Source: Oscillospiraceae bacterium
Lineage (GTDB): Bacteria; Bacillota; Clostridia; Oscillospirales; Oscillospiraceae
DNA: 64,000 nt
Direction of reading: 5' to 3'
NCBI GenBank assembly: GCA_902795345.1
Contig: CADBKO010000028.1
Location: 1-64,000 of the forward strand
Below are positions 1 to 64,000 of this stretch, piece after piece. The notes beneath the pieces were generated by a model. The model made no database searches, had not been told where the DNA came from, and saw nothing but the letters and a program-made list of their open reading frames with translations. How positions within the stretch are numbered: position 1 is the first letter of the stretch; every line of letters starts with the position of its first letter. A program made the position numbers and the translations under genes.

Positions 1-2226
1 CTTGAATTCCACGATGCGGGGATATTTATAAGGAGCGGTGTGGGACTTGACGTAGTTCTGGATCTCCTTTTTCAGCTCGTCGGTGCCCACGGTGCCCTTG
101 GTGAGGACGATGCTGGCCTTCACCACCTGGCCCCGGATGGGGTCGGGGGCGGCGGACACGCCGCATTCCAGCACATAGGGCAGCTCCATGATGACGTTCT
201 CGATCTCGAAGGGCCCGATGCGGTAGCCGGAGGATTTGATCACGTCGTCGGCCCGGCTCACATACCAGTAGAAGCCGTCCTCGTCCTTCCAGGCCAGGTC
301 CCCGGTGTGGTAGTAGCCGTCGTGCCACTGCTGCGCCGTGTGCTCCTCGTCCCGGTAATAGCCCTTGAACAGGCCGCAGGGCACTTTTTCGGAGGTGCGG
401 ATGCAGATCTCGCCGGTCTCGCCCAGCTCGGCAGGCTTCCCGTCCCGGTTCAGCAGGGTCACGTCGAACTGGGGGGTGGGGCGGCCCATGCTGCCCAGCT
501 TGTGGGGTTCTCCGATGAGGTTGGCGATCACCAGGGTGGTCTCCGTCTGGCCGAAGCCCTCCATGATCTGGAGCCCCGTGGCCTTTTCGAACTGCTTGAA
601 GACCTCGGGGTTCATGGCCTCGCCCGCGGTGGTGGCATGGCGGATGCTGCTGAGGTCGTACTTGGAGATGTCCTCCTTGATGAGCATGCGGTACATGGTG
701 GGCGGCGCGCAGAAGGTGGTGATGTGATACTTGGCGAAGAGGGGCAGCAGGTCGTCGGCTTCGAACTTGTCGAAGTCATAGACGAAGGTAGCCCCCTCGC
801 AGAGCCACTGGCCGTAGAGCTTGCCCCAGAGGGCCTTGCCCCAGCCGGTCTCGGAGATGGTGAAATGCAGGCCGTCGGGCTCCACGCAATGCCAGTATTT
901 GGCGGTGATGTAGTGGCCCAGGGCGTATTTGTAGCTGTGGCAGGCGATCTTGGGATAGCCGGTGGTGCCGGAGGTGAAGAACATCAGCATGGGATCTTCG
1001 CCGCAGGGACAGTCCTCTCCCTCGGGGCGGGGGAAGTTGGAGGAATACATCTTGTATTCCGCGTTGAAGTCGTGCCAGCCCTCCCGGGGCTTGCCCACCA
1101 GGACGCGGATGGCCACGTCGGGATGGGTCTCCATGCTCTTCTCCGCCTCCAGGGCGGTGGTCCCGTCCCCGGTGCAGACGATGGCGGTGATGCCGGCTTC
1201 CTCGAAACGGTAGTCAAAGTCGTGCTTCTGCAAAAGGTTGGTGGCGGGGATGATGATGGCCCCCAGTTTGTGCAGGGCCAGGATGGTGAACCAGAACTGG
1301 TAATGCCGCTTCAGCAGCACGATCACCCGGTCCCCCCGCTTGATGCCCAGGGCCTTGAAGTAATTGGCCGTCCGGGCGGATTCCTTCATCATATCCTTGA
1401 AGGTGAAGCGCTTCTCGTTCTTGTTGTGGTCCAGCCAGAGCATAGCCAGCTTGTCCGGCTTCTGCTTGCCCAGGGCGTCCACCACGTCATAGGCGAAGTT
1501 GAAGTTGTCCTCGTTGAAGAAGCGGATCTCCTTCAGGCGGCCGTCGGCGTCCTCCACCGTGTCGATGAAATCCTTGCATACCCGCGTTTCCTCGGTCCTG
1601 CCCAGGGGGGTGAGGCCGGGGGAGGCTTCGTGCACTTCGTCCTCGCCGTTCATGATGATCGCCACGAACACGCAGTCGGCGCCGCCAGTGGCGATCATGC
1701 CGTGGGGAGCGGAGGAATTATAGAAGATGCTGTCCCCCTCGTTAAGCACCTCGATATGGTCGCCCACCTGGACCTTCAGGCTGCCGGAAACGATCACGTC
1801 GAATTCCTGGCCGCTGTGGCGGGTCAGATGGATGGGCTTGCCCTGCAGCTCCTCGTCATAGGAATAGCGGACCCAGTAGGGCTCCGCCAGCTTTTTCTTG
1901 AACTGGGGGGCCAGGTTCTGGATGCGGATGCCCTTCTCGTCCGCCGTGGTCTGTCCCTGGCCCCGGCGGGTGACGGTATAGGCGCTGAGCTTGGCGCTGT
2001 GGCCCTCCAGAATGTCGGTGATCTCGATGTTGAAGGCAAGGGCGCACTTGTGGATAAAGGTAAAGGGGAAATCCGCCTGGCCGTTCTCATAGGCCTGGTA
2101 TTCCTTGGTGCTGACCTCCGTCAGCCGCGCCATATCGCTGACAGAGTAGCCGCTGATCTCCCGCATCTCCCGGATACGGGCGCCCACCTCCACCAGCTTG
2201 GGATTCATGGTTTTCAATTCCATCAT
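1..2226 (-). CDS. XRE-cupin-acyl-CoA synthetase fusion, 3' end outside window
   Basis: The first 742 residues of a three-part protein are present; the C-terminus lies beyond the window. Residues about 12-70 form an XRE-type helix-turn-helix (VGARIREMREISGYSV), about 120-195 a cupin barrel, and from about 215 an AMP-binding acyl-CoA synthetase with the nucleotide loop MFFTSGTTGYPK, the GFGQTETT motif and YHTGDLAWKDEDGFY. The enzyme class activates a carboxylic acid to its CoA thioester with ATP. The substrate cannot be read from sequence. The start is a double ATG at 2226/2223 behind GGAGGTCTT. A T-box leader precedes it, so expression probably responds to uncharged tRNA, which is unusual for this class. 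The catalytic C-terminal lysine is not visible because of the edge. Confidence 0.85.
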   Translation of the reverse strand, partial: MMELKTMNPKLVEVGARIREMREISGYSVSDMARLTEVSTKEYQAYENGQADFPFTFIHKCALAFNIEITDILEGHSAKLSAYTVTRRGQGQTTADEKGIRIQNLAPQFKKKLAEPYWVRYSYDEELQGKPIHLTRHSGQEFDVIVSGSLKVQVGDHIEVLNEGDSIFYNSSAPHGMIATGGADCVFVAIIMNGEDEVHEASPGLTPLGRTEETRVCKDFIDTVEDADGRLKEIRFFNEDNFNFAYDVVDALGKQKPDKLAMLWLDHNKNEKRFTFKDMMKESARTANYFKALGIKRGDRVIVLLKRHYQFWFTILALHKLGAIIIPATNLLQKHDFDYRFEEAGITAIVCTGDGTTALEAEKSMETHPDVAIRVLVGKPREGWHDFNAEYKMYSSNFPRPEGEDCPCGEDPMLMFFTSGTTGYPKIACHSYKYALGHYITAKYWHCVEPDGLHFTISETGWGKALWGKLYGQWLCEGATFVYDFDKFEADDLLPLFAKYHITTFCAPPTMYRMLIKEDISKYDLSSIRHATTAGEAMNPEVFKQFEKATGLQIMEGFGQTETTLVIANLIGEPHKLGSMGRPTPQFDVTLLNRDGKPAELGETGEICIRTSEKVPCGLFKGYYRDEEHTAQQWHDGYYHTGDLAWKDEDGFYWYVSRADDVIKSSGYRIGPFEIENVIMELPYVLECGVSAAPDPIRGQVVKASIVLTKGTVGTDELKKEIQNYVKSHTAPYKYPRIVEFK

Positions 2227-2257
2227 CAAGACCTCCGTTCTTGGGTTCCGGGCAAAA

Positions 2258-2522
2258 TAAAAATCCCGTCTCAAATTGCTTTGAGACGGGAAGATAACTA
2301 CCCGCGGTACCACTCAAATTGCGCTTTCGCGCCACTCTGCGAGCTCTGACAAGCTCTGTGCTTTAACGCAGCCATACGGGAGCAGTCTACTCGGCACCAG
2401 CCTTTCGGTACTCCGGCTCGGAAGGGATGGGTCTTGTGGGGATCCTCCTGCCGGCTCGCACCGCCCGCCGGCTCTCTGAAAGGAAGACGCCCGACCGTCT
2501 TCGTCGTCGCCTTTGATATATT
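2258..2522 (-). promoter_or_regulatory. T-box riboswitch leader
   Basis: On the minus strand the conserved T-box core GAGTGGTACCGCGGG lies at 2301-2315. It is followed by an intrinsic terminator, CCCGTCTCAAA paired with TTTGAGACGGG (2265-2290), and a T-rich tail. Upstream are the Stem III signature GAGTAG...CCGTATG...GCGTTAAAG (about 2355-2390) and Stem I elements AGAGAG and GGTGCGAG (about 2450-2482). The UGGN position reads UGGU, which pairs with a tRNA with A at the discriminator. Hand folding places a CAUCCC internal loop between GGTC/GACC and GAA/TTC helices, so AUC (Ile) at 2426-2428 is the likeliest specifier; this is tentative. High uncharged tRNA should allow read-through into the acyl-CoA synthetase gene. 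Confidence 0.88.
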
Positions 2523-2528
2523 GGCGTT

Positions 2529-2557
2529 ACTTTAACTCGCCAAATCGCAAATGTCAA
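2529..2557 (-). promoter_or_regulatory. Promoter of the T-box leader
   Basis: TTGACA (2552-2557) and TAAAGT (2529-2534) are separated by 17 bp on the minus strand. They would start transcription just before the T-box Stem I. Confidence 0.75.
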
Positions 2558-2664
2558 GCCTTTTTTGAAAATCTTTTGCCCGGCAGTTTTTCCGAATCAA
2601 TGCGTCGATAAAAGATTTCCCGGCATGCCGGTCAGAGCGCCGATTTGAATGGATGAAAAAACAC

Positions 2665-2693
2665 TTTACAAATCCGGAAAACCGTGATATATT
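2665..2693 (+). promoter_or_regulatory. Promoter of the lysine operon
   Basis: TTTACA (2665-2670) and TATATT (2688-2693) are separated by 17 bp. The predicted start near 2700 lies about 20 bp ahead of the lysine riboswitch. Confidence 0.65.
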
Positions 2694-2720
2694 TCCCTAA
2701 ACTCAATATCGCAATTGAAT

Positions 2721-2876
2721 GATAGAGGCGCAGCGTCCATCAGTAGTCCCGGCGGAAAAGGCAGCAAAGCCGTTGCCGGGGGCGAAAGGGGCCGCTGCCG
2801 AAGGTGGGGCGCTGCGACCCCCGCCTGGGCAGCCGGAGAAGATCCGTCTGACTGTCGCATATGCGGAGCGCTATGG
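2721..2876 (+). promoter_or_regulatory. Lysine riboswitch (L-box)
   Basis: The segment carries the ordered lysine-aptamer signatures: GATAGAGGCGC at the 5' edge, ATCAGTAG, GAAAGGGG, GCCGAAGG, ACCCCC, GCCTGGGCAGCCGG, CTGTCGCATATGC and GAGCGCTATGG at the 3' edge. It sits between a promoter and an intrinsic terminator ahead of dapA. Lysine binding should favour the terminator and shut down dapA-dapB-ddh-lysA. Confidence 0.92.
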
Positions 2877-2940
2877 ATTGATTGCGGAGCTTCCCCGTTA
2901 CCCCGCCTTTGGCGGGCGCATTGGGGCGTTTCGGGATTTC

Positions 2941-2974
2941 GGCAGCTGCGCGATGCAAGCTGCCTTTTCTGTTT
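2941..2974 (+). terminator. Riboswitch-controlled terminator
   Basis: A GGCAGCT...AGCTGCC hairpin at 2941-2964 is followed by TTTTCTGTTT. It is the expression platform between the lysine aptamer and dapA. The preceding GC-rich segment at about 2890-2935 could form the alternative antiterminator. Confidence 0.8.
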
Positions 2975-3032
2975 CCGGCTGCGCCTCTGTCTTCCGAAAA
3001 AAGAAAACATGACGGACAAAGGAGAATGGATC

Positions 3033-3920
3033 ATGACGACTTATCCCGTTTTCATGGGCGCGGCCACGGCGCTCATCACCCCCATGACCGAGGAGGGCGT
3101 GGACTACGAGGCCTTCGGGCGGCTGATCGACTGGCAGATCGAGAAGGGGATCGACGCCCTGGTGATTGCCGGGACCACCGGCGAGGGCTCCACCCTCAGC
3201 GACGAGGAGCACCGCCAGGTGCTGCGCTTCTCCGCCAAGCGGATCGCCGGGCGGGTGCCCATGATCGCCGGCACCGGCTCCAACGACACGGCCTATGCCG
3301 TGGACCTGACGGAATATGCCTGCGATGTGGGGGCCGACGCCATGCTGGTGGTGACGCCCTATTACAATAAGGCCACCCAGAAGGGCCTTATCCGCATGTT
3401 CACCGAGATCGCGGATTCCTCCACCAAGCCCCTGATCCTCTATAACGTCCCCTCCCGCACCGGCGTGAACATCGAGCCCGGCACCTATGCGGCCCTGGCG
3501 GACCATCCCATGATCGCGGGCATCAAGGAAGCGGGCAGCGACATCTCCAAGATCGTGGAGACCGCCTCCCTGGTGGGGGACAAGCTGGACATCTATTCCG
3601 GCAACGACGACCAGGTGGTCCCCATCATGTCCATGGGGGGCAAGGGCGTCATCTCCGTCCTCAGCAACCTGATGCCGGCGGAGACCTCCAAAATGTGCCG
3701 CCTCTATCTCCAGGGGGAGACGGAGGCCGCCATGAAGCTGCAATGCCAGTATCTGCCCCTCATCAAGGCCCTGTTCTGCGAGGTGAACCCCATCCCCGTG
3801 AAGGCGGCCATGGCCGCCATGGGCTTCTGCAAGAATTATGTCCGCCTGCCCCTGACCGTCATGGAGCCGGAGCATGAGGAGAAGCTGCGGAAGCTGATGA
3901 AGGGCCACGGCCTGATCTGA
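3033..3920 (+). CDS. dapA: 4-hydroxy-tetrahydrodipicolinate synthase
   Basis: DapA condenses pyruvate with aspartate semialdehyde, the first committed step to diaminopimelate and lysine. The 295-residue product has the usual length. It shows GTTGEGSTL near the N-terminus, the active-site tyrosine segment ILYNVPSRTGVN and the Schiff-base lysine in AGIKEAGSD. The ATG at 3033 follows GGAG at 3021. An in-frame extension upstream would run through the lysine riboswitch and is rejected. It is the first gene of the operon, 13 bp before dapB. Confidence 0.95.
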   Translation: MTTYPVFMGAATALITPMTEEGVDYEAFGRLIDWQIEKGIDALVIAGTTGEGSTLSDEEHRQVLRFSAKRIAGRVPMIAGTGSNDTAYAVDLTEYACDVGADAMLVVTPYYNKATQKGLIRMFTEIADSSTKPLILYNVPSRTGVNIEPGTYAALADHPMIAGIKEAGSDISKIVETASLVGDKLDIYSGNDDQVVPIMSMGGKGVISVLSNLMPAETSKMCRLYLQGETEAAMKLQCQYLPLIKALFCEVNPIPVKAAMAAMGFCKNYVRLPLTVMEPEHEEKLRKLMKGHGLI

Positions 3921-3933
3921 GGAGGGAAAGCAC

Positions 3934-4680
3934 ATGCGTATACTCATCAGCGGTCTGGGCGGCTTCATGGGCAAGGAAGTCGCCAAGCTGGCCCTGGAGG
4001 GCTACCGGGGCGCGGAGCTGGTGGCCGGCGTGGACATGATGGGGGCCAAGGACGCCCCCGTGCCCTGCGCGAAGAGCTTTGACGAAGCGAGGACCGACGT
4101 GGACCTGGTGGTGGATTTCTCCCACCACGACTGCACCATGGCCCTGCTGGATTTCGTGACGAAGCATGATCTCCGCCTGGTGCTGGCCACCACGGGGCAG
4201 ACGGAGGAGGAGAAGGCGGCCATTCTGGAAGCCTCCAAAAAGATACCCCTCTTCTTCGCCGCCAATTATTCCCTGGGCATCGCCCTGCTGACGGAGATGG
4301 CCAAGAAGGTGGCCGCCGCCATGCCCGACGCGGAGATCGAGATCATCGAGAAGCACCATGACCGGAAGGTGGACGCCCCCAGCGGCACGGCCCTGGCCCT
4401 GGCGGAGGCCATCCGGGAGGTGCGGCCGAATGCGGAGATCGTCCGCGGGCGGGACGGCTTCGGCAAGCGCACCAAGACGGAGATCGGCATCCATGCCATC
4501 CGCATGGGGAACCTGGCCGGGGAGCATGAGATCCTGGTGGGCACCCCCAACCAGACCATCACCCTGAAGCACGAGACCCACAGCCGCGCCCTCTTTGCGG
4601 AGGGAGCTCTGGCGGCGGCGGAATTCCTCATGAAGCAGGGGCCCGGCCTGTACGATATGAAGAGCCTTCTGGCGGACTGA
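3934..4680 (+). CDS. dapB: 4-hydroxy-tetrahydrodipicolinate reductase
   Basis: DapB reduces the DapA product to tetrahydrodipicolinate with NAD(P)H. The 248-residue protein starts with the nucleotide-binding segment ISGLGGFMGKEV. It carries the family signature EKHHDRKVDAPSGTALALA, including the catalytic histidine pair and lysine, and the C-terminal HSRALFAEGAL segment. The start codon follows GGAGGGAAAGCAC. The gene lies between dapA and ddh. Confidence 0.95.
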   Translation: MRILISGLGGFMGKEVAKLALEGYRGAELVAGVDMMGAKDAPVPCAKSFDEARTDVDLVVDFSHHDCTMALLDFVTKHDLRLVLATTGQTEEEKAAILEASKKIPLFFAANYSLGIALLTEMAKKVAAAMPDAEIEIIEKHHDRKVDAPSGTALALAEAIREVRPNAEIVRGRDGFGKRTKTEIGIHAIRMGNLAGEHEILVGTPNQTITLKHETHSRALFAEGALAAAEFLMKQGPGLYDMKSLLAD

Positions 4681-4700
4681 TAAAAAGGGGAGATCATTCC

Positions 4701-5678
4701 ATGAAACTGGCAATTTACGGTTATGGCAATATCGGGCGGGGCGTGGAAGCCGCCGTCCGTCAGAACCCGGATATGACCCTCACGGGGGTCTACACCCGCC
4801 GGGACCCGGCCTCGGTGAAGACGAAGACCGACGTCCCCGTCTATGCCGCGGCGGACATAGGGAAGCTTAAGGACGAGATCGACGTGCTGATGATCTGCGG
4901 CGGCAGCGCCACGGACCTGCCCGTGCTCACCCCCATGCTGGCCCGGGAGTTCAACGTGGTGGATTCCTTCGATACCCACGCCCGCATCCCGGAGCACTTT
5001 GCAAATGTGGACGCCTCGGCGAAGGCGGGGGGACACACGGCCCTCATTTCCGGCGGCTGGGACCCCGGCATGTTCTCTCTGAACCGGCTTTATGCCAATG
5101 CCATCCTGCCCCAGGGCAGCGACTACACCTTCTGGGGCCGGGGCGTGAGCCAGGGCCACTCCGACGCCATCCGCCGCATCCCCGGCGTGGCCGACGCCAG
5201 GCAGTACACCGTGCCCGTGCCGGAAGCGCTGGAGGCGGTGCGGTCCGGCAAGTGCCCGGAGCTGACCACCCGGCAGAAGCACACCCGGGAGTGTTATGTG
5301 GTGGCCAAGGAGGGGGCGGACAAGGCCGCCATCGAGCAGGCCATCAAGACCATGCCCAATTACTTCGACGAATACGACACCACCGTCACCTTCATCACCG
5401 CCGAGGAGATGGCCCGGGACCATGCGGAGCTGCCCCACGGGGGCTTCGTGATCCGCACCGGCGTCTCCGGCCTGAATAATGAGCACACCCACACCATCGA
5501 ATACCGCCTGACTTTGGATTCCAACCCCGAATTCACCGCCCTGGTGCTGGTGGCCCTGGCCCGGGCCGTGGGGAAGCATGCCGCCCGGGGGGACTACGGC
5601 TGCAAGACGGTGTTCGACCTGGCTCCGGCGGACCTTTCGCCCCTGTCGGCGGAGGAGCTTCGGGCCCACATGCTTTGA
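4701..5678 (+). CDS. ddh: meso-diaminopimelate D-dehydrogenase
   Basis: Ddh converts tetrahydrodipicolinate, ammonia and NADPH directly to meso-diaminopimelate, bypassing the acylated intermediates and the epimerase. The 325-residue protein has the Rossmann motif YGYGNIGRGVE at the N-terminus and the family segments ISGGWDPGMFSLNR, GRGVSQGHSDAIRRIPGV and HGGFVIRTGVSG. It starts behind GGGGAG, 20 bp after dapB. Its presence means the lysine branch here does not strictly need DapF, although a DapF domain is encoded at 22.6-23.5 kb. Confidence 0.95.
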   Translation: MKLAIYGYGNIGRGVEAAVRQNPDMTLTGVYTRRDPASVKTKTDVPVYAAADIGKLKDEIDVLMICGGSATDLPVLTPMLAREFNVVDSFDTHARIPEHFANVDASAKAGGHTALISGGWDPGMFSLNRLYANAILPQGSDYTFWGRGVSQGHSDAIRRIPGVADARQYTVPVPEALEAVRSGKCPELTTRQKHTRECYVVAKEGADKAAIEQAIKTMPNYFDEYDTTVTFITAEEMARDHAELPHGGFVIRTGVSGLNNEHTHTIEYRLTLDSNPEFTALVLVALARAVGKHAARGDYGCKTVFDLAPADLSPLSAEELRAHML

Positions 5679-5697
5679 TTCGTAATAGGAGAACCCC

Positions 5698-7002
5698 ATG
5701 ACCTTTGTCTGCTCTAATATCGGTGTAAACGCCGAAAACCATCTCACCTTTGCCGGGCAGGATACCCTGCGTCTGGCGGAGGAATACGGCACCCCCCTCT
5801 ATCTGATGGACGAGGACCGCATCCGCCATAACTGCCGCCTCTATCTGGATGCTTTCCGGAATACCTTCCGGGAGGGCAGCCTTCCCCACTATGCCGCCAA
5901 GGCCGCGGCCTTCAAGACCGTCTGCCGCGTGGTGGCGGAGGAGGGCATGGGCATCGACGTCTGCTCTCCCGGGGAGATCGCCACCGCCGTGGCCGCGGGC
6001 GTGGATATGTCCAGGGTCATGTTCCCCAGCAACGGCAAGTCCGACGGGGATATCCGCTATGCCATGGACAAGGGTATCGGCGCCTTCGTCATCGACAATG
6101 TGGAGGAGCTGCTGGCCATCGAGGCGGAGGCGGAGAAACGGGGCGTCACCCAGAATGCCCTCCTGCGCCTCACCCCCGGCATCGACCCCCACACCTATGC
6201 CGCCGTGGACACCGGGAAGGTGGACAGCAAATTCGGCGTCGCCATCGAGACGGGGCAGGCGGAAGACTTTATCCGGCTGGCCCTGAAGCAGAAGCATATC
6301 CGTCTCCTGGGCTACCACTGCCACGTGGGTTCCCAGGTCTTCGGGGAGGATGTGTTCGAGCGGGCCGCCGCGGTGATGCTGGACTATATTGCGGAGATGG
6401 AGAAAAAGACCGGCTATCTGGCAGAGGTCCTGGACCTGGGCGGGGGCTACGGCGTCCCCTATGTGGCGGAGGACCCCTCCATCGACATCCCGGCGAAGAT
6501 CGCCTCCGTGGGGAAGGTCGTGAAGGAACGCTGCGCGGCCCTGGGCATCCGGGAACCGAAGGTCATGATGGAGCCGGGGCGGAGTATCGTGGCCGACGCG
6601 GGCATGACCCTCTACCGCGTCCTGGCGGTGAAGCGCATCACCGGCTACAAGAGCTATGTCACCATCGACGGCGGCATGACCGACGACCCCCGCTATGCCC
6701 TCTATGGCAGCCGCTATACCGTGCTGGCCGCCGGGAAGATGGGGGAGAGGGCGGATTTCCGGACCACCCTGGCGGGCCGCTGCTGCGAGAGCGGGGACCT
6801 CATCCAGGAAAACATCCTCCTGCCGGATTCCGTCTGCCGGGGGGATGTGATCGCCGTCTGCACCACCGGCGCTTACAACTATTCCATGGCCTCCAACTAC
6901 AACCGCTTCGGCCGTCCCCCCGTGGTGATGCTCCGGGGCGGGAAAAGCTATGTGGCCGTCCGCCGGGAGACGGCGGAGGACCTGCTGCGGCTGGATGTGT
7001 GA
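5698..7002 (+). CDS. lysA: Diaminopimelate decarboxylase
   Basis: LysA decarboxylates meso-diaminopimelate to L-lysine with PLP. The 434-residue fold-type-III enzyme carries the PLP lysine in HYAAKAAAF, the glycine-rich phosphate loop DLGGGYGVPY, the EPGRSIVADAG motif and the CCESGDL catalytic-cysteine segment from the partner subunit. It follows ddh by 19 bp behind an AGGAG site and ends the lysine part of the operon. Confidence 0.95.
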   Translation: MTFVCSNIGVNAENHLTFAGQDTLRLAEEYGTPLYLMDEDRIRHNCRLYLDAFRNTFREGSLPHYAAKAAAFKTVCRVVAEEGMGIDVCSPGEIATAVAAGVDMSRVMFPSNGKSDGDIRYAMDKGIGAFVIDNVEELLAIEAEAEKRGVTQNALLRLTPGIDPHTYAAVDTGKVDSKFGVAIETGQAEDFIRLALKQKHIRLLGYHCHVGSQVFGEDVFERAAAVMLDYIAEMEKKTGYLAEVLDLGGGYGVPYVAEDPSIDIPAKIASVGKVVKERCAALGIREPKVMMEPGRSIVADAGMTLYRVLAVKRITGYKSYVTIDGGMTDDPRYALYGSRYTVLAAGKMGERADFRTTLAGRCCESGDLIQENILLPDSVCRGDVIAVCTTGAYNYSMASNYNRFGRPPVVMLRGGKSYVAVRRETAEDLLRLDV

Positions 7003-7005
7003 GCC

Positions 7006-7833
7006 GTGGCCCGGATCGTTGAGATCGAGGACCTTTCCGCACCGGAGCTCGGAGTCTACGCCCGTCTGACGGAGGCGCAGCTCCGCAATCGCCTGGAGCC
7101 GGAAAAGGGCGTCTTTATCGCGGAGAGCCCCAAGGTGATCCGCCTGGCTCTGGAGGCGGGCTGCGTGCCCGTCTCCCTGCTCATGGAGCGGCGGCATCTG
7201 ACCGGCCAGGGGGCGGCGCTGATGGAGCGCTGCGGGGATGTGCCCGTCTACACCGCGGACCGGGAGGTGCTGGCCTCCCTGACGGGCTATGCCCTCACCC
7301 GGGGCATCCTCTGCGCCATGCTGCGCCCCGCGCCCCGGCGCGCGGAGGAGCTGTGCCGAAGCGCGCGGCGTATCGCAGTGCTGGAGAACATCGTGGACAC
7401 CACGAACCTGGGGGCCATCTTCCGTTCCGCCGCCGCTCTGGGGGTGGACGCGGTACTCCTGAGCCCCGGCTGTGCCGACCCGCTTCTCCGGCGGGCCGTG
7501 CGGGTGAGCATGGGGAATGTCTTCCTGCTGCCCTGGGGCAGATTGGGAGACAAACAGGAAGACTGGCCGCTCAAAGCAGTCGCCAGTCTGAAGGAAATGG
7601 GCTTCACTACGGCGGCCATGGCCCTCAGCGGGAATACCGTCCCTCTGGACGAACCGCGTTTGAAGGAAGCGGATAAGCTGGCCCTGTTCCTGGGCACGGA
7701 GGGGGACGGGCTGACGCCGGAGACGGTGGCGGCCTGCGATTACACCGTAAAGATCCCCATGTCCCGGGGCGTGGATTCCCTGAATGTGGCGGCAGCCGCC
7801 GCCATCGCCTTCTGGGAGCTGCGGGCACGATAG
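7006..7833 (+). CDS. SpoU/TrmH-family RNA methyltransferase
   Basis: This 275-residue SPOUT-class protein probably 2'-O-methylates an rRNA or tRNA nucleotide. The N-terminal third resembles the substrate-binding domain of TrmH/RlmB proteins. The C-terminal domain shows ENIVDTTNLGAIFRSAAALG, FLGTEGDGL and IPMSRGVDSLNVAAAAAI, which are motifs 1, 2 and 3 of the SpoU family. The predicted start is GTG at 7006, 3 bp after the lysA stop, so it is probably co-transcribed. The target base is unknown. Confidence 0.88.
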   Translation: MARIVEIEDLSAPELGVYARLTEAQLRNRLEPEKGVFIAESPKVIRLALEAGCVPVSLLMERRHLTGQGAALMERCGDVPVYTADREVLASLTGYALTRGILCAMLRPAPRRAEELCRSARRIAVLENIVDTTNLGAIFRSAAALGVDAVLLSPGCADPLLRRAVRVSMGNVFLLPWGRLGDKQEDWPLKAVASLKEMGFTTAAMALSGNTVPLDEPRLKEADKLALFLGTEGDGLTPETVAACDYTVKIPMSRGVDSLNVAAAAAIAFWELRAR

Positions 7834-7847
7834 AATGAACATGATTT

Positions 7848-7872
7848 GGGAGCGGGCGATTTGCCCGCTCCC
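7848..7872 (+). terminator. Hairpin after the lysine operon
   Basis: GGGAGCGGGC and GCCCGCTCCC form a perfect 10-bp stem with a 5-base loop. The downstream T-run is weak, so termination efficiency is uncertain. It separates the plus-strand operon from the converging AT-rich genes. Confidence 0.6.
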
Positions 7873-7930
7873 ATTCAGTATATTATTATGGAAATTCTGT
7901 TGAATCTCAATCAATTAAAGAATCGGATGA

Positions 7931-9007
7931 TCACCTTGGCAGTTTTTTCGCCGCTAATAGCATAGCACTTCTACAAATCCTCTTTTGACCGTTTTGATCC
8001 CCATTCAGTCCGAACATAACAAATTCTGTCAATTCAGAAGGAGAGAAAATTCCTTGGTCTTGCTCTTTTGAGAATGCCTCTTGTATGAATGATTGCATCT
8101 GCTTTGAATCAAAGCCACAGCAGTTGCTTATATCGATAATTTCATTTGCATGATAAGGAAGTATCTCTGCATACCTAAAAACAATGTCCGCTGCATTGTC
8201 AACGTTCTTGTCTACGGAATAGTATCGAAACGCGGAAAGCGACGCTTCAAAGTTCGCTCGATAATAGATATACCTCATATACAGAGCTAAGGCATCTTGG
8301 TGTCTGTTTTCTTCTTCTAAAAACAGCGCCATCGTATGGAGCATTTCAGTATAATCATTGAAATCGCCTTTAGTAATCCCGTTGTTATATAGATCCATAG
8401 AACTACGGTTGAAGTATTGCCATATTATGTCTCTAACACGTCCAGTAGCTTTTCCAGAAAAGAGCTTGGCATATGTGTTGATATCTAAACCAACAGCATC
8501 CCAAGAATATGTGTGCTTTGAAGTGTAAAAACTAATATATGGGTTTGCTTCTAGTTGGGCTTTACCGGTTTCAGTTGTTATCCAGTACCTATCGGGAACA
8601 AATTGCGCGAGAGCTTTTTCGGTTACAATTTCAGCGATCCTAACACAGATATCATCCTTCGTTCCGCTAGACTTCAGCCCAAATTGAGCAGCTATGCTTT
8701 TTAATTCGGTAGCCTTCATATGCGGCAGAGTTTCAATAGCTGTTGAGCGTCTTAAAGAGCCGCTGTTCTCAAGAGACTTAAAAACCTCGTTTGGAAAACC
8801 GATACCAAATCTTAATCGAAGATAGTCCGGGTACTTCTTTTCGTCAACTCTAAAGGATTCGGCTATTGATAAGAGTACGAGGTTTTGAATCTGGTCTGAA
8901 GGTTTCCTTGTTGAAATATCCGCGTTGTGATTTAATTGTGGTTGAGTATCATTGTTTACGTTCGTGTTGCCTTTTTTAGCTTCGAACAAAGCCTTTAAGA
9001 ATCCCAT
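7931..9007 (-). CDS. SAP-domain-containing hypothetical protein
   Basis: The 358-residue soluble protein has no recognised enzymatic domain. Residues about 96-128 (HMKATELKSIAAQFGLKS and following) match a SAP motif, a helix-hairpin element often found in DNA-binding proteins. The rest is rich in aromatic and charged residues and looks helical. The ATG at 9007 behind GAGGGG is preferred over an upstream in-frame TTG. Base composition is clearly more AT-rich than the flanks, suggesting transfer with the neighbour at 9131-10279. Confidence 0.65.
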   Translation of the reverse strand: MGFLKALFEAKKGNTNVNNDTQPQLNHNADISTRKPSDQIQNLVLLSIAESFRVDEKKYPDYLRLRFGIGFPNEVFKSLENSGSLRRSTAIETLPHMKATELKSIAAQFGLKSSGTKDDICVRIAEIVTEKALAQFVPDRYWITTETGKAQLEANPYISFYTSKHTYSWDAVGLDINTYAKLFSGKATGRVRDIIWQYFNRSSMDLYNNGITKGDFNDYTEMLHTMALFLEEENRHQDALALYMRYIYYRANFEASLSAFRYYSVDKNVDNAADIVFRYAEILPYHANEIIDISNCCGFDSKQMQSFIQEAFSKEQDQGIFSPSELTEFVMFGLNGDQNGQKRICRSAMLLAAKKLPR

Positions 9008-9130
9008 TGATGCTACCCCTCTCAAGCTAAATCACATAAGGTTTATAATTGCATTAACAGTCCACGGCAACGGAGTGTTCATATTATGCTAAAAGTACCG
9101 ATGTTGCTTTTGGTGAAAACACTGAGTCAC

Positions 9131-10279
9131 TTATTCCAAAAACTCAATATACGGAGCCAAAGACTTTTCTGCGTTATTCAGTGTGTAAATAATTGAATCT
9201 CTCCTGTTCAGTACCTCTTTATACTCGGAAATCCTTTTGCTATATCCGGCCTCATCCACAGATATGATGCCATTTGCAGCCGAAACGAAAGTGCCAAGCC
9301 GCTTTTCACCATATTCCGGGAAACCGACCGTGATGATAGTGCCATTGTTCGCTTTGATAATTCCGGCTCCGTATAGTTTATGATGAATCTTGCGGCCTTC
9401 GCAATAGACCGAATTTACATAAGATTGGGCGTCCTCAAGCAGTCTGTGGTTTTCTTTCGCTTTTTCGTATTCTGCTGACAGCAGTAGAGCCTTTTCTTTC
9501 CGTTCCTGCATCAACTGACGTTCTTTTGTTTTTGGCCTTTCAAACGAGATGCCGTCAAATAGTCCGTAAGTGGAGCAACAGTATATCAAATCAAACGCCA
9601 GTATATGCTTTTCCGGATCGGCATACAACGTCTCAGGGTCAACACCCCAGCCGGAAGAAAAACGGCTGGCGTCAGTTGCCATCAGTTCCCGGTTTGCTTT
9701 GATGGCTTCCACAAGTTGATCGCACATCCGGTAATACACCTCCAGCTTTACAGCATCACCGGAGCCCCAGTCATCATAAAAATCCACACAATCTGCGAAT
9801 GCCTGAGCATGCGTCGCCTTGAAAATATAGTTGTGATCCGGATCGTACAAGAACAGATATCCGGTTACAGAGTGCATATCGTCCTTATATAAGTAGCTAT
9901 TGGGAAAGTGACGATCCCGAAGCGAATGACTCTGATTCAAAAACGCGGTGATGCGTTGCCGCCTTTTTTCAAGATTACCGTTGTCTTCGCTGAATAGCAT
10001 GCGGAACATTTGTCGGACGGTATCGGGCTCCTTTTCTGCGAATCTGACCAGTCCGTAAAACGGCTGCGTATAGCTGTCGATCAAGTTTTCTGTGAGCTTC
10101 TTGAGGGCTAACAGCTTCGAAGGAAACTCGTTATCCGGTGCGTCAAGCGCTTTATCCATTTCGTCATGGAACCGCTTGATGATTTGCCATTTATAGTACT
10201 CTTGATGATCGCTGTTGTTGATTATCTCAAAGCTATTTATATAGTTCGTAAAAATCTGTAGCAAGTGATCCTTGTTCAT
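9131..10279 (-). CDS. Hypothetical protein with C-terminal Tudor-like segment
   Basis: The function of this 382-residue protein is not recognised. It is mainly helical with no signal peptide or membrane segment. A charged helical stretch (RQLMQERKEKALLLSAEYEK) precedes a C-terminal segment, about residues 300-335, with pattern IHHKLYGAGIIKANNGTII. That resembles the small barrel at the C-terminus of PcrA/UvrD-like proteins, which mediates protein contacts. The gene shares AT-rich composition and orientation with the SAP-domain gene. The start is ATG at 10279 behind AAGGAGCAC. Confidence 0.6.
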   Translation of the reverse strand: MNKDHLLQIFTNYINSFEIINNSDHQEYYKWQIIKRFHDEMDKALDAPDNEFPSKLLALKKLTENLIDSYTQPFYGLVRFAEKEPDTVRQMFRMLFSEDNGNLEKRRQRITAFLNQSHSLRDRHFPNSYLYKDDMHSVTGYLFLYDPDHNYIFKATHAQAFADCVDFYDDWGSGDAVKLEVYYRMCDQLVEAIKANRELMATDASRFSSGWGVDPETLYADPEKHILAFDLIYCCSTYGLFDGISFERPKTKERQLMQERKEKALLLSAEYEKAKENHRLLEDAQSYVNSVYCEGRKIHHKLYGAGIIKANNGTIITVGFPEYGEKRLGTFVSAANGIISVDEAGYSKRISEYKEVLNRRDSIIYTLNNAEKSLAPYIEFLE

Positions 10280-10581
10280 TTTGTGCTCCTTGCTAATGGA
10301 ATTTCAATGTTTCTGTTTCCCGGCAACCAGTATGAGTCAATCTCCAATTCTGTTCAACATCCTAAAGCATTCGATGTTTGCTCATATAGCGCTCTAACTC
10401 CTGCGGAGCAAGGGATACCTCTAAAGCATGTCATCGAGTAAATAATAACATAGGCTTCAAATCCAAACAAGCCATATGACTCGAATTATAATGCCTGAAT
10501 CTCTATCGACGGCAGCTTCCATCTGTGATATAATAACTCATTATTGCTGCAATTAAACTGGCCCCCGAGGGAGGTGAAAGC
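10280..10581. other. AT-rich intergenic region
   Basis: About 300 bp between two divergent genes. It holds a plus-strand promoter near its right end. I see no further gene, RNA or strong hairpin in it. Confidence 0.5.
10506..10534 (+). promoter_or_regulatory. Promoter of the GTPase-nuclease gene
   Basis: A perfect TATAAT at 10529-10534 is preceded 17 bp upstream by TCGACG, a weak -35. The start codon lies about 40 bp downstream of the predicted start site. Confidence 0.5.
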
Positions 10582-13140
10582 GTGGGCGGGGAAAAAGACA
10601 AAACGCTGCGGCGGACGGTGATCGGCATCCTGGCCCACGTGGACGCCGGGAAGACCACCCTTTCGGAAGCCCTGCTCTATGAATCCGGGGCCATCCGGAA
10701 CCTGGGGCGGGTGGACCACGGGGACGCCCACCTGGATACCTTCGCCCTGGAACGGCAGCGGGGCATCACCATCTTCGCAAAGCAGGCCCGGCTGCGGCTC
10801 CCCGGCTGGCAGGCGACCCTGCTGGACACCCCCGGGCATGTGGACTTTTCCCCGGAGGCGGAACGCACCCTGGATGTGCTGGACTGCGCCGTGCTGGTGG
10901 TGAGCGCTCCCGCGGGGGTGCAGAGCCACACCCGCACCCTCTGGAAGCTGCTGCGGCAGCGGAATATCCCCACCTTCCTCTTTGTGAACAAGGTGGACCT
11001 GCCCTATGCCGGGAAGGAAAAACTGCTGGCGGCCCTGCGCAGCCAGCTGGGGGAGGGCATCTTCGACCTGGAAGCGCCGGATTGGGAGGCCATGTCCCTC
11101 GCGGACGAAGCCTTGCTGGAGGAATATCTGGCCGGCGGCAGCCTGAAGGAAACGAGCCTCCGCGCCGCCGTGAAGGCGGGCAAGCTCTTCCCCTGCCGCT
11201 TCGGAGCGGCGTTGCATCTCCGGGGAGCCGCCGAGTTCCTGGATGACCTGCGCCGCCTGGCCCCCGATTCCCCGGCGGGGGAAGAGTTTGGCGCCCGGGT
11301 GTTCAAGATCGGCAGGGAAGACGGGGTGCGCCTCAGCTATATGAAGATCACCGGCGGCGTCCTGCGGGTGCGGGACAGCCTCTCCGGTCCCGGCTGGACG
11401 GAAAAGGTGAGCCAGCTCCGCTTTTACAGCGGCGGCAAGTTCGAGCAGGGGGAGGAAGCCCTCCCCGGGGACATAGTTGCCGTCGCGGGCCTCAGCCAGA
11501 CCCGGCCCGGCCAGGGCCTGGGGACGGAGGGCAGCGGGGAAAAAGCCCGGCTCAGTCCTGTCGTCACCTGCCAGGTGCTGCTGCCCGCGGGCTATGACCC
11601 CCACCGGGCCCTGATGCAGCTGCGGCAGCTGGAGGAGGAGGAACCCCAGCTCAGGGTCAGCTGGGAGGAACGGACGAAGGCGCTCTGTGTCCAGGTCATG
11701 GGTCCGGTGCAGCTGGAAGTCCTCCATTCCCTCCTTATGGAACGCTTCGGCCTGGACGCATCCTTCGGCCCGCCCCGGGTGCTTTATCGGGAGACCATCG
11801 CCGACACGGTGGAGGGCGTGGGCCACTATGAACCCCTGCGGCACTATGCGGAGGTGCATCTGCTCCTCTCCCCGGGGGAACGGGGCAGCGGCGTCACGGT
11901 GAAAAGCGATGTGAGCGAGGACGAGCTGGACCGCAACTGGCAGCGGCTCATCCTGACCCATGTGCTGGAAAAGCCCCACCTGGGCGTGCTCACCGGCGCA
12001 CCCATCACGGATATCGAGATCAAGCTCGTGGCCGGGAAAGCCCACCTGAAGCACACCGAGGGGGGCGATTTCCGCCAGGCCACCTATCGGGCCATCCGCC
12101 AGGGATTGATGCAGGCAAAGAGCGTCCTGCTGGAGCCCTGGTATCAATTCCGCATCGAGCTGCCCCGGGAGAGCGTGGGCAGGGTCCTCAGCGACCTCAC
12201 CCGCCTGGGGGCGGAGACGTCTTCCCCCGTCACCGACGGGGAGACCGCCGTTCTCCGGGGAAAAGCCCCCGTAGCCGCCCTGCGGGACTATCCCGAGACC
12301 CTGGCCGCCGTAACCCACGGCCTGGGCAGCATCTCCCTCACCCCCGACGGCTACGCCCCCTGCCGGGAGCAGGAACGCATCGTGGCGGAGACCGGCTATG
12401 ACCCCGCCGCCGACCAGGATAACCCGCCCCACAGCGTATTCTGCGAGCATGGGGCAGGGGTGACGGTGCCCTGGGACCAGGTCTTTTCCCGCATGCACCT
12501 GCCCAGCGTCCTCAAGCCCCCGAAGGAAGAACCCTCCCTCCGGGAACAGGCGGCGCGGTATATCGCCCAGGTTGCCCTGGACGACCAGCTGGCCGCCATC
12601 TTCGAGCGGACCTACGGACCCATCCGCCGGGAGAAGGCCCGGGCCATGGCGGTGCGCAGCGCTCCCCGGGCGGACAAGCCCTGGAAGATGACTGCCGCCG
12701 ACGAGGGGCCGGAATACCTCCTCATTGACGGCTACAACATCATCCACGCCTGGGACAGCCTCCGCAAGCTGGCGGAGGAGAACCTGGATGCGGCCCGGCA
12801 CCGGCTGATCGAGCGGCTGCGGAATTACCAGGGGTTCAAGCAATCCCCGGTGATCGTGGTCTTCGACGCCTATAAGGTGAAGGGCAACCCCGGCTCCATC
12901 GAGCACCTGGGGGGCCTGGACGTGGTCTACACCAGGGAGGCGGAGACGGCGGACATGTATATCGAAAAGGCCACCTACGACCTGCGGAAGCACCACCGGG
13001 TCCGGGTCGCCACCTCCGACGGGATGGAGCAGGTCATCATCCTGGGCCACGGGGCCCTGCGGGTGCCCGCCCTCAGCTTCGAGGCGGAGGTCACGGAGGT
13101 GGAGGCCACCATCCGCGCTTATCTGAAAGAACTGCAATAG
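10582..13140 (+). CDS. Tet(M)-like ribosomal-protection GTPase fused to YacP/Rae1-type nuclease
   Basis: The 852-residue protein joins two ribosome-associated modules. Residues 1 to about 690 are a translational GTPase of the Tet(M)/EF-G class: P-loop AHVDAGKT (18-25), switch region ERQRGITI, DTPGHVDF and NKVDL, followed by EF-G-like domains II-V. Residues about 711-852 are an NYN/PIN domain of the YacP (Rae1) type: YLLIDGYNIIHAWDSL, VVFDAYKVKG, EAETADMYIEKA and VATSDGMEQVIILG, with acidic residues at metal-site positions. Rae1 in Bacillus subtilis cuts mRNA in the ribosomal A site, where Tet(M) also binds. The GTG start follows GGGAGGTGAAAGC. Tetracycline resistance cannot be claimed from sequence. 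Confidence 0.85.
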   Translation: MGGEKDKTLRRTVIGILAHVDAGKTTLSEALLYESGAIRNLGRVDHGDAHLDTFALERQRGITIFAKQARLRLPGWQATLLDTPGHVDFSPEAERTLDVLDCAVLVVSAPAGVQSHTRTLWKLLRQRNIPTFLFVNKVDLPYAGKEKLLAALRSQLGEGIFDLEAPDWEAMSLADEALLEEYLAGGSLKETSLRAAVKAGKLFPCRFGAALHLRGAAEFLDDLRRLAPDSPAGEEFGARVFKIGREDGVRLSYMKITGGVLRVRDSLSGPGWTEKVSQLRFYSGGKFEQGEEALPGDIVAVAGLSQTRPGQGLGTEGSGEKARLSPVVTCQVLLPAGYDPHRALMQLRQLEEEEPQLRVSWEERTKALCVQVMGPVQLEVLHSLLMERFGLDASFGPPRVLYRETIADTVEGVGHYEPLRHYAEVHLLLSPGERGSGVTVKSDVSEDELDRNWQRLILTHVLEKPHLGVLTGAPITDIEIKLVAGKAHLKHTEGGDFRQATYRAIRQGLMQAKSVLLEPWYQFRIELPRESVGRVLSDLTRLGAETSSPVTDGETAVLRGKAPVAALRDYPETLAAVTHGLGSISLTPDGYAPCREQERIVAETGYDPAADQDNPPHSVFCEHGAGVTVPWDQVFSRMHLPSVLKPPKEEPSLREQAARYIAQVALDDQLAAIFERTYGPIRREKARAMAVRSAPRADKPWKMTAADEGPEYLLIDGYNIIHAWDSLRKLAEENLDAARHRLIERLRNYQGFKQSPVIVVFDAYKVKGNPGSIEHLGGLDVVYTREAETADMYIEKATYDLRKHHRVRVATSDGMEQVIILGHGALRVPALSFEAEVTEVEATIRAYLKELQ

Positions 13141-13171
13141 ACGTATTGCCAGATTGGAAAGAGAGGATTCA

Positions 13172-14479
13172 ATGATGAAAAAAGCTCTGGCTATCCTGCT
13201 TGCCGGCCTGATGCTGCTGACCATCGGCTGCGCGAAGCTCACCCCTGCCACGCCCACGGAAGCGCCCGCTCCCGCGCCTACGGAAGCGCCTGCACCCACG
13301 GACGCCCCGGCGCCTACGGAGGCGCCTGCGCCCACCGAGGCTCCCGCGCCTACGGAAGCCCCTGCTCCCACGGAGGCGCCCGCACCCACCGAAGAACCCG
13401 CACCCACGGAAGCCCCGGTTCCTTCGGACTCTCCCAAGCCCGCCCCGGCGGAATACGAGGTGCCCGACTGGCTGGAGCTGCCGGAAGGGGCGGAGTGGCT
13501 CACCAATATCGAGCTGGCGGAATGGGGCTACTGGTTCTATGCGGATTTCATGCGCTCCCAGTTCCTCTACTCCACCTACGCCGTACCCCAGGATGTGGAC
13601 CTGATGGAGACCTTCTACAACGGCACCGGCGAGTCCTCCTACTGTGACCTCGAGGATATCCGCGCCTATATGATGAAATATGGCTCCTGGAGCACCTGGA
13701 CGGACGCCGACAAGCTCCCCCGGGAGGAAATGGACGAGATCCTGAAGGATTACCTGGGCCTCACCCTGGACGAAATGAGCGGCTACGGCCTCTACCGCAT
13801 GGATTATGTGGAGGAGACGGACACCTATTACCACTTCCATGGGGACACCAACCGTATGGGCGACCCCGTGATGGACTGGGGCTGGAAGCAGGGCGACTTC
13901 GTGACCCTTTTCTATGAGGGGACCTCTTCCGGCGGCGGCGGCTGGTACGAGGGCGAATTCAGGGTCGTGCTGGAGCAGACGCCGGGGGACTGGCGCTTCC
14001 GCTCCAACGAGTACTGCGACGTTGCGGACGGCACTGTGGAATACGTCGCGGACCCGGATACCTATGTGAACGATCGGGAGCACGCCCCGGTGACCGTGAC
14101 CACGCTGGAAGCTGACGAGGCCCTCTCCGCCGCCGATTTCGACACCGCCGCCGCCAATGTGCGGGCGCGCTTTGCCGACGGCCAGGAGGAAGCAAATTCC
14201 GTCTGCCCCTCCACGGACGGCGGGGATACGCCCTATTACATGTTCCTCCTGGGCCTGACTTACGCCGGAGACACGGAAGCCTGGTTCATCGGCGGCGACG
14301 GCACGGCAGCGAAATTGCCCATCCCGGCGGACATCGAGCCCGGCGGCGTGTATTATGAGTCGGACTCCCTGCTGCTGGTCTTCTCCTACGGCAGGGAAGA
14401 AGGGGAGAGCTACACCAACTGGGCCTATACGCTGCTGATCCCCACCGGCGAGCTCTTCGAGTCCGTCAGCGTCTGGTAA
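13172..14479 (+). CDS. Lipoprotein with TEAPAP repeats
   Basis: A 435-residue predicted lipoprotein of unknown role. A signal peptide (MMKKALAILLAGLMLLTIGC) ends in a lipobox with the cysteine at residue 20. It is followed by about 70 residues of Pro/Thr/Glu/Ala repeats (TEAPAP units), probably a wall-spanning linker. The rest is an acidic globular region rich in Trp and Tyr, with no recognised family. The first ATG of the ATGATG pair at 13172 follows AGAGAGG. It lies 31 bp after the GTPase-nuclease gene and 14 bp before the deacetylase, so it may be co-transcribed. Confidence 0.75.
   Translation: MMKKALAILLAGLMLLTIGCAKLTPATPTEAPAPAPTEAPAPTDAPAPTEAPAPTEAPAPTEAPAPTEAPAPTEEPAPTEAPVPSDSPKPAPAEYEVPDWLELPEGAEWLTNIELAEWGYWFYADFMRSQFLYSTYAVPQDVDLMETFYNGTGESSYCDLEDIRAYMMKYGSWSTWTDADKLPREEMDEILKDYLGLTLDEMSGYGLYRMDYVEETDTYYHFHGDTNRMGDPVMDWGWKQGDFVTLFYEGTSSGGGGWYEGEFRVVLEQTPGDWRFRSNEYCDVADGTVEYVADPDTYVNDREHAPVTVTTLEADEALSAADFDTAAANVRARFADGQEEANSVCPSTDGGDTPYYMFLLGLTYAGDTEAWFIGGDGTAAKLPIPADIEPGGVYYESDSLLLVFSYGREEGESYTNWAYTLLIPTGELFESVSVW
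13240..13445 (+). repeat. Degenerate in-frame repeats coding TEAPAP
   Basis: Tandem 12- to 18-bp units of the type ACGGAAGCGCCTGCACCC code for the Pro-rich linker of the lipoprotein. They are coding repeats and prone to slippage, not a CRISPR array. Confidence 0.8.
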
Positions 14480-14493
14480 AAAGGAGAACCGAT

Positions 14494-15324
14494 ATGTCCA
14501 TGCGATTTGATACGATGCTGTTCCCCGGCGGGGTGAGCAAGGCCTTCACCCTCAGCTATGACGACGGGGTCACCCAGGACAAGCGGCTTGCGGAGCTGTT
14601 CCGCAGCCATGGCCTGAAATGCACCTTTAACCTCAATGCCGGTCTGTGCGGCCACAAGTTCAGCGAGACCGTGGTGCGGATGGAGGAGAAGGATTGGGAC
14701 GAGACCTATGCGGGCCATGAGCTGGGGGGCCACGCCCTTTTCCACAGCGCCCTGGACACCATGGGAAGCTCCCGCATGGTCTATGAGATCATCGAGGATA
14801 AGCGGCAGCTGGAGAAGCACGCCGGGGAGCCCATGCGCATGTTTGCCTATCCCTTCGGCACTCTTAGCGACGAGGTGGTGGAAGCCCTGCGCATGGCGGG
14901 CTACGAGGGGGCGCGCACGACGGTCTCCACCCATTCCTTCAGCCTGCCCCGGGATTTCCTTCGCTGGGACCCCACCTGCCACCACGCCGATGAAAAGCTC
15001 ATGGAGCTGGCCGGGCAATTCTGCGAGGGCGTGACCATGGGCCCCATGCTCTTCTATGTCTGGGGCCACGCCTATGAGTTCGACGGGGCGGACAACTGGA
15101 ATGTGATCGAGGAGCTCTGCGAATATATCGACCGGCACAGGGAGAAGCTCTGGATCTGCACCAACGGCGAGATTTTGAAATACGTCAAAGCCTTCCGCTC
15201 CCTGGAATACTCGGCCGACGGGACCATGATCCGCAATCCCTCGTCCCTGGACGTCTGGTTCCAGCCCGCCTTCGGCAAAGTCGAACACATCCCTGCGGGA
15301 AGCGTCTGGACCGGAGAAGAATAA
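14494..15324 (+). CDS. Polysaccharide deacetylase family protein
   Basis: The 276-residue protein has NodB-fold motifs: TLSYDDG (motif 1, metal-binding aspartates), GHELGGHALFH (motif 2 with histidines) and MRMFAYPFGTLSDEVV (motif 3). Members remove acyl groups from sugars or act on related C-N bonds. No signal peptide is seen, so this one is probably cytoplasmic. It follows the lipoprotein gene by 14 bp behind AAGGAG. A convergent terminator follows. Confidence 0.82.
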   Translation: MSMRFDTMLFPGGVSKAFTLSYDDGVTQDKRLAELFRSHGLKCTFNLNAGLCGHKFSETVVRMEEKDWDETYAGHELGGHALFHSALDTMGSSRMVYEIIEDKRQLEKHAGEPMRMFAYPFGTLSDEVVEALRMAGYEGARTTVSTHSFSLPRDFLRWDPTCHHADEKLMELAGQFCEGVTMGPMLFYVWGHAYEFDGADNWNVIEELCEYIDRHREKLWICTNGEILKYVKAFRSLEYSADGTMIRNPSSLDVWFQPAFGKVEHIPAGSVWTGEE

Positions 15325-15338
15325 AACTGCGTGCAAAA

Positions 15339-15372
15339 CCCCTCCCTGCGGCTCGCCGCAGGGAGGGGTTTG
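15339..15372 (+). terminator. Terminator between converging genes
   Basis: CCCCTCCCTGCGGC pairs with GCCGCAGGGAGGGG, followed by TTTGT. A short AAAA on the other flank lets it work for both strands. It closes the deacetylase gene and the esterase/GH51 remnant transcript. Confidence 0.8.
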
Positions 15373-15381
15373 TCTGTGGGC

Positions 15382-15582
15382 TTATGCTTTTTTCAGCCTT
15401 ATCACGTTCCAGCTCAGGGGCTGCAGGGTAGCCTGCACCCTGCCCGCCGTGGGGTGCTTGGGGTTATACATGGTGCCGTTGACCATGTTGCCGATGGGCT
15501 CCAGGAACGCGCCGTAGAGCCGCTTAGAGATGGCCCCGATGCGGAAGGCGGGGTGGATGGTGAGCTTGGCCTTTTTCGGCAT
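15382..15582 (-). pseudogene. GH51 alpha-L-arabinofuranosidase remnant (internal deletion)
   Basis: The 66-codon frame joins the two ends of a GH51 arabinofuranosidase. Residues 1 to about 46 (KAKLTIHPAFRIGAISKRLY, then GAFLEPIGNMVNGTMYNP and HPTA) match the conserved N-terminus. The last 20 residues (VQATLQPLSWNVIRLKK) match the conserved C-terminus. The whole catalytic core, over 400 residues in the family, is missing. The reading frame is kept across the junction. The ATG sits 1 bp after the esterase stop with GGAGG inside the esterase end, so the ancestral gene was translationally coupled to the esterase. Enzyme activity is not expected. Confidence 0.75.
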
Positions 15583-15583
15583 C

Positions 15584-17107
15584 TCAGCCCTCCTTGGCCT
15601 TCAGGCCCTTGCGATAGGTCTCGATGCACAGCTCCACCAGCTCCTCGGGCTTCTCCCTGCTGATCTCCACCGTGTCGCCCCAGATCATGGCATAGGGGGC
15701 GTCGGCCTTCAGCGGCTCCCAGCGGGGCATGGGGGTGCCGTCGGCGTCAGAGCCGTTGGGGTCTCCGCAGCGGATGAAGTTTGCCCAGTAGTTGCACATT
15801 TTGCGGCTCAGGTCATAGTGCTTGCCCACGAAGGGCCGCCAGCACTTGGCCAGGGTCTCGAAATAGAACCAGAGGTCTACGCTGTGGAAGGTGCCGGGGT
15901 TGTCCCAGCCGGGGATCTCCGCGTCGAAGACGGCGTAGTAGACGGGGGTATCGGGGCCCAGCTCCTTCTGCTGGCGCACCAGGGCGTTCACCGCGATCTC
16001 CAGGCCGTTGACGAAGCTGCGCTTCACCTTTTCCCCCACCTCGCCGGTGCAGATGCGCAGGAAGGTCCCCGCCTGGTCCCCGAAGATGGCCTTGGCCTTC
16101 TCCTCAAATTCCTCCTTGGTGTTGGCCATGAGGCCGCTGGCGAATTCGTCCATGGTGCGGGTGATCATCAGGGGAACGGGGTAACGCTTGCCCCGCATCA
16201 TGTTGTCCGTGGCCTCCCCGGTCTGGAACACGCCGTCGGAGGTGGTGCCGAACCAGCCCTTGAATTCCTCGCACTTGTCCCGCAGGGTCTTAGCGTCGAT
16301 GGCCCGGGCTTCCTCCAGGGTCTTGACCCCCAGGAAGTCGAAGAATTTGACGCCCTGCTCCTCCGCGTCGGCAAAAGTGCGCTTCGCGCCGGGGAAGAAG
16401 GTGTTGTAGACCCCGGCCATGATGCCGCTCTGGATGATGGCCCGCCGGAAGAGACCCTCGTTCTGGGGGCTCGTGAGCTGGGCGCAGACGCTGCCGCCCC
16501 CGGCGGACTGGCCGCCGATGGTGATGTTGTCCGGGTCTCCGCCGAAGGCCGCGATGTTGCGCTTGACCCAGCGGGTGCCCGCCTGCTGGTCCAGATGGCC
16601 GAAGTTGGAGGGGGCGTCGGGCTGCTCCTTCGTGAGCTGGGGATGGGCCAGGAAGCCGAAGACATTCAGCCGGTAGTTCACCGTGACCACCACGATGCCC
16701 CGGCGGGCGATGCGCTCCCCGTCGAATTCCATCTCGGCGGGGTTGCCCTCCCGCAGGCCGCCGCCGAAGTACCATACGAAGACGGGCAGCTTTTCATCCG
16801 GGGTCTTGGCGGGGGTCCACACGTTCAGGTAGAGGCAGTCCTCGTCCATGGGGATCTCCGGGTCCACGTTCCATTCCCGGGAATAGATGTTGTCCTTGTC
16901 CAGGCCGGGGATATGCTGCATGGAGATGGGCTTGAAGGTGAGGCAGGCCAGTTCCCCTTCCCAGGGGATAACGGGCTGGGGAGCCCGCCAGCGGTTGGGG
17001 CCCACGGGAGGGGCGGCGAAGGGGATGCCCTTGAAGGAAGTGATCCGCGGGTCCGCCGCGGGGATGCCCCGGACGACGCCGCCTTCCACAGTCGCTTTAC
17101 GGATCAT
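15584..17107 (-). CDS. Type B carboxylesterase
   Basis: The 507-residue alpha/beta hydrolase belongs to the carboxylesterase type B family. It has the oxyanion segment VWYFGGGLREG, the nucleophile elbow GGQSAGGGS, an acidic triad candidate in the TRTMDEFAS region and the histidine in GTFHSVDLWF. EDCLYLNVW is the second family signature. No signal peptide is seen. The position ahead of an arabinofuranosidase remnant suggests a former role in removing ester groups from plant arabinoxylan, which is inference. The gene is divergent from a LysR regulator that may control it. Confidence 0.88.
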   Translation of the reverse strand: MIRKATVEGGVVRGIPAADPRITSFKGIPFAAPPVGPNRWRAPQPVIPWEGELACLTFKPISMQHIPGLDKDNIYSREWNVDPEIPMDEDCLYLNVWTPAKTPDEKLPVFVWYFGGGLREGNPAEMEFDGERIARRGIVVVTVNYRLNVFGFLAHPQLTKEQPDAPSNFGHLDQQAGTRWVKRNIAAFGGDPDNITIGGQSAGGGSVCAQLTSPQNEGLFRRAIIQSGIMAGVYNTFFPGAKRTFADAEEQGVKFFDFLGVKTLEEARAIDAKTLRDKCEEFKGWFGTTSDGVFQTGEATDNMMRGKRYPVPLMITRTMDEFASGLMANTKEEFEEKAKAIFGDQAGTFLRICTGEVGEKVKRSFVNGLEIAVNALVRQQKELGPDTPVYYAVFDAEIPGWDNPGTFHSVDLWFYFETLAKCWRPFVGKHYDLSRKMCNYWANFIRCGDPNGSDADGTPMPRWEPLKADAPYAMIWGDTVEISREKPEELVELCIETYRKGLKAKEG

Positions 17108-17180
17108 GCTGCGAAAATCCTCCTATTTTCATGGTTTTTTCATCAATACGCAAGAGAAAAAAGTGATTTTCCCATAACAA

Positions 17181-17202
17181 TTCAATCATATTTGCCCTTG
17201 AA
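17181..17202. promoter_or_regulatory. Candidate LysR operator
   Basis: An inverted repeat TTCAA-N12-TTGAA lies in the AT-rich gap between the divergent esterase and LysR genes. This is the usual place for a LysR-type binding site. Confidence 0.35.
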
Positions 17203-17266
17203 AATCCAATTGAATTATAGTAATTTATATATAACAGAATGATTATATAAATGGGAGATACCCGTC

Positions 17267-18151
17267 ATGACCAGAACGCAGCTCAATTGTTTTTCCGCCG
17301 TCCTGCGCACCCTCAGCTTCACCAAGGCCTCCAATCTGCTCTATACTTCCCAGCCCGCCATCAGCAAGAATATTTCCAAGCTGGAGGAGGAACTGGGCTG
17401 CCGCCTCTTTGAGCGCTCCGGCAGCAGCCTGACGGTGACGGAGGCGGGCTGGCTCCTCAATGATTTCCTGGAACAGTCCGAGCGGGAATTTCAGCGGACG
17501 TTGGAGGAGATCCACCGGCTGAGCTCCAATGCGGGGCGGGTTCTGAAGATCGGCTGCCCCGAGACCTGGAATCCCCATTATCCCACGGAGCTGCTGCGTT
17601 CCCTTCTGGCGGACCATCCGGAGGTGCAGTACACCGTGGAGTCCTACCGCCTGTCGGAGCTGCTGAGCCGTCTCAGCAGCGGGACCTTCGACATCATCAT
17701 CACCCACGAGTTCTATGCCGCCTCCCCCCTCGGCCCCAGCTCCTGCCCCGTGGCCGCCACCGGCTGCGGCATGCTCTATTCCCCGGAGCAGTTCCCAGGC
17801 GTCACCTCCCCGGCGGAACTGAAGGAGCTGCCCTTCCTGGTGTATGACGACGATGTGAGCAAGCTCAGCAAGCGGTTCAGCGGCGTCATCCGGGAATGCT
17901 GCGCGGAGTTCGGCTTCCGTCCCCGCTTCCGCAGCACCAACCAGGCCTCCGCCGCCCTTTTCGATACCTCCAGCGGCAAGGGCGTCATGTTCTTCAGCGA
18001 TTGGGACAGCCCTGTCACGAACCCCATCTACGGCTACCTCTCCCTGAACCGGCAGTTGCCGGTGAACATCATCTACTATCCGGACAAGCTCACCGCGGAA
18101 GCGAACATCCTGCTGAAAGAAGCCAAGAAAAACCGCCAGAAAGCGGAGTGA
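17267..18151 (+). CDS. LysR-family transcriptional regulator
   Basis: The 294-residue protein has the N-terminal LysR winged helix-turn-helix (residues about 3-62, FTKASNLLYTSQPAISKNIS) and a C-terminal effector-binding domain with the periplasmic-binding-protein fold (about 90-290). It is transcribed divergently from the carboxylesterase, the classic arrangement for a regulator controlling its neighbour and itself. The effector is unknown. Confidence 0.9.
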   Translation: MTRTQLNCFSAVLRTLSFTKASNLLYTSQPAISKNISKLEEELGCRLFERSGSSLTVTEAGWLLNDFLEQSEREFQRTLEEIHRLSSNAGRVLKIGCPETWNPHYPTELLRSLLADHPEVQYTVESYRLSELLSRLSSGTFDIIITHEFYAASPLGPSSCPVAATGCGMLYSPEQFPGVTSPAELKELPFLVYDDDVSKLSKRFSGVIRECCAEFGFRPRFRSTNQASAALFDTSSGKGVMFFSDWDSPVTNPIYGYLSLNRQLPVNIIYYPDKLTAEANILLKEAKKNRQKAE

Positions 18152-18333
18152 ACGCTTCCTTTCCGCCCGTTATTTGCAGGGAGATGCGCCGTGAAAAGCG
18201 CGTCTTCCTTTTCTTTTTCTGCTGTGTTCAAGGCGGCCGGCTGAAGGGGATAAAACGGCGGATCGCTCGGCGGAAATGTGAAAAACTATGAAATATGACG
18301 AAAATAAAATGGCCGAATTGTGCAGAATGACGG

Positions 18334-18361
18334 TTGACTTTTCCGAAAGCCAGAGTAAAAT
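18334..18361 (+). promoter_or_regulatory. Promoter of the DUF3870 operon
   Basis: TTGACT (18334-18339) and TAAAAT (18356-18361) are separated by 16 bp. The predicted start near 18368 would give a leader of about 140 nt ending at the DUF3870 start codon. Confidence 0.65.
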
Positions 18362-18364
18362 AAA

Positions 18365-18480
18365 GGGCGAAATTGAGATCGTTCCCCACGGAGCAATCGC
18401 CAAAAGCGAATTGCGGATCCGTCCGGAAGCCGGTAAAAGTTTGAACGGGCATCGCCCGGAATGGCTTTTGCCTTTTTTTT
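18365..18480 (+). promoter_or_regulatory. Structured leader with intrinsic terminator, candidate riboswitch
   Basis: The leader folds by eye into three parts. A short hairpin GGGCGA...TCG..CCC lies at 18365-18386. A long hairpin pairs ACGGA-GCAAT-CGC (18388-18400) with GCG-ATTGC-TCCGT (18406-18422). A terminator pairs GGTAAAAG (18432-18439) with CTTTTGCC (18465-18472) around an inner CGGGC/GCCCG stem and is followed by eight T. Only about 10 bp separate the T-run from the ribosome binding site region, so DUF3870 expression from the upstream promoter must pass this terminator. It does not match any riboswitch class I recognise. Confidence 0.55.
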
Positions 18481-18508
18481 CGCCATTCAAAGAGAGGGGA
18501 GGGAGACG

Positions 18509-18835
18509 ATGCGCGAACGGAATACGGTCCTGCTGTCGGGCTACGCCAAACTTCCGACAAACATAACCGCTGAAATGGTTTATGAAATGCTGGCAGTTGC
18601 GGTGCTGTTCGACAGACGAAGCGGCATCATCCTTGAAGCAGAGGCGTCCATGGTGACGAACATCGCCAGAAAGTTCATCGCCGGGCTGCTGGTCGGCTAC
18701 AACCTGAACGACGGGCCCGATGAACTGATGGAAGATTTCGAGACCTATTACCACGGCAACGCGAAACGCGCTCTGGAGACCGCGATCCGGATGATATTCA
18801 GCAAGTACCAGGAATACATCGCTGAGCAGCAATAA
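18509..18835 (+). CDS. DUF3870 domain protein
   Basis: A 108-residue protein of the uncharacterised DUF3870 family, recognised by LLSGYAKLPTNITAEMVYEM, the VTNIARKFIAGLLVGYNLND region and the AIRMIFSKYQEYI end. It is a small soluble protein, with no membrane segment. The ATG at 18509 follows GAGGGGAGGGAG. The gene opens an operon with two cytidylate-kinase-like proteins and a symporter fusion. Function unknown. Confidence 0.8.
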   Translation: MRERNTVLLSGYAKLPTNITAEMVYEMLAVAVLFDRRSGIILEAEASMVTNIARKFIAGLLVGYNLNDGPDELMEDFETYYHGNAKRALETAIRMIFSKYQEYIAEQQ

Positions 18836-18903
18836 ACAAAAACAATAAACAACCAACCGTTGTGCCCGGGGCGTCTGACAACAGACGCATCGACCGCGGC
18901 ATG

Positions 18904-18961
18904 AGCCGGTATATCAGAGAGAAGGGAGTCCCTTCCCATCCCCGATGTACCGGCTTTTTTT
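18904..18961 (+). terminator. Terminator/attenuator before the first cytidylate-kinase-like gene
   Basis: AGCCGGTA (18904-18911) pairs perfectly with TACCGGCT (18948-18955), followed by seven T; an inner AAGGG/CCCTT hairpin sits in the loop. A further hairpin GCGTCTG-ACAA-CAGACGC lies just upstream at 18871-18888. The ribosome binding site AAGGAGGG begins 7 bp after the T-run. No promoter fits between, so expression of the next gene needs read-through. That suggests regulated attenuation rather than a plain gene end. Confidence 0.65.
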
Positions 18962-18981
18962 GTGCTGAAGGAGGGAATGAA

Positions 18982-19629
18982 TTGAAGCTGGATAAGACCA
19001 AAATGTCCATCACGGTGGAAAGCGAGCTTTGCGCCGGCGGGGAGGAGGTGGCGGAGGCCCTGGCGGACATGCTGAAGCTGAAATGCCATTCCGATGAGAT
19101 CACCGGTATCGCATCCAAGCTGAGCGGCATTTCCCGGAAGCTGCTTCGCCGTTACGAGGCAAAGCGGGTGCGCCAGGCCTATGACCTCTCCGCGGAGAGC
19201 GAGGATGCCCTGCATATCCCGGCGGAGAAATACTTCCTCGCCGCGCAGGTGGCCGCCTGCCGCACGCTGGCGGACGAAGGCCCCTGCGTACTCCTGGACC
19301 ACCACTCCAATGCAGCCCTGGCGGATCGGGAGAACCATGTGGGCATTTTCATCCATGGGGACCGGGAGGACCGGCTGAACAATTATGCAAAGAAGCATCT
19401 GCAGACCCCCTACCGGGCCCGGCGGGACTTCAACCGGGAGGATCGGGAGCGTACAAGCTGCTTCCGGGCCCTTTCCCGGGACTGGGGCAAGGCTTCCAAC
19501 TATTGCCTGACGGTCAATTCCTCCCGCGCGTCTGCTCAGACCCTGGCGCAAAACATCGTGCGTTATCTGGAGACCGTCACCCAGGAGGAGCTTGTCCACC
19601 CTATCTCGGCGCAGGAGCGCAGCGCCTAA
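18982..19629 (+). CDS. Cytidylate-kinase-like protein, copy 1
   Basis: A 215-residue member of the cytidylate-kinase-like family. The start is TTG at 18982 behind AAGGAGGG, supported by alignment with copy 2 (M-K-L-D-K-T-K-M against M-K-L-N-K-N-T-M). The usual nucleotide loop of the family (GSGGREIA type) reads CAGGEEVA, and the usual VIVGRCAD-type motif reads VLLDHHSN, so classical kinase activity is doubtful. The WGKASNYCLTVNSS end keeps the family pattern. It shares AYDL, AAQ-AAC and GPCVLLD blocks with the other two copies in this operon. A nucleotide-sensing role is inference. Confidence 0.75.
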   Translation: MKLDKTKMSITVESELCAGGEEVAEALADMLKLKCHSDEITGIASKLSGISRKLLRRYEAKRVRQAYDLSAESEDALHIPAEKYFLAAQVAACRTLADEGPCVLLDHHSNAALADRENHVGIFIHGDREDRLNNYAKKHLQTPYRARRDFNREDRERTSCFRALSRDWGKASNYCLTVNSSRASAQTLAQNIVRYLETVTQEELVHPISAQERSA

Positions 19630-19748
19630 TAAAACGCGCCAAGATCATCAGCCTGGAGGAATACCGCAGGAACCTGCGATCCGGGCAGCAAGAACAGAAT
19701 AGATCCTGAAATCAACATATTACTTATAAGAAAGATGAGGAAACGACC

Positions 19749-20390
19749 ATGAAGCTGAACAAAAACACGATGCACATCACCATCGAGACCGAAGCCGGCA
19801 GCAACGGAGAGGCTGTCGCCCGCTCCCTGTCTGAAATGCTGAATATCCCCTGCTATGGGGAAGAGATCCTGGATAAAGCCGCGGAGCTCAGCGGGATCCC
19901 CGCTTCTCAGCTCCATCGCTATGACGGGCGCAGCGTCCGGGCCGCCTATGACCTGCTGGCCGACGACAAGACGCCCCTGAAAATGCGTCCTGCCTCCGAC
20001 TTCGTGGCCGCGCAGATCGCCGCCTGCCAGGCCCTGGCGGCTCAGGGCGCCTGCATCCTGGTGGACCGTCATTCCGGCCAGGCCCTGGAGGGCAGCGCGG
20101 ATCATGTCCGCATCTTCATCCACGCCGGTTTTGACGACCGTGCCGCGAACCTGGCCGCCAAGGAAGGAAAGACCGTCGAGGAAGCGAAGCACATGCTGAA
20201 GAAGCTGGATCGCAGCTACCGCAGCTATTACCGCGGCAGCGACCGGGGCTGGGGCGAAGCGGATCGTTACGATCTGAGCCTCAATGCCTCCGACGCGGAT
20301 GTGAACGCGCTGACGGCCAATGTGATGGAGTTCCTTTCCGCCATGTGCGGCGAAATCAAGCAGAACGTGGGGCAGCGCAAGGCAGTCTGA
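19749..20390 (+). CDS. Cytidylate-kinase-like protein, copy 2
   Basis: A 213-residue paralogue of the previous protein and of the C-terminal domain of the following symporter. The nucleotide-loop region reads GSNGEAVA. The GACILVDRHSG segment replaces the usual glycine-arginine motif. The lid/acceptor region LDRSYRSYYRGSDRGWGEAD and YDLSLNAS match the family well, making this the least divergent copy. The ATG at 19749 follows ATGAGGAAACGACC. It lies 119 bp after copy 1 with no terminator between, so they are probably co-transcribed. Confidence 0.8.
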   Translation: MKLNKNTMHITIETEAGSNGEAVARSLSEMLNIPCYGEEILDKAAELSGIPASQLHRYDGRSVRAAYDLLADDKTPLKMRPASDFVAAQIAACQALAAQGACILVDRHSGQALEGSADHVRIFIHAGFDDRAANLAAKEGKTVEEAKHMLKKLDRSYRSYYRGSDRGWGEADRYDLSLNASDADVNALTANVMEFLSAMCGEIKQNVGQRKAV

Positions 20391-20409
20391 CAGGCAGAAA
20401 AGCTGCGGA

Positions 20410-20433
20410 CCGGGGAGCGTGACCGCTCCCCGG
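20410..20433 (+). other. Strong intergenic hairpin without T-run
   Basis: CCGGGGAGCG-TGAC-CGCTCCCCGG is a perfect 10-bp stem between copy 2 and the symporter gene. There is no T-tract, so it is more likely an mRNA-stabilising or processing element than a terminator. Confidence 0.5.
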
Positions 20434-20461
20434 AAGCATCAAGAAATGGGATGATAACATC

Positions 20462-22495
20462 ATGAATCTCAATACAGCCCAGGCCATCGGCCTGCTGATC
20501 AGCATACTGGGCATCGCGGTCCTCGCCATCGTCACGGGGATGCGCAAGCAAGCAAAGGGAAGCGGAAACTCCGCACCCGTCGTCGCCGGCCTCATCATGG
20601 GGACGCTGGTGGGCGGCTCCTCCACTGTGGGAACGGCGCAGCTTGCCTATAACTACGGCTTGTCCGCCTGGTGGTTCACCCTGGGCGGGGGCCTTGCCTG
20701 CCTCGTGCTGGCGCTGCTGTTCGCAGGCCCCTGGCGGCACACCGGGGCGATGACGCTCATCGCCATCATCAGCAAGGAATTCGGGCCCCGCGTCGGCCTC
20801 ACGGCCTCCCTCCTCAGCAGCGTGGGTACGTTTATCAATATCATTTCGCAGCTCATTGCCGGAACGGCGGTCATCGCCGTGGTGGCGCCCAGCCTGGGCC
20901 TGCTCCCGGCCCTGCTGATCACGGCGGCCTTTATGGCGCTCTATGTCATCGGCGGCGGCATCCGCGGCGCAGGCATGGTGGGGATCCTGAAGCTGGCGCT
21001 GCTGTATGTTTCCATGATCTGCTGCGGCATCCTCGCGCTGCATCTCAGCGGCGGCTTTTCCGGCTTCACCGCCATGGTGCAGGGGATCGAGAATCCGGAA
21101 GGCGTCCATTTCGGAAGCCTCTTCGCCCGGGGCCTGGGCAAGGATGGCGGCGCGTGCCTCTCCCTGATCCTGGGCGTGCTGACCACCCAGACCTATGCAC
21201 AGGCGGTCATGTCCGCCCGGACTGACCGGCAGGCGCGCATCGGCGCCCTGGTCAGCGCCGTGATGATTCCGCCCATCGGCGCGGGCGGCATCCTGGTGGG
21301 CCTTTTCATGCGCGCCCATTTCCCCGGCCTGGCGGCCAAGACAGCTCTGACCGCCTTTGCGACGGAGTATCTGCCCCCGCTGCTCAGCGGCGTTCTCCTC
21401 GGGACCCTGTTCATCGCCGTCGTCGGCACCGGCGCGGGCCTGGCCATGGGCATCTCCACCATCATCCGCCGGGACATCATCCAGCGCTTTTCCGACCGCA
21501 TCGCCGATCCCAGGGTCAATGAGGTCCTTTCCAAGCTGGTGATCCTGCTGGTGCTGGGCCTGGGCGTGGTCCTCTCCTGCGGCTCCCTGGGGGATACGAT
21601 CCTCTCCTTCGCCTTCATGTCCATGGGCCTGCGGGGCGCGGTAGTCTTTATCCCCATGCTGTGCGCCCTGTGGCTGCCGGGGCGGGTGAACCGGAATTTT
21701 GCGATGGCTGCCGTGATCGCGGGCCCCGCAGCGGTGCTGCTTTTCGGCACGAAGCTGAGCCTGCCCGGCGGTATCGACCCGCTGTTCGCCGGTGTCGCGG
21801 CTGCGGCGCTGCTGTGCGTCGCCGGGGCAGTGGTGGGCAACCGCCGGAAAGAGATCCACGTGGAGCACGACCTGCCGAAGAGCGGGGAAGTGCGCGTGAT
21901 CTCCGTGGAAAGCGAGCTCTATGCCCAGGGCAAAGCTCTGGCGTCGGCCCTTGGGGAAATGCTGGGCGTTCCCTGCTATGATGAAGCGATCCTCAGTACT
22001 GCATCGGAGCTGAGCCATATCCCGGAGCAGGTCCTTCGCCGGTATGACGGGAAAAGCGTATTCGCCGCCTACGACCTCGCCGCGAGGGATACTTCCTCCA
22101 TGCGTCTGCCCACCACCGGCGAGATGATCTCCGCGCAGTCCGCCGCCTGCAGCGAGCTGGCAAAGAAGGGCCCCTGCGTACTAGTGGACCATTTCTGCTC
22201 CGTCGGGGCTAAGGAGACGCCCAGCGTGTCCGTATTCGTCCATGCCGATTTTGAGACCCGCGCCGATCGTCTGTCCAAGGAAAAGGGGATCGGCCCCGCC
22301 GCGGCGCGGCGGCAGCTCCGGCGGCTGGACCGGGCCCGCAGCAGGTATTATCGGATCGGAAACCGGAAATGGGGTCAGGCAAAAGCCTATACCCTCACGG
22401 TGGATGCCAGCTCCACGGAGCCGGAAGTCCTCGCGGAGGGCATCGCCCAGTGGCTCACCGGCCGGGAGGCGGAGAAGAACCGCCGCGCGGGCTGA
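20462..22495 (+). CDS. Sodium:solute symporter fused to a cytidylate-kinase-like domain
   Basis: The 677-residue protein has about 13 predicted membrane helices in residues 1-460 with the sodium:solute symporter pattern (MGTLVGGSSTVGTAQLAYNY). A basic linker (VVGNRRKEIHVEHD) leads to a soluble cytidylate-kinase-like domain at about 477-677. That domain has YAQGKALA at the nucleotide loop, RRYDGKSVFAAYDLAAR, GPCVLVDHFCS and RRLDRARSRYYRIGNRKWGQ, paralogous to the two upstream genes. A transporter with a tethered nucleotide-binding-like domain suggests gating or sensing by a nucleotide. The transported solute is unknown. The start ATG at 20462 has only a weak ribosome binding site. Confidence 0.82.
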   Translation: MNLNTAQAIGLLISILGIAVLAIVTGMRKQAKGSGNSAPVVAGLIMGTLVGGSSTVGTAQLAYNYGLSAWWFTLGGGLACLVLALLFAGPWRHTGAMTLIAIISKEFGPRVGLTASLLSSVGTFINIISQLIAGTAVIAVVAPSLGLLPALLITAAFMALYVIGGGIRGAGMVGILKLALLYVSMICCGILALHLSGGFSGFTAMVQGIENPEGVHFGSLFARGLGKDGGACLSLILGVLTTQTYAQAVMSARTDRQARIGALVSAVMIPPIGAGGILVGLFMRAHFPGLAAKTALTAFATEYLPPLLSGVLLGTLFIAVVGTGAGLAMGISTIIRRDIIQRFSDRIADPRVNEVLSKLVILLVLGLGVVLSCGSLGDTILSFAFMSMGLRGAVVFIPMLCALWLPGRVNRNFAMAAVIAGPAAVLLFGTKLSLPGGIDPLFAGVAAAALLCVAGAVVGNRRKEIHVEHDLPKSGEVRVISVESELYAQGKALASALGEMLGVPCYDEAILSTASELSHIPEQVLRRYDGKSVFAAYDLAARDTSSMRLPTTGEMISAQSAACSELAKKGPCVLVDHFCSVGAKETPSVSVFVHADFETRADRLSKEKGIGPAAARRQLRRLDRARSRYYRIGNRKWGQAKAYTLTVDASSTEPEVLAEGIAQWLTGREAEKNRRAG

Positions 22496-22524
22496 GAAGG
22501 CTGCCCGATGAAAACATAGTTAAC

Positions 22525-22558
22525 AGGGGCTGCAGCGGAATGAACCGCAGCAGCCCCT
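22525..22558. terminator. Terminator between converging operons
   Basis: AGGGGCTGC-AGCGG pairs with CCGC-AGCAGCCCCT. The plus-side tail is TGCTTCTCTT. It lies between the symporter gene and the end of carB-dapF. Confidence 0.65.
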
Positions 22559-22622
22559 GCTTCTCTTGGATCGGATCGCTTGCCCTTTTGCGGGGCGGCG
22601 AAGCGTGTTTTATGCCGGAGAC

Positions 22623-25600
22623 TCAGTATTCAAATTCGCCTTCAAAGACCTCCACGGCGCTGCCGGCGAGGAGGATGCGCTCCCCGTCGTAATTCACCGT
22701 CAGGTCGCCGCCCAGCACCTTCACCGTCACGTCGGCGCCCTTGGGGCAGAACCCCTTTTCCACGGCGGCCACCACTGCCGCGCAGGCGCCGGTGCCGCAG
22801 GCCAGCGTTTCGCCGCTGCCCCGCTCCCACACCCGCATCCGCAGGGTGGTGGGGGTGACGACCCGGACGAACTCCGTGTTGATCCGCTCCGGGAACAGGG
22901 GATCATGCTCGAATTTCGGGCCGATCTGCGGCAGGTCCAGGCCGTCGATGCCGTCGCAGAAGACCACGCAATGGGGGTTGCCCACACTCACGCAGGTGAC
23001 CTTGTATTCCTGCCCGGCCACGGTCATGGGCCAGTCCACCATCTTCTCGGCGCTGGCGGCGGCGGGTATCTTCTCGGGCCGCAGCTCCGCCCTGCCCATG
23101 TCCACGGAAACGCTGCTGACCTTCCCGTCCCGCAGGAAGAGCCGCATGGGGTAAATGCCGCTTTCCGTCTCGATGCGCAGGTATTCGCTGCGGACATAGC
23201 CCTTGTCGTAGAGGTATTTCGCCACGCAGCGGATGTTGTTGCCTGCCATCCGGCCCTCGCTGCCGTCCCGATTGAAGGAGTGCATCTTCGCGTCGGCCTT
23301 GTAGGAGCGCTCGATGAGCACGATGCTGTCGGAGCCGATGCCGTAGTGGGGGGCGCAGAGGCTGACGCAGAGGGATTCCGGACAGGTGATGGAGGCGTCG
23401 AAGTTCTCGATAAAGATGCCGTCGTTGCCGCAGGACTGCATTTTGGCAAAGCGGACCTTCTGCTTCCAGGGGCGCATGGCGTTGATGTCCACCAGCTCCG
23501 TGTTGTCCGGGCGGAAGCGGCTCTCGATGATCTCCGCCAGGGCATTGGCCGTGTCGGTGCTGGTGAGGCAGGGGATACCCAGCTGCATGGCCCGCCGGTG
23601 GAGGGCGATGAAGTCCCCCATGGTGGCGTCCTTCACCGCGCCGGTGTAGATGATATAGCTGAGGTGGCCGCTCTCCATGAGGGCCATGATCTCCCCGCTC
23701 TCCGTGGCGTTGGGCAGGCTTTCCACGGGGATGCCCATGCGCCCGATGGCCTCCGCCGTCCCGACGGTGGCATAGAGCTTGATGCCCAGGTCATAGAAGC
23801 GCTTGGCCAGAGCGGTGATGTCCGGGTAGTCGGCGTCCTCCACGCTGAGGAGCACCCCGGCGTCGCTGTTGTCCGCAGGCAGCTTGAAGCCCGCCGCCGT
23901 CAGGCCCTTGTAAAGGGCCTCCGCCTTGGTCTTGCCGATGCCCAGCACTTCGCCGGTGGATTTCATCTCCGGGCCAAGGATGGAGTTTGCGTCGCTGAGC
24001 TTCTCGAAGGAGAAGACCGGCACCTTCACCGCGCAGTAGGGCGGCGTGCGGTACAGCCCCGTGCCGCAGCCCAGGTCCGCCAGGTTCGCCCCCAGCATGA
24101 CCCGGGCGGCCAGGTCCACCATGGGCACTCCGGTCACCTTGGAGATATAAGGCACCGTCCGGGAGGCCCGGGGGTTCACCTCAATGACATAGAGCTCGTT
24201 TTCGTAAATGAGGTACTGGATGTTCACCAGGCCCCGGGTGCCCAGGGCCAGGGCCAGCTTTTCCGAACAGTCGCAGATCTTCTGGAGGAAGCGGTCCGTC
24301 AGGTTGTAGGGGGGATAGACGGCGATGGAGTCGCCGGAGTGGATGCCCGCCCGCTCGATATGCTCCATGACGCCGGGGATCAGCACGTCCTTCCCGTCGG
24401 AGATCACGTCCACCTCCAGCTCGATGCCGGGCATATACTTGTCCACCAGCACCGGGTTTTCCACGCCCCCGGCCAGGATGGTCTCCATATACTGCCGGGT
24501 GTGCGCCTCCGTGCGGGAGATGGTCATGTTCTGGCCGCCGATGACGTAGGAAGGCCGCAGCAGCACGGGATAACCCAGGTCGCGCCCCGCCTGCACCGCC
24601 TCCTCGATGGTGTTCACGCCCCGGCCGCTGGGCCGCCGGATGTGGAACTGCTCCAGCAGGGCGTCGAACCGGGCCCGGTCCTCGGCGATGTCGATGCTCT
24701 CGGCGCTGGTGCCCAGGATGGGGATGCCCGCCTTATCCAGGAAAGCGGTGAGCTTGATGGCCGTCTGGCCGCCGAAGGCCACCACCACCCCCACGGGCTT
24801 CTCCACCCGGATGATGCCCATGACGTCCTCCGGCGTCAAGGGCTCGAAGTAGAGCCGGTCCGCCGTGTCGTAGTCCGTGGATACGGTCTCCGGGTTGTTG
24901 TTCACGATCACCACGTCGTAGCCCATTTCCCGCAGGGTCCAGACGCAGTGGACGGAGGAGTAGTCGAATTCGATGCCCTGGCCGATGCGGATGGGGCCGG
25001 AGCCCAGCACCATCACCACCGGCTTCCCGTCCCGGGGAAAGCTGCGGGCTTCGCAGTCGCCGTCCGCCTCGGAATAGAAATAGGGCTTGTCGGTGCCGAA
25101 TACAGAGGCGCAGGTCTTGACGATCTGATAGGTGAGCTTGCTTTCCGGCAGCTCCTTCGCGCCGCTGAGACGGCGGATGGCAGAGTCCGGGTAGCCCAGC
25201 TCCTTGGCCTTTTTGTAGAGCGCGGGGGTGAGGCCGGAGGCCAGCTCCGCCTCCAGGTCCACCAGGTTTTGCAGCTTTTTCAGGAAATAGGGGTCGATCA
25301 TGGTGATGCGGTAGATCTCCTCTATGGAGACGCCGCTTTTCAGAGCTTCAAAGACGGTGAAGATCCGCCGGTCGTCCTGATCCGCCAGCCGCTCCATGAC
25401 GCTGCGGCTGTCCAGGGGCGGGGCGTTGAGGGTGTCCAGGCCGATCTCCGCACCCCGCACCGCCTTCATCATGGCGGCCTCAAAGGTGGGGGCGATGGAC
25501 ATGACTTCGCCGGTGGCCTTCATCTGGGTGCCCAGCTTCCGGCTGGAGCCGGAGAACTTGTCGAAGGGCCACTTGGGGAATTTCACCACGATGTAGTGCA

Positions 25601-26648
25601 CGTCGGGCTCGAAGCCCTGGAGGGAAGCGCCGGTCTCCTCGTTTTTGATCTCCGAAAGCAGGTAGCCCAGGGCCATCTTGGTGGTGATCTTGGCGATGGG
25701 GTAGCCCGTGGCCTTGCTGGCGAGAGCCGAGGAGCGGGAGACGCGGGGGTTGACTTCGATGACGGCGTATTCGCTGCCGTCGGGCTTCAGGGAAAACTGG
25801 CAGTTGCAGCCGCCGATGATGCCGATGGCCGCCACGATGTCCAGGGCCGCCTGGCGCAGCATATCGAATTCCCGCTGGGTGAGGGTCAGGGCTGGGGCCG
25901 CCACGATGCTGTCCCCGGTGTGGACGCCCACGGGGTCCACGTTCTCCATGCTGCAAACGCTGACGGCGTTGCCCTCCCGGTCCCGCATGGTCTCAAATTC
26001 GATCTCCTTCCAGCCGGAGATGCACTTTTCCACCAGGATCTGGGTGATGGGGGAGAGGTCCAGGCCGGTGCGGGCGATGGTGCGCAGCTCCTCCTCGTCC
26101 GCCGCGATGCCGCCGCCGGTGCCCCCCAGGGTGAAGGCGGGGCGGACGATGACGGGGTAGCCGATCTCTCCTGCGACGCGCAGGGCCGTTTCCAGGTCGC
26201 AGGCGATGTCGGAGGGGACCACCGGCTGGCCGATGGCCTTCATGGTGTCCCGGAACAGTTCCCGGTCCTCCGCCTTGTCGATGCCTTCGATATCGGTGCC
26301 CAGGAGCCGGACCCCCAGCTCGTCCAGCACTCCATCCCGCTTGAGCTGCATGGCCAGGGTGAGGCCCGTCTGGCCCCCCAGGCCCGCCAGCAGCCCGTCG
26401 GGCTTCTCCTTCTCCAGGATGCGCCGAAGGGTCTCCTCGTTCAGGGGCTCCAGATAGATCTCGTCGGCCATGGCCTTGTCGGTCATGATGGTGGCGGGAT
26501 TGGAGTTGACCAGAACGGTGTTGATCCCCTCCTGCCGCAGCACCCGGCAGGCCTGGGTGCCCGCATAGTCGAATTCGGCGGCCTGCCCGATCACGATGGG
26601 GCCGGAGCCGATCACCAGTACCTTGCGTATGCTTTCATCTTTGGGCAT
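22623..26648 (-). CDS. carB: Carbamoyl-phosphate synthase large subunit fused to diaminopimelate epimerase
   Basis: One 1341-residue frame carries two enzymes. Residues 1 to about 1060 are CarB: two ATP-grasp halves (VLVIGSGPIVIGQAAEFDYA and VMVLGSGPIRIGQGIEFDYS) and the C-terminal MGS-like allosteric domain. Residues about 1064-1341 are DapF: MQSCGNDGIFIENF, the catalytic cysteines in AGNNIRCVAKY (near 1141) and LACGTGACAAV (near 1284), and SVGNPHCVVF. CarB makes carbamoyl phosphate for arginine and pyrimidines; DapF interconverts LL- and meso-diaminopimelate. The ATG at 26648 follows GGGAGGAATACTT. The gene follows argF, and carA is not in the window. No stop or frameshift separates the halves. 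Confidence 0.93.
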   Translation of the reverse strand: MPKDESIRKVLVIGSGPIVIGQAAEFDYAGTQACRVLRQEGINTVLVNSNPATIMTDKAMADEIYLEPLNEETLRRILEKEKPDGLLAGLGGQTGLTLAMQLKRDGVLDELGVRLLGTDIEGIDKAEDRELFRDTMKAIGQPVVPSDIACDLETALRVAGEIGYPVIVRPAFTLGGTGGGIAADEEELRTIARTGLDLSPITQILVEKCISGWKEIEFETMRDREGNAVSVCSMENVDPVGVHTGDSIVAAPALTLTQREFDMLRQAALDIVAAIGIIGGCNCQFSLKPDGSEYAVIEVNPRVSRSSALASKATGYPIAKITTKMALGYLLSEIKNEETGASLQGFEPDVHYIVVKFPKWPFDKFSGSSRKLGTQMKATGEVMSIAPTFEAAMMKAVRGAEIGLDTLNAPPLDSRSVMERLADQDDRRIFTVFEALKSGVSIEEIYRITMIDPYFLKKLQNLVDLEAELASGLTPALYKKAKELGYPDSAIRRLSGAKELPESKLTYQIVKTCASVFGTDKPYFYSEADGDCEARSFPRDGKPVVMVLGSGPIRIGQGIEFDYSSVHCVWTLREMGYDVVIVNNNPETVSTDYDTADRLYFEPLTPEDVMGIIRVEKPVGVVVAFGGQTAIKLTAFLDKAGIPILGTSAESIDIAEDRARFDALLEQFHIRRPSGRGVNTIEEAVQAGRDLGYPVLLRPSYVIGGQNMTISRTEAHTRQYMETILAGGVENPVLVDKYMPGIELEVDVISDGKDVLIPGVMEHIERAGIHSGDSIAVYPPYNLTDRFLQKICDCSEKLALALGTRGLVNIQYLIYENELYVIEVNPRASRTVPYISKVTGVPMVDLAARVMLGANLADLGCGTGLYRTPPYCAVKVPVFSFEKLSDANSILGPEMKSTGEVLGIGKTKAEALYKGLTAAGFKLPADNSDAGVLLSVEDADYPDITALAKRFYDLGIKLYATVGTAEAIGRMGIPVESLPNATESGEIMALMESGHLSYIIYTGAVKDATMGDFIALHRRAMQLGIPCLTSTDTANALAEIIESRFRPDNTELVDINAMRPWKQKVRFAKMQSCGNDGIFIENFDASITCPESLCVSLCAPHYGIGSDSIVLIERSYKADAKMHSFNRDGSEGRMAGNNIRCVAKYLYDKGYVRSEYLRIETESGIYPMRLFLRDGKVSSVSVDMGRAELRPEKIPAAASAEKMVDWPMTVAGQEYKVTCVSVGNPHCVVFCDGIDGLDLPQIGPKFEHDPLFPERINTEFVRVVTPTTLRMRVWERGSGETLACGTGACAAVVAAVEKGFCPKGADVTVKVLGGDLTVNYDGERILLAGSAVEVFEGEFEY

Positions 26649-26657
26649 AAGTATTCC

Positions 26658-26854
26658 TCCCGGAAAAGGGCTTGCATTGGGCCTCGTCGTCGCAAGCTCC
26701 ATATCCCTCGCCTCGACCCGGTCGGTCAAGGCTCGCTCATTTCGCTGCTCCTCCTCCCCAAATCGCGGCCACCGCAGCGGCCGCGATTTGGAAAGGACGT
26801 TTCGCCGGAATCTTTCGGGCATTTGCGCTTGCGCGAATGTCCGTCATTCCGGCG
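26658..26854 (-). repeat. Palindrome-rich spacer between argF and carB-dapF
   Basis: Three inverted repeats lie in this spacer: GCTTGC/GCAAGC (26670-26697), CCAAATCGCGGCC/GGCCGCGATTTGG (26758-26791, perfect 13 bp) and CGCCGGAAT/ATTCCGGCG (26803-26854) with a nested GGGCATT/AATGTCC stem. None has a T-run. They may be a mobile intergenic repeat or mRNA-processing hairpins between the two genes. Confidence 0.5.
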
Positions 26855-26855
26855 A

Positions 26856-27851
26856 TCAAGGACGCAGGGTGGCCGCCATGACGGCCTTGATGGTATGCAT
26901 CCGGTTCTCCGCCTCGTCGAAGACGATGGACTGGGGCCCGTTGAAGACCTCGTCCGTCACCTCCATGCAGGGGATGCCGTATTTTTCAAAGATCTCGTTG
27001 CCGATCTCCGTGTCCAGGTCGTGGAAGGAGGGGAGGCAGTGGAGGAAGCGGCACTGGCTGCCCGCCGCATCCATGAGGGCCTTGGTGACCCGATAGGGGC
27101 TCAGGTCCCGGATGCGCTCGTCCCAGACCTCCTCCGGCTCGCCCATGGAGACCCACACGTCGGTGTAGAGCACGTCGGCCCCCTTCACGGCGGAGAGGGG
27201 ATCCGTCTCGAATTTGAGGGTGGCGCCGGTATAGTCGGCGATCAGGCGGCAGGTGTTCACCAACGCCGGGTCGGGGAAGTAGGCGGCGGGGGCGCAGGCG
27301 GTGAACTCCAGGCCCAGCTTGGCGCAGCCCACCATGAGGGAATTGCCCATGTTGTACCGGGCGTCCCCCAGATAGACCAGCTTGCGGCCCTTGAGGGAGC
27401 CGAAATGCTCCCGGATGGTGAGGAAGTCCGCCAGGATCTGGGTGGGGTGAAACTCGTTGGTGAGCCCGTTCCACACCGGCACCCCGGCGAAGGCCGCCAG
27501 GGTCTCCACGATCTCCTGGCCATAGCCCCGGTATTCGATGCCGTCGAACATCCTGCCCAGGACCCGGGCCGTGTCCGCCACGGATTCCTTTTTCCCCATC
27601 TGGCTGCTCTTGGGGTCCAGATAGACGGCGTGCATCCCCAGGTCGGCAGCCGCCACCTCGAAGGCGCAGCGGGTGCGGGTGGAGGTCTTTTCAAAGATCA
27701 GGGCCACGTTCTTCCCCTCGCAGAGGCGGTGAGGGATCCCGGCCTTCTTCTTCTTCTCCTTCAGCTCAGAGGCCAGGTCCAGCAGCCCGGTGATCTCATC
27801 GGGGGAAAAGTCCAGCAGCTTGAGAAAGCTCCTTCCTTTCAAGTTCAGCAT
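26856..27851 (-). CDS. argF: Ornithine carbamoyltransferase
   Basis: ArgF makes citrulline from ornithine and carbamoyl phosphate. The 331-residue protein has the carbamoyl-phosphate loop [11 protein letters not shown], the [12 protein letters not shown] segment and the HCLPSFHD motif. Three ATG codons are stacked at 27857, 27854 and 27851; the last has the best spacing to GGGGAGGA. It starts 2 bp after the argD stop and is followed by carB, which supplies its second substrate. Confidence 0.94.
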
Positions 27852-27853
27852 CA

Positions 27854-29023
27854 TCATTCCTCCCCGCACACGTCCTTCAGGACGGCGATGGCTTCTTCCA
27901 GCAGGTCCATGGGGATGTTCAGGGCGGGCAGCAGCCGCACCTTGTCCTTGGCCGTGAGGCAGAGGACGCCCCGCTCGTTGCACTTGGCCACCACTTCGGC
28001 GGCGCTTTTGACGGTTTTGACCCCCACCATGAGGCCCAGGCCGCTGAGGTATTCCACCCCCGGCGCGCCGGTGAGGGCGCTGCGGATGCAGTCGCCCTTG
28101 GCGCGGACCTCGGCCAGGAAGGCGTCGTCCAGCCGTTCCAGGATGCTGAGGGCCCCGGCGCAGCAGACGGGGTTGCCCCCGAAGGTGGAGCCGTGGTCGC
28201 CGGGATGGAACACGTCCTGCACCTTCTCACCCAGCAGGCAGGCGCCCAGAGGCAGGCCGCCTCCCAGACCCTTGGCGGTGGATACGATGTCCGGCGTGAT
28301 GCCGAAATTCATATAGGCGTAGAGCCGGCCGGTGCGCCCGTTGCCGGTCTGCACCTCGTCCACGATGAGGAGGATATCCTGCTCCCGGCAGAATTCCGCC
28401 GCGCCCCGGAGGAAATCCGGGTCCACCACCCGGACGCCCCCTTCGCCCTGGATGCACTCCACCATGACGGCGGCGGCCTTCGTCTCCAGGGCCAGCTTCC
28501 TGAGGCCCTCCAGATCGCCGGGCTCCGCATAGGCAAAGCCGGGGGTCAGGGGCTGGAACAGCTCGTGGTAATGGTCCTGCCCCGTGGCGGCCAGGGTGGT
28601 GAGGGTCCGGCCGTGGAAGCTGTTGACCAGGGTGATGATGGTGTGGTATTCCGGCCCCTTTTTCTCGGCGGCGTATTTCCGCGCCGCCTTGATGGCACAT
28701 TCGTTGGCCTCTGCGCCGGAATTGCCGAAAAAGACCTTTTTCATGCCCGTGCGCTGGCAGAGGAGCTTCGCCAGCCTGGCGCAGGGCTCGGTGTAATAGA
28801 GGTTGGAGGTGTGCTGCACCTTCCCCAGCTGGGCGATGACCGCTTCCTTCCAGGTCTCGTCCCCATTGCCGAAGGCGGTGACGCCGATGCCGGAGCCCAT
28901 GTCGATATAGCGCTTCCCCTCAGGGGAATAGAGGAGAGAGCCCTTGCCGGAGGCGATCTCCACCGGGAAGCGGGCATAGGTATTGGCAATATAGGTCTGG
29001 TCGATGTTCATGAGCTCAGACAT
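27854..29023 (-). CDS. argD: Acetylornithine aminotransferase
   Basis: ArgD transfers an amino group from glutamate to N-acetylglutamate semialdehyde with PLP. The 389-residue class-III aminotransferase carries [18 protein letters not shown], the NSFHGRT segment, the aspartate of [15 protein letters not shown] and the PLP lysine in [13 protein letters not shown]. The ATG at 29023 follows GGAGTGGAAGAGC and overlaps the argB end by 8 bp. Confidence 0.94.
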
Positions 29024-29891
29024 GCTCTTCCACTCCTTTCACCATGGTGCCGGCGCCTTCGTCGGTCAGCAGCTCCATCAGGATGGCGTGGGGGATGCGC
29101 CCGTCCATGATGATGACCTTCTCCACGCCCATATTGATGGCCTCAATGCAGCAATCCACCTTGGGGATCATGCCCCCGGCGATGACGCCCTCCCGGAAGA
29201 GGCCCACCGCCTCCTCCACGTTCAGCTCCCGGATGAGGGTACTCGGATCGTCCTTGTCCCGGAGGATGCCCGCCACGTCCGTCATCATGATGAGGCTCTG
29301 GGCATTCAGGGCCCCGGCGATGAAGGCGGCGGCGGTGTCGCCGTTTATGTTGTAGGTGTTGCCCTCCCGGTCGCAGCCGATGGTGGAGACCACGGGGATA
29401 TAGCCGTGGTCCAGCAGGTCGGTGACGGGTTCGATGTTGATCTTCGTGATGGCCCCCACATAGCCCAGCTTTTCATCCCGCATCTTCGCTTCGATGAGCC
29501 GCCCGTCCATGCCGCTGAGGCCCATGGCCTTGCCCCCCTGCTTTTCCAGCAGGTTCACCAGGGTCTTGTTCACCTTGCCCGCCAGCACCATCTGCACGAT
29601 GTCCATGGTCTCCCGGTCCGTGACCCGGAGCCCGTCCACGAACACCGCTTCCTTGCCCACCTTGGCCATCATGTCGCTGATCTCCGGGCCGCCCCCGTGG
29701 ACCAGCACCACCCGGACGCCCACCAGCCGCAGCAGGCAGATATCCTCCATGACCTGCTGCTTGAGGACCTCGCTGGTCATGGCGTTGCCGCCGTATTTGA
29801 TCACGACGGTCTTTCCCACGTATTTCTGGATATAGGGCAGCGCCTGCACCAGCACCTCTGCCCGCTCGTAATTGCTGAGAGCCGTATTCAT
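29016..29891 (-). CDS. argB: Acetylglutamate kinase
   Basis: ArgB phosphorylates N-acetylglutamate with ATP. The 291-residue amino-acid-kinase-fold protein has VVIKYGGNAM, the substrate loop VLVHGGGPEIS, VNKTLVNLLEKQGGKAMGLS and YNINGDTAAAFIAGALNA. It starts 10 bp after argJ. The length and N-terminal helix resemble the hexameric, arginine-inhibited type, but inhibition cannot be read from sequence. Confidence 0.94.
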   Translation of the reverse strand: MNTALSNYERAEVLVQALPYIQKYVGKTVVIKYGGNAMTSEVLKQQVMEDICLLRLVGVRVVLVHGGGPEISDMMAKVGKEAVFVDGLRVTDRETMDIVQMVLAGKVNKTLVNLLEKQGGKAMGLSGMDGRLIEAKMRDEKLGYVGAITKINIEPVTDLLDHGYIPVVSTIGCDREGNTYNINGDTAAAFIAGALNAQSLIMMTDVAGILRDKDDPSTLIRELNVEEAVGLFREGVIAGGMIPKVDCCIEAINMGVEKVIIMDGRIPHAILMELLTDEGAGTMVKGVEEHV

Positions 29892-29901
29892 AGCCTATCC
29901 C

Positions 29902-31116
29902 TCACGTCCGGTAGTCGCCGTTGATCTTCACATAATCGTAGGTCAGGTCGCAGCCCCAGGCGGTGGCGGTCTCCGGGCCGTCGTTGAGGCCCACCAGGAT
30001 GTCGATCTCCTTCTCCAGGAGGATCTCCTTGGCCTTTTCCTCGCTGAAGGGGATGCCCGCGCCGTTCTTGCAGACGGGGATCTCCCCCTTGGCGGAGCGG
30101 AAGGCCACGTCGATCTTCCCCACGTCCACCGCCGCGCCGGAGTAGCCGATGGCGCAGAGGATGCGCCCCCAGTTGGCGTCCGCGCCGAACATGGCCGCCT
30201 TCACCAGGCTGGAGCAGATGACGCTCTTGGCCGTCACCCGGGCGACCTCCCGGCTGGGCGCGCCGGTAACGATACATTCCAGCAGCCTCGTAGCCCCTTC
30301 GCCGTCCCCGGCGATCATGCGGCAGAGGGCCATGGTGACGGTGTTGAGGGCCTTCATGAACAGGGTGAAGTCCGGCCCCTCGGCGGTGATCTCTTCATTC
30401 CCGGCCAGGCCGTTAGCAAGCAGAGTCACCATGTCGTTGGTGGAGGTGTCCCCGTCCACGCTGACCATGTTGAAGGTCTCCTGCACGTCGCTGCTCAGGG
30501 CCTTGCGCAGCATTTCCGGGCTGATAGCCGCGTCGGTGGTGATGAAGACCAGCATGGTGGCCATGTTGGGGTGGATCATGCCGCTGCCCTTGGCCATGCC
30601 TCCCAGGCGGCAGGTTTTGCCCCCCAGGGTGAATTCCACCGCCGCCTGCTTATCCACGGTGTCCGTGGTCATGATGGCGGCTGCCGCGTCGTCGCCGCCC
30701 GTCTCCGAGAGGGAGGACGCCAGGGCGGGGAGGGCCGCCTTGATGGGCGTCAGGTCCAGGCTCTGGCCGATGACGCCGGTGGAGGCCACGATCACGTCCG
30801 ATGCTTCGATGCCCAGGGCCTTGGCGGTCTCGGCGCACATCGTCTCCGCGATCTCGATCCCGTCGGCGTTGCAGGTGTTGGCGTTGCCGCTGTTGCAGAT
30901 GACGGCCCGGGCCTTCCCGTTTGCCAGATGCTCCTTCGTCACCGTGAGGGGCGCGCCCTTCACCAGGTTGGTGGTGTAGACCGCCGCGGCGGAGGCGGGA
31001 ACGGAGCTGAGGACCATGGCCAGGTCCTTCTTGGTGTGGTTCTTCCGGATGCCGCAGTGGATGCCCCCGGCTGTGAAGCCCTTCGCGGCGCAGACGCCGC
31101 CGGTAATCAGTTTCAT
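29902..31116 (-). CDS. argJ: Bifunctional ornithine acetyltransferase/N-acetylglutamate synthase
   Basis: ArgJ moves the acetyl group from N-acetylornithine to glutamate, closing the cyclic arginine pathway. The 404-residue precursor has KGSGMIHPNMATMLVFITTD, where self-cleavage at the Ala-Thr bond gives two subunits with the threonine as nucleophile. The conserved NSGNANTCNADG segment is present. The ATG overlaps the argC stop by 4 bp. Confidence 0.94.
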   Translation of the reverse strand: MKLITGGVCAAKGFTAGGIHCGIRKNHTKKDLAMVLSSVPASAAAVYTTNLVKGAPLTVTKEHLANGKARAVICNSGNANTCNADGIEIAETMCAETAKALGIEASDVIVASTGVIGQSLDLTPIKAALPALASSLSETGGDDAAAAIMTTDTVDKQAAVEFTLGGKTCRLGGMAKGSGMIHPNMATMLVFITTDAAISPEMLRKALSSDVQETFNMVSVDGDTSTNDMVTLLANGLAGNEEITAEGPDFTLFMKALNTVTMALCRMIAGDGEGATRLLECIVTGAPSREVARVTAKSVICSSLVKAAMFGADANWGRILCAIGYSGAAVDVGKIDVAFRSAKGEIPVCKNGAGIPFSEEKAKEILLEKEIDILVGLNDGPETATAWGCDLTYDYVKINGDYRT

Positions 31117-32051
31117 GATGTCTTCCTTTCCGAAAGACTGAGACCTGCCGTTTCAGCCAGGCCCAGCCGGATATTCATATTCTGGATGGCGGCGCCGGAC
31201 GCGCCCTTGCCCAGGTTGTCGAAGCGGGCGGTGAGAAGGATGCGCTCCCCGCTGCCGGAAACCGAGATCTCCATGTCGTCAAAGCCGGAGTAGGCGGCGG
31301 CGGAGAGGAAGCCCCCCTCGTCGCAGCCCTCGTCGAAGTGGACGAGAGGGCCGGTGTAGGCCGCCTTGTATGCGTTCTTTATGTCCTCCGGGCTGCCCTT
31401 CAGGTCCCCGGCGAAGAGGGGCACCGTCACCTCCATGCCGCTGTAAAAGTCCGCCACGATGGGGCAGAATACGGGGGCCTTTTCCAGGGAGCAGAGGAGG
31501 ACCATTTCCTTCAGATGCTTGTGCTGCTGGCCCAGGGCATACTGCCGGGGCGCCCCCAGTAGGGGATCCCGGTCCGGAGCCTCATACTGGGCGATCATGC
31601 TCTTGCCGCCGCCGCTGTATCCCGTGAGGGAGAAGCAGCAGAGGGCGGCGCCCTTGTCTATGAGACCGGCGTCCGTCAGGGGCTTTACCAGGGCGATGAA
31701 GCCGCTGGCATGGCAGCCGGGGTTGGCGATCCGGTTGGATGCCGCCACCCGGTCTTTGCCCACCAGCTCCGGGAAGCCGTAGACCCAGCCGGGGTCCGTG
31801 CGGTGGGCGGTGGAGGTGTCGATGACGCAGGTCCGGGGGTTTTCCACCAGGGAGACGGCTTCCACGGCCGCCGCGTCTGGCAGGCAGAGAAAGACGATGT
31901 CCGCGCCGTTCATGGCCTCCTTCCGGGCCGCGGGGTCCTTCCGCACTTCCTCCGGCAGGGTGAGGAGCGTCAGCTCGCTTCTCCCCGCCAGCCGCTGGCG
32001 GATGCGCAGGCCGGTGGTCCCGGCGCTGCCGTCTATAAATACCTTCGTCAT
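31113..32051 (-). CDS. argC: N-acetyl-gamma-glutamyl-phosphate reductase
   Basis: ArgC reduces N-acetylglutamyl phosphate to the semialdehyde with NADPH. The 312-residue protein is of the shorter class-2 type, beginning MTKVFIDGSAGTTGLRI. It carries the catalytic cysteine in NPGCHASGF and the substrate segment LTGYSGGGKSMI. The start overlaps the argH stop as ATGA and the end overlaps argJ, showing tight translational coupling. Confidence 0.92.
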   Translation of the reverse strand: MTKVFIDGSAGTTGLRIRQRLAGRSELTLLTLPEEVRKDPAARKEAMNGADIVFLCLPDAAAVEAVSLVENPRTCVIDTSTAHRTDPGWVYGFPELVGKDRVAASNRIANPGCHASGFIALVKPLTDAGLIDKGAALCCFSLTGYSGGGKSMIAQYEAPDRDPLLGAPRQYALGQQHKHLKEMVLLCSLEKAPVFCPIVADFYSGMEVTVPLFAGDLKGSPEDIKNAYKAAYTGPLVHFDEGCDEGGFLSAAAYSGFDDMEISVSGSGERILLTARFDNLGKGASGAAIQNMNIRLGLAETAGLSLSERKTS

Positions 32052-33424
32052 AGATTCAGGACCTCTTTCACATAAGCGATCTGGGCTTCCACGGAGCTGC
32101 GGCAGGTGCCGCCCGCCGACTGGCGCTTTTCCACGCAGCTTACGAGGTCGATGGCCGCATATACGTCCTCGCCGATCAGCTCGCAGTGCGCCTTGTAATC
32201 CGCCAGGGGCAGCTCTTCCAGCACGCAGCCTTTGGCGATGCAGGCCGCCACCAGCTCCCCGGAGATCTTGTAGGCGGTGCGGAAGGGGAGGCCTTTGCCC
32301 ACCAGGTAGTCCGCCAGGTCGGTGGCGTTGATGAAGCCGGTCTGGGCGGCCCGGCGGGTGTTCTCGCCCAGCACGGTCATGCCCTCCAGCATGGGGACGC
32401 AGACGCCCAGGCAGGCCTTCACCGTGTCGCAGGCGTCGAAGACCGCCTCCTTGTCCTCCTGCATGTCCTTGTTGTAAGCCAATGGCAGGCCCTTCATGGC
32501 GGTGAGCAGGGCCATCAGGTCCCCGTAGACCCGGCCCGTCTTGCCCCGCACCAGCTCCGCCATGTCCGGGTTCTTCTTCTGGGGCATGATGGAGGAGCCG
32601 GTGGTGAAATCGTCGGAGAGGACGATGAAGCGGAATTCCCAGCTGCTCCAAAGCACCAGCTCCTCGCTGAGGCGGCTCAGGTGCATCATCACCACGCTGA
32701 GGCAGCTCATGAGCTCCAGGCAGAAATCCCGGTCGGAAACGGCGTCGATGCTGTTGCGGGCGATGCCGTCGAAGCCCAGGGCAGAGGCCTCCATCTCCCG
32801 GTCCGTGTCATAGCTGGTGCCGGCCAGGGCGCAGGCCCCGATGGGGGAGAGGTTCATGCGTTTCCGGCAGTCTGCCAGCCGGTCCAGATCCCGCAGGAGC
32901 ATCATAGCGTAGGCCATCATGTGGTGGCCGAAGAGGATGGGCTGGGCCCGCTGCAGGTGGGTGTAGCCCGGCATGACCACGTCGAGGTTGGCCTCCGCCT
33001 GCCTCGTCAGGGCGGCGGTCAGGGCCTTCAGGCTGCCGCGGATGCTGTCGATCTCCCCGCGGAGATACATCCGCAGGTCCAGGGCCACCTGGTCGTTGCG
33101 GCTGCGGGCGGTGTGGAGCTTTTTGCCCACGTCCCCCAGGCGCTCCGTGAGCACCTGCTCCACGAACATGTGGATGTCCTCGGCCTCGGGGTCGAAGGCG
33201 AGGGCGCCGCTGTCCAGGTCCTTGAGGATGCCCTCCAGCCCGGCGATCAGCGTTTCCGCCTCCGCCGGGGCGATGATGCCCCGGGCGCCCAGCATGGCGG
33301 CGTGGGCCATGCTCCCCGTGATGTCCTGCCGGTACATCCGGCTGTCAAAGCGGATGGAGGAATTGAAATCGTCCGCCGCCGCATTTACTTCGCCGGAGGT
33401 CCTTCCGGCCCAAAGCTTTGCCAT
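32048..33424 (-). CDS. argH: Argininosuccinate lyase
   Basis: ArgH splits argininosuccinate into arginine and fumarate. The 458-residue fumarase-superfamily protein has the SRNDQVALDLRMYLR and GYTHLQRAQPI segments and the signature GSSIMPQKKNPD containing the catalytic serine loop. It begins 30 bp after argG behind CCGGGAGGGGCAGAC. Its substrate producer argG appears broken. Confidence 0.95.
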   Translation of the reverse strand: MAKLWAGRTSGEVNAAADDFNSSIRFDSRMYRQDITGSMAHAAMLGARGIIAPAEAETLIAGLEGILKDLDSGALAFDPEAEDIHMFVEQVLTERLGDVGKKLHTARSRNDQVALDLRMYLRGEIDSIRGSLKALTAALTRQAEANLDVVMPGYTHLQRAQPILFGHHMMAYAMMLLRDLDRLADCRKRMNLSPIGACALAGTSYDTDREMEASALGFDGIARNSIDAVSDRDFCLELMSCLSVVMMHLSRLSEELVLWSSWEFRFIVLSDDFTTGSSIMPQKKNPDMAELVRGKTGRVYGDLMALLTAMKGLPLAYNKDMQEDKEAVFDACDTVKACLGVCVPMLEGMTVLGENTRRAAQTGFINATDLADYLVGKGLPFRTAYKISGELVAACIAKGCVLEELPLADYKAHCELIGEDVYAAIDLVSCVEKRQSAGGTCRSSVEAQIAYVKEVLNL

Positions 33425-33453
33425 GTCTGCCCCTCCCGGAGAATGTCAGTTGA

Positions 33454-34600
<1,147 letters not shown>

Positions 34601-34658
34601 GACGGTACCTCCTATGGTAGCGGCGGATATAGTCCGCCCGTTTTTCAGGATATGCGCC

Positions 34659-34687
34659 ATTGTAAGCCGAAAGCCGGGGAATGTCAA
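34659..34687 (-). promoter_or_regulatory. Promoter of the arginine operon
   Basis: TTGACA (34682-34687) and TACAAT (34659-34664) are separated by exactly 17 bp on the minus strand, about 55 bp ahead of the argG start. Confidence 0.8.
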
Positions 34688-34693
34688 GGGATA

Positions 34694-34742
34694 ATTGAAT
34701 AAAAATTCTGCAAAATCGAAGAACATTGCATAATTATACTCA
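34694..34742. promoter_or_regulatory. ARG-box-like sites for the arginine repressor
   Basis: TTGAATAAAAATTC at 34695-34708 closely matches the ARG-box half-site pair used by ArgR/AhrC. A second AT-rich partial palindrome, TGCATAATTATACTCA, lies at 34727-34742. Both sit just upstream of the -35 of the argG promoter, where an ArgR hexamer could repress. The repressor gene is not in the window. Confidence 0.55.
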
Positions 34743-34772
34743 AATTCAAAAAGCATTGAAGTGTTTTTATTG

Positions 34773-34910
34773 GCCGGACGCGAACGCATCCGGCGCCTCG
34801 CATGGTATGCCAGGTGATTTGCAGTGCAATACGATCTTTTTCCAGCCGAAGGGCTGGAAAACTGCGGTGAGACTACACCGCAGTCATAAAACGGTTTTAA
34901 CCGTTTTATG
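34773..34910. repeat. Cluster of contiguous hairpins
   Basis: Three perfect hairpins follow each other without spacer: TTTTCCAGCC-GAAG-GGCTGGAAAA (34838-34861), ACTGCGGTG-AGACTA-CACCGCAGT (34861-34884) and CATAAAACGGTT-TT-AACCGTTTTATG (34885-34910). A fourth, GCCGGA...TCCGGC, lies at 34773-34794. They fill the gap between the arginine promoter and the malic enzyme terminator and code for nothing obvious. Confidence 0.65.
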
Positions 34911-34918
34911 GAAGATCA

Positions 34919-34957
34919 GTATTATAAAAACGAGAGGGCCCCGCAAGGCAGGGCCCT
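34919..34957 (-). terminator. Terminator of the fumarase-malic enzyme operon
   Basis: On the minus strand AGGGCCC pairs with GGGCCCT (34935-34957), followed by CTCGTTTTTATAATA. It lies about 45 bp after the malic enzyme stop. Confidence 0.75.
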
Positions 34958-35003
34958 TGTGTATTCTGTCGAAGAAGGGGGCGAAATGCAGCCGGATCGC
35001 GGC

Positions 35004-36179
35004 TCAAATCCTCGCTACGCCGCTGGCTCTGGCCGCCTCCGCCACAGCCTTGGCCACCGCGGGGCAGACCCGGGGATCGAAGGCGGCGGGGATGATGTTT
35101 TCGGCGCTGAGCTCCTCCGGGGAAATGAGCCCCGCCAGGGCCCGCGCTGCTGCCAGCTTCATCTCCTCGTTGATGTCGCTGGCCCGGGCGTCCAGGGCGC
35201 CCCGGAAGATGCCGGGGAAGGCCAGCACATTGTTGATCTGGTTGGGGAAGTCGCTGCGGCCGGAGGCCACCACGGCGGCCCCGGCAGCCTTGGCCTCGGC
35301 GGGGAAGATCTCGGGGGTGGGGTTGGCGCAGGCGAAGATCACCGCGCCGGGAGCCATGCTCTGCACCATCTCCTTCGTCACCAGGCCGGGAGCGGAAACG
35401 CCGATGAACACGTCCGCGCCCCTCAGCGCGTCCGCCAGGCTTCCCTTGCAGCCGCCGGGATTGGTGAGGGCGGCGATCTCCCCCTTGGCGGGGTTCATGC
35501 CGGTAGGCCGCCCGGCATAGATGGCCCCGGTGCGGTCACAGAGGGTGACGTCCCTTGCCCCGGCGGAGAGGAGCAGCCGGGCGATGGCCATGGCGGCGGC
35601 GCCCGCCCCGCTGATGACGATGCGCACCCTGCCGAGCTCCTTTTTCACCACCTTCAGGGCGTTGGTGAGCCCTGCCAGGGTGATGACGGCGGTGCCGTGC
35701 TGGTCGTCGTGGAAGATGGGGATGTCGCAGACCTCCTTCAGCCGCCGCTCGATCTCGAAGCAGCGGGGGGCGGAGATGTCCTCCAGGTTCACCCCGCCGA
35801 AGGAACCGGCCAGGAGGGCCACGGTCTTCACGATCTCGTCCACGTCCTTAGAGCGGATGCAGAGGGGGATGGCGTCCACCCCGCCGAAGGACTTGAAGAG
35901 GACGCATTTCCCCTCCATGACGGGCATGCCCGCCTCGGGGCCGATGTCCCCCAGGCCCAGCACGGCGGTGCCGTCGGTGACCACCGCCACGGTGTTCCAC
36001 CGCCGGGTCAGCTCATAGCTCTTGTTTACGTCCTTCTGGATCTCCAGGCAGGGCTGGGCCACGCCGGGGGTATAGGCCAGGCTCAGGCTCTGCCGGTCGC
36101 TGACCGGGGCCCGGGCCGTGACTTCGATCTTGCCTTTCAGCTCATAGTGCAGCTTCAGGGATTCCTTCATGTAGTCCAT
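35004..36179 (-). CDS. NAD(P)-dependent malic enzyme
   Basis: The enzyme decarboxylates malate to pyruvate with reduction of NAD(P). The 391-residue short bacterial type has SLAYTPGVAQPC near the N-terminus, the substrate lysine region EGKCVLFKSFGGVDAIPLC, the metal-binding segment NLEDISAPRCFEIERRL, FHDDQHGTAVITLAGL and a Rossmann motif VISGAGAAAMAIARLL. It follows fumarase by 10 bp, so fumarate can be turned to malate and then pyruvate. Arginine synthesis via ArgH also yields fumarate. Confidence 0.93.
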   Translation of the reverse strand: MDYMKESLKLHYELKGKIEVTARAPVSDRQSLSLAYTPGVAQPCLEIQKDVNKSYELTRRWNTVAVVTDGTAVLGLGDIGPEAGMPVMEGKCVLFKSFGGVDAIPLCIRSKDVDEIVKTVALLAGSFGGVNLEDISAPRCFEIERRLKEVCDIPIFHDDQHGTAVITLAGLTNALKVVKKELGRVRIVISGAGAAAMAIARLLLSAGARDVTLCDRTGAIYAGRPTGMNPAKGEIAALTNPGGCKGSLADALRGADVFIGVSAPGLVTKEMVQSMAPGAVIFACANPTPEIFPAEAKAAGAAVVASGRSDFPNQINNVLAFPGIFRGALDARASDINEEMKLAAARALAGLISPEELSAENIIPAAFDPRVCPAVAKAVAEAARASGVARI

Positions 36180-36189
36180 AGCGTTCTCC

Positions 36190-37566
<1,377 letters not shown>

Positions 37567-37609
37567 GGTTTTCCCTCCCTCCGGGAAGCGTTGGGTTTGC
37601 AACCTCTAT

Positions 37610-37638
37610 ATTATACCCTTCCGCCGCCGCTTCTGCAA
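37610..37638 (-). promoter_or_regulatory. Promoter of fumC
   Basis: TTGCAG (37633-37638) and a perfect TATAAT (37610-37615) are 17 bp apart on the minus strand. Confidence 0.7.
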
Positions 37639-37680
37639 TCGTTATTTCATCCGGAAACGGGAGTGTCGGAAAAGAAGAAA

Positions 37681-37708
37681 TTGCAATATGGACGGTTTGT
37701 GCTATAAT
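37681..37708 (+). promoter_or_regulatory. Promoter of ktrB
   Basis: TTGCAA (37681-37686) and TATAAT (37703-37708) are 16 bp apart, about 30 bp before the ktrB start. Confidence 0.7.
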
Positions 37709-37737
37709 AACTTAGTTAGATTTTTCGGAGGGACGCC

Positions 37738-39069
37738 ATGAAGCTGAGGCTGACCCATGTTCAGATCATCGTGGCGGGGTATCTCTGCATCGTGCTGCTG
37801 GGTACCCTGCTCCTCAGTCTACCCTTCGCCTCGGCGGACGGGCAAAGAGCCCCCTTCCTGACGGCGCTGTTCACCGCCGTCTCCTCCTCCTGCGTAACGG
37901 GCCTGGTGCTGCGGGACACGGCCACGGGCTGGTCCGCCTTCGGCCATATCGTGATCCTGCTGCTGATCCAGGTGGGCGGCCTGGGCTTCATGACCGTGGC
38001 CACCTTCCTCTACCATGCGTTCCAGAAGCGCATGGGCCTGCGGAGCCGGGAACTGATGGTGGAGAGCATCAACACCACCCATGTGGGCGGCATCATGCAT
38101 CTGGCCTGGAAGATCGTGGTCCTTACCGCCGCCTTCGAGCTGGCGGGCGCGCTGCTGCTGCTGACCCGCTTCGCCCCCCGCTTCGGGCTGAACAAGGGCC
38201 TCTGGTATGCTTTGTTCCACTCTGTCAGCGCCTTCTGCAACGCTGGCTTCGACCTGATGGGGGTCCTCAGCCCCGGCTGCTCCCTGACGCCCTTTTATGA
38301 CGACCCCGTGGTGAACATCACCCTGATGCTGCTGATCCAGGTGGGCGGCCTTGGCTTCCTGGTTTGGGAGGACCTGTTCCGCTGCCGCTGGCGGGTCAAG
38401 CGCTGGCGGCTGCATACCAAGCTGGTCATGTCCGTCTCCGCCATCCTCACCTTCGGCGGGGCCTTGCTTTTCTTCTTCTTTGAAGCTGGTGCCACCGGCG
38501 AGGGGCTCACCCTCGGCGGCAGGGTGTGGACGGCGCTGTTCGCCTCCGTCACGGCCCGCACGGCGGGCTTCAACACCGTGGACGTCGGTTCCATGGCGGG
38601 AGCCAGCAAGCTGCTGACCATCTTCCTCATGGTGATAGGCGGCAGCCCCGGCTCCACCGCCGGCGGCGTCAAGACCACCTCCCTGGCGGTGATCGTCCTC
38701 TTTGCCTACGCCAGCTTCCGGGGCAGGGAAAAGCCCACCGTCTTCGGGCGCAGCATTTCCGTGGATACCTTCCGCAAGAGCTGCGGCGTTCTCTTTTTCA
38801 ATATAAACCTCGCCCTTATCGCCGCCATCCTCCTCTGCGCCTGGCAGCCCCTGGACCCGGTGGCCGCCGTGTTCGAGACCGTGTCCGCCATCGGCACCGT
38901 GGGCATGACCGCCGGGATCACCCAGTCCCTCTGCCCGTTTTCCGCTTATATCATCGCCCTGCTCATGTTCCTGGGGCGGGTGGGCAGCGTGTCCTTTGCC
39001 GTGGCGCTGCTGGCCAAGCGCTCCGCCCCGCCGGTGGAGTACCCCGTGGAGGAGATAACCGTCGGCTGA
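37738..39069 (+). CDS. ktrB: Potassium uptake membrane subunit
   Basis: A 443-residue TrkH/KtrB-type channel-transporter subunit. Four membrane-pore-membrane repeats are visible, with filter glycines in SSCVTGLVL, SAFCNAGFDLM, TARTAGFNTVDV and SAIGTVGMTAG. The segment GGSPGSTAGGVKTTSLAV before the last repeat is typical of the family. The ATG follows CGGAGGGACGCC. It is paired with the regulatory subunit ktrA 21 bp downstream. Confidence 0.93.
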   Translation: MKLRLTHVQIIVAGYLCIVLLGTLLLSLPFASADGQRAPFLTALFTAVSSSCVTGLVLRDTATGWSAFGHIVILLLIQVGGLGFMTVATFLYHAFQKRMGLRSRELMVESINTTHVGGIMHLAWKIVVLTAAFELAGALLLLTRFAPRFGLNKGLWYALFHSVSAFCNAGFDLMGVLSPGCSLTPFYDDPVVNITLMLLIQVGGLGFLVWEDLFRCRWRVKRWRLHTKLVMSVSAILTFGGALLFFFFEAGATGEGLTLGGRVWTALFASVTARTAGFNTVDVGSMAGASKLLTIFLMVIGGSPGSTAGGVKTTSLAVIVLFAYASFRGREKPTVFGRSISVDTFRKSCGVLFFNINLALIAAILLCAWQPLDPVAAVFETVSAIGTVGMTAGITQSLCPFSAYIIALLMFLGRVGSVSFAVALLAKRSAPPVEYPVEEITVG

Positions 39070-39090
39070 CCGTTCAGAAAGGAGCAAACC

Positions 39091-39738
39091 ATGAAGAGCT
39101 TTCTTGTCATCGGCGCAGGCACCTTCGGCCACCACATCTGCCGGGAGCTGATCCGGCAGAAGTGCGAGGTCATGATCGTGGACAGCGACCCCAAGCCCCT
39201 GGAGGACCTGGTGAACGTGGTCACCAGCGCCAAGATCGCAGACTGTGCCAATATCGAGACCCTGCGTTCCTTCGACATCCCCAGCTTTGACGCCTGCTTC
39301 GTCAGCGTGGGCCGCAATTTCCAGTACAGTCTGGAGATCACCTGTCTCCTGAAGGAGCTGGGGGCAAGAAAGGTATTCGCCAAGGCCGACGAGGACATCC
39401 AGGCCAAGTTCCTGCTGCGCATCGGGGCCGACGAGGTGATCTATCCGGAGAAGGACTGCGCCATCCGTCTCAGCATCGCGGAGAGCTCCGACAGCATCTT
39501 CGACTGCATGCCCCTCACGGAGGATTACGGCATCTATGAGATCCAGGTGCCGAAGAAGTGGGTGGGGAAGACGGTGGTGAAGCTGGATGTCCGCCGCAGC
39601 TACAACATCAGCGTGCTGGCCATCAAAAACGGCGCGAACCTGCGGCCACTGCCTCCGGTGGACCATGTGTTCAACGAAACGGAGCATCTCATGGTCCTGG
39701 GCCGGGATGAGGATATCCGCCGGGTCATCGACCGCTAA
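39091..39738 (+). CDS. ktrA: Potassium uptake regulatory subunit
   Basis: The 215-residue cytoplasmic ring-forming subunit has an RCK N-terminal domain with the Rossmann motif FLVIGAGTFGHHICREL and a C-terminal RCK/TrkA-C domain (about 135-215). It binds nucleotide and gates KtrB. The start is ATG behind AAAGGAGC. Confidence 0.93.
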   Translation: MKSFLVIGAGTFGHHICRELIRQKCEVMIVDSDPKPLEDLVNVVTSAKIADCANIETLRSFDIPSFDACFVSVGRNFQYSLEITCLLKELGARKVFAKADEDIQAKFLLRIGADEVIYPEKDCAIRLSIAESSDSIFDCMPLTEDYGIYEIQVPKKWVGKTVVKLDVRRSYNISVLAIKNGANLRPLPPVDHVFNETEHLMVLGRDEDIRRVIDR

Positions 39739-39904
39739 CCTGCACAAGTCAGCTTCGCCTAACCGCCCGGGATTTGGCGAATCATACTAAAATAGCAAAT
39801 CTTCTCGCATTTCATACATGACTATGTTAAAATAAACCGAACAGGAGAGTTTCCGCCCCGTCGGCGGAAGAATACACATATCTAGGAAAGAGAGGAATAC
39901 CCAT

Positions 39905-41029
39905 ATGGTGCCAAAACTCGATCCCAAGGAGCTGGAATACAAGGAGTCCATCGGCTTCATGGGCATGAAGACGAAGACCCTCAATTATCCCCTCAACAAG
40001 CACGATCATGGCGTGGCCACCTTCAGCCGCGAGCCCTGGTGGCAGATGTATCAGGCGACGGACGCCCAGATCTTCACCCCCAGCGTGATCCCCGACAACG
40101 TGGCCCGCGGCTTTGTGTTCGAGGCCAAGCCCTTCAACGCCAATGAGCAGGGCGGCGGCCCCGACATGTTCGGCGTGGAATGGGAATACATCAAGACCGT
40201 GGGCGGCAGCATGGTGCGCCCCGGCCACCCCTTCATGGAGGACATCTCCGAGTGGCGGGAAAAGATCGTCTGGCCCGACCTGGATTCCTGGGATTGGGAA
40301 GGCTCCGCCAAGATCAACAACGGCACCTTCCTGAAGAAGGAAAACTTCAACCAGATGTGGTTCCAGACCGGCTTCTATGAGAGGCTCATCGCCTTCATGG
40401 AGTTCGAAGGCGCCATCATGGCCCTCTTCGACGAGGATTCCCAGCCCGAGGTCCACGCCTTCTTCGACAAGCTGACCGATTTCTACATCGACCTCTTCAA
40501 GCATGTCATCAAATACTTCCCCGATGTGAACGCCGTCTTCTTCCATGACGACTGGGGCAGCCAGAAGGAGACCTTCTTCTCTCCCGCCATCGCGGAGGAG
40601 ATGATCGTGCCCTACATGCGCCGCCTGACCGACTTCCTCCATGCCAACGGCATCTTCTGCGAGCTCCATTCCTGCGGCAACAACTACAAGCAGGTGGGCA
40701 ACTACATCAAGGCCGGCTGGGATGCCTGGGCGCCCCAGCTGATGAACGACAGCTACAAGATCTACGACGATTTCGGCGACAAGATCCTGATTGCCACCTT
40801 CCCCCAGAACATCCCCGAAGAGATCATGAAGCTGCCCACCACCGACGAGCAGGGCGCCGCCTTTGCCAAGCTGCCCGAAGAAGAGCAGCGGCGGATCGCC
40901 CGGGAGTATGCCGACCGGGTCTGCGTGCATGGAAAGCCCAGCTTCTACAACTTCTATGCCGCCCACTGGCTGACCCCCGCTTTCCGGGAGGAGCTCTACA
41001 AGGAATCCCGCATCAATTACTCCAAGTAA
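39905..41029 (+). CDS. Uroporphyrinogen-decarboxylase-family (MtaA-like) protein
   Basis: A 374-residue protein of the UroD superfamily, which also contains the corrinoid-dependent methyltransferases MtaA/CmuA. The segment FFHDDWGSQKETFFSP and the later CELHSCGNNY resemble the barrel and metal-site regions of methyltransferase-like members rather than haem-pathway HemE. The reaction is unknown; O-, N- or S-demethylation is possible. It precedes a BaiC-type reductase and two cupins. The ATG at 39905 follows GAGAGGAATACCCAT. Confidence 0.78.
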   Translation: MVPKLDPKELEYKESIGFMGMKTKTLNYPLNKHDHGVATFSREPWWQMYQATDAQIFTPSVIPDNVARGFVFEAKPFNANEQGGGPDMFGVEWEYIKTVGGSMVRPGHPFMEDISEWREKIVWPDLDSWDWEGSAKINNGTFLKKENFNQMWFQTGFYERLIAFMEFEGAIMALFDEDSQPEVHAFFDKLTDFYIDLFKHVIKYFPDVNAVFFHDDWGSQKETFFSPAIAEEMIVPYMRRLTDFLHANGIFCELHSCGNNYKQVGNYIKAGWDAWAPQLMNDSYKIYDDFGDKILIATFPQNIPEEIMKLPTTDEQGAAFAKLPEEEQRRIAREYADRVCVHGKPSFYNFYAAHWLTPAFREELYKESRINYSK

Positions 41030-41050
41030 ACCCTCGTTTCGTATCGCCCG

Positions 41051-41085
41051 CCGGGGACCACGGAAAACCGTGGTCCCCGGTTTTT
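41051..41085 (+). terminator. Terminator after the UroD-like gene
   Basis: CCGGGGACCACGG-AAAA-CCGTGGTCCCCGG, a perfect 13-bp stem, is followed by TTTTT. Confidence 0.9.
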
Positions 41086-41110
41086 CATGTCCGGCAGAGG
41101 GAAAACATAT

Positions 41111-41138
41111 TTGCAGAAGGCCTTATTTGTAGTATAGT
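41111..41138 (+). promoter_or_regulatory. Promoter of the BaiC-type reductase operon
   Basis: TTGCAG (41111-41116) and TATAGT (41133-41138) are 16 bp apart. The site lies after the strong terminator, so the reductase and cupins form their own unit. Confidence 0.65.
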
Positions 41139-41172
41139 ATAAACAAAACAACATATCCGGGGAGGAATGACC

Positions 41173-43140
41173 GTGAGCCAGATGCGCTATCCCCATATCT
41201 TCGAGCCCATCCGCCTGGGGCGTCAGCTTTTCCTGAATCGCCTCTTTGCGGCCCCCACGGGCTACCGCAACATGACCTACGACAGCATCTATCCCGAAGA
41301 GGCCCTGCAATACTACCGGCGCAAGGCCATGGGCGGCTGCGCCGCCGTGTCCACGGGGGAGCTGATCGTGGACACGGCCTTCGGGCGGGGAAGCCCCAAC
41401 CAGATCTGCATCGACAATCCCGCCTGCAAGATCCCCCTGGGCAAGCTGGCCTTCGCCATCTCCCGCTACGGGGCGGTGCCCACGGCGGAGCTGACCCATG
41501 CGGGGATGTATGCCAACCGTACCCTGGCCATGTTCGGCGGCGTTTCCCAGGGGGAAGCCTACGGGCCCGTGGAAATGGAGCTGAGCGGGCGTCTCATCAA
41601 GGAGATGCCGGAGAGCATGATCGAGGCGACCATCGCCAAATTCGCGGAGGCGGCGGCCACGGCTAAAGAATGCGGCTTCGGCATGATCATGATCCACATG
41701 GGCCACGGCTGGGGCCTCCATCAGTTCCTGTCCCCCTCCCTGAACACCCGGAAGGACAAGTGGGGCGGCAGTTTGGAAAACCGCTGCCGTTACCCCATCG
41801 CGGTGTGCCAGGCGGTAAGGAAGGCCGTGGGCCCCGGCTTCCCCATCGAGGTGCGCATCAGCGCCAGCGAGTGCTACGCCGGGGGCTACGGCATCGACGA
41901 GGGCGTCGCCATCGCAAAGCAGCTGGAGCCTTATGTGGACCTGATCCACGCCAGCGTGGGCAACCATGAGGTGGAGGAGGTCATGACCGTCACCCACCCC
42001 AGCATGTTCCAGCCCGACGGCTGCAACGTGCAATATGCCGAGGCGGTGAAGAAGGCCGTGGGCGTCCCCGTGGCCGCCGTGGGCGCGCTGGGGGAGCCGG
42101 AGCAGATGGAAGAGATCCTGGCTTCCGGCAAAGCCGACGTGCTGGAAATGGCCCGCAGCCTGATCGCCGACCCCGATCTTCCCAATAAGCTGCGCCGGGG
42201 CAGGCCGGAGGAGGTGCGGCCCTGCCTGCGCTGCCTCCACTGCTTCTCCAATCAGCAGCTCCATGGGGTGAAATACTGCGCCGTGAACCCGGAGAGCGGC
42301 CACGAGCATGAGACCATCCACGCCCTCAACCAGAGCGGACCGCGGAAGAAGGTCCTGGTGGCGGGGGGCGGCATCGGCGGCATGGAAGCCGCCCTCACCG
42401 CCGCGAAATACGGCCATAAAGTCGTCATCTGCGAAGCCTCCGGCGTCCTGGGGGGCTCCATCCGCTGCGAGGAGGCGGTGCCCTTCAAGCAGAAGCTGGG
42501 GGTCTATCTCCGGCGGCAGGCCCTGGCCCTGGAAAAAGCCGGGGTGGAGGTGCGTCTGAACACCCCTGTTACCCCGGAGCTGGCGGAATCCCTGGAGCCC
42601 GACGCCATTATTGCCGCCTTCGGCGCCCGGCCCATCAAGCCGAATATCCCCGGCATCGACGGCCCCAACGTGGTCTCGGCGGAGGCGGTCTACAAGCAGC
42701 CGGAGAAGGCGGGGGAGAAGGCCCTCATCCTGGGCGGCGGCCTGGTGGGGGTGGAGCTGGCCATCTACCTCCATATGCTGGGGAAGCAGGCGGAGGTGGT
42801 GGAGATGATGGACGCCATCGGCGACGGCGGCAATATCATCCATGCGTCCGCCCTCCGTGTGGAGATCGCCCATCGGAATATCCCCATGCACTTCGGCACC
42901 CGGGCCGAGGAGATCACCCCCCAGGGCGTCCGCTGCCGGGACAAGGAGGGGAAGGACGTGTTTTATCCCGCCGAAAAGGTGATCTACGCCGTGGGGCAGC
43001 GGCCTCTCCAGGAGGAAGCACTGGCCCTGAAATTCTGCGCCCCGGAGTTCTACATGATCGGGGACTGCCTGGGGGCCAAAAACATCGCCAACGCCACCGC
43101 CCAGGCCCATGACGTGGCCTGCAATCTGGGGCGTATCTGA
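41173..43140 (+). CDS. FMN/4Fe-4S/FAD reductase of the 2,4-dienoyl-CoA reductase/BaiC type
   Basis: The 655-residue protein has an N-terminal old-yellow-enzyme barrel (about 1-340; HMGHGWGLHQFLSPSLNTRK, DKWGGSLENR, EVRIS), a cysteine cluster CLRCLHC...YCAVNP for a 4Fe-4S centre, and a C-terminal FAD/NAD(P) module (VLVAGGGIGGMEAALTA; ALILGGGLVGVELAIYL). Such enzymes reduce C=C bonds in unsaturated acyl-CoAs, steroids or aromatic ring compounds. GTG at 41173 has better spacing to GGAGGA than the ATG at 41167; both are in frame. Confidence 0.88.
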   Translation: MSQMRYPHIFEPIRLGRQLFLNRLFAAPTGYRNMTYDSIYPEEALQYYRRKAMGGCAAVSTGELIVDTAFGRGSPNQICIDNPACKIPLGKLAFAISRYGAVPTAELTHAGMYANRTLAMFGGVSQGEAYGPVEMELSGRLIKEMPESMIEATIAKFAEAAATAKECGFGMIMIHMGHGWGLHQFLSPSLNTRKDKWGGSLENRCRYPIAVCQAVRKAVGPGFPIEVRISASECYAGGYGIDEGVAIAKQLEPYVDLIHASVGNHEVEEVMTVTHPSMFQPDGCNVQYAEAVKKAVGVPVAAVGALGEPEQMEEILASGKADVLEMARSLIADPDLPNKLRRGRPEEVRPCLRCLHCFSNQQLHGVKYCAVNPESGHEHETIHALNQSGPRKKVLVAGGGIGGMEAALTAAKYGHKVVICEASGVLGGSIRCEEAVPFKQKLGVYLRRQALALEKAGVEVRLNTPVTPELAESLEPDAIIAAFGARPIKPNIPGIDGPNVVSAEAVYKQPEKAGEKALILGGGLVGVELAIYLHMLGKQAEVVEMMDAIGDGGNIIHASALRVEIAHRNIPMHFGTRAEEITPQGVRCRDKEGKDVFYPAEKVIYAVGQRPLQEEALALKFCAPEFYMIGDCLGAKNIANATAQAHDVACNLGRI

Positions 43141-43167
43141 TAAACATGAGAAAAGGAGCGATCCACC

Positions 43168-43716
43168 ATGGGACAATATGACTGGCTGTTCTTTCAGTTC
43201 CCCAAGGAGGAGACCCATTCCGGCGGGATGCTGCCCCCGGTGCAGGCCTATTTCCGGGGAGAGAATTCCGTGCCCGGCAGTCAGGTGACCCTGCCTTATC
43301 GGGCCTACCTGAAGCCCGGCGTCATCGACGACGAGCCCCATTACCACCGGGAGGAGGAGTACCTGGCCTTCGTGGGCCACGACCTGCGGGACGCTTTCGA
43401 CTCCTTCGACGCGGAGATCGTGTTCTACATGGGGGAGGACCTGGACGATATGGAGAAGATCGTCATTACCAAACCCACCATGATAAAAGTTCCCGGCCTT
43501 TTCTGGCATGGGCCCCTGGAGATCGTAAGGCTGGGCAAGCCCCTCTTTTTCCAGCCGGTGCTGTTCAACAGCCGCTATTACGCCATCCATCAGCGCTATG
43601 ACAAGGAGGGACGGCCCTATAAGGAGGCCGTCACCCACGGTATCAGCCCCTGCAAGCTGGACAGCGCGAAAACCTGCACCTTCTGCTCACGCTGCCGGGA
43701 AAGGAAGGAGGACTGA
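43168..43716 (+). CDS. Cupin-like protein with one C-x7-C-x2-C-x2-C tail
   Basis: A 182-residue protein that looks like a cupin: the H-Y-H-R-E-E-E-Y block (PHYHREEEYLAF), FDAEIVFYMGE and the later PGLFWHGPLEIV contribute likely metal ligands. The C-terminus carries CKLDSAKTCTFCSRC, a four-cysteine C-x7-C-x2-C-x2-C motif that could bind zinc or an iron-sulfur cluster. It is paralogous to the next gene. No characterised family is recognised. It follows the reductase by 27 bp behind AAAAGGAGC and is probably co-transcribed. Confidence 0.7.
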   Translation: MGQYDWLFFQFPKEETHSGGMLPPVQAYFRGENSVPGSQVTLPYRAYLKPGVIDDEPHYHREEEYLAFVGHDLRDAFDSFDAEIVFYMGEDLDDMEKIVITKPTMIKVPGLFWHGPLEIVRLGKPLFFQPVLFNSRYYAIHQRYDKEGRPYKEAVTHGISPCKLDSAKTCTFCSRCRERKED

Positions 43717-43718
43717 AC

Positions 43719-44399
43719 ATGGGACGCTACGACCATCTGATCCACGAGTTTGAAAAGGAATACAACACCATGTGGGGGGACTTCATGCCCAAGTACCAGG
43801 CCTATTTCCGGGGCAAGGGCTGCATGGCGGAAGCGAACCTCTACGCCTCCTACCGCTGCTATATGAAGGAAGCCTTCGTGGACCGGGAATCCAATTTCCA
43901 CAGCGAGGAAGAATACCTCTGCTTCATGGGCTACGACGTGGCCGACCCCTTCGGCTCCTTCGACGCGGAGATCAGCTTCTGGATCGGGCCGGACCTGGAC
44001 CACATGGAGGAGCATATCATCACCGAACCCACCATCGTCCGCATCCCCGCCTACTGGTGGCACTGTCCCCTGGAATACCGCCGGGTCACCAAGCCGGTGT
44101 ATTTCGAGGTGGTCCACCTGCGGGGCGAATTCGGCACCTTCGCCTATCGGGAGATCGACGGGGTGAAGAAGCTCTGCTACACCGGCTTTACCACCTTCAA
44201 CGGCCGGGTCCCCTGCGTGAAGAACGCCAGCAAGAAGTGCGACTGGTGTGGGGCTTGCGGCAAAAAGCCCCCCAAGGCCGACGCCAAAAAGGAGCGCCCC
44301 GCCTTCATCCCCGTGGACCATGGCGACGAGTGCATTTTCGACCACAAGAAAGAATGCGACTACTGCGGCAAATGCGGCAAGGAAAAACCGAAGGAATAA
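43719..44399 (+). CDS. Cupin-like protein with two C-x7-C-x2-C-x2-C motifs
   Basis: A 226-residue paralogue of the preceding protein, 2 bp downstream. Its cupin-like core has NFHSEEEYLCFMGYD and IPAYWWHCPLEYRR. The tail carries the same four-cysteine motif twice: CVKNASKKCDWCGAC and CIFDHKKECDYCGKC, separated by a Lys-rich spacer. The core lacks one histidine present in the first copy (N-F-H in place of H-Y-H), so the metal site may differ. A role as metalloprotein partner of the reductase or UroD-like enzyme is inference. Confidence 0.7.
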   Translation: MGRYDHLIHEFEKEYNTMWGDFMPKYQAYFRGKGCMAEANLYASYRCYMKEAFVDRESNFHSEEEYLCFMGYDVADPFGSFDAEISFWIGPDLDHMEEHIITEPTIVRIPAYWWHCPLEYRRVTKPVYFEVVHLRGEFGTFAYREIDGVKKLCYTGFTTFNGRVPCVKNASKKCDWCGACGKKPPKADAKKERPAFIPVDHGDECIFDHKKECDYCGKCGKEKPKE

Positions 44400-44437
44400 T
44401 GGAGACATAGCAGCAGCCCCGAGACAGGAATAATCAA

Positions 44438-44480
44438 ATCCCGGAGAACCGTGTAGCGAACGGTTCTCCGGGATTCTTTC
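44438..44480. terminator. Terminator between the cupin operon and the toxin-antitoxin pair
   Basis: ATCCCGGAGAACCG pairs with CGGTTCTCCGGGAT (14 bp, loop of 9), followed by TCTTTC. The flanking sequence suggests it can act in both directions. Confidence 0.8.
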
Positions 44481-44529
44481 AACAGCAAAGCCAATTAAAG
44501 CGCTTTCAGGAACAAATACACAGGTTTGC

Positions 44530-44715
44530 TCAGTTTGCCGAGCGTCGGACCGGATTCACCCGTTTGAATTTCAGCGCCCGTTCCGGGGTGGTCTCCGGGC
44601 AATCCTCGTCAAAGGTGATGGGCATGGAGCGGGCTCTCTCCAATTCTGCCTGTTCCTCTGCCGTGAAAGCAAGCTCACGTTTTTGTTCTTCCGTCAATTC
44701 AACTGTATTTCCCAT
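44530..44715 (-). CDS. Putative antitoxin of a BrnT-type system
   Basis: A 61-residue acidic protein beginning MGNTVELTEEQKRELAF. It starts within the 3' end of the toxin gene (17-bp overlap) behind AAGGGG. It is not recognisably BrnA by sequence. Position, size and overlap argue that it is the cognate antitoxin. Confidence 0.6.
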   Translation of the reverse strand: MGNTVELTEEQKRELAFTAEEQAELERARSMPITFDEDCPETTPERALKFKRVNPVRRSAN

Positions 44716-45106
44716 AATAGAGACCCCTTTCAAAGTTCGTAGCCAGTCGCGCAGAAATCAACCTTGTGACTTCGAGCTCTTTTTCACCTTCCTGGTACAG
44801 AGTTCTTTCCGTATATACTACAAAGAGGATGTCGTCAACCGTTTTGCCGTTTCGGTTTAGATTTCCAATGATGCTCAAGTTTCCATAGGCAGTATCTCCG
44901 ATGGTATTGTATCGGTCTTCGTCCTCGCTATGCTCATCGTCATACATTTCAATACGGTCATAATCAAAAAACACGCGAGCGGCATTTCTGAACGAGATGC
45001 CGTGCTTTTCAATATTCATTTGGTTTTTCACTTCGTCGTATTCGAACAGCATCCCACCGAGAGAAAAGCGCACGAATCGCTCGGAATCGCTCAACTGCCT
45101 CACCAC
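44699..45106 (-). CDS. BrnT-family toxin
   Basis: The product of 135 residues (GTG start at 45106; an ATG at 45052 would give 117) has the BrnT pattern FEYDEVKNQMNIEKHGISF, ARVFFDYDRIEMYDDEHSE, LFVVYTER and RLISARLATNFER. BrnT proteins are RelE-fold ribonucleases that inhibit translation. The toxin-first order with an overlapping downstream partner matches brnTA modules. Composition is more AT-rich than the neighbouring metabolic genes, in keeping with mobility. Confidence 0.8.
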   Translation of the reverse strand: MVRQLSDSERFVRFSLGGMLFEYDEVKNQMNIEKHGISFRNAARVFFDYDRIEMYDDEHSEDEDRYNTIGDTAYGNLSIIGNLNRNGKTVDDILFVVYTERTLYQEGEKELEVTRLISARLATNFERGLYYGKYS

Positions 45107-45206
45107 CCCTGTATCGTTAGTATAGCATAGATACTTGAAAAAGAAAACAGGATGGACAGTAAATCATTGCATCCTTGCGGGAGCGAAATGGAGTTGCATG
45201 CAAAAG

Positions 45207-45232
45207 GGGGTGCGAGCGGCTGCTCGCACCCC
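45207..45232. terminator. Terminator near the acetyltransferase gene
   Basis: GGGGTGCGAGC-GGCT-GCTCGCACCCC is a perfect 11-bp stem. On the minus strand it is followed by CCTTTTGC, so it can end the acetyltransferase transcript. Confidence 0.75.
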
Positions 45233-45248
45233 TTACGTATTCTTCGGG

Positions 45249-45767
45249 CTATACTTCCAATTCATATTGGTATTCAAAGCTCTCCTCGGAAGCCCCGCGG
45301 TTTTTTCTCCCGCCCGATCTGCCGGTCCGGGTCATGCCCAGCTTTTCCATGACTTTGAAAGAGGCAGTGTTCTCGGTGTCGCAATGCGCGATAAAGCGGC
45401 GGCGCCCCCGTTTGGAAAAGTAATCCACGAGGCCCTTCGCAGCTTCGGCCGCAAAGCCGTTTCCCCAATACTTCCGGTTGACGATCCAGCCCAGTTCCCC
45501 GACGCCGTTTTCAAAGTAAACGCTCACGGACCCTATATGGCGATTGCCGTACAGAAGGGCAAATTCATAGAAATCGGGGGAATCCTTTTGCCACTCTGCT
45601 TCAACGTCCTTCAAAAAGGACAGCGTTTCATCCGAATCCCGATACGGCAGATGGCACATATACCTGGTGTTTTCATAATCCAAAGCGTATTCATTCACCG
45701 AATCCAGATAGTCCACACCCAAAGGCGTCAGCACTAATCGCTCGGTAACGATCTGAAAACCGTTCAT
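45249..45767 (-). CDS. GNAT-family N-acetyltransferase (RimJ/RimL type)
   Basis: A 172-residue acetyltransferase with the N-terminal TERLVLTPL strand, GELGWIVNRKYWGNGFAAEA (acetyl-CoA loop region) and CDTENTASFKVMEKLGM. The last is typical of the RimJ/RimL branch that acetylates protein N-termini, although the substrate cannot be read here. It lies 11 bp after the aminotransferase gene and may be co-transcribed with it. Confidence 0.85.
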   Translation of the reverse strand: MNGFQIVTERLVLTPLGVDYLDSVNEYALDYENTRYMCHLPYRDSDETLSFLKDVEAEWQKDSPDFYEFALLYGNRHIGSVSVYFENGVGELGWIVNRKYWGNGFAAEAAKGLVDYFSKRGRRRFIAHCDTENTASFKVMEKLGMTRTGRSGGRKNRGASEESFEYQYELEV

Positions 45768-45778
45768 CGAACCCGGTC

Positions 45779-46621
45779 TCAGCCCCCGGTGGCCGCCAGG
45801 AAGTCCTCCATCAACGCTTCCTGGAGCTTCCGCAGGGTTTCTTCGTCCCTGCCGCCCACGGCCTTTCCGTCCACCTCCGTCACCCGGATGCAGAATTCCC
45901 CGGAGCTGGAGGAAATGACCTCGTCGGCCTCCATCAGCTCCGCCATGGTGAAGGGCCGGATGGCCACGGGGATATCCAGCTTTTCGCAGATGCGCAGCAG
46001 GTTCTGCCGCCCGATGCCGGGGAGGATGAGCTTATCCGTGGGGGGCGTGACGAAAAAGCCGCCTTTCAGGATGTGCACGTTGGCGTGGGCGCATTCCGTC
46101 ACCCGCTCGCCCCGGTGAAACAGGGCGGAGGAAGCCCCGGCCTCCTTGGCCTCCTGCTCCGCCATCACGTTGGGGATCAGGTTCAGGGTCTTCACGTTGC
46201 AGTGCAAAAAGCGGGTGTCCTCCACGCTGTGGAGGGTGAGGGTAGTATCCAAAGGCATGACGCCCTTGGGCCGCAGCATCACCCAGAGGTTGGCGGGGGT
46301 GTCCTTGGGGAAGGCGTGCTCCCGCGGCGCGGTGCCCCGGGTCACCTGCCAGTACATCATCTGGTCGGGGCTGTCCACCTTGTTCACCAGCTCGCAGAGC
46401 AGCGCCCCCAGCTCCTCCCGGGGCAGGGGGATGGCGATGCGCAGCTCCCGTGCGCTGCGGTAAAAGCGGTCCAAATGGGCTTCCAGGCAATAGGGGATAT
46501 GGTTCCGGGCATAGGTCACGTCGTAGACCCCGTCGCCGAAAAAGCTGACCCGGTCCAGCATGGGGATCGTCATGTTCTCGATCAGGTCGATCTTCCCGTT
46601 GTAATAGCCGAGGTTTTTCAT
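45779..46621 (-). CDS. Class IV aminotransferase (D-amino acid aminotransferase-like)
   Basis: A 280-residue fold-type-IV PLP enzyme. SFFGDGVYDVTYARN near residue 28, the lysine in CNVKTLNLIPNVMAEQEA and EVISSSSGEFCIRVTEVDG are family features and resemble D-alanine/D-amino acid aminotransferases more than the branched-chain type. It overlaps the upstream PLP gene by 4 bp, so the two are translationally coupled and probably act on related amino acids. Confidence 0.82.
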   Translation of the reverse strand: MKNLGYYNGKIDLIENMTIPMLDRVSFFGDGVYDVTYARNHIPYCLEAHLDRFYRSARELRIAIPLPREELGALLCELVNKVDSPDQMMYWQVTRGTAPREHAFPKDTPANLWVMLRPKGVMPLDTTLTLHSVEDTRFLHCNVKTLNLIPNVMAEQEAKEAGASSALFHRGERVTECAHANVHILKGGFFVTPPTDKLILPGIGRQNLLRICEKLDIPVAIRPFTMAELMEADEVISSSSGEFCIRVTEVDGKAVGGRDEETLRKLQEALMEDFLAATGG

Positions 46622-48072
46622 TTGGCGGCCTCCTCATTGAAGGCTTCGATCAGCTTGTCGATGGCCGCTGCCTGGCCGTGGACCGACTGGAAAGCGTCGC
46701 CATACCACAGCTCGTCCAGTTCCTTCACGCTCTTGCCGTGCTGCTCCACCCAGGTATAGTATTTCTGATTGTGCAGCTGCCGCTTATCCACATAAGTCAG
46801 CTCCTTGAGCCAGTCGGTCCGCAGGCCCAGCATATGCCGGGCGTGGCCCACGGGAGCAGCGTGGCCCGTGTAAGCCCCCTCTTTTTCCCGCAGCTCGGAA
46901 ATGCGGCTGCCGTACAGCTCCGCGGAGTCCGTCAGCACCGTAGCCAGCAGGTCGTGGGGCCCAAATTCATAGTATTTCGCCATTTTGATGCAGCAGATCA
47001 GGTTGGCGATGCCGCTGATCCCCAGAAGGTCCAGCTGCCGCACCCAGGCTTCCTCCAGCCCCAGCTCCTTCACCAGGTATTCCTGACCCGCGGGCTCGTT
47101 GAAGAGCCGCAGGACGCCCAGCACATCGGCGTCGTCCACGGCGATCACCATGTCCGTGTTCTTTGCGTTGTGGATCCAGGGCACATGGTTGTCCCCGGTG
47201 CCCTCCAGACGGTGGACGCCGTAGCCTCCCGTGAGCATGGTGGGGCACTGGACGGCTTCCCCTGCGCCCAGCCGCAGCTGGGGATAGAGCTCCTTGAGCC
47301 GGTCCCCGGCGCCGATGGTCCCGGCGGAGCCGGTCATAAAGCAGGCCCCGGCGAAGCGGTCCTCCGGGCGGCGGCAGCTCTCAAAGGCCTCCGCCATGGC
47401 GGAGGCGGTGACCTCGTAGTGCCAAAGGTGGTTGCCCATCATTTCAAATTGGTTGAAGACCTTGTTTTTCGGGTCGGCGGCCAGCTCCCGGGTCTTGTCA
47501 AAGACGCCCTTGACGTTACTTTCCTTGCCGGGGGTCATGACCACCTCGGAGCCGATGGATTTCAGCCATTCGAAGCGCTCCCGGCTCATGCCCTCGGGCA
47601 TGAGGCCGATGGAGTGTACCCCCAGCAGCTTACTGTTGAAAGCGCCGCCCCGGCAGAAATTCCCCGTGCTGGGCCAGACGGCCCGCTGCTCCAGCGCGTC
47701 GAAATGCCCCGTCACCAGCTCCGGCGCCAGGCAGCCGTAGGAAGCCCCTACCTTGTGGCAGCCGGTGGGGAACCACTTGCCCACCATGGCGATGATGCGG
47801 CAGGGGACCCCCGTGAGGGCGGAGGGGAATTCGATGATATTGGGCTTTCCGAAGAGGCCCCCCTGGGCCTTCGGCTCGTTGTGCCAGTTGATGCGGAAGA
47901 GGTTCACCGGGTCCAGGTCCCACAGCCCCGTGACCGCCAGCTTGTCCAGGATGGCCTGGGGGATCTTTGACGGGTCCTTCATCTGGGCGTAGGTGGGGAG
48001 GACCACCCCATGCTCCCGGGCGCAACGGATATTGTGCCGGAGCCCTTCTTCCATAACGGTCAGGTCGATCAT
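46618..48072 (-). CDS. PLP-dependent fold-type-II enzyme (cysteine synthase/threonine dehydratase superfamily)
   Basis: The 484-residue protein belongs to the tryptophan-synthase-beta-like PLP superfamily. The likely PLP lysine lies in PTGCHKVGASYGCL, and WPSTGNFCRGGAFNSKLLG and FMTGSAGTIGAGDRL match the substrate and phosphate loops. It is longer than cysteine synthase (about 310) and has an extra C-terminal region (about 370-484). The exact reaction is unknown. Coupling to a D-amino-acid-type aminotransferase hints at amino acid catabolism or racemate handling. Confidence 0.75.
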   Translation of the reverse strand: MIDLTVMEEGLRHNIRCAREHGVVLPTYAQMKDPSKIPQAILDKLAVTGLWDLDPVNLFRINWHNEPKAQGGLFGKPNIIEFPSALTGVPCRIIAMVGKWFPTGCHKVGASYGCLAPELVTGHFDALEQRAVWPSTGNFCRGGAFNSKLLGVHSIGLMPEGMSRERFEWLKSIGSEVVMTPGKESNVKGVFDKTRELAADPKNKVFNQFEMMGNHLWHYEVTASAMAEAFESCRRPEDRFAGACFMTGSAGTIGAGDRLKELYPQLRLGAGEAVQCPTMLTGGYGVHRLEGTGDNHVPWIHNAKNTDMVIAVDDADVLGVLRLFNEPAGQEYLVKELGLEEAWVRQLDLLGISGIANLICCIKMAKYYEFGPHDLLATVLTDSAELYGSRISELREKEGAYTGHAAPVGHARHMLGLRTDWLKELTYVDKRQLHNQKYYTWVEQHGKSVKELDELWYGDAFQSVHGQAAAIDKLIEAFNEEAAK

Positions 48073-48115
48073 AGTCTCAGCTCACTTTTTTAAGGTAATT
48101 GATTGAATAAACCAG

Positions 48116-48144
48116 ATTATACCTGTTTCGGCCTTATCAGGCAA
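48116..48144 (-). promoter_or_regulatory. Promoter of the PLP enzyme operon
   Basis: TTGCCT (48139-48144) and a perfect TATAAT (48116-48121) are 17 bp apart on the minus strand. Confidence 0.7.
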
Positions 48145-48169
48145 GAGGCAATTTTCCGGGCTGAAAACT

Positions 48170-48196
48170 GCGCGCCGGGGTCTCGCCCCGGCGCGC
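48170..48196 (-). terminator. Terminator of the corrinoid transporter operon
   Basis: GCGCGCCGGGG-TCTCG-CCCCGGCGCGC is a perfect 11-bp GC stem about 30 bp after the ATPase stop. The minus-strand tail AGTTTTC is short of T. Confidence 0.65.
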
Positions 48197-48228
48197 GGCC
48201 TACACATTATAATAAATAGTATATTCCC

Positions 48229-49350
48229 TTACAGCGTATTCAGCGCCTCCAAAGGAAGCAGCTTTCCCATTTCCTCCGCCCAAGTCAGGATCCTTCGGTT
48301 TTCCGCCGTCATGGTGCCGAAGCCCTCCGCGGCGCAGACCACCTTCTCGCATTTTTCCGCAAGGGCCAGGGCTTTGCTCACCGCCTCGGCGCTCACCGGC
48401 TCGAAGGCCTTGTCCGTGACCACCTCCGTCGCCAGGGCCATGGCGATGGGCAGGTCCGCGTCATTGAGCGGCAGCACCCCCGCGGCAAAGGGGATGCCCC
48501 GCCGCTGGAGCAGCCGGTAGGTGGGGATGCCGCTGCCGCCGCCCCCCACGACGAAGACCCGGGGCGTTCCCTGGACGGCCTCCGTCTCTACGCAGCCCAG
48601 CTCGGCGTTGTAGCTGCCGTGTTCCACCCCGTAAAGCTCCGCGATGTAATTGCCCCGGAAGATCTCCTCCGGCGGGCCGATGCGGTCCACCTTCCCGCCC
48701 CGGACGCAGAGCACCGTGTCGCTGAACCGCTGGGCCAGCTCCAGCTCGTGGAGGCTGAGGACGATGGCCAGCTGCCGTTCCAGCACCAGCTTCCGCAGGA
48801 GATAGAGGAAATCCAGCTTGTGGCGGATATCCAGGAAGGAGGTGGGTTCGTCCATGATGAGCACCCGGGGCTCCTGGCAGATGGCCCGGGCCAGCAGCAC
48901 CCGCTGGCGCTGCCCGTCGCTGATGCGGTTGAAATCCCGGTCCTTCAGCTCCGTCACCTGCACCAGCTCCATGGACTCCGCCGCCACCTCCCGGTCATGG
49001 TCCGAGAGGATGCCCAGCCTGCCCGTATAGGGATAGCGCCCCGTGGCCACCACGTCGCCGCAGGTCATGAGCTCCGGATTGGGGCGGCCCGTCAGCACGG
49101 CGGAGACCTTGAGGGCGATGTCCCTGGCCTTCAGGGTGCCCAGCTCCTGCCCGTCCAGGTACACGGCGCCGGAGACGGGAGGCAGCTGCTTGATGAGGGT
49201 CTTCAGGATGGTGGATTTACCCGCCCCGTTGGGGCCGATGAGGGTCAGGATCTTTCCGGCCTCGGCCCCCAGGTCGATGCCGGAGATGACGGGGTTCCCC
49301 CCGTAGCCTACGATGAGGCTGTCGCTGCGAAGGATCGCCTCTGCCATCAT
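48229..49350 (-). CDS. Corrinoid ABC transporter ATPase with C-terminal extension
   Basis: A 373-residue FecE/BtuD-type ATPase with Walker A LIGPNGAGKSTILK, signature RISDGQRQRVLLARA, Walker B RVLIMDEPTSFLD and the switch histidine in VLSLHELELA. About 110 residues follow the usual end (VFVVGGGGSGIPTYRLLQ onward), with a nucleotide-loop-like glycine stretch of unknown use. The ATG at 49350 follows AGGAGGGCGC and overlaps the permease stop. The cobalamin riboswitch upstream of the operon points to corrinoid as substrate. Confidence 0.9.
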   Translation of the reverse strand: MMAEAILRSDSLIVGYGGNPVISGIDLGAEAGKILTLIGPNGAGKSTILKTLIKQLPPVSGAVYLDGQELGTLKARDIALKVSAVLTGRPNPELMTCGDVVATGRYPYTGRLGILSDHDREVAAESMELVQVTELKDRDFNRISDGQRQRVLLARAICQEPRVLIMDEPTSFLDIRHKLDFLYLLRKLVLERQLAIVLSLHELELAQRFSDTVLCVRGGKVDRIGPPEEIFRGNYIAELYGVEHGSYNAELGCVETEAVQGTPRVFVVGGGGSGIPTYRLLQRRGIPFAAGVLPLNDADLPIAMALATEVVTDKAFEPVSAEAVSKALALAEKCEKVVCAAEGFGTMTAENRRILTWAEEMGKLLPLEALNTL

Positions 49351-50366
49351 GCGCCCTCCTTCGATTTCTGCCGCTTGAGCAGCATCCAGATCACCACCGG
49401 CACGCCGAAGATGGCCGTGACGGAGCTGATGCTCAGCTCCGTGGGGGCGAACAGGGTGCGGGCGATCAGGTCGCAGAGAAGGCAGAAAACGCCGCCTCCC
49501 AGGAAGCAGGCGGGGATCATGATGATGGGCTTGGCGGTGCGGAACAGGGTCTTGATGAGGTGGGGCACCGCGATGCCCACAAAGGAGATGGGTCCGGCAA
49601 AGGCAGTGACGCAGGCGGAGAGGATGCTGCTGAGAAGGATCAGCTCGATGCGGAACAGCTTCACATTGACGCCCATATTCTGGGCGTAGTTCTCTCCCAG
49701 CTGATAGGCCCCCATGGGCTTGGAAAGCAGGAAGGTAAGGGCCAGGGAGGCCAGCACCGTGACGGCGATGGTGCCCACGCTGGACCACTTCATGCCGGAG
49801 AAGCTGCCCAGGGACCAGTTGTGGAGGTTCACGATGTTGGAGTCGTTGGCAAACGTGACCACCAGGTCCGTGACGGCGGAGCAGATATAGCCGATCATGA
49901 TGCCGCAGACGATGAGCAGGGACATGCTCTTGAGGCGGCTGGACACCAGCAGGATGGCCCCCATGGAGAGCATGGAGCCCACGAAGGCGGCCAGGATCAT
50001 CCCCAGGGAGCCCACGGCCACGCCCCGGGCCAGGCTGCCGATCATGGTGAGGGCCACCAGCAGCTTGGCGCTGGAGGAGATGCCCAGCACGAAGGGCCCG
50101 GCGATGGGGTTGCCGAAGAAGGTCTGCAGCAGAAAGCCGGAGACCGCCAGGGCCCCGCCCAGCAGGGCGGCGGTGAGCAGCCTCGGCAGGCGGATGTTCC
50201 AGACGATGGCGCTGTTGTCCCCCTGGCGGGTGAACAGGATCTGGAAAACCTGCTGCAGGGTCATTTTCGAGCTGCCGATGGCCACGTTCAGCACCAGCAG
50301 CACCAGCAGCAGCACTCCCAGGATGAGGAAGCCCGCCGCGTAGATGGCGTTTCTCTTGTCTTTCAT
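49347..50366 (-). CDS. Corrinoid ABC transporter permease (BtuC/FecCD family)
   Basis: The 339-residue protein has about 10 membrane helices and FecCD motifs: IRLPRLLTAALLGGALAVSG, NPIAGPFVLGIS, GPISFVGIAVPHLIKTLF and the final FGVPVVIWMLL. It lies between the binding lipoprotein and the ATPase genes. A B12 riboswitch at the operon head supports corrinoid transport over siderophore transport. Confidence 0.92.
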   Translation of the reverse strand: MKDKRNAIYAAGFLILGVLLLVLLVLNVAIGSSKMTLQQVFQILFTRQGDNSAIVWNIRLPRLLTAALLGGALAVSGFLLQTFFGNPIAGPFVLGISSSAKLLVALTMIGSLARGVAVGSLGMILAAFVGSMLSMGAILLVSSRLKSMSLLIVCGIMIGYICSAVTDLVVTFANDSNIVNLHNWSLGSFSGMKWSSVGTIAVTVLASLALTFLLSKPMGAYQLGENYAQNMGVNVKLFRIELILLSSILSACVTAFAGPISFVGIAVPHLIKTLFRTAKPIIMIPACFLGGGVFCLLCDLIARTLFAPTELSISSVTAIFGVPVVIWMLLKRQKSKEGA

Positions 50367-50376
50367 GCTCTCCCCA

Positions 50377-51570
50377 CTACTTCAGCCGGTGGAAGAATTC
50401 CAGCTGATCTTCTCCCGCTGCGTCCCCGGAGAGGATGCGGTTCAGCTCCCGGATCATCACCGCGGCGGCGGAGCTCTTCTGGAACAGGTCGTGTTCGCTG
50501 CACCAGACGTTGCCCTCCCGCACGGCCTTGAAATCCCCCAGCAGCTCGCTTTTGGCCAGCAGCTGGTCCAGGGTGTTCAGCTCCCCGTCGATGGTGCTGT
50601 TGTAGATCAGCACGTCGGCGTCCCTGGCCCCCGCATAGAAGGCCTCCATGTCCATGTTCATGGTGGAAAGGGAGCTGTCGTCCTGCCCGGGCAGCTCGTC
50701 GAAGATGTATTTTCCCCCCGCCAGCTCGATCATCTTGGAGAGATAGTCTCCGGGCTTGCGCACCACCACGCTGCGGGCGGTGCTGATGTGGAAATAGGCC
50801 ACCGTCAGCTCCCCGGAGGGGATGTCCGCCAGCTGCGCCACCTGCGCCAGCTGGTCGGCATAAAAGGCCTCCGCCTCCGCCGTCTTGCCCAGCAGCAGGC
50901 CGTAGAGCTTGATCCACTCCACCCGCCCCAGGGGGTGGGGCTCGTAGCTGGAACGCTCCACCAGGACGGGGATGCCCAGGTTTTCCAGCTTTTCCTTGAT
51001 GTCCGGGCTGTGGTAGATCATGGTGCTTTCAATGGCGAGGCTGCACTTTTCCCCCAGCAGCATCTCGAAGTCCGGCGCGCTGTATTTCCCGGCATAGACC
51101 AGGGTCCCCGCGTCCAGGGCTTCTCGCACCTCGGGGATGCCCCAATTTTTGTAGCTCGTGCTGGTGAAGCGCACCCGGGACAGGGAATCCAGCTGGACGA
51201 AGAAGTCCATGGCGGAGGAGGCGGCGTTGTAAAGCGTGCCGAGGGGCTGGCGCAGGATCACCAGGTCCTCCTCTGCGCCCTGGGGGACGTCCACGCCCTC
51301 CGGCAGCAGCAGGAAACGGTCCTCCGTGCCCACGGAGATCAGCGCGCCGCCGCAGGAGAGGTAGTCCACGGTGAACTGCGTGGCATATTGGAGCGCCATG
51401 CTCCCCACGACGGCCATGGGGTCGGCCTCCGCCGCGGGCGTTTCTTCGGGGGCTGCGGTGGACTGGGGCGTTTCCGCCGGGGCCGGAGTCGCGGTGGGAG
51501 CGGGAGCCGCAGCCGGCGCGCAGCCCGCCAGCAGGCAAAGGACGATCAGGATAAGAAATATTCTCTTCAT
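50377..51570 (-). CDS. Corrinoid-binding lipoprotein (BtuF-like)
   Basis: A 397-residue substrate-binding lipoprotein. The signal peptide ends in the lipobox LLAGC (cysteine 17). A short Ala/Pro/Thr linker precedes a type-III periplasmic-binding fold with long spacer helix; [20 protein letters not shown] and [20 protein letters not shown] are in the first lobe. It is coupled to the permease gene downstream (10 bp) and overlaps the lipoprotein gene upstream by 4 bp. Confidence 0.85.
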
Positions 51571-52301
51571 TCTGCCTCCCGGATGGTCTCGGAAAGGAAG
51601 GTGATGGTGTAGTCGATCTCATGGGGCGTGCTCATGGCGACGGTGTCGCCCACCACGTCCATGGGCGCGTCGAAAAAGGCCACCGGGATCACGAAAACGG
51701 AATTGCCCTCTTCGTTCACGGGGAGGTATTGGACGCCGTCCACCAGCATGTAGTCGTAATACTTGCTGCTCCAGGTGATCGTGGCGGTGCAGCTTCCGCC
51801 GGACACGGTCAGCAGGGCGGGGGATTCCACCCTGGCTTTGCCGGAGCCGCCCTCGAAAATAAGCTCCACGGTGTACTGCCCGTCCGCCAGGGACAGGCCT
51901 TCTGCCGCCTCCTGCCCCTCCTCCGGGGTCGGCTCGGGCATCGGCTCTGCCGTGGGTTCAGGCGTAGGTTCAGGCGTAGGTTCGGGTGTGGGTTCGGGCG
52001 TGGGCTCGGGCGTAGGTTCAGACGTAGGCTCGGGCGCCGGCTCTGCCGTGGGTTCAGGCGTAGGTTCAGACGTAGGCTCGGGCGTGGGCTCAGGCGTGGG
52101 CGCAGGGGTAGGCTCGGGCGTCGGTTCTGCTGTGGGCTCTGCCGGAGGCGCAGGCGTCGCCTCCGGCGTCGGAGTGGACGTCGGCGCAGGGGTGGGTTCC
52201 GTCGTGGGGGAGGGGACGGGCGCTTTTGCGCAGCCCGCGGCCAGGCCAGCCAGCAGGACAAGCAGCAGTGCTAGACAGACGGTTCTCTTCATGGACTTCA
52301 A
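51567..52301 (-). CDS. Lipoprotein with TPEP repeats and C-terminal beta domain
   Basis: A 244-residue lipoprotein (lipobox LAAGC). Residues about 30-130 are an acidic proline-rich linker of [12 protein letters not shown] repeats. A C-terminal domain of about 110 residues ([37 protein letters not shown]) looks like a beta-sandwich binding domain. As first gene behind the cobalamin riboswitch it is probably a surface-exposed corrinoid capture or hand-over protein, which is inference. TTG at 52301 fits the GGAAGG site best; ATG at 52292 is the alternative. Confidence 0.75.
51930..52200 (-). repeat. 12-bp coding repeats of the TPEP linker
   Basis: Tandem variants of GAACCTACGCCT encode the proline-rich linker. 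The repeats are contiguous and coding, without spacers, so this is not a CRISPR array. Confidence 0.85.
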
Positions 52302-52324
52302 TCAGCTTCCTTCCTCGTTATTCA

Positions 52325-52362
52325 GAAAAAACAAAAACGCCCTTCCCCGCAGGGAAAGGGCG
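52325..52362 (-). terminator. Terminator of the cobalamin riboswitch
   Basis: On the minus strand CGCCCTTTCCCTGCGGGGAAGGGCG (52338-52362) folds into a strong hairpin followed by TTTTTGTTTTTT. It lies between the aptamer and the lipoprotein start, as the transcriptional expression platform. Confidence 0.85.
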
Positions 52363-52456
52363 ACAGGATAGGCGCAGCAAAAGGGCGCTGCGGCGCAAGC
52401 AGCGATCACGACATGACCAATTCCCCGTGGCCAGAGGCATTTCGAGGCCTCCGCGT

Positions 52457-52657
52457 CAAACGTGCGGCAGGTTTCCTGGCTCATGGATCAACGCTTGTCG
52501 GCCGCCTTCCCGGTATGGACCAGTGGCACAGCAAATGGCCGAAAACTCCCCAAATACAGTGACGGGATCGTACAGGATTCGCACCTGTTTCCCTTTTGAC
52601 CCGCGCAGCGAAAGAACGCTTGAACTCCGCTTCCGCCCGCAGGCACCGCAGTTTCCT
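52457..52657 (-). promoter_or_regulatory. Cobalamin riboswitch
   Basis: On the minus strand the aptamer begins near GCGGTGCC. It contains GGGAAACAGGTGCGAATCC, GATCCCGTCACTGTA and GTGCCACTGG, and ends in the B12 box GAGCCAGGAAACCTGCCG (52465-52482). Adenosylcobalamin binding should promote the downstream terminator and shut off the corrinoid importer. The divergent biosynthesis operon on the plus strand is not downstream of it. Confidence 0.92.
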
Positions 52658-52685
52658 ATTCACTTTTTATGCTCTATTCCAAGTA

Positions 52686-52714
52686 GATATATCATGGCGG
52701 GGGAGCATTGTCAA
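52686..52714 (-). promoter_or_regulatory. Promoter of the corrinoid transporter operon
   Basis: TTGACA (52709-52714) and TATATC (52686-52691) are 17 bp apart on the minus strand, just before the riboswitch. Confidence 0.75.
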
Positions 52715-52717
52715 GAG

Positions 52718-52746
52718 TTGACAAGCAGAAATTTCCATGCTAATAA
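52718..52746 (+). promoter_or_regulatory. Promoter of the cobalamin biosynthesis operon
   Basis: TTGACA (52718-52723) and TAATAA (52741-52746) are 17 bp apart. Its -35 lies 3 bp from the -35 of the divergent transporter promoter. The leader to cbiA is about 30 nt, too short for a riboswitch. Confidence 0.7.
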
Positions 52747-52781
52747 TTTTCATCGAAAACTTTCATGGGGAGGTGCCCTCT

Positions 52782-54137
52782 ATGGGAAACAGCGTTCCCA
52801 GGATCATGCTGGCCGGGGCCGGAAGCGGCTGCGGCAAGACCACCATGACCTGTGCCGTCCTTCAGGCGCTGACGGACCGGGGCGTGGATACCATCGCCTT
52901 CAAATGCGGTCCGGATTACATCGACCCCATGTTCCACCGCCGCATCACTTCTTCCGGCGGCAATCTGGACCCTTTCTTCTTCCCGCCGGACACGATGAAC
53001 TATCTCCTGGACAAATACGGCGGCAGTCATGCCATCAGCGTGATCGAGGGGGTCATGGGCTATTACGACGGCCTGGGCCTCAGTGACGAAGCCAGCACCA
53101 GCACCGTCGCCCGGGCCACCGGGACCCCGGTGGTGCTGGTTTTGAATGCCAAGGGAGCTTCCCGCTCCCTGCTGGCGGAGCTGGAGGGCTTCCTGCGCTT
53201 CCGGCCCGACAGCGGCATCCGGGGCGTCATCTTCAACCGGTGCAGCCCCTCCCTCTACCCGCTGCTGGCCGACGCGGTGAAGGAGCATTTCGGGGGGGAA
53301 GTGCAGCCTCTGGGTTATCTGCCTCCCATGCCGGACTGCTCCCTGGAAAGCCGCCATCTGGGCCTGGTCACCGCCGCAGAGGTGGCGGACCTGGAGGACA
53401 AGCTCCATGCCCTGTCCCTCCAGGCGGAGAAGAGCCTGGACCTGGACGGGATGATCGCCCTGGGACGCAGCGCGGCGGAGGTGCCCTTCACGCCGCCGAA
53501 GCTGCCGGAAAAGCGGGAGAGCGTGCGCATCGCCGTCGCCCGGGACAATGCCTTTTGCTTCTACTACGAGGAGAGCCTGGACCTGCTGCGGGAGATGGGG
53601 GCGGAGCTCGTGGATTTCAGCCCTCTCAAGGATAAGTCCATCCCTTCGGGGATCCACGGCCTCTACCTGGGGGGCGGCTACCCGGAGCTCTACGCCGGGG
53701 AGCTGAGCCGCAATGCTTCCATGCTTGCCTCAGTCCGGGAAGCCCTGGCTTCCGGCCTTCCCACCATCGCGGAGTGCGGCGGCTTCATGTACCTGACGGA
53801 AGCCATCGGCGGGGAGCCCATGGCCTCCGTCCTGCCCGGCACCTGCCGGGATACGGGGAAGCTGACACGCTTTGGTTATGTAAACCTTGCAGCCAAGGAG
53901 GACAACCTCCTCTGCCGGGCGGGGGAGAGCATTCCCGCCCACGAATTCCACCATTGGGACTGCACGGAACCGGGGGAGAAGTTCATCGCCGCCAAGCCTT
54001 CGGGCCGGCGCTGGGCCTGCGCCCAGGCCACCGGGCGGCTCTATGCGGGCTTCCCCCATTTCCATTTTCTTGCCAATCCTTCCTTTGCGGAAAACTTTTA
54101 TGAGACTTGCCTGGAGGTGAAGCGCGGCCATGCCTGA
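52782..54137 (+). CDS. cbiA: Cobyrinate a,c-diamide synthase
   Basis: CbiA amidates the a and c side chains of cob(II)yrinate with glutamine and ATP. The 451-residue protein has the N-terminal ATP loop GAGSGCGKTTMTCAVL, IEGVMGYYDGL, and a C-terminal class-I-like glutamine amidotransferase with the cysteine in TIAECGGFMYL and a late histidine in AGFPHFHFL. The ATG at 52782 follows GGGGAGGTGCCCTCT. It is the first gene of the operon. Confidence 0.93.
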   Translation: MGNSVPRIMLAGAGSGCGKTTMTCAVLQALTDRGVDTIAFKCGPDYIDPMFHRRITSSGGNLDPFFFPPDTMNYLLDKYGGSHAISVIEGVMGYYDGLGLSDEASTSTVARATGTPVVLVLNAKGASRSLLAELEGFLRFRPDSGIRGVIFNRCSPSLYPLLADAVKEHFGGEVQPLGYLPPMPDCSLESRHLGLVTAAEVADLEDKLHALSLQAEKSLDLDGMIALGRSAAEVPFTPPKLPEKRESVRIAVARDNAFCFYYEESLDLLREMGAELVDFSPLKDKSIPSGIHGLYLGGGYPELYAGELSRNASMLASVREALASGLPTIAECGGFMYLTEAIGGEPMASVLPGTCRDTGKLTRFGYVNLAAKEDNLLCRAGESIPAHEFHHWDCTEPGEKFIAAKPSGRRWACAQATGRLYAGFPHFHFLANPSFAENFYETCLEVKRGHA

Positions 54138-54753
54138 GATCATCAAACCTATGGACATCGAGAAGCGCAGCTTTGAGATCATCACGGAGCTGCTGGGAGA
54201 TCGGAAGCTGGACAGCGAGAACGAACTGGTCATCAAGCGGGTGATCCACACCACCGCGGATTTCGATTACGCGGACAACCTCGTCTTTTCGGAGCATGCG
54301 GTGCGCAAGGGCATCGAAGCTCTGAAAGCCGGCTGCGACATTGTCACGGACACGCAGATGGCCCGCAGCGGCATCAACAAGACGGTGCTGGAAAAGCTGG
54401 GCGGGACCGTCCACTGCTTCATGTCCGACCCGGAGGTAGCTGCCGAAGCCAAGAGCCGGGGCATCACCCGGGCGGTGGTGAGCATGGAGCATGCCGCGCG
54501 GCTGACGAAGCCCCTCATTTTCGCCATCGGCAACGCCCCCACCGCCCTGATGCGGCTGCGGGAGCTGATAGACGCGGGGGAGGTGGCCCCGGCCCTGGTG
54601 ATCGGGGTGCCCGTGGGCTTTGTCAACGTGGTGGAGAGCAAGGAGCAGATCATCCAGTCCTCCGCGCCTCACATCGTAGCCCGGGGGCGCAAGGGCGGCA
54701 GCAATGTGGCCGCCGCCATCGTGAACGCCCTGCTGTACCAGATCTCCCGCTGA
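54130..54753 (+). CDS. cbiC: Cobalt-precorrin-8 methylmutase
   Basis: CbiC moves the C-11 methyl group to C-12 to give cobyrinate. The 207-residue protein shows IEKRSFEIITELLGD, VIKRVIHTTADFDYADNL (with the catalytic histidine) and VPVGFVNVVESKEQI. The start overlaps cbiA by 8 bp and the stop overlaps the cbiD start by 1 bp. Confidence 0.94.
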   Translation: MPEIIKPMDIEKRSFEIITELLGDRKLDSENELVIKRVIHTTADFDYADNLVFSEHAVRKGIEALKAGCDIVTDTQMARSGINKTVLEKLGGTVHCFMSDPEVAAEAKSRGITRAVVSMEHAARLTKPLIFAIGNAPTALMRLRELIDAGEVAPALVIGVPVGFVNVVESKEQIIQSSAPHIVARGRKGGSNVAAAIVNALLYQISR

Positions 54754-55883
54754 TGGATCGCTATGTGACGGTGGACGGCAAGCAGATGCGTTTGGGGTAC
54801 ACCACCGGCTCCTGCGCAGCCGCCGCTTCCAAGGCTGCCGCCTATATGCTCCTGGCGGGGCGGCGGCTGGAGACGGTGAAGCTGCTGACGCCCAAGGGCA
54901 TCCCCCTGGAGCTGCCCCTGAAGGAGATCTCCTTCGGGGAAGGGAAGGCCGTCTGCGCCGTGGAAAAGGACGGAGGGGACGACCCGGACGTGACCACCGG
55001 GGCCCTCATCTATGCGGAAGTGACCTATGCCGACGCGCCCGGCGTGGACATCGACGGGGGCGTGGGCGTGGGCCGGGTGACGAAGCCCGGCCTGGACCAG
55101 CCCGTGGGCAACGCGGCCATCAACTCCACGCCCCGGCGCATGATCCGGGAGAATGTGGAGGAGGTCTGCCGCCTCCTGGATTACCGCGGCGGCCTGAAGG
55201 TGGTGATCTCCGCCCCGGCAGGGGTGGAGCTGGCAAAGAAGACCTTCAATCCCCGCCTGGGCATCCAGGGGGGCATCTCCATCCTGGGCACCACCGGCAT
55301 CGTGGAGCCCATGAGCGAATCGGCCCTCATCGAGACCATCCGGGTGGAGCTGCGGCAGCGCCGGGCGGAGGGGGCGGAGTATGCCCTGCTGACCCCCGGC
55401 AACTACGGCGCGGATTTCCTGAAGGACAGCCTGCACGCAGACTGGAAAAAGGCGGTCCTTACCAGCAATTTCATCGGGGATTCCCTGGATGCCTGCCGGG
55501 AGCTGGGCTTCCGCGGGGCGCTGCTGGTGGGCCACGTGGGCAAGCTGGTGAAGATCTCCGGCAATATGCTCAACACCCACTCCAAGTGGGGGGACTGCCG
55601 GGTGGAGCTGCTGGCGGCCCATGCCGGGGCCGCGGGCATGGGGAGCGGGGAGATCGCCGCGGTGCTGGACTGCGTCAGCTGCGACGAGGCCCTGCGCATC
55701 ATCCGGGAGGCGGGCTTCTGGGACGAAACCCTGGAGCGCATCACGGCCAAGGTGGCCTTCAACCTGCGCCACCGGGCGGGGGAGGAGATGGAGGTAGGCG
55801 CCATGCTGTTCTCCAATGTTTACGGACTTCTCAGCGAGACTCCCAACGCCCGGACGCTTATGAAACTAGTCATGGAGGATTGA
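54753..55883 (+). CDS. cbiD: Cobalt-precorrin-5B C1-methyltransferase
   Basis: CbiD methylates C-1 of the contracted ring in the anaerobic pathway and marks that branch. The 376-residue protein has LRLGYTTGSCAAAASKAA-type N-terminal sequence (read RLGYTTGSCAAAASKAA), DIDGGVGVGRVTKPGL and LLVGHVGKLVKISGNM. It is tightly coupled to cbiC. Confidence 0.94.
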   Translation: MDRYVTVDGKQMRLGYTTGSCAAAASKAAAYMLLAGRRLETVKLLTPKGIPLELPLKEISFGEGKAVCAVEKDGGDDPDVTTGALIYAEVTYADAPGVDIDGGVGVGRVTKPGLDQPVGNAAINSTPRRMIRENVEEVCRLLDYRGGLKVVISAPAGVELAKKTFNPRLGIQGGISILGTTGIVEPMSESALIETIRVELRQRRAEGAEYALLTPGNYGADFLKDSLHADWKKAVLTSNFIGDSLDACRELGFRGALLVGHVGKLVKISGNMLNTHSKWGDCRVELLAAHAGAAGMGSGEIAAVLDCVSCDEALRIIREAGFWDETLERITAKVAFNLRHRAGEEMEVGAMLFSNVYGLLSETPNARTLMKLVMED

Positions 55884-55887
55884 GACT

Positions 55888-56643
55888 ATGGTACATTTTG
55901 TGGGAGCGGGCAGCGGCGCGCCGGACCTCATCACGGTGCGGGGCGCGCGGCTTTTGAAGGAAGCGGACGTGGTGATCTATGCGGGGAGCCTGGTGAACCC
56001 CGCCCTTCTGGAGGGGACGAAGGAGGGCTGTGAGATCCACGACAGCGCGAAGATGACCCTGGAGCAGGTGATCGAGGTCGTGAAGGCCGCCGAGAAGGCG
56101 GGGAAGACCACCGTCCGCCTGCATACCGGCGACAGTTCCATCTACGGCGCGGTGCGGGAGCAGTTCGACAAGCTGGAGGAGCTGGGCATCGACTACGACG
56201 TGTGCCCCGGCGTCAGCGCCTTCTGCGGCGCGGCGGCCTCCCTGCGGGAGGAATACACCCTGCCGGACGTGAGCCAGACCGTCATCATCACCCGGGCCGC
56301 GGGCCGGACCCCGGTGCCGGAGCGGGAATCCATCCGGTCCCTGGCGGCCCACAAGGCCACCATGGTGCTCTTCCTCAGCACCGGCCTCACGGAGAAGCTC
56401 CAGGCGGAGCTGCTGGCGGGCGGCTACCCGGCGGAGACCCCCGTGGCCGTGGTCTACAAGGCCACCTGGCCGGAGGAGAGGCAGTATCGCTGCACCGTGG
56501 GCACCCTGCATGAGACGGTGACGGCAAACAAGCTCACCAAGACCTCCCTCATCATCGTGGGCAACTGCCTGGGGGACAAATATGACCGCTCGAAGCTCTA
56601 CAACCCCGGGTTTGCCACCGAGTTTCGGGCTGCGACGGAATGA
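55888..56643 (+). CDS. cbiF: Cobalt-precorrin-4 C11-methyltransferase
   Basis: CbiF transfers a SAM methyl group to C-11. The 251-residue tetrapyrrole methylase has the SAM-binding VHFVGAGSGAPDLITVRGA, RLHTGDSSIYGAVREQ and YDVCPGVSAFCGAAA. It follows cbiD by 4 bp and overlaps cbiG by 4 bp. Confidence 0.94.
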   Translation: MVHFVGAGSGAPDLITVRGARLLKEADVVIYAGSLVNPALLEGTKEGCEIHDSAKMTLEQVIEVVKAAEKAGKTTVRLHTGDSSIYGAVREQFDKLEELGIDYDVCPGVSAFCGAAASLREEYTLPDVSQTVIITRAAGRTPVPERESIRSLAAHKATMVLFLSTGLTEKLQAELLAGGYPAETPVAVVYKATWPEERQYRCTVGTLHETVTANKLTKTSLIIVGNCLGDKYDRSKLYNPGFATEFRAATE

Positions 56644-57659
56644 AGCTGGCGGTCTTTGCGTACAGCCGCCGGGGCTGCGCCCTGGCGCGTAAGGTGCTGG
56701 CTGCCCTGCCGGATGCGGAGGGGGCTTGCTTCACCCTGCCCCGCTTTGAGGAAGAAGGCTTCCTGCCCATCCCCCAGCCCTCCGCCCCCTTCTACGGGGA
56801 GCTGTTCGCTTCCCTGGACGCCCTCATTTTCGTGGGGGCTGCAGGTATCGCGGTGCGCAGCGTCGCGCCCCACGTCCGCTCCAAAAAGACGGACCCGGCG
56901 GTGCTCTGCCTGGATGAGCGGGGCACCTGGGTGATCCCCCTCCTCAGCGGGCACATCGGCGGGGCCAACGCCCTGGCGAGGACGCTGGCGGAAGCCCTGG
57001 GAGCCCAGTGCGCGATCACCACCGCCACGGATGTGAACCACCGCTTCAGCGTGGACGCCTGGGCCACGGAGAACGGCTATGCCCTCAGCAGCATGGCAGC
57101 AGCCAAGGCGGTCTCCGCCGCCATCCTGGAGGGGGACGTGCCCTTCCTCAGCGGCCTGCCGGTGCTGACGGATCCGGCCCCCGGCCTCGTGCCGGGCGAC
57201 AGCGGGAGCGTGGGCGTCTATATCGGCTGGGAGAAAAAGGAGCCCTTCCATACCACCCTCCGCCTCATCCCCAGGGTCCTTCATCTGGGCCTCGGCTGCC
57301 GCCGGGGCACCCCGGAGGAGGCCATCCGGGAGGCGGTGGAAGGGACCCTGGAGAAGGCGGGCATCGACCCCGCCGCCATCCGCTGCGCCGCCTCCATCGA
57401 CCTGAAAAAGGACGAAGGGGGGCTGCTGGCCTTCTGCGAACACCGGGGTATTCCCGTCCGCTTCTACACGGCGGAGGAACTGAAAGCCCTTCCCGGGGAC
57501 TTCACGCCCTCGGAATTCGTGGCGAAAGTCACCGGCGTGGACAACGTATGCGAACGCGCCGCCCTTATGGGGGCGGAGAAACTGATCCTGCACAAGACCG
57601 CCGTAAACGGCGTGACCGTGGCCCTGGCCGCGGAGAAAACGGAGGTGCGCTTTGGCTAA
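56640..57659 (+). CDS. cbiG: Cobalt-precorrin-5A hydrolase
   Basis: CbiG opens the delta-lactone of cobalt-precorrin-5A, releasing acetaldehyde. The 339-residue protein has an N-terminal domain with FVGAAGIAVRSVAPHV and LLSGHIGGANALARTLA, and a C-terminal domain with LGLGCRRGTPEEAIREAV and VCERAALMGAEKLILHKTA. It overlaps both neighbours by a few bases. Confidence 0.93.
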   Translation: MKLAVFAYSRRGCALARKVLAALPDAEGACFTLPRFEEEGFLPIPQPSAPFYGELFASLDALIFVGAAGIAVRSVAPHVRSKKTDPAVLCLDERGTWVIPLLSGHIGGANALARTLAEALGAQCAITTATDVNHRFSVDAWATENGYALSSMAAAKAVSAAILEGDVPFLSGLPVLTDPAPGLVPGDSGSVGVYIGWEKKEPFHTTLRLIPRVLHLGLGCRRGTPEEAIREAVEGTLEKAGIDPAAIRCAASIDLKKDEGGLLAFCEHRGIPVRFYTAEELKALPGDFTPSEFVAKVTGVDNVCERAALMGAEKLILHKTAVNGVTVALAAEKTEVRFG

Positions 57660-58383
57660 ACTCTATGTGGTGGGCCTTGGCCCCGGCGACTACGACAACA
57701 TGACCGTCCGGGCGGACCGGGCGCTCCGGGAATGTGACTGCATCGTGGGCTACCACGTCTATGTGGACCTGGTGAAGGACCGCTATCCCGACAAGAAGAC
57801 ACTGACCACCCCCATGACCAAGGAGGCGGACCGCTGCCGCATGGCTCTGGAAGCCGCCCGGGGCGGGGAAAATGTGGCCATGGTCTGTTCCGGCGACAGC
57901 GGCATCTACGGCATGGCCGCCCTCATTTACGAGCTGCGGGGCGAAGATAAGGAGCCGGAGATCGACGTGATCCCCGGTCTCACCGCCGCCTGCAGCGGCG
58001 CAGCCCTCCTGGGCGCGCCCCTGACCCATGACTTTGCCGTTATCAGCCTCAGCGACAGGCTGACGCCCTGGGAGACCATCGAAAGAAGGCTGGAGGCAGC
58101 GGCAAAGGCGGACCTCTCCGTGGTGCTCTACAACCCCGCCAGCCATGGCAGGCCGGACCATCTGCGCCGCGCCTGCGAGATCCTGCTGCGCACCCTGCCG
58201 GAGGACCGGCCCTGCGGCGTCGCCCGCAATATCGGGCGGGAAGGCCAGGGGCGGGAGCTGCTCACCCTGGGGCAGCTGCGGGACGCGAAGGTGGATATGT
58301 TCTGCACCGTCTTTATCGGCAACAGCGCCACCCGGATCATCGGCGGCGAGATGGTGACGCCCAGAGGGTATCGGGATGTATAA
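57652..58383 (+). CDS. cbiH: Cobalt-factor III/precorrin-3B C17-methyltransferase
   Basis: CbiH methylates C-17 and drives ring contraction. The 243-residue tetrapyrrole methylase has KLYVVGLGPGDYDNMTVRA, VCSGDSGIYGMAALIYE and IPGLTAACSGAALLGAPLTH. The 3' end overlaps the following fusion gene by 8 bp. Confidence 0.93.
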   Translation: MAKLYVVGLGPGDYDNMTVRADRALRECDCIVGYHVYVDLVKDRYPDKKTLTTPMTKEADRCRMALEAARGGENVAMVCSGDSGIYGMAALIYELRGEDKEPEIDVIPGLTAACSGAALLGAPLTHDFAVISLSDRLTPWETIERRLEAAAKADLSVVLYNPASHGRPDHLRRACEILLRTLPEDRPCGVARNIGREGQGRELLTLGQLRDAKVDMFCTVFIGNSATRIIGGEMVTPRGYRDV

Positions 58384-60358
58384 ATTCTGCATTTTCGCCG
58401 GGACCACGGAGGGACGGGAGCTGGCGGAGTTCCTCAGTTCTCAAGGGGACGGGGCTTCCGTCACCGCCTGCGTAGCCACGGATTACGGGGAGACCCTCCT
58501 CGCAGGGGCGCCGAACCTCCGTGTCCTGGCCGGGCGGCTGGACGAGGGACAGATGGCCGCCCTTCTGAAGGAGACCGATTTCGACCTGGTGCTGGACGCC
58601 ACCCATCCCTATGCCGACGTGGTGACGGAGAATGTGGCCGCCGCCTGTCGGGAGGCGGGCAGGGAATACCTGCGGGTGCTGCGGGAGGACTCTGCCGTGC
58701 CGGAGGGCACGGTGTTCCTGCCGGATACCGCCGCGGCGGTGGAATGGCTCAGCGAGCATGAGGGGAATATCCTCCTCACCACCGGCAGCAAGACTCTGGG
58801 GGCCTATTCCGGCATCCGGGATTTCGCCAAGCGTGTCTGGGCCCGGGTGCTGCCCATGGAAGCCTCCCTCGTCTCCTGCGAGGCAGCGGGCCTCCCGCCC
58901 GCCCACATCATCGCCATGCAGGGCCCCTTCACCCAGGAGCTGAACGTAGCCACCCTGAAAGCCATCGGCGGCGCCTACCTGGTGACCAAGGACAGCGGCG
59001 GCACCGGCGGCTTCCGGGAGAAGGCGGAAGCGGCAGCCATGGCAGGGGCCAGGCTCATCGTCCTGGGCCGTCCTCCCCAGCGGGAGGGGCTCAGCCTGCC
59101 CGAAACCATCGACGCCCTCTGCCGGCGCTTCGGCTTCCGCCGGGAGCAGCAGGTCGCCGTGGTGGGCATCGGACCCGGCAGCCGGGAGCAGATGACCCTG
59201 GCGGTGCGGGAGGCCATCGAGGAGGCCGACTGCCTCATCGGGGCAAAGCGGATGCTGGACGCGGTGGCCCGCCAGGGCCAGGCCGTCTGCAGCGCCATCG
59301 CGCCGGAGGCCATTGCCGATCACATCCGTTCCCACGGGGAATTCCGACGCTTTGCGGTGGTCATGTCCGGGGACAGCGGCTTTTTCAGCGGCACGAAGAA
59401 GCTGCTGCCTCTGCTGGATTTCTGCCGGGTGACGGTGCTGCCCGGCCTCAGCTCCCTCAGCTGCCTCTGCGCGAAGCTGGGGACTTCCTATGAAGATGTG
59501 GTGACCGTCAGCCTCCACGGGCGGGAGCACGATATCGCCGCCGATGTGCGCCGCCATGGCCGCGTCTTTGCCCTGGTGGGCGGCGCGAACGGCGCGGGCG
59601 CCCTCTGCGCGCGGCTCGCGGAAGCCGGTCTCGGCCATGTGACCGTCCATGTGGGAGAAAGGCTCAGCTATCCCGAGGAAAAAGTGACCTCCGGCAGCGC
59701 TTCGGAGCTGGCGGAGAAGCAATTCGACAGCCTCAGCGCCGTACTGATCGAAAATCCTAGCCCCGACGCGGTGCTGACGCCCGGCCTGCCGGACAGCGTG
59801 TTCCAGCGGGAGGAAAAGGTGCCCATGACCAAGAGCGAGGTGCGCGCCGTGAGCCTGAGCAAGCTGCGCCTCACGGAAAACGCCGTCTGCTGGGACGTGG
59901 GCGCGGGCACCGGCAGCGTGGCCCTGGAAATGGCCATGATCGCCCGGAAGGGCCATGTCTACGGCATCGAGCGGAAGGACGACGCTCTGCAGCTCATGAC
60001 TGCCAACGCTTCCCGCCTGGGGGTGGAGAACCTCACCCCCGTCCCCGGCAAGGCCCCGGACGCCTGCCGGGAGCTGCCCGCCCCCACCCACGCCTTCATC
60101 GGCGGCAGCGGCGGTAATCTCCGGGAGATCATCTCCCTGCTGCTGGAGAAGAACCCCCGTGTCCGTATCGTGGTCACAGCGGTGACCCTGGAGACCGTGG
60201 GCGAGACCACGGCCCTGATGAAGGAATTCCCCTTCACCGAGACCGAGGTGGTCTCCCTCTCCGTGGCCCGGGACCGGAAGGCGGGCCCCTACCGCCTCAT
60301 GACCGGCCTGAACCCGGTATTCATCTTCACCATGCAGGCGGGAGGGGGAGAGGCATGA
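58376..60358 (+). CDS. cbiJET: CbiJ-CbiE-CbiT triple fusion
   Basis: A single 660-residue protein carries three consecutive activities. Residues 1 to about 255 are the cobalt-precorrin-6A reductase CbiJ (CIFAGTTEGRELAEFL; LVLDATHPYADVVTENV; LVTKDSGGTGGFREK). About 260-455 are the C5-methyltransferase CbiE (VAVVGIGPGSREQMTLA; VVMSGDSGFFSG). About 465-660 are the C15-methyltransferase/decarboxylase CbiT (CWDVGAGTGSVALEMAMIA). CbiE-CbiT fusion (as in CobL) is common; adding CbiJ at the front is less so. The gene overlaps cbiB by 4 bp. Confidence 0.92.
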   Translation: MYKFCIFAGTTEGRELAEFLSSQGDGASVTACVATDYGETLLAGAPNLRVLAGRLDEGQMAALLKETDFDLVLDATHPYADVVTENVAAACREAGREYLRVLREDSAVPEGTVFLPDTAAAVEWLSEHEGNILLTTGSKTLGAYSGIRDFAKRVWARVLPMEASLVSCEAAGLPPAHIIAMQGPFTQELNVATLKAIGGAYLVTKDSGGTGGFREKAEAAAMAGARLIVLGRPPQREGLSLPETIDALCRRFGFRREQQVAVVGIGPGSREQMTLAVREAIEEADCLIGAKRMLDAVARQGQAVCSAIAPEAIADHIRSHGEFRRFAVVMSGDSGFFSGTKKLLPLLDFCRVTVLPGLSSLSCLCAKLGTSYEDVVTVSLHGREHDIAADVRRHGRVFALVGGANGAGALCARLAEAGLGHVTVHVGERLSYPEEKVTSGSASELAEKQFDSLSAVLIENPSPDAVLTPGLPDSVFQREEKVPMTKSEVRAVSLSKLRLTENAVCWDVGAGTGSVALEMAMIARKGHVYGIERKDDALQLMTANASRLGVENLTPVPGKAPDACRELPAPTHAFIGGSGGNLREIISLLLEKNPRVRIVVTAVTLETVGETTALMKEFPFTETEVVSLSVARDRKAGPYRLMTGLNPVFIFTMQAGGGEA

Positions 60359-61320
60359 AGCCGGCGCTGCTCCTGGCCCTGCCCATCGGCTTCGTCATCG
60401 ACCTCATCCTCGGGGACCCCCACGGCTGGCCCCATCCCGTGATCTGGATCGGCAAGCTGATCTCCTTCCTGGAAAAAAGGCTGCGCAGGGTTTTCCCCAA
60501 GACCCCGGCGGGGGAGAAGGCCGCGGGGGGCGTCCTCTGGCTGCTCACCGCCGGTATCTCCCTGGTCCTCCCCCTGGTGATCCTGCTTCTGGCCGGGCGG
60601 GTGAGCCCCTGGCTGCGCCTGGCGCTGGAGAGCATCATGTGCTGGCAGATCCTGGCCACCAAATCCCTGCGGGACGAGAGCATGAAGGTGTTCAAGGCCC
60701 TGAAGACCGGGGACCTGGAGGCCTCCCGCTATGCCGTCAGCATGATCGTGGGGCGGGACGTGGCGCGCCTGGACGACAAGGGTGTGGCCCGGGCGGCGGT
60801 GGAGACCGTGGCGGAGAACACCTCCGACGGTATCGTGGCCCCTCTGATCTTCCTGGCCCTGGGGGGCGCGCCTTTGGGCTTCTTCTACAAGGCGGTCAAT
60901 ACCATGGATTCCATGCTGGGCTATGTGGAGGAACCCTATAAGAACATCGGCTTCTTCCCCGCCAAGCTGGACGACGTGGTGAATTTCCTCCCCGCGCGGA
61001 TCTCCGCCCTGCTGATGCTGCTGGGCGGCGGGCTGCTGGGACACGACATGGCGGCCGGCTGGCGCATCTTCCGCCGGGATCGCTATAAGCATGCCAGCCC
61101 CAATTCCGCCCAGACCGAATCCGTCTGCGCCGGGCTCCTGGGCCTGCGCCTGGCGGGGGACGCCTGGTATCACGGTCAGCTGCATAAAAAAGAGTATATC
61201 GGAGACCCGGTCAGGGAGATCGAATATGAGGATATCCCCCGGGCCTGCCGCCTGCTGTATGCCACGGCGGTGCTGGCCCTGGTGCTGGGCGTAGCCGTCC
61301 GATTCCTCATTCTGAGGTAA
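60355..61320 (+). CDS. cbiB: Adenosylcobinamide-phosphate synthase
   Basis: CbiB is the membrane enzyme that joins aminopropanol phosphate to adenosylcobyric acid. The 321-residue protein has several hydrophobic helices, LILGDPHGWPHPVIWIGKLI near the N-terminus, VAENTSDGIVAPLIFLA and NTMDSMLGYVEEPYKNIGF. It lies upstream of cobD, which makes its aminopropanol phosphate substrate. Confidence 0.93.
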   Translation: MKPALLLALPIGFVIDLILGDPHGWPHPVIWIGKLISFLEKRLRRVFPKTPAGEKAAGGVLWLLTAGISLVLPLVILLLAGRVSPWLRLALESIMCWQILATKSLRDESMKVFKALKTGDLEASRYAVSMIVGRDVARLDDKGVARAAVETVAENTSDGIVAPLIFLALGGAPLGFFYKAVNTMDSMLGYVEEPYKNIGFFPAKLDDVVNFLPARISALLMLLGGGLLGHDMAAGWRIFRRDRYKHASPNSAQTESVCAGLLGLRLAGDAWYHGQLHKKEYIGDPVREIEYEDIPRACRLLYATAVLALVLGVAVRFLILR

Positions 61321-61324
61321 CGCT

Positions 61325-62377
61325 ATGTATTATCAGACCCAAAACCCCCATGGGGGAGACATCTACGCCGAAAAGGTAGTGCTGGACTATTCCGCCAATA
61401 CGAATCCCCTGGGCGTGCCCCCGGCGGTGATCGCGGCGGCAGCCGCCTCCCTGGAAAGGGCGGACCGCTATCCGGACCCCTACTGCCGCGCCCTGGTGAA
61501 GGCCATATCCGAGGCGGAGGGCGTGAAGCCGGAATACATCCTCTGCGGCAACGGCGCCAGCGAGCTGATCTTCGCCTTCTGCGCGGCGGCGAGGGTGAAG
61601 AAGGCGGCGGCCCTGGCCCCCACCTTTTCGGAATATGCCTCCGCACTGGAACTTTTCGGCGGCAAAACGGCCCTCTATCCCCTCCGGCAGGAGGCGGGTT
61701 TCCTGCCGGGGGAGGACTTCCTCCGCTGGCTCCGCGCCGAAGCGCCGGAAGCGGTGTTCCTCTGCAATCCCAACAACCCCACCGGACGGCTGTTTCCCCC
61801 TGATCTCATAATGAATGTTATAACATTATGTAAACAAATCGGGGCCCGCCTTTTCGTGGATGAATGTTTCCTGGAGCTGGCCCATGGGGGAGAGAGCCTG
61901 AAGGGCCTGCTGGCCGGTTTTCCCGGCCTGTTCCTCCTGCGGGCCTTCACCAAGAGCTACGGCATGGCGGGCCTGCGGCTGGGCTACTGCTTCTCCGCCG
62001 ACGAAGCCCTGCTGCGGCGCATGGCGGAGCTGACGCCTCCCTGGGATGTGTCCACCCCCGCTCAGGCGGCAGGCGTCGCGGCGCTGGGGGAGGGGGCCTT
62101 CCTCCAAAGGGCGAAGGAGCTGATCGACCGGGAGCGGCCCCGGCTGCGGGCGGCGCTGGAAGAGATGGGCCTCTGGGTCTGCCACTCGGACGTGAACTAT
62201 CTCCTCTTCCGGGGGCCGGAAAGCCTCCTGGGGGACCTGCGCAAAAAGGGCGTCCTCCTCAGGGACTGCGCCAATTTCCCCGGCCTGGGAGTCGGCTGGT
62301 ACCGCATGGCGGTGCGCAGGGAAGAAGAGAACGACCGCCTTCTGGCGGCGATGCGCTCGTGCATAAGGAGTGAGTAA
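61325..62377 (+). CDS. cobD: L-threonine-O-3-phosphate decarboxylase
   Basis: CobD makes (R)-1-amino-2-propanol phosphate for CbiB with PLP. The 350-residue aminotransferase-fold protein resembles histidinol-phosphate aminotransferase: [37 protein letters not shown] and the PLP lysine in [14 protein letters not shown]. Context in the cobalamin operon separates it from HisC. A short AT-rich stretch (61805-61835) lies inside the gene. Confidence 0.9.
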
Positions 62378-62378
62378 A

Positions 62379-63842
62379 ATGGCAAAGAGCATCATGATCC
62401 AGGGCACCATGTCCAACGCGGGCAAAAGCCTGCTCTGCGCGGGCCTCTGCCGCATTTTCAGGCAGGACGGTTATCGGGTAGCCCCCTTCAAGAGCCAGAA
62501 TATGGCCCTCAATTCCTTCATCACCGCCGACGGCGGGGAGATGGGCCGGGCCCAGGTGGTGCAGGCCGAGGCGGCGGGCATCCCCCCCGATGTGCGCATG
62601 AACCCCATCCTACTGAAGCCCACCACCGATGTGGGCAGCCAGGTCATCGTCAACGGCAGGGTGCTGGGCAACATCCGGGCCAAGGACTACTATAAGCGCA
62701 AGCTGGAATTCGTCCCCGACATCATGGAGGCCTACCGCAGCCTGGAGGAGGAATTCGACGTCATCGTGCTGGAGGGCGCGGGCAGCCCCGCGGAGATCAA
62801 TCTCAAGCAGGACGACATCGTGAACATGGGCATGGCGAAGCTGGCCGACGCCCCCGTGCTCCTGGTGGGGGACATCGACCGGGGCGGCGTCTTTGCCCAG
62901 CTCTATGGCACCGTGGCCCTTCTGGAGCCCGACGAGCGGGCCCGGATCAAGGGGACCATCGTCAACAAGTTCCGGGGGGACGTGTCCATCCTGGAGCCGG
63001 GCATCAAGCAGCTGGAGGACCTCTGCGGCGTGCCTGTGGCGGGGGTGGTGCCCTACCTCCATGTGGACATTGACGACGAGGACAGTTTGACGGAGCGCTT
63101 CCACACCTCCTCCCAGCGCAAGCTCATCGACGTGGCGGTGATCCGCCTGCCCCGCATCTCCAACTTCACGGATTTCAGCCCCTTCGAGCGTTATGAGAAT
63201 GTGTCCCTGCGCTATGTGGGCAAGACGGAGGACCTGAAGGACCCGGATCTCATCATCCTGCCGGGCACCAAGAGCACCATCGCGGACCTGCTGTGGCTGC
63301 GGCAGAGCGGCCTGGAAGCCAGCATCCTCAAGGCTGCCTCCGCCGGCGTGCCCGTCTTCGGCGTCTGCGGCGGCTTCCAGATGCTGGGCAAGCGCATCGC
63401 GGACCCCAACGGGGTGGAGGCAGCCGGGGTCACGGAGATCGCGGGCATGGGCCTGCTGGACACGGAGACCGTTTTCTATGGGGAAAAGGTGCAGACCCAG
63501 ACCAAGGGCGTCCTCAGCGGCATTTCCGGCATCTTCCGGGGCCTGAACGGCCTGGAATACGAGGGTTATGAGATCCACATGGGCCGGGGCGGCGAAAAGG
63601 GCGCGCCGGTGGTGGACAAGGGCAGCGTCTACGGCAGCTATGTCCACGGCATCTTCGACAAGGGCGGCATCTGCGACGAGCTGCTCCGGGCCCTCTGTGA
63701 CCGCCGGGGTGTGGACTTTGCGGCCCTGGGCTCCTTTGATGCCAATGAATATAAGGAACGGCAGTATGACCTGCTGGCCGACGGGGTGCGCAGCGGCCTC
63801 AATATGGACTTTGTCTACAAGGTCCTGAACCGGGAGGTGTGA
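62379..63842 (+). CDS. cbiP: Adenosylcobyric acid synthase
   Basis: CbiP/CobQ amidates four peripheral side chains of adenosylcobyrinate diamide. The 487-residue protein has an ATP-binding N-terminal domain ([45 protein letters not shown]) and a C-terminal glutamine amidotransferase with the cysteine in [15 protein letters not shown] and the histidine in [10 protein letters not shown]. The ATG at 62379 follows AAGGAGTGAGTAAA. Confidence 0.94.
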
Positions 63843-63844
63843 CC

Positions 63845-64000
63845 GTGGCGGGTCTCGTGCATCTCTATTGCGGCGACGGCAAGGGCAAAAGCACCGCCGC
63901 CGTGGGGCTGAGCCTCCGGGCTGCCGGGGCGGGGAAAAAGGTGCTGTTCCTGCAATTTTTCAAGGACGGCTCCTCCTCCGAAATCGGCCTATTACGGCAG
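63845..64000 (+). CDS. cobO: Corrinoid adenosyltransferase, 3' end outside window
   Basis: The first 52 residues are visible. They include the P-loop LVHLYCGDGKGKSTAAVGLS and VLFLQFFKDGSSSE, matching the CobO/BtuR (CobA-type) ATP:corrinoid adenosyltransferase that attaches the 5'-deoxyadenosyl ligand. The start is GTG at 63845, 2 bp after the cbiP stop. Confidence 0.88.
   Translation, partial: MAGLVHLYCGDGKGKSTAAVGLSLRAAGAGKKVLFLQFFKDGSSSEIGLLRQ

Follow-up and report, generated by a model that had tools for sequence, protein, structure and literature searches.

A covarying RNA element bracketing a DUF3870 gene in transporter operons of Oscillospiraceae, some with kinase-like domains

Introduction

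What do three related kinase-like domains do in one operon of an Oscillospiraceae bacterium, where one of them is joined to the end of a sodium:solute symporter (SSS)? The operon lies in the window, a stretch of 64,000 nucleotides (positions 1 to 64,000 of contig CADBKO010000028.1, assembly GCA_902795345.1), which a previous sequence-only reading had described with the kinase-like (CK) domains as its main feature. Transporters can carry regulatory cytoplasmic domains, among them RCK/TrkA, CBS and USP. We followed the operon through related genomes and found that the centre of gravity of that reading was misplaced, the CK domains being an accessory to a system of RNA and DUF3870. The two RNA elements, at 18374-18434 and 18852-18910, had been missed. 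A structured RNA, in two copies that bracket the DUF3870 gene, appears to be the conserved heart of the system.

Results

Layout of the locus

The operon and its upstream flank carry the following features.

17267..18151 (+): LysR regulator upstream of the operon (Pfam)
18334..18361 (+): promoter TTGACT-N16-TAAAAT; the leaders of the other carriers keep its TTGAC hexamer
18374..18434 (+): RNA element 1, predicted extended irregular hairpin P0-P1-P2-P3; 71.6 bits with covariance model R1, covariation equalled in 0 of 500 shuffles
18432..18480 (+): intrinsic terminator T1, whose 5′ arm shares GGU with P0 of element 1
18509..18835 (+): DUF3870 (PF12986), 108 aa; Pfam 80.8 bits, AF2 pLDDT 88
18852..18910 (+): RNA element 2, which has diverged more than any other copy and scores much lower than its orthologues
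18903..18961 (+): intrinsic terminator T2; the P0 3′ strand of element 2 lies inside its 5′ arm
18982..19629 (+): CK1, free PF13189 paralogue, 215 aa, TTG start; PF13189 93 bits
19749..20390 (+): CK2, free PF13189 paralogue, 213 aa; PF13189 104 bits, AF2 pLDDT 85
20462..21886 (+): SSS domain of SSS-CK3; SSF (PF00474) 79.9 bits, match to residue 421
21887..22495 (+): CK3, PF13189 domain at the symporter C-terminus; PF13189 89 bits

The genes for DUF3870, CK1, CK2 and SSS-CK3 span 18509-22495, and SSS-CK3 is a single 677-aa frame (20462-22495) with the SSF domain N-terminal to CK3. The three paralogous PF13189 domains, one fused to the symporter C-terminus, were thus borne out by Pfam, with gathering scores clearly exceeded (88-104 bits against 28 for PF13189, and 79.9 against 22.8 for SSF). 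CK1 most likely starts at the TTG at 18982, which stands behind a good Shine-Dalgarno sequence, rather than at 18862. The sequence-only reading had set the start of the operon at 18334, which coincides exactly with the -35 hexamer of the conserved promoter.

At its 3′ end the operon is convergent to a carB-dapF frame, in which the carbamoyl-phosphate synthase large subunit and diaminopimelate epimerase share one open frame of 1399 aa (22623-26822, - strand). The window also contains a lysine riboswitch (2715-2881, + strand) and a cobalamin riboswitch (52449-52660, - strand), both above the Rfam cut-off. The LysR gene has an orthologue upstream of the operon in one congener (88 %), and none adjoins the operon in the other carriers, so that it is probably outside the operon core; in the locus L075, a LysR of 30 % identity lies 3 kb downstream.

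The operon is rare and conserved across genera

The full order DUF3870-CK1-CK2-SSS-CK3 is kept in six genomes, a seventh differs by the absence of CK1 only, and in an eighth the CK domain is joined to an unrelated, NCS2-like permease. Scanning of genome contigs with the CK alignment yielded five loci: L072, L073 and L074 with the complete operon, L075 with DUF3870, CK2 and SSS-CK3 (CK1 absent), and L076 with DUF3870 followed by the NCS2-like permease with its CK domain. A scan of 200 family genomes also gave scores for G624 and G755, for G580 (whose contig is that of L072) and for G098 (that of L076), and among 299 genomes of the phylum the operon was found in one, the window's own.

The fusion is therefore not a one-off with unconserved neighbours: of the seven genomes with the fusion operon, all (7/7) have CK2, SSS-CK3 and DUF3870 together, and 6/7 have CK1 as well. 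The system is rare yet conserved across genera, and the statement that no such system had been described holds in the literature searched. Fixed metabolic neighbours were considered as a clue to the substrate and dropped, because the flanks differ between carriers. In one genus only (L091, L092), the operon lies between two glycyl-radical enzymes.

A covarying RNA lies on both sides of the DUF3870 gene

The leaders of the carriers align 3′ of the conserved TTGAC hexamer. On a plain MAFFT alignment, which was not fitted to any structure, a 15-pair structure had 94 % of its cells paired and six pairs changed on both sides, and 0/500 shuffles equalled this. In a wider set of 21 distinct rows, which includes the likely false match L091:11844 and whose alignment was fitted to the model and leans towards it, a 19-pair structure had 91 % of its cells paired, with 96 double-change cells vs 29 in shuffles. 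The first covariance model found, besides element 1, more copies between DUF3870 and the next gene, the NCS2 variant included. The second model recovered copies held out of training in L073, L091 and L074, and the window copy weakly.

An intrinsic terminator stands directly 3′ of 20 of the 21 elements, and its 5′ arm starts within the 3′ GCCGG segment of the element (CUGG in L163 element 1). Element 1 of L075 has no terminator and sits by a Shine-Dalgarno sequence. Since bases of the P0 helix also build the terminator, folding of the element and formation of the terminator should compete. The conserved unpaired parts are CGUU, a CAAAA loop and AAGCCGG. Rfam searches with elements 1 and 2 and one orthologous leader gave no credible counterpart at gathering or permissive E-values; bglG-cis-reg (RF03530) reached 13.8 bits at best, vs a cut-off of 80. 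Plasmids held no match to the leader.

We then searched the 200 family genomes with the RNA model and no protein information. All matches at E<=1e-4 adjoin DUF3870 or, in L160, reach the end of the contig, immediately behind the orthologous LysR gene, and none was found elsewhere in the carrier genomes. This search added four genomes with no CK at the RNA-DUF3870 locus. G571 has the order element-DUF3870-element-NCS2-like permease, G647 has DUF3870-element-NCS2-like permease, and G655 and G720 have DUF3870-element-DUF1275 followed by an unfused SSS that is 66-67 % identical to that of the window; element 1 was detected in some, not every, of the four. Weak matches at E>=9e-4 in G587, G581, G738, G607 and G610 have no DUF3870 nearby and were treated as chance. 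The class sample, searched under strict filters, yielded no element.

Because such units occur without any CK, the invariant core appears to be RNA-DUF3870-RNA-transporter, which makes the RNA element and the transporter the main partners of DUF3870; the kind of transporter and the CK vary. The simplest reading of the CKs is a gain in a single lineage, and their loss from an ancestral fusion is a less simple possibility. An unfused NCS2-like permease homologous to that of L076 (L111:13158-14501, - strand) lies near a DUF3870 gene (L111:9078-9494, - strand) inside a succinate/methylmalonyl-CoA pathway cluster, where the RNA element is absent.

DUF3870 has an alpha/beta model and no recognised RNA-binding domain

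The AF2 model of DUF3870 is alpha/beta (pLDDT 88). Neither sequence nor fold gave a convincing relative in the PDB, and no known antiterminator fold was matched. Pfam gave DUF3870 alone, with no CAT or PRD domain and no recognised RNA-binding domain. In the SSS operons the protein is acidic, with a pI of about 5.0-5.4. No RNA element was found beside DUF3870 genes elsewhere in the class, indicating that DUF3870 is not always tied to it. In the literature searched we found no established function for DUF3870. A 2015 paper assigned a beta-rich domain of Bacteroides (3kog) to DUF3870 (PMC4387736); the profile of the DUF3870 proteins in this analysis (PF12986) does not match that 3kog domain. We dropped the toxin-like reading connected with it (PMC4387736), as 3kog was unmatched by the window's DUF3870 and by the profile, and the model is alpha/beta.

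PF13189 tails occur on several membrane protein families

By rough hydropathy, the last membrane segment of the SSS ends near residue 460 and is followed by a basic NRRK, which suggests that the CK tail is cytoplasmic. The segment GTGAGLxMGISTI is kept across five aligned orthologues, and the Ser-Thr of its GISTI part is a candidate for the Na2 site by comparison with PutP S340/T341. Unfused SSS relatives at 45-54 % identity have neither CK nor DUF3870 adjoining. In two species of one genus such relatives are followed by deoB and deoD, and on the basis of these shared operons a nucleoside-like solute may be put forward as a weak guess.

In long frames of the class, and in one of the window's own genome, PF13189 was found as a C-terminal tail on further membrane proteins, which as a set keep the ordinary PF13189 motifs.

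MATE: L130:4411-6408, L131:651-2663, L134:4334-6340, L136:2506-4554
NCS1 permease, adjoining a hydantoinase B gene: L132:4707-6836
CPA2 antiporter: L135:4395-6197
DUF6198 membrane proteins: L013:5909-7582, L133:4234-5538

Counting SSS and the NCS2-like permease, the tail occurs on six membrane families, and a regulatory domain fits this spread better than one enzyme step would. The tails resemble RCK/TrkA, CBS and USP in that one soluble domain type occurs on several unrelated carriers, among them a CPA2 antiporter, a kind of carrier that commonly bears RCK-type domains. They differ in being kinase-like in fold, and the literature searched held neither such a member nor a description of PF13189 tails on transporters.

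A model for control of the operon

We tentatively favour, at somewhat less than even confidence, the reading that the locus is an attenuation-controlled, self-contained solute-uptake module in which DUF3870 is the antiterminator, the transporter the sensor and the CK a non-catalytic regulatory tail. Transcription from the conserved promoter would meet element 1 and T1 before DUF3870, and then element 2 and T2 ahead of the CK and transporter genes. Each element would be stabilised or disrupted according to the supply of the transported solute. DUF3870, the product of the bracketed gene, would be the small antiterminator, and the transporter would be its membrane sensor, as BglF is for BglG. In one lineage the transporter would have gained the CK at its cytoplasmic end, as a regulatory tail that binds a ligand and with which free CK1 and CK2 could form mixed assemblies. 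The gate and the competing free homologues proposed in the sequence-only reading are hypothetical roles.

DUF3870 is the favoured candidate because the layout is the same as in bgl, with different parts. In E. coli, bglG lies between two terminators, and BglG acts at two mRNA sites, one before and one after the gene (PMC8836124); in both systems two RNA sites that overlap intrinsic terminators enclose the first gene, and a transporter gene follows (PMC8836124). Unlike BglG, SacY and LicT, the present system has no CAT/PRD domains and no PTS permease, and its RNA is a predicted 60-nt four-helix element, whereas that of bgl is a RAT hairpin. Against an antiterminator stand the acidity of DUF3870, its lack of an RNA-binding domain, the element-free DUF3870 genes elsewhere and element 1 of L075 with no terminator.

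The data fit a ligand-binding RNA about equally well. The element may be a riboswitch that directly binds the transported solute or its product, with DUF3870 and the transporter under its control; SSS and NCS2-like permeases would then carry one compound, and DUF3870 would be its enzyme or binding protein. We consider this joint reading quite possible, close behind the favoured one. The compact covarying fold with its conserved unpaired segments, coupled to a terminator, is consistent with it, as are the acidic DUF3870 and the presence of the same RNA on non-homologous transporters, a usual sign of a metabolite riboswitch. Like metabolite riboswitches, the element is a structured leader with a competing terminator before transporter genes. 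However, it has no Rfam match and every confident match is at DUF3870 alone, whereas riboswitches usually control unrelated genes too, and two copies bracketing the first gene are the layout of a self-made antiterminator.

The antiterminator reading thus stays favoured, its anatomy drawn from sequence and DUF3870-RNA binding putative. If it is right, control of the bgl kind evolved a second time with other components; a solute-binding RNA would instead define a new class of riboswitch and offer a way to the substrate of the transporter. The analysis adds a structured RNA with covariation that Rfam lacks, a role for DUF3870 that can be tested, and a kinase-fold tail that recurs on several transporter families unrelated to each other. 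It is a rather unlikely proposal, taken as a whole, that DUF3870 is the founder of a new RNA-binding antiterminator family, acting on a new element that brackets its own gene and reporting on Na+-symporter or NCS2-like transporters, to which one lineage added three pseudo-kinase domains, one of them transporter-tethered, as a sensing interface.

The CK domains keep the kinase fold and lack the family signature

CK1, CK2 and CK3 are mutually 38-40 % identical, and the motifs RY...V..AYDL, AAQ.AAC..LA and W-G reported to be common to them are real on the alignment. In a tree of 69 PF13189 domains all operon CKs form one clade (100/100) on a long branch, within which the NCS2-fused CK is the earliest branch and CK1, CK2 and CK3 are separate clades. 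The AF2 model of CK2 (pLDDT 85) matched best to 3fdi and 3hdt in the PDB (E about 1e-12 to 1e-11), then to CMP and shikimate kinases, and at fold level the matches also take in adenylate kinases. Both profile and fold thus agree with these solved PF13189 members, from which the CKs differ in lacking R14, the GR motif and the TG of the LID region and in the fusion of CK3 to a symporter.

We compared 21 operon-type CK domains with 48 other PF13189 domains. R14 is present in 0/21 vs 46/48. The claimed loss of the glycine-arginine motif stands for the glycine, as G106 is D, E or N in 21/21 and G in 48/48 of the others; the arginine (R107) survives in most CK2 and CK3, but all CK1 and the CK3 of the window have H in its place. 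R157, present in 48/48 others, has given way to Y in most CK2. In the LID region several residues (D154, R155) are kept, and R57, Y58 and A66 are newly invariant in the CKs. A canonical GSGGREIA loop had also been reported as lost; the loss of the family motif is conserved, but GSGGREIA is the consensus of PF13189 itself and no Walker A. On alignment with the genome's own CMP kinase, the operon CKs lack the Walker-A lysine (GxxGxGKS/T), and this lysine is already glycine (alanine in one) in four ordinary PF13189 proteins. Since it is missing across PF13189, catalysis was not clearly lost at the step to the operon CKs. Of the proposed repurposing from catalysis to sensing, the presence of this CK clade on an NCS2-like permease beside DUF3870 and the PF13189 tails on several other transporter families fit regulation or sensing, and the departure from catalysis is what the family-wide absence of the lysine calls into question. 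The CKs seem to have kept the kinase fold and lost the residue signature of the family, from which we infer a regulatory role.

It is improbable that the CKs are active kinases of an unusual type, which would trap the solute metabolically by phosphorylating it as it arrives at the inner face. The fold matches to CMP, shikimate and adenylate kinases, the persisting D154 and R155 and the SSS relatives beside deoB/deoD agree with such a role, but the Walker-A lysine is absent, R14 and G106 are lost (R107 also in CK1), the same tail is found on MATE and CPA2 carriers, for which no substrate of phosphorylation is apparent, and CK-less units exist. Decay of the CKs into gene copies with no present role is very improbable and was rejected on dN/dS: the CKs do evolve faster than SSS and DUF3870 and their loop residues vary, but dN/dS was 0.10 for CK1, 0.15 for CK2 and 0.17 for CK3 (vs 0.05 for SSS and 0.06 for DUF3870; Nei-Gojobori, one pair, L091 vs L092), three clades are each kept across genera, and R57, Y58 and A66 are invariant. 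These values indicate that the CK domains are under purifying selection.

Phages gave distant PF13189-like matches at most. In the window's genome, a single frame of 643 aa (L009:229-2160) joins a flavoprotein oxidoreductase-like domain to a CMP kinase that follows it.

Follow-up and report, generated by a model that had tools for sequence, protein, structure and literature searches.

How can a DUF3870 gene be transcribed when a strong intrinsic terminator stands directly before its ribosome binding site, and what would lift the termination? The question is raised by positions 18334-18508 of the window, i.e., of the whole stretch of 64,000 nucleotides analysed here, which is part of contig C28 of a draft genome of 2.75 Mb. 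The initial annotation listed a promoter, an imperfect hairpin, the terminator and a ribosome binding site before DUF3870. All of them are present, but the outer helix of the hairpin (P0 below) and a second element at 18854-18961 had been overlooked. As to the interpretation, an unclassified riboswitch or attenuator, the words “attenuator” and “unclassified” are borne out, whereas the riboswitch aptamer is not.

Layout of the locus

The features are given below. R1 denotes a model built from the DUF3870 leaders of close relatives only; the second model, R2, matches the window element E1 with E 5e-14, the E1 sequence itself being included in it.

18334-18361, +: promoter; -35 TTGACT (18334-18339), -10 TAAAAT (18356-18361), spacer 16, 10/12 consensus matches
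18378-18434, +: E1, candidate antiterminator hairpin; R1/R2 match 18376-18440, covariation, own fold -19.7 kcal/mol
18378-18381/18431-18434, +: helix P0 of E1
18382-18392/18418-18428, +: helix P1 of E1
18429-18430, +: GC bulge of E1
18394-18400/18406-18413, +: helix P2 of E1, with CAAAA loop
18432-18480, +: terminator t1, overlapping P0 of E1 at 18432-18434
18432-18439/18465-18472, +: arms of t1, GGTAAAAG/CTTTTGCC
18446-18450/18454-18458, +: inner stem of t1, CGGGC/GCCCG
18473-18480, +: T8 run of t1
after t1 and ahead of the DUF3870 ATG at 18509, +: ribosome binding site GAGAGGGGAGGGAG
18509-18835, +: DUF3870 gene (PF12986, E 5.9e-23), candidate RNA-binding antiterminator by its linkage to the element
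18854-18916, +: E2, candidate antiterminator hairpin; P0 at 18856-18859/18907-18910, R2 match, fold -26.2 kcal/mol
18904-18961, +: terminator t2, arms 18904-18911/18948-18955, T run to 18961, overlapping P0 of E2
18982-19629, +: cytidylate kinase-like protein (PF13189), first gene past E2, TTG start inferred
19749-20390, +: cytidylate kinase-like protein, second copy (profile match)
20462-22495, +: SSF transporter fused to a cytidylate kinase-like domain (profile match)

The promoter by itself is weak evidence, since three promoter-like sites occur within 4 kb against 1.4 expected; a TTGAC(T/A)-type promoter is found at the equivalent place in most of the close E1 leaders. The upstream LysR gene is set apart from the DUF3870 operon by a terminator-like site (18178-18209) directly after it. 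Leader-peptide attenuation was considered and rejected: the open frame spanning the leader (18288-18566) starts ahead of the promoter and matches no Pfam family.

No riboswitch or leader family of Rfam 15 reaches its gathering threshold on any of the elements (best sub-threshold E 1.5-1.7), so a known riboswitch is ruled out, in agreement with the initial annotation. The search itself works: it recovered a T-box and known riboswitches at other places in these sequences. The RNA element is uncatalogued, i.e., missing from Rfam.

The hairpin and its overlap with the terminator

Folding of the single leader sequence gives a modest gain over shuffled sequences (z -1.92; 5 of 200 shuffles are equally good). 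The thermodynamics alone being unremarkable, we relied on comparative evidence from same-genus genomes and 24 named contigs carrying DUF3870. This comparison of homologous DUF3870 leaders, which the initial annotation had suggested, showed the hairpin to be conserved with strong covariation. The close leaders share CGUUC..CGGAGC..CAAAA..AAUCCG..GAAGCCGGUAAAAG, then CUUUUGCC and a U run. Two-sided changes are found in 12 of 17 pairs over ten aligned leaders, a value reached by none of 500 shuffles, and, with P0 counted, in 20 of 21 pairs of an alignment made with R1. P1 and P2 were imposed on that alignment through R1; P0 was not, since R1 lacks it.

P0 is formed by the four bases before P1, which pair with the beginning of the terminator arm and leave a 2-nt bulge, mostly GC. 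It covaries independently (the outer pair is A-U in 12 elements and G-C in 10), with variants such as ACCA/UGGU in L018 and GUCG/CGAC in L019. Its 3' strand (18431-18434) overlaps the terminator arm 18432-18439, and the hairpin and the terminator exclude each other because P0 uses the 5' arm of the latter. Both structures are conserved in relatives, and the earlier reading of the leader as an attenuator is thereby upheld. In the energy model, E1 alone folds into P0-P1-P2, while in the full leader the terminator forms and P0 opens; E2 with t2 behaves in the same way. The default state is accordingly predicted to be off, because the terminator wins in the full-leader fold.

Outside the helices, most P2 loops in the set of 22 aligned elements are pentaloops, CAAAA or the like, and in the close group the GC/GGAG side, the AA on the 3' side, the CAAAA loop and the GC bulge are all well conserved. 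In the wider family the P0/bulge/P1 junction is kept and the loops drift. A pseudoknot between the CAAAAG loop and CUUUUGCC of the terminator was noticed by eye in E1 and discarded, being absent from L018 and L012. That the RNA element is real and conserved we consider practically certain; that the hairpin would act as an antiterminator is very probable, judging by the overlap and the predicted folds.

Occurrence beside DUF3870 and elsewhere

R1 recovers the same element once more, in the interval that separates DUF3870 from the following gene, and this second element is found at the orthologous position in nearly all close loci, including 18854-18916 of the window. The window E2 is among the weakest copies (R2: E 0.0036, 23 bits, its sequence being absent from the model). 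In the close loci, E2 is followed by genes for cytidylate kinase-like proteins and for transporters of SSF or NCS2-like type, some of which are fused to a cytidylate kinase-like domain. The same C-terminal domain is thus carried by two unrelated transporter families, SSF in the window (20462-22495, +) and NCS2-like in L019 (6595-8565), and two stand-alone copies precede the window SSF gene; the fused domain may be a further component of the regulation. A good E1 lies at a contig end in L036 (G001:C125:55-119), a locus of a draft genome in which DUF3870 was not found; the gene was probably lost at the contig break.

Of the sampled genomes, 25 of 391 in the class and 55 of 398 (~14%) in the phylum carry DUF3870. 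R2 gave no match in the distant DUF3870 loci, which first suggested that the element is confined to close relatives; this was abandoned when reading of the sequences showed a diverged architecture there. Many distant loci have, beside DUF3870, a P0 (e.g., GCUG/CAGC, GCCA/UGGC or GUUG/CAAC), a bulge ending in C, a U-rich/A-rich P1, an asymmetric loop, P2 and an overlapping terminator. Pair counts from these diverged elements are not independent proof, the sequences having been chosen for having structure.

A descriptor was therefore written to avoid picking by eye, yet after the distant loci had been read. Its loose version was dropped for too high a background (34/53 near DUF3870 vs 47/196 far). 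The stricter version adopted matches 29 of 94 terminator-like sites near DUF3870 vs 11 of 725 elsewhere, and 8 of 53 vs 3 of 323 when only distant loci are counted. Applied unchanged to 62 fresh loci, it matches 18 of 131 sites near DUF3870 vs 7 of 616 elsewhere (p 1.4e-9); descriptor p-values are approximate, since sites rather than loci were counted and the set includes loci closely related to earlier ones or duplicating them (L106 repeats L029). Three of the seven matches elsewhere look genuine (L080, L110 and L091).

Some loci differ in arrangement. Tandem DUF3870 genes occur in L132 (1963-2241 and 2549-2824), L130, L102 and L114, and the element follows the second copy in L132 and L130. 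In L110 two successive elements, each with its own terminator, lie downstream of DUF3870 (2341-2399 and 2653-2710). Elements are found on both sides of DUF3870 in G1085 and G867, as in the window.

A third model, R3, comprising P0 and P1, was run over the 391 genomes of the class and matches in ten of them: 7 of the 25 with DUF3870 vs 3 of the 366 without (p 2e-7). This association is biased upwards, since R3 was trained on elements adjoining DUF3870; with the training genomes excluded, the figures are 2 of 17 vs 3 of 366 (p 0.017). On inspection each of the three matches in DUF3870-negative genomes looks spurious: one does not fold into the hairpin (L140), one lies inside a long open reading frame (L141) and one has no leader-plus-terminator arrangement (L143). 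Among the DUF3870-bearing genomes of the phylum R3 matches in 18 of 53, a figure that is not directly comparable with the class survey because more candidates were scored per genome. No element was detectable in 18 of 25 (class) and 35 of 53 (phylum) DUF3870-bearing genomes, where it may have been missed or DUF3870 may have other roles. In five loci (L072, L073, L074, L076 and L078) the R3 matches beside DUF3870 span only ~35 nt, possibly a shortened element without P2.

In DUF3870-bearing genomes there are also elements away from DUF3870, which are complete leaders with terminators:

L135: trans element before an MR/MLE enzyme
L144: trans element before a DUF819 permease
L150: element before a nitroreductase, DUF3870 being 6.6 kb away on the same contig
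L153: trans element before a methylmalonyl-CoA mutase
L168: trans element before an acetyl-CoA hydrolase/transferase

Some of them could be nearer to DUF3870 than is apparent, since the contigs are draft. The sole DUF3870 match of G497 has no adjoining element, and one element lies elsewhere in that genome. In L045, L053 and L061 the MR/MLE and DUF819 genes are directly beside DUF3870, with the element between.

What would read the hairpin

We presume the following mechanism. Left alone, the leader RNA would fold into t1 (and, past DUF3870, into t2), and transcription would stop. A trans-acting factor would bind and stabilise the P0-P1-P2 hairpin; P0 would then take the start of the terminator 5' arm, and the polymerase would read through. 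Most likely this role falls to the DUF3870 protein, encoded between E1 and E2: it would regulate itself via E1 and turn on the kinase-like and transporter genes via E2, presumably on sensing a substrate or metabolite.

Among the 391 class genomes, at a limited search depth, convincing elements were found only in those carrying DUF3870, which makes DUF3870 probably the switch. The element follows DUF3870, the genes downstream are unrelated, and the P0/bulge/P1 junction is kept while the loops drift. For these reasons a protein operator is favoured, recognition by a trans-acting protein fits better than a conserved ligand pocket, and the aptamer of the initial annotation is not established. We are moderately confident, from this linkage, that the DUF3870 protein binds the hairpin and controls its own operon and others.

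The protein itself was considered as well. Its predicted structure (pLDDT 89) is a compact alpha/beta domain, nearest to the IscU-like fold, which is no known RNA-binding fold (VIA Z 8.3, covering 96 of 108 residues), and unrelated families score almost as well; scores of this level are common for unrelated proteins, so the case for DUF3870 as a binder rests on linkage and not on fold. Foldseek with the DUF3870 model gave nothing at E<=0.001, and a fold search for HutP and NifU-type RNA-binding precedents revealed none. Positions 14, 87, 94 and 99 are K/R in more than 80% of 118 members; the window protein has a net charge of -4. PF12986 has been applied to a beta-rich Bacteroides domain (3kog; PMC4387736), which is uninformative on the window protein because the PF12986 profile used here matches no PDB chain. 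Our literature search found no paper that treats DUF3870 as a regulator.

The main alternative is an ON riboswitch that senses a metabolite: a small molecule at the P1-P2 internal loop or bulge would stabilise P0 and block termination, DUF3870 being merely one of the regulated genes. We find it doubtful, and it stays in consideration mainly because the close group keeps well conserved loop nucleotides that a ligand could use. The elements lie ahead of transporters and catabolic genes, tandem use within one operon is known for riboswitches, and in ON-type terminator riboswitches the closing helix likewise overlaps the terminator arm. However, no convincing element was seen in the 366 DUF3870-negative genomes, nor in 12 more searched at still greater depth (a small control), and the genes downstream share no evident metabolite, their functions being too diverse for any obvious single ligand. 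The element also differs from ON-type riboswitches in having no Rfam class, in being tied to one protein family and in showing no invariant pocket across the wider family, where it is the junction and not the loops that is kept.

Another RNA-binding protein, e.g., the single ANTAR protein of the genome, which is encoded elsewhere, or a NusG paralogue, might read the hairpin with DUF3870 as only a frequent neighbour, since hairpins close to terminators are indeed targets of such factors acting in trans (PMC8934654). The likeness to ANTAR (EutV) is that of a protein-stabilised RNA excluding a terminator, the protein role here being our proposal. But an ANTAR motif is defined by hexaloops in which position 1 is A and position 4 is G (PMC8934654), whereas here there is one long hairpin with mostly CAAAA pentaloops, and it is with DUF3870 that the element recurs across several families and classes; we regard this alternative as improbable. 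A constitutive partial attenuator, with two conserved terminators setting expression ratios and no regulator, would suit a simple hairpin whose terminator dominates the minimum-energy fold, but is very improbable given that the non-helical positions (bulge, loop and asymmetric internal loop) and the P0/terminator overlap are conserved among widely diverged sequences, and that the element is repeatedly linked with a single protein family.

Returning to DUF3870 as the antiterminator, the nearest analogy is probably the E. coli bgl system, with an unrelated protein. HutP is a small regulator encoded at the start of the operon under its control, as DUF3870 presumably is; but HutP recognises UAG repeats, while the candidate operator here is a hairpin, and no HutP (PF09021) is found in the genome. 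In the bgl operon two terminators flank bglG (PMC8836124), and the window shows the same order of terminator, presumed regulator, terminator and transporter. As in the RAT of BglG, SacY and LicT, an imperfect hairpin shares its base with the 5' arm of an intrinsic terminator. Unlike RAT, the hairpin has a 2-nt 3' bulge between P0 and P1, an asymmetric internal loop and P2. DUF3870 is also a different domain from the CAT_RBD (PF03123) of BglG and LicT, which is absent from the genome (91% complete) and present in 4 of 14 control genomes.

On balance we would propose that DUF3870 is a new family of RNA-binding antiterminators in the phylum, which has its own operator (P0-bulge-P1-loop-P2) overlapping terminators and controls operons for transport and for organic-acid or amino-acid catabolism both in cis and in trans. 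To our knowledge, only a handful of protein families are described in bacteria that antiterminate through RNA operators of their own. If true, the proposal would add a further one, present in about 14% of the sampled phylum genomes (55/398), and an RNA family absent from Rfam; it would also give DUF3870 a function and predict regulons for DUF819, MR/MLE, CoA-transferase and SSF genes.

Other observations in the window are as follows. A single frame of 1399 aa (22623-26822, -) joins the carbamoyl-phosphate synthase large subunit with diaminopimelate epimerase, an unusual fusion, and a frame of 852 aa (10582-13140, +) encodes an EF-G/TetM-like GTPase with a C-terminal YacP-like NYN domain. A cobalamin riboswitch (52449-52660, -) and a lysine riboswitch (2715-2881, +) are both found at gathering score.

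Follow-up and report, generated by a model that had tools for sequence, protein, structure and literature searches.

The block of abutting hairpins between the argG and malic enzyme genes of this Oscillospiraceae bacterium is, very probably, part of a MITE: a non-autonomous element with terminal inverted repeats (TIRs) and a presumed 3-bp duplication, presumably moved in trans by a putative DDE transposase. It is short (185 bp, below 300 bp), non-coding, present in dispersed copies and bounded by TIRs, all properties expected of a MITE. Its copies are dispersed, its relatives occur in several genera, and most related elements have identical 3-bp flanks. From the dispersal, the ends and the empty sites we infer mobility; transposition itself, and the DDE class of the mover, are presumed. 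The stretch of DNA analysed, here called the window, is 64,000 nucleotides long, and the features discussed are as follows.

34659–34687, minus strand: promoter-like site of argG (gene named by Pfam), TTGACA-17-TACAAT, lying between that gene and the element
34734–34736, unstranded: left-hand TTA of the presumed target duplication (3 bp), placed by the rule drawn from TIR-paired elements
34737–34921, unstranded: complete element, 185 bp, non-coding, two tandem cloverleaves; dispersed copies, TTA/TTA flanks, 194 bits with covariance model R1
34737–34750, plus strand: left TIR, TACTCAAATTCAAA (TACTNATATTCAATWAAA-like in related elements)
34737–34826, unstranded: left cloverleaf, outer stem 34737–34746/34816–34826 (RNAalifold)
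34747–34772, 34773–34794 and 34795–34815: hairpins of the left cloverleaf (RNAalifold)
34824–34832, unstranded: junction between the cloverleaves, GTG-CAA-TAC, which looks like two element ends set back to back, 3 bp apart
34828–34923, unstranded: right cloverleaf, outer stem 34828–34838/34912–34923 around hairpins 34839–34860, 34862–34883 and 34884–34911
34838–34910: hairpins of the right cloverleaf, the three stems of the sequence-only reading; the better-preserved half of the element
34908–34921, minus strand: right TIR, imperfect, ATGGAAGATCAGTA
34922–34924, unstranded: right-hand TTA of the presumed target duplication (3 bp)
34935–34957, minus strand: terminator-like hairpin after the malic enzyme gene, its T-run reaching the element
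35004–36179, minus strand: malic enzyme gene (Pfam)
TACTAATATTCAATTAAA: end sequence expected to bound an autonomous unit

Two tandem cloverleaves at the window locus

The sequence-only reading, whose interpretation proved partly correct, had described three perfect stems of 9–12 bp abutting at 34838–34910, differing in sequence, with a fourth stem nearby. Perfect inverted repeats were recovered at 34838–34847/34852–34861 (10 bp), 34861–34869/34876–34884 (9 bp) and 34885–34896/34899–34910 (12 bp, with a gap of 2 nt); the three stems abut, base 34861 being common to the first two, and they are indeed unlike one another. The fourth also exists, at 34773–34781/34786–34794, although it is imperfect, with a C-A mismatch. 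What had been missed was the outer stem, the second cloverleaf on the left and the nature of the whole block as a dispersed repeat. The outer stem, 34828–34838/34912–34923 (AATACGATCTT/AAGATCAGTATT), encloses the three hairpins and thus closes a four-way junction. The left cloverleaf is partly decayed in the window copy, with several broken pairs and a weaker DNA fold. The interior is a tandem pair of four-way-junction modules, each with three abutting hairpins, in which each TIR is predicted to pair with the central junction and not with the opposite end.

Such a density of hairpins is far beyond chance. When 34733–34931 was shuffled 500 times with dinucleotides preserved, 490 shuffles had no 8-bp hairpin, 10 had one and none had two or more, and ten shuffles of the whole window gave no hairpin cluster. 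Applied to the real sequence, the shuffle script counts just two hairpins and no cluster, because its non-overlap rule discards a stem that shares a base with its neighbour. The RNA fold of 34810–34930 has z = −9.3 and the DNA fold of 34737–34921 z = −8.8, with none of 200 shuffles as good in either case. Each open reading frame that crosses the element either extends the argG frame or lies on the strand opposite to the malic enzyme gene. The argG frame itself (argininosuccinate synthase, window positions 33450–34602) stops early, at about 33737, its C-terminal remainder lying in another frame after an internal deletion apparent by eye; this is either a pseudogene or an assembly error.

Copies, ends and insertion sites

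A BLAST search with 34700–34975 found four copies in the genome of origin (G000). Across 60 genomes, the own one included, DNA-level matches were confined to this genome and another of the same genus (G001), which has eight copies, five full and three partial at contig ends; the other 58 had no DNA match to the window element. Copies in the two genomes are 87–91% identical to the window copy, and the nine full ones (the window copy, three more from G000 and five from G001) align over 199 columns with a mean column identity of 94%. By eye, the flanks differ from copy to copy, save for one insertion site common to G000 and G001 (L004/L030). Parts of both flanks of L029, the copy at G001:C122, match many further places in these two genomes and apparently belong to other repeat families. 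The suggestion that the hairpins are a fixture between two operons does not hold, since the argG–malic enzyme junction is without the element in both same-genus junctions that were aligned, those of G001 and G006. This alignment locates the window insertion, at junctions too diverged to display a duplication base by base. A phage or plasmid origin was rejected on searches of 72,556 plasmid and 50,697 phage records, which held no match to the window element. A loose pattern of the ends occurs in 57 viral-contig stretches, only one of which (L146) is paired within 45–300 bp, and its flanks are unequal.

When the genome-contig collection was scanned with the left end, at least 120 stretches matched. 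By title, ninety of the 120 listed come from Clostridia-type or Bacillota bacteria, and in the remaining 30, from other or unspecified bacteria, many of the matches are probably due to chance. Among the matches listed are 62 TIR-paired elements of 49–261 bp; two of them belong to the window family and come from G001, and the total includes a few pairs, such as L234, that probably arose by chance. Many of the listed stretches have near-perfect TIRs around interiors of different kinds. The flanking trinucleotides of these 62 listed elements are TTA/TTA in 29, TAA/TAA in 22, TTA/TAA in 2 and other combinations in 9, so that the first two types account for 51 of the 62; TTA/TAA, seen in only 2, is the pattern expected were the three bases part of the inverted repeat. 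Because the scan pattern prescribed TTA at one end in 53 of the listed elements, the informative test is the opposite end: 45 of the 53 repeat the three bases there and 8 are unequal, and among the nine listed elements that were not seeded in this way the flanks are equal in six. One further element, in G099, has TCA/TCA flanks, and those of L054 in G080 are unequal. Equal flanks are the signature of a 3-bp target duplication, pointing to insertion with duplication of TTA/TAA, or perhaps TNA. In the window family, eight full copies all have TTA on both sides in element orientation, and the TIRs, near perfect in many related elements, are imperfect; given this combination, a fixed target and a duplication look the same within that family. 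Longer TIR pairs with equal flanks number nine among the matches listed, the two ends of one (L253) being separate R1 matches. There are eight unpaired ends; the frame after one of them, L190, is by eye a host phosphoesterase.

The ends are abundant. Allowing up to two mismatches, TIR matches number 269 in G099 (isolate Lapin-021 bin7) and 90 in G100, with 0 and 4 respectively for reversed-pattern controls; they are present in 19 of the 20 genomes tested, G006 having none. The 269 end matches in G099 perhaps represent about 130 copies. Related elements with like TIRs include a four-hairpin form of about 167 bp and, by eye, a single long hairpin of about 100 bp, so the double cloverleaf is one form in a larger group. 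At about 1488–1540 of G006:C34 lies what appears by eye to be a deletion derivative (L047) that has lost the interior of the G006 form and kept its two ends, and at two loci of G031 (L060, L062) one multi-hairpin element seems, again by eye, to sit inside another as a composite.

The central junction reads like a right end joined through 3 bp to a left end, which suggests a dimer. It is GTG-CAA-TAC in the window copy and most of its family, with the variants GTG-TAA-TAC (L043, L003), GTG-TTA-TAC (L041), GTT-CAA-TAC (L222), GTT-CAA-TGC (L257) and GTA-CAA-TAC (L031, L054); over 15 elements, the inner right end is GTG in 11, GTT in 2 and GTA in 2. Two one-junction units may have inserted side by side to give a tandem dimer whose inner right end has usually changed since. 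The retention of GTA in two junctions argues against this change being essential.

A number of insertions coincide with stop codons. Among the matches listed, 15 of 57 distinct usable elements have a duplicated TAA that terminates an open frame of 100 codons or longer, compared with 434 of 8330 control TAAs at the same loci (binomial P 1.5e-7). When the frame is moved by 1 or 2, the length of 100 codons is reached in 6 and 7 of 61 respectively. One copy lies at the stop codon of an aspartate carbamoyltransferase regulatory-chain gene, and another has a pyruvate formate lyase-like gene on one side and, on the other, a frame that matches nothing in Pfam. Neighbouring genes were taken from mechanically called open reading frames and relied on only where Pfam named them.

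Conservation of the fold and its possible causes

RNAalifold gives the nine full copies a structure of 80 pairs, in which each of two outer stems surrounds three abutting hairpins; 3 of the 80 pairs are already changed on both sides within this set. A covariance model, R1, was built from this fold. The results below bear on two of the checks that the sequence-only reading had proposed, a search for the same multi-hairpin arrangement in relatives and a covariation analysis. The R1 fold was found in 6 of 99 genomes (the own one included) and 4 of 87 genera, namely in G000, G001, G006, G069 and G080 and, weakly, in G031 (E about 1e-7). In six elements outside the training set, 91.2% of cells are paired and 48 of the 80 pairs are changed on both sides; in nine divergent elements that include those six, the values are 93.3% and 53 pairs. 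Sliding the partners by 1–3 columns in the same nine elements lowers these values to 38–46% and 9–15 pairs. These counts rest on an alignment fitted to R1, and use 15 (or 9) of its 37 rows, leaving out opposite-strand, partial and weak rows (L035, L055, L060, L062, L219, L253). Folding of single sequences, which involves no alignment, recovers six hairpins in 15 of 15 elements as DNA and in 14 of 15 as RNA. The outer stems are less regular: L043 forms none of six pairs of the second outer stem as DNA or RNA, and L054 has neither outer stem in its RNA fold. We conclude that the double-cloverleaf fold recurs across genera while the sequence changes.

Why the stems stay perfect is a separate question, on which the chief rival to selection for folding is that the stems of this MITE are unselected, one arm being rewritten from the other by intrastrand template switching or gene conversion. 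We regard this as quite possibly correct. It is compatible with the element being a MITE, and it would explain why 800 of 848 hairpin-stem cells are Watson-Crick while the sequences differ; by eye and by folding, MITEs with like TIRs also come with other interiors, in a form of about 100 bp and a four-hairpin form of about 167 bp. Arm-copying alone does not, however, require what is kept between genera, namely the outer stem, the three hairpins, the junction and the repeat plan.

It is improbable that the element, though spread by a mobile element, now works as a structured non-coding or cis-regulatory RNA, whether a leader, a processing element or a decoy. The structure, which the sequence-only reading thought might be an RNA, is conserved, with pairs changed on both sides across genera, and two locations would suit an RNA: a CarD-family gene has one copy immediately upstream, preceded by a promoter-like sequence seen by eye, and a relative (L035) lies upstream of a transposase gene. 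Within the hairpin stems, G-U/U-G cells outnumber A-C/C-A cells by 23 to 7, but when distinct cases are counted the numbers are 11 and 7, at most a weak lean to RNA. Nor do the loops resemble those of a ribozyme or riboswitch core: no strongly conserved loops were seen among five representatives, in which identity is 75% for the left TIR, the best-conserved part, 66% for the right TIR, 57% for the junction, 54% for the stems and 57% for the loops, the last being about as variable as the stems and more so than the left TIR. R1 scores on both strands of many copies, and the window copy has a terminator-like hairpin on one side and the argG promoter-like site on the other, which makes its transcription there doubtful. 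A known structured RNA was rejected, as the region has no Rfam match at gathering score; the four matches to the element region at E ≤ 10 are far below it. The only Rfam families of the window lie elsewhere, a Lysine riboswitch at 2715–2881 (plus strand) and a Cobalamin riboswitch at 52449–52660 (minus strand).

HUH Y1 elements are not known to duplicate their target on insertion, and a REP/BIME-like palindrome mobilised by a Y1 transposase, or an IS200/IS605-derived element, is highly improbable: it would account for palindromes that are dispersed, intergenic and furnished with a hairpin close to either end, but not for identical 3-bp flanks in 51 of the 62 TIR-paired elements among the matches listed, nor for the perfect or near-perfect TIRs of several related elements.

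For the MITE, then, we favour a role at the DNA level, or one neutral to orientation, if the fold has any role. It may matter as extruded or single-stranded DNA at the ends; alternatively, in copies located in leaders or at stop codons, it could act as a transcript that is compact and neutral to orientation. A fuller proposal, which we consider doubtful as a whole, is that these MITEs form a widespread clostridial transposon group whose interior is selected to fold: a mobile dimer of one-junction units, its inner right end usually disarmed, would offer the putative transposase each end at the base of that end's four-way junction, and TAA duplication would allow harmless landing on stop codons. 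A recombination site, as had also been suggested, would apply only in the sense of transposition, in keeping with the dispersal, the TIRs and the equal 3-bp flanks in related elements.

The putative mover and comparison with known systems

No candidate transposase gene was bounded on both sides by these ends among 15 PF01609 (DDE_Tnp_1) matches in 11 genomes, 7 PF13586 (DDE_Tnp_1_2) matches in 16 genomes and 3 IS30 (NF033563) matches in 16 genomes, a search that covered three families in at most 16 draft genomes, which break at repeats. Near the transposase gene at some loci (L295, L313, L314) there is one end by itself or an entire MITE, which does not bound the gene. The exact 14-bp ends, found at 93 places in G099, form no inverted pair 1–2 kb apart. 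Contig C60 of G000 carries a DUF772/DDE_Tnp_1 transposase gene with a relative of the element upstream of it (L035, 1060–1268); this relative contains an internal tandem repeat and has, by eye, TAA/TAA flanks. A second, partial relative occupies positions 1–139 of the contig. The transposase may be IS1182-like; the domains found in it are only DUF772 and DDE_Tnp_1. The presumed TNA-like duplication resembles that of IS1031/PIF-type elements, in the TWA/TNA detail. Compared with the IS5 group and IS1031, the flanks fit TNA, and an IS5-type transposase with the same ends was not seen in the drafts searched.

A literature search by title and opening of the abstract, mostly outside subscription journals, found no description of such repeats in these bacteria, and the group is apparently an undescribed one of MITEs in Oscillospiraceae/Ruminococcus-type and other clostridial genomes. 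Its ends, duplication and fold provide a clear target for finding the transposase, and the element offers a case in which to ask if selection can act on transposons for a structured interior. A caution also follows: in these genomes a cluster of hairpins can be a mobile element and not an RNA gene.

REP palindromes are likewise dispersed and palindromic, but they are described as having GTAG/CGTC tags and a length of 20–40 bp (PMC3733652), as against 185 bp with TIRs and equal 3-bp flanks in the present group. A 3-bp duplication is given for PIF/Harbinger (PMC2213677). In PIF/Harbinger Tourist MITEs and IS1031-type IS5 elements it resembles the duplication presumed for the element, whereas here no PF01609 or PF13586 gene is bounded by the ends in the genomes searched. 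Closer likenesses are found among bacterial MITEs. RUP and BOX of Streptococcus pneumoniae are abundant, folded, MITE-like repeats with TIRs and a target duplication, and RUP (107 bp) is linked to IS630-Spn1 (PMC3049150). Their TIRs are described there as hybridised to one another, which by that description sets them apart from the present element, where each TIR is predicted to pair with the central junction. BrickBuilt of Porphyromonas gingivalis is also a bacterial MITE (PMC4596501), and Nezha of cyanobacteria is presented in PMC3049150 as short, with TIRs, a target duplication and strong secondary structure. The element described here is like these MITEs in being short, in its TIRs, in its presumed target duplication and in its strong structure, and differs from them in having two tandem four-way junctions on a plan that is kept between genera.
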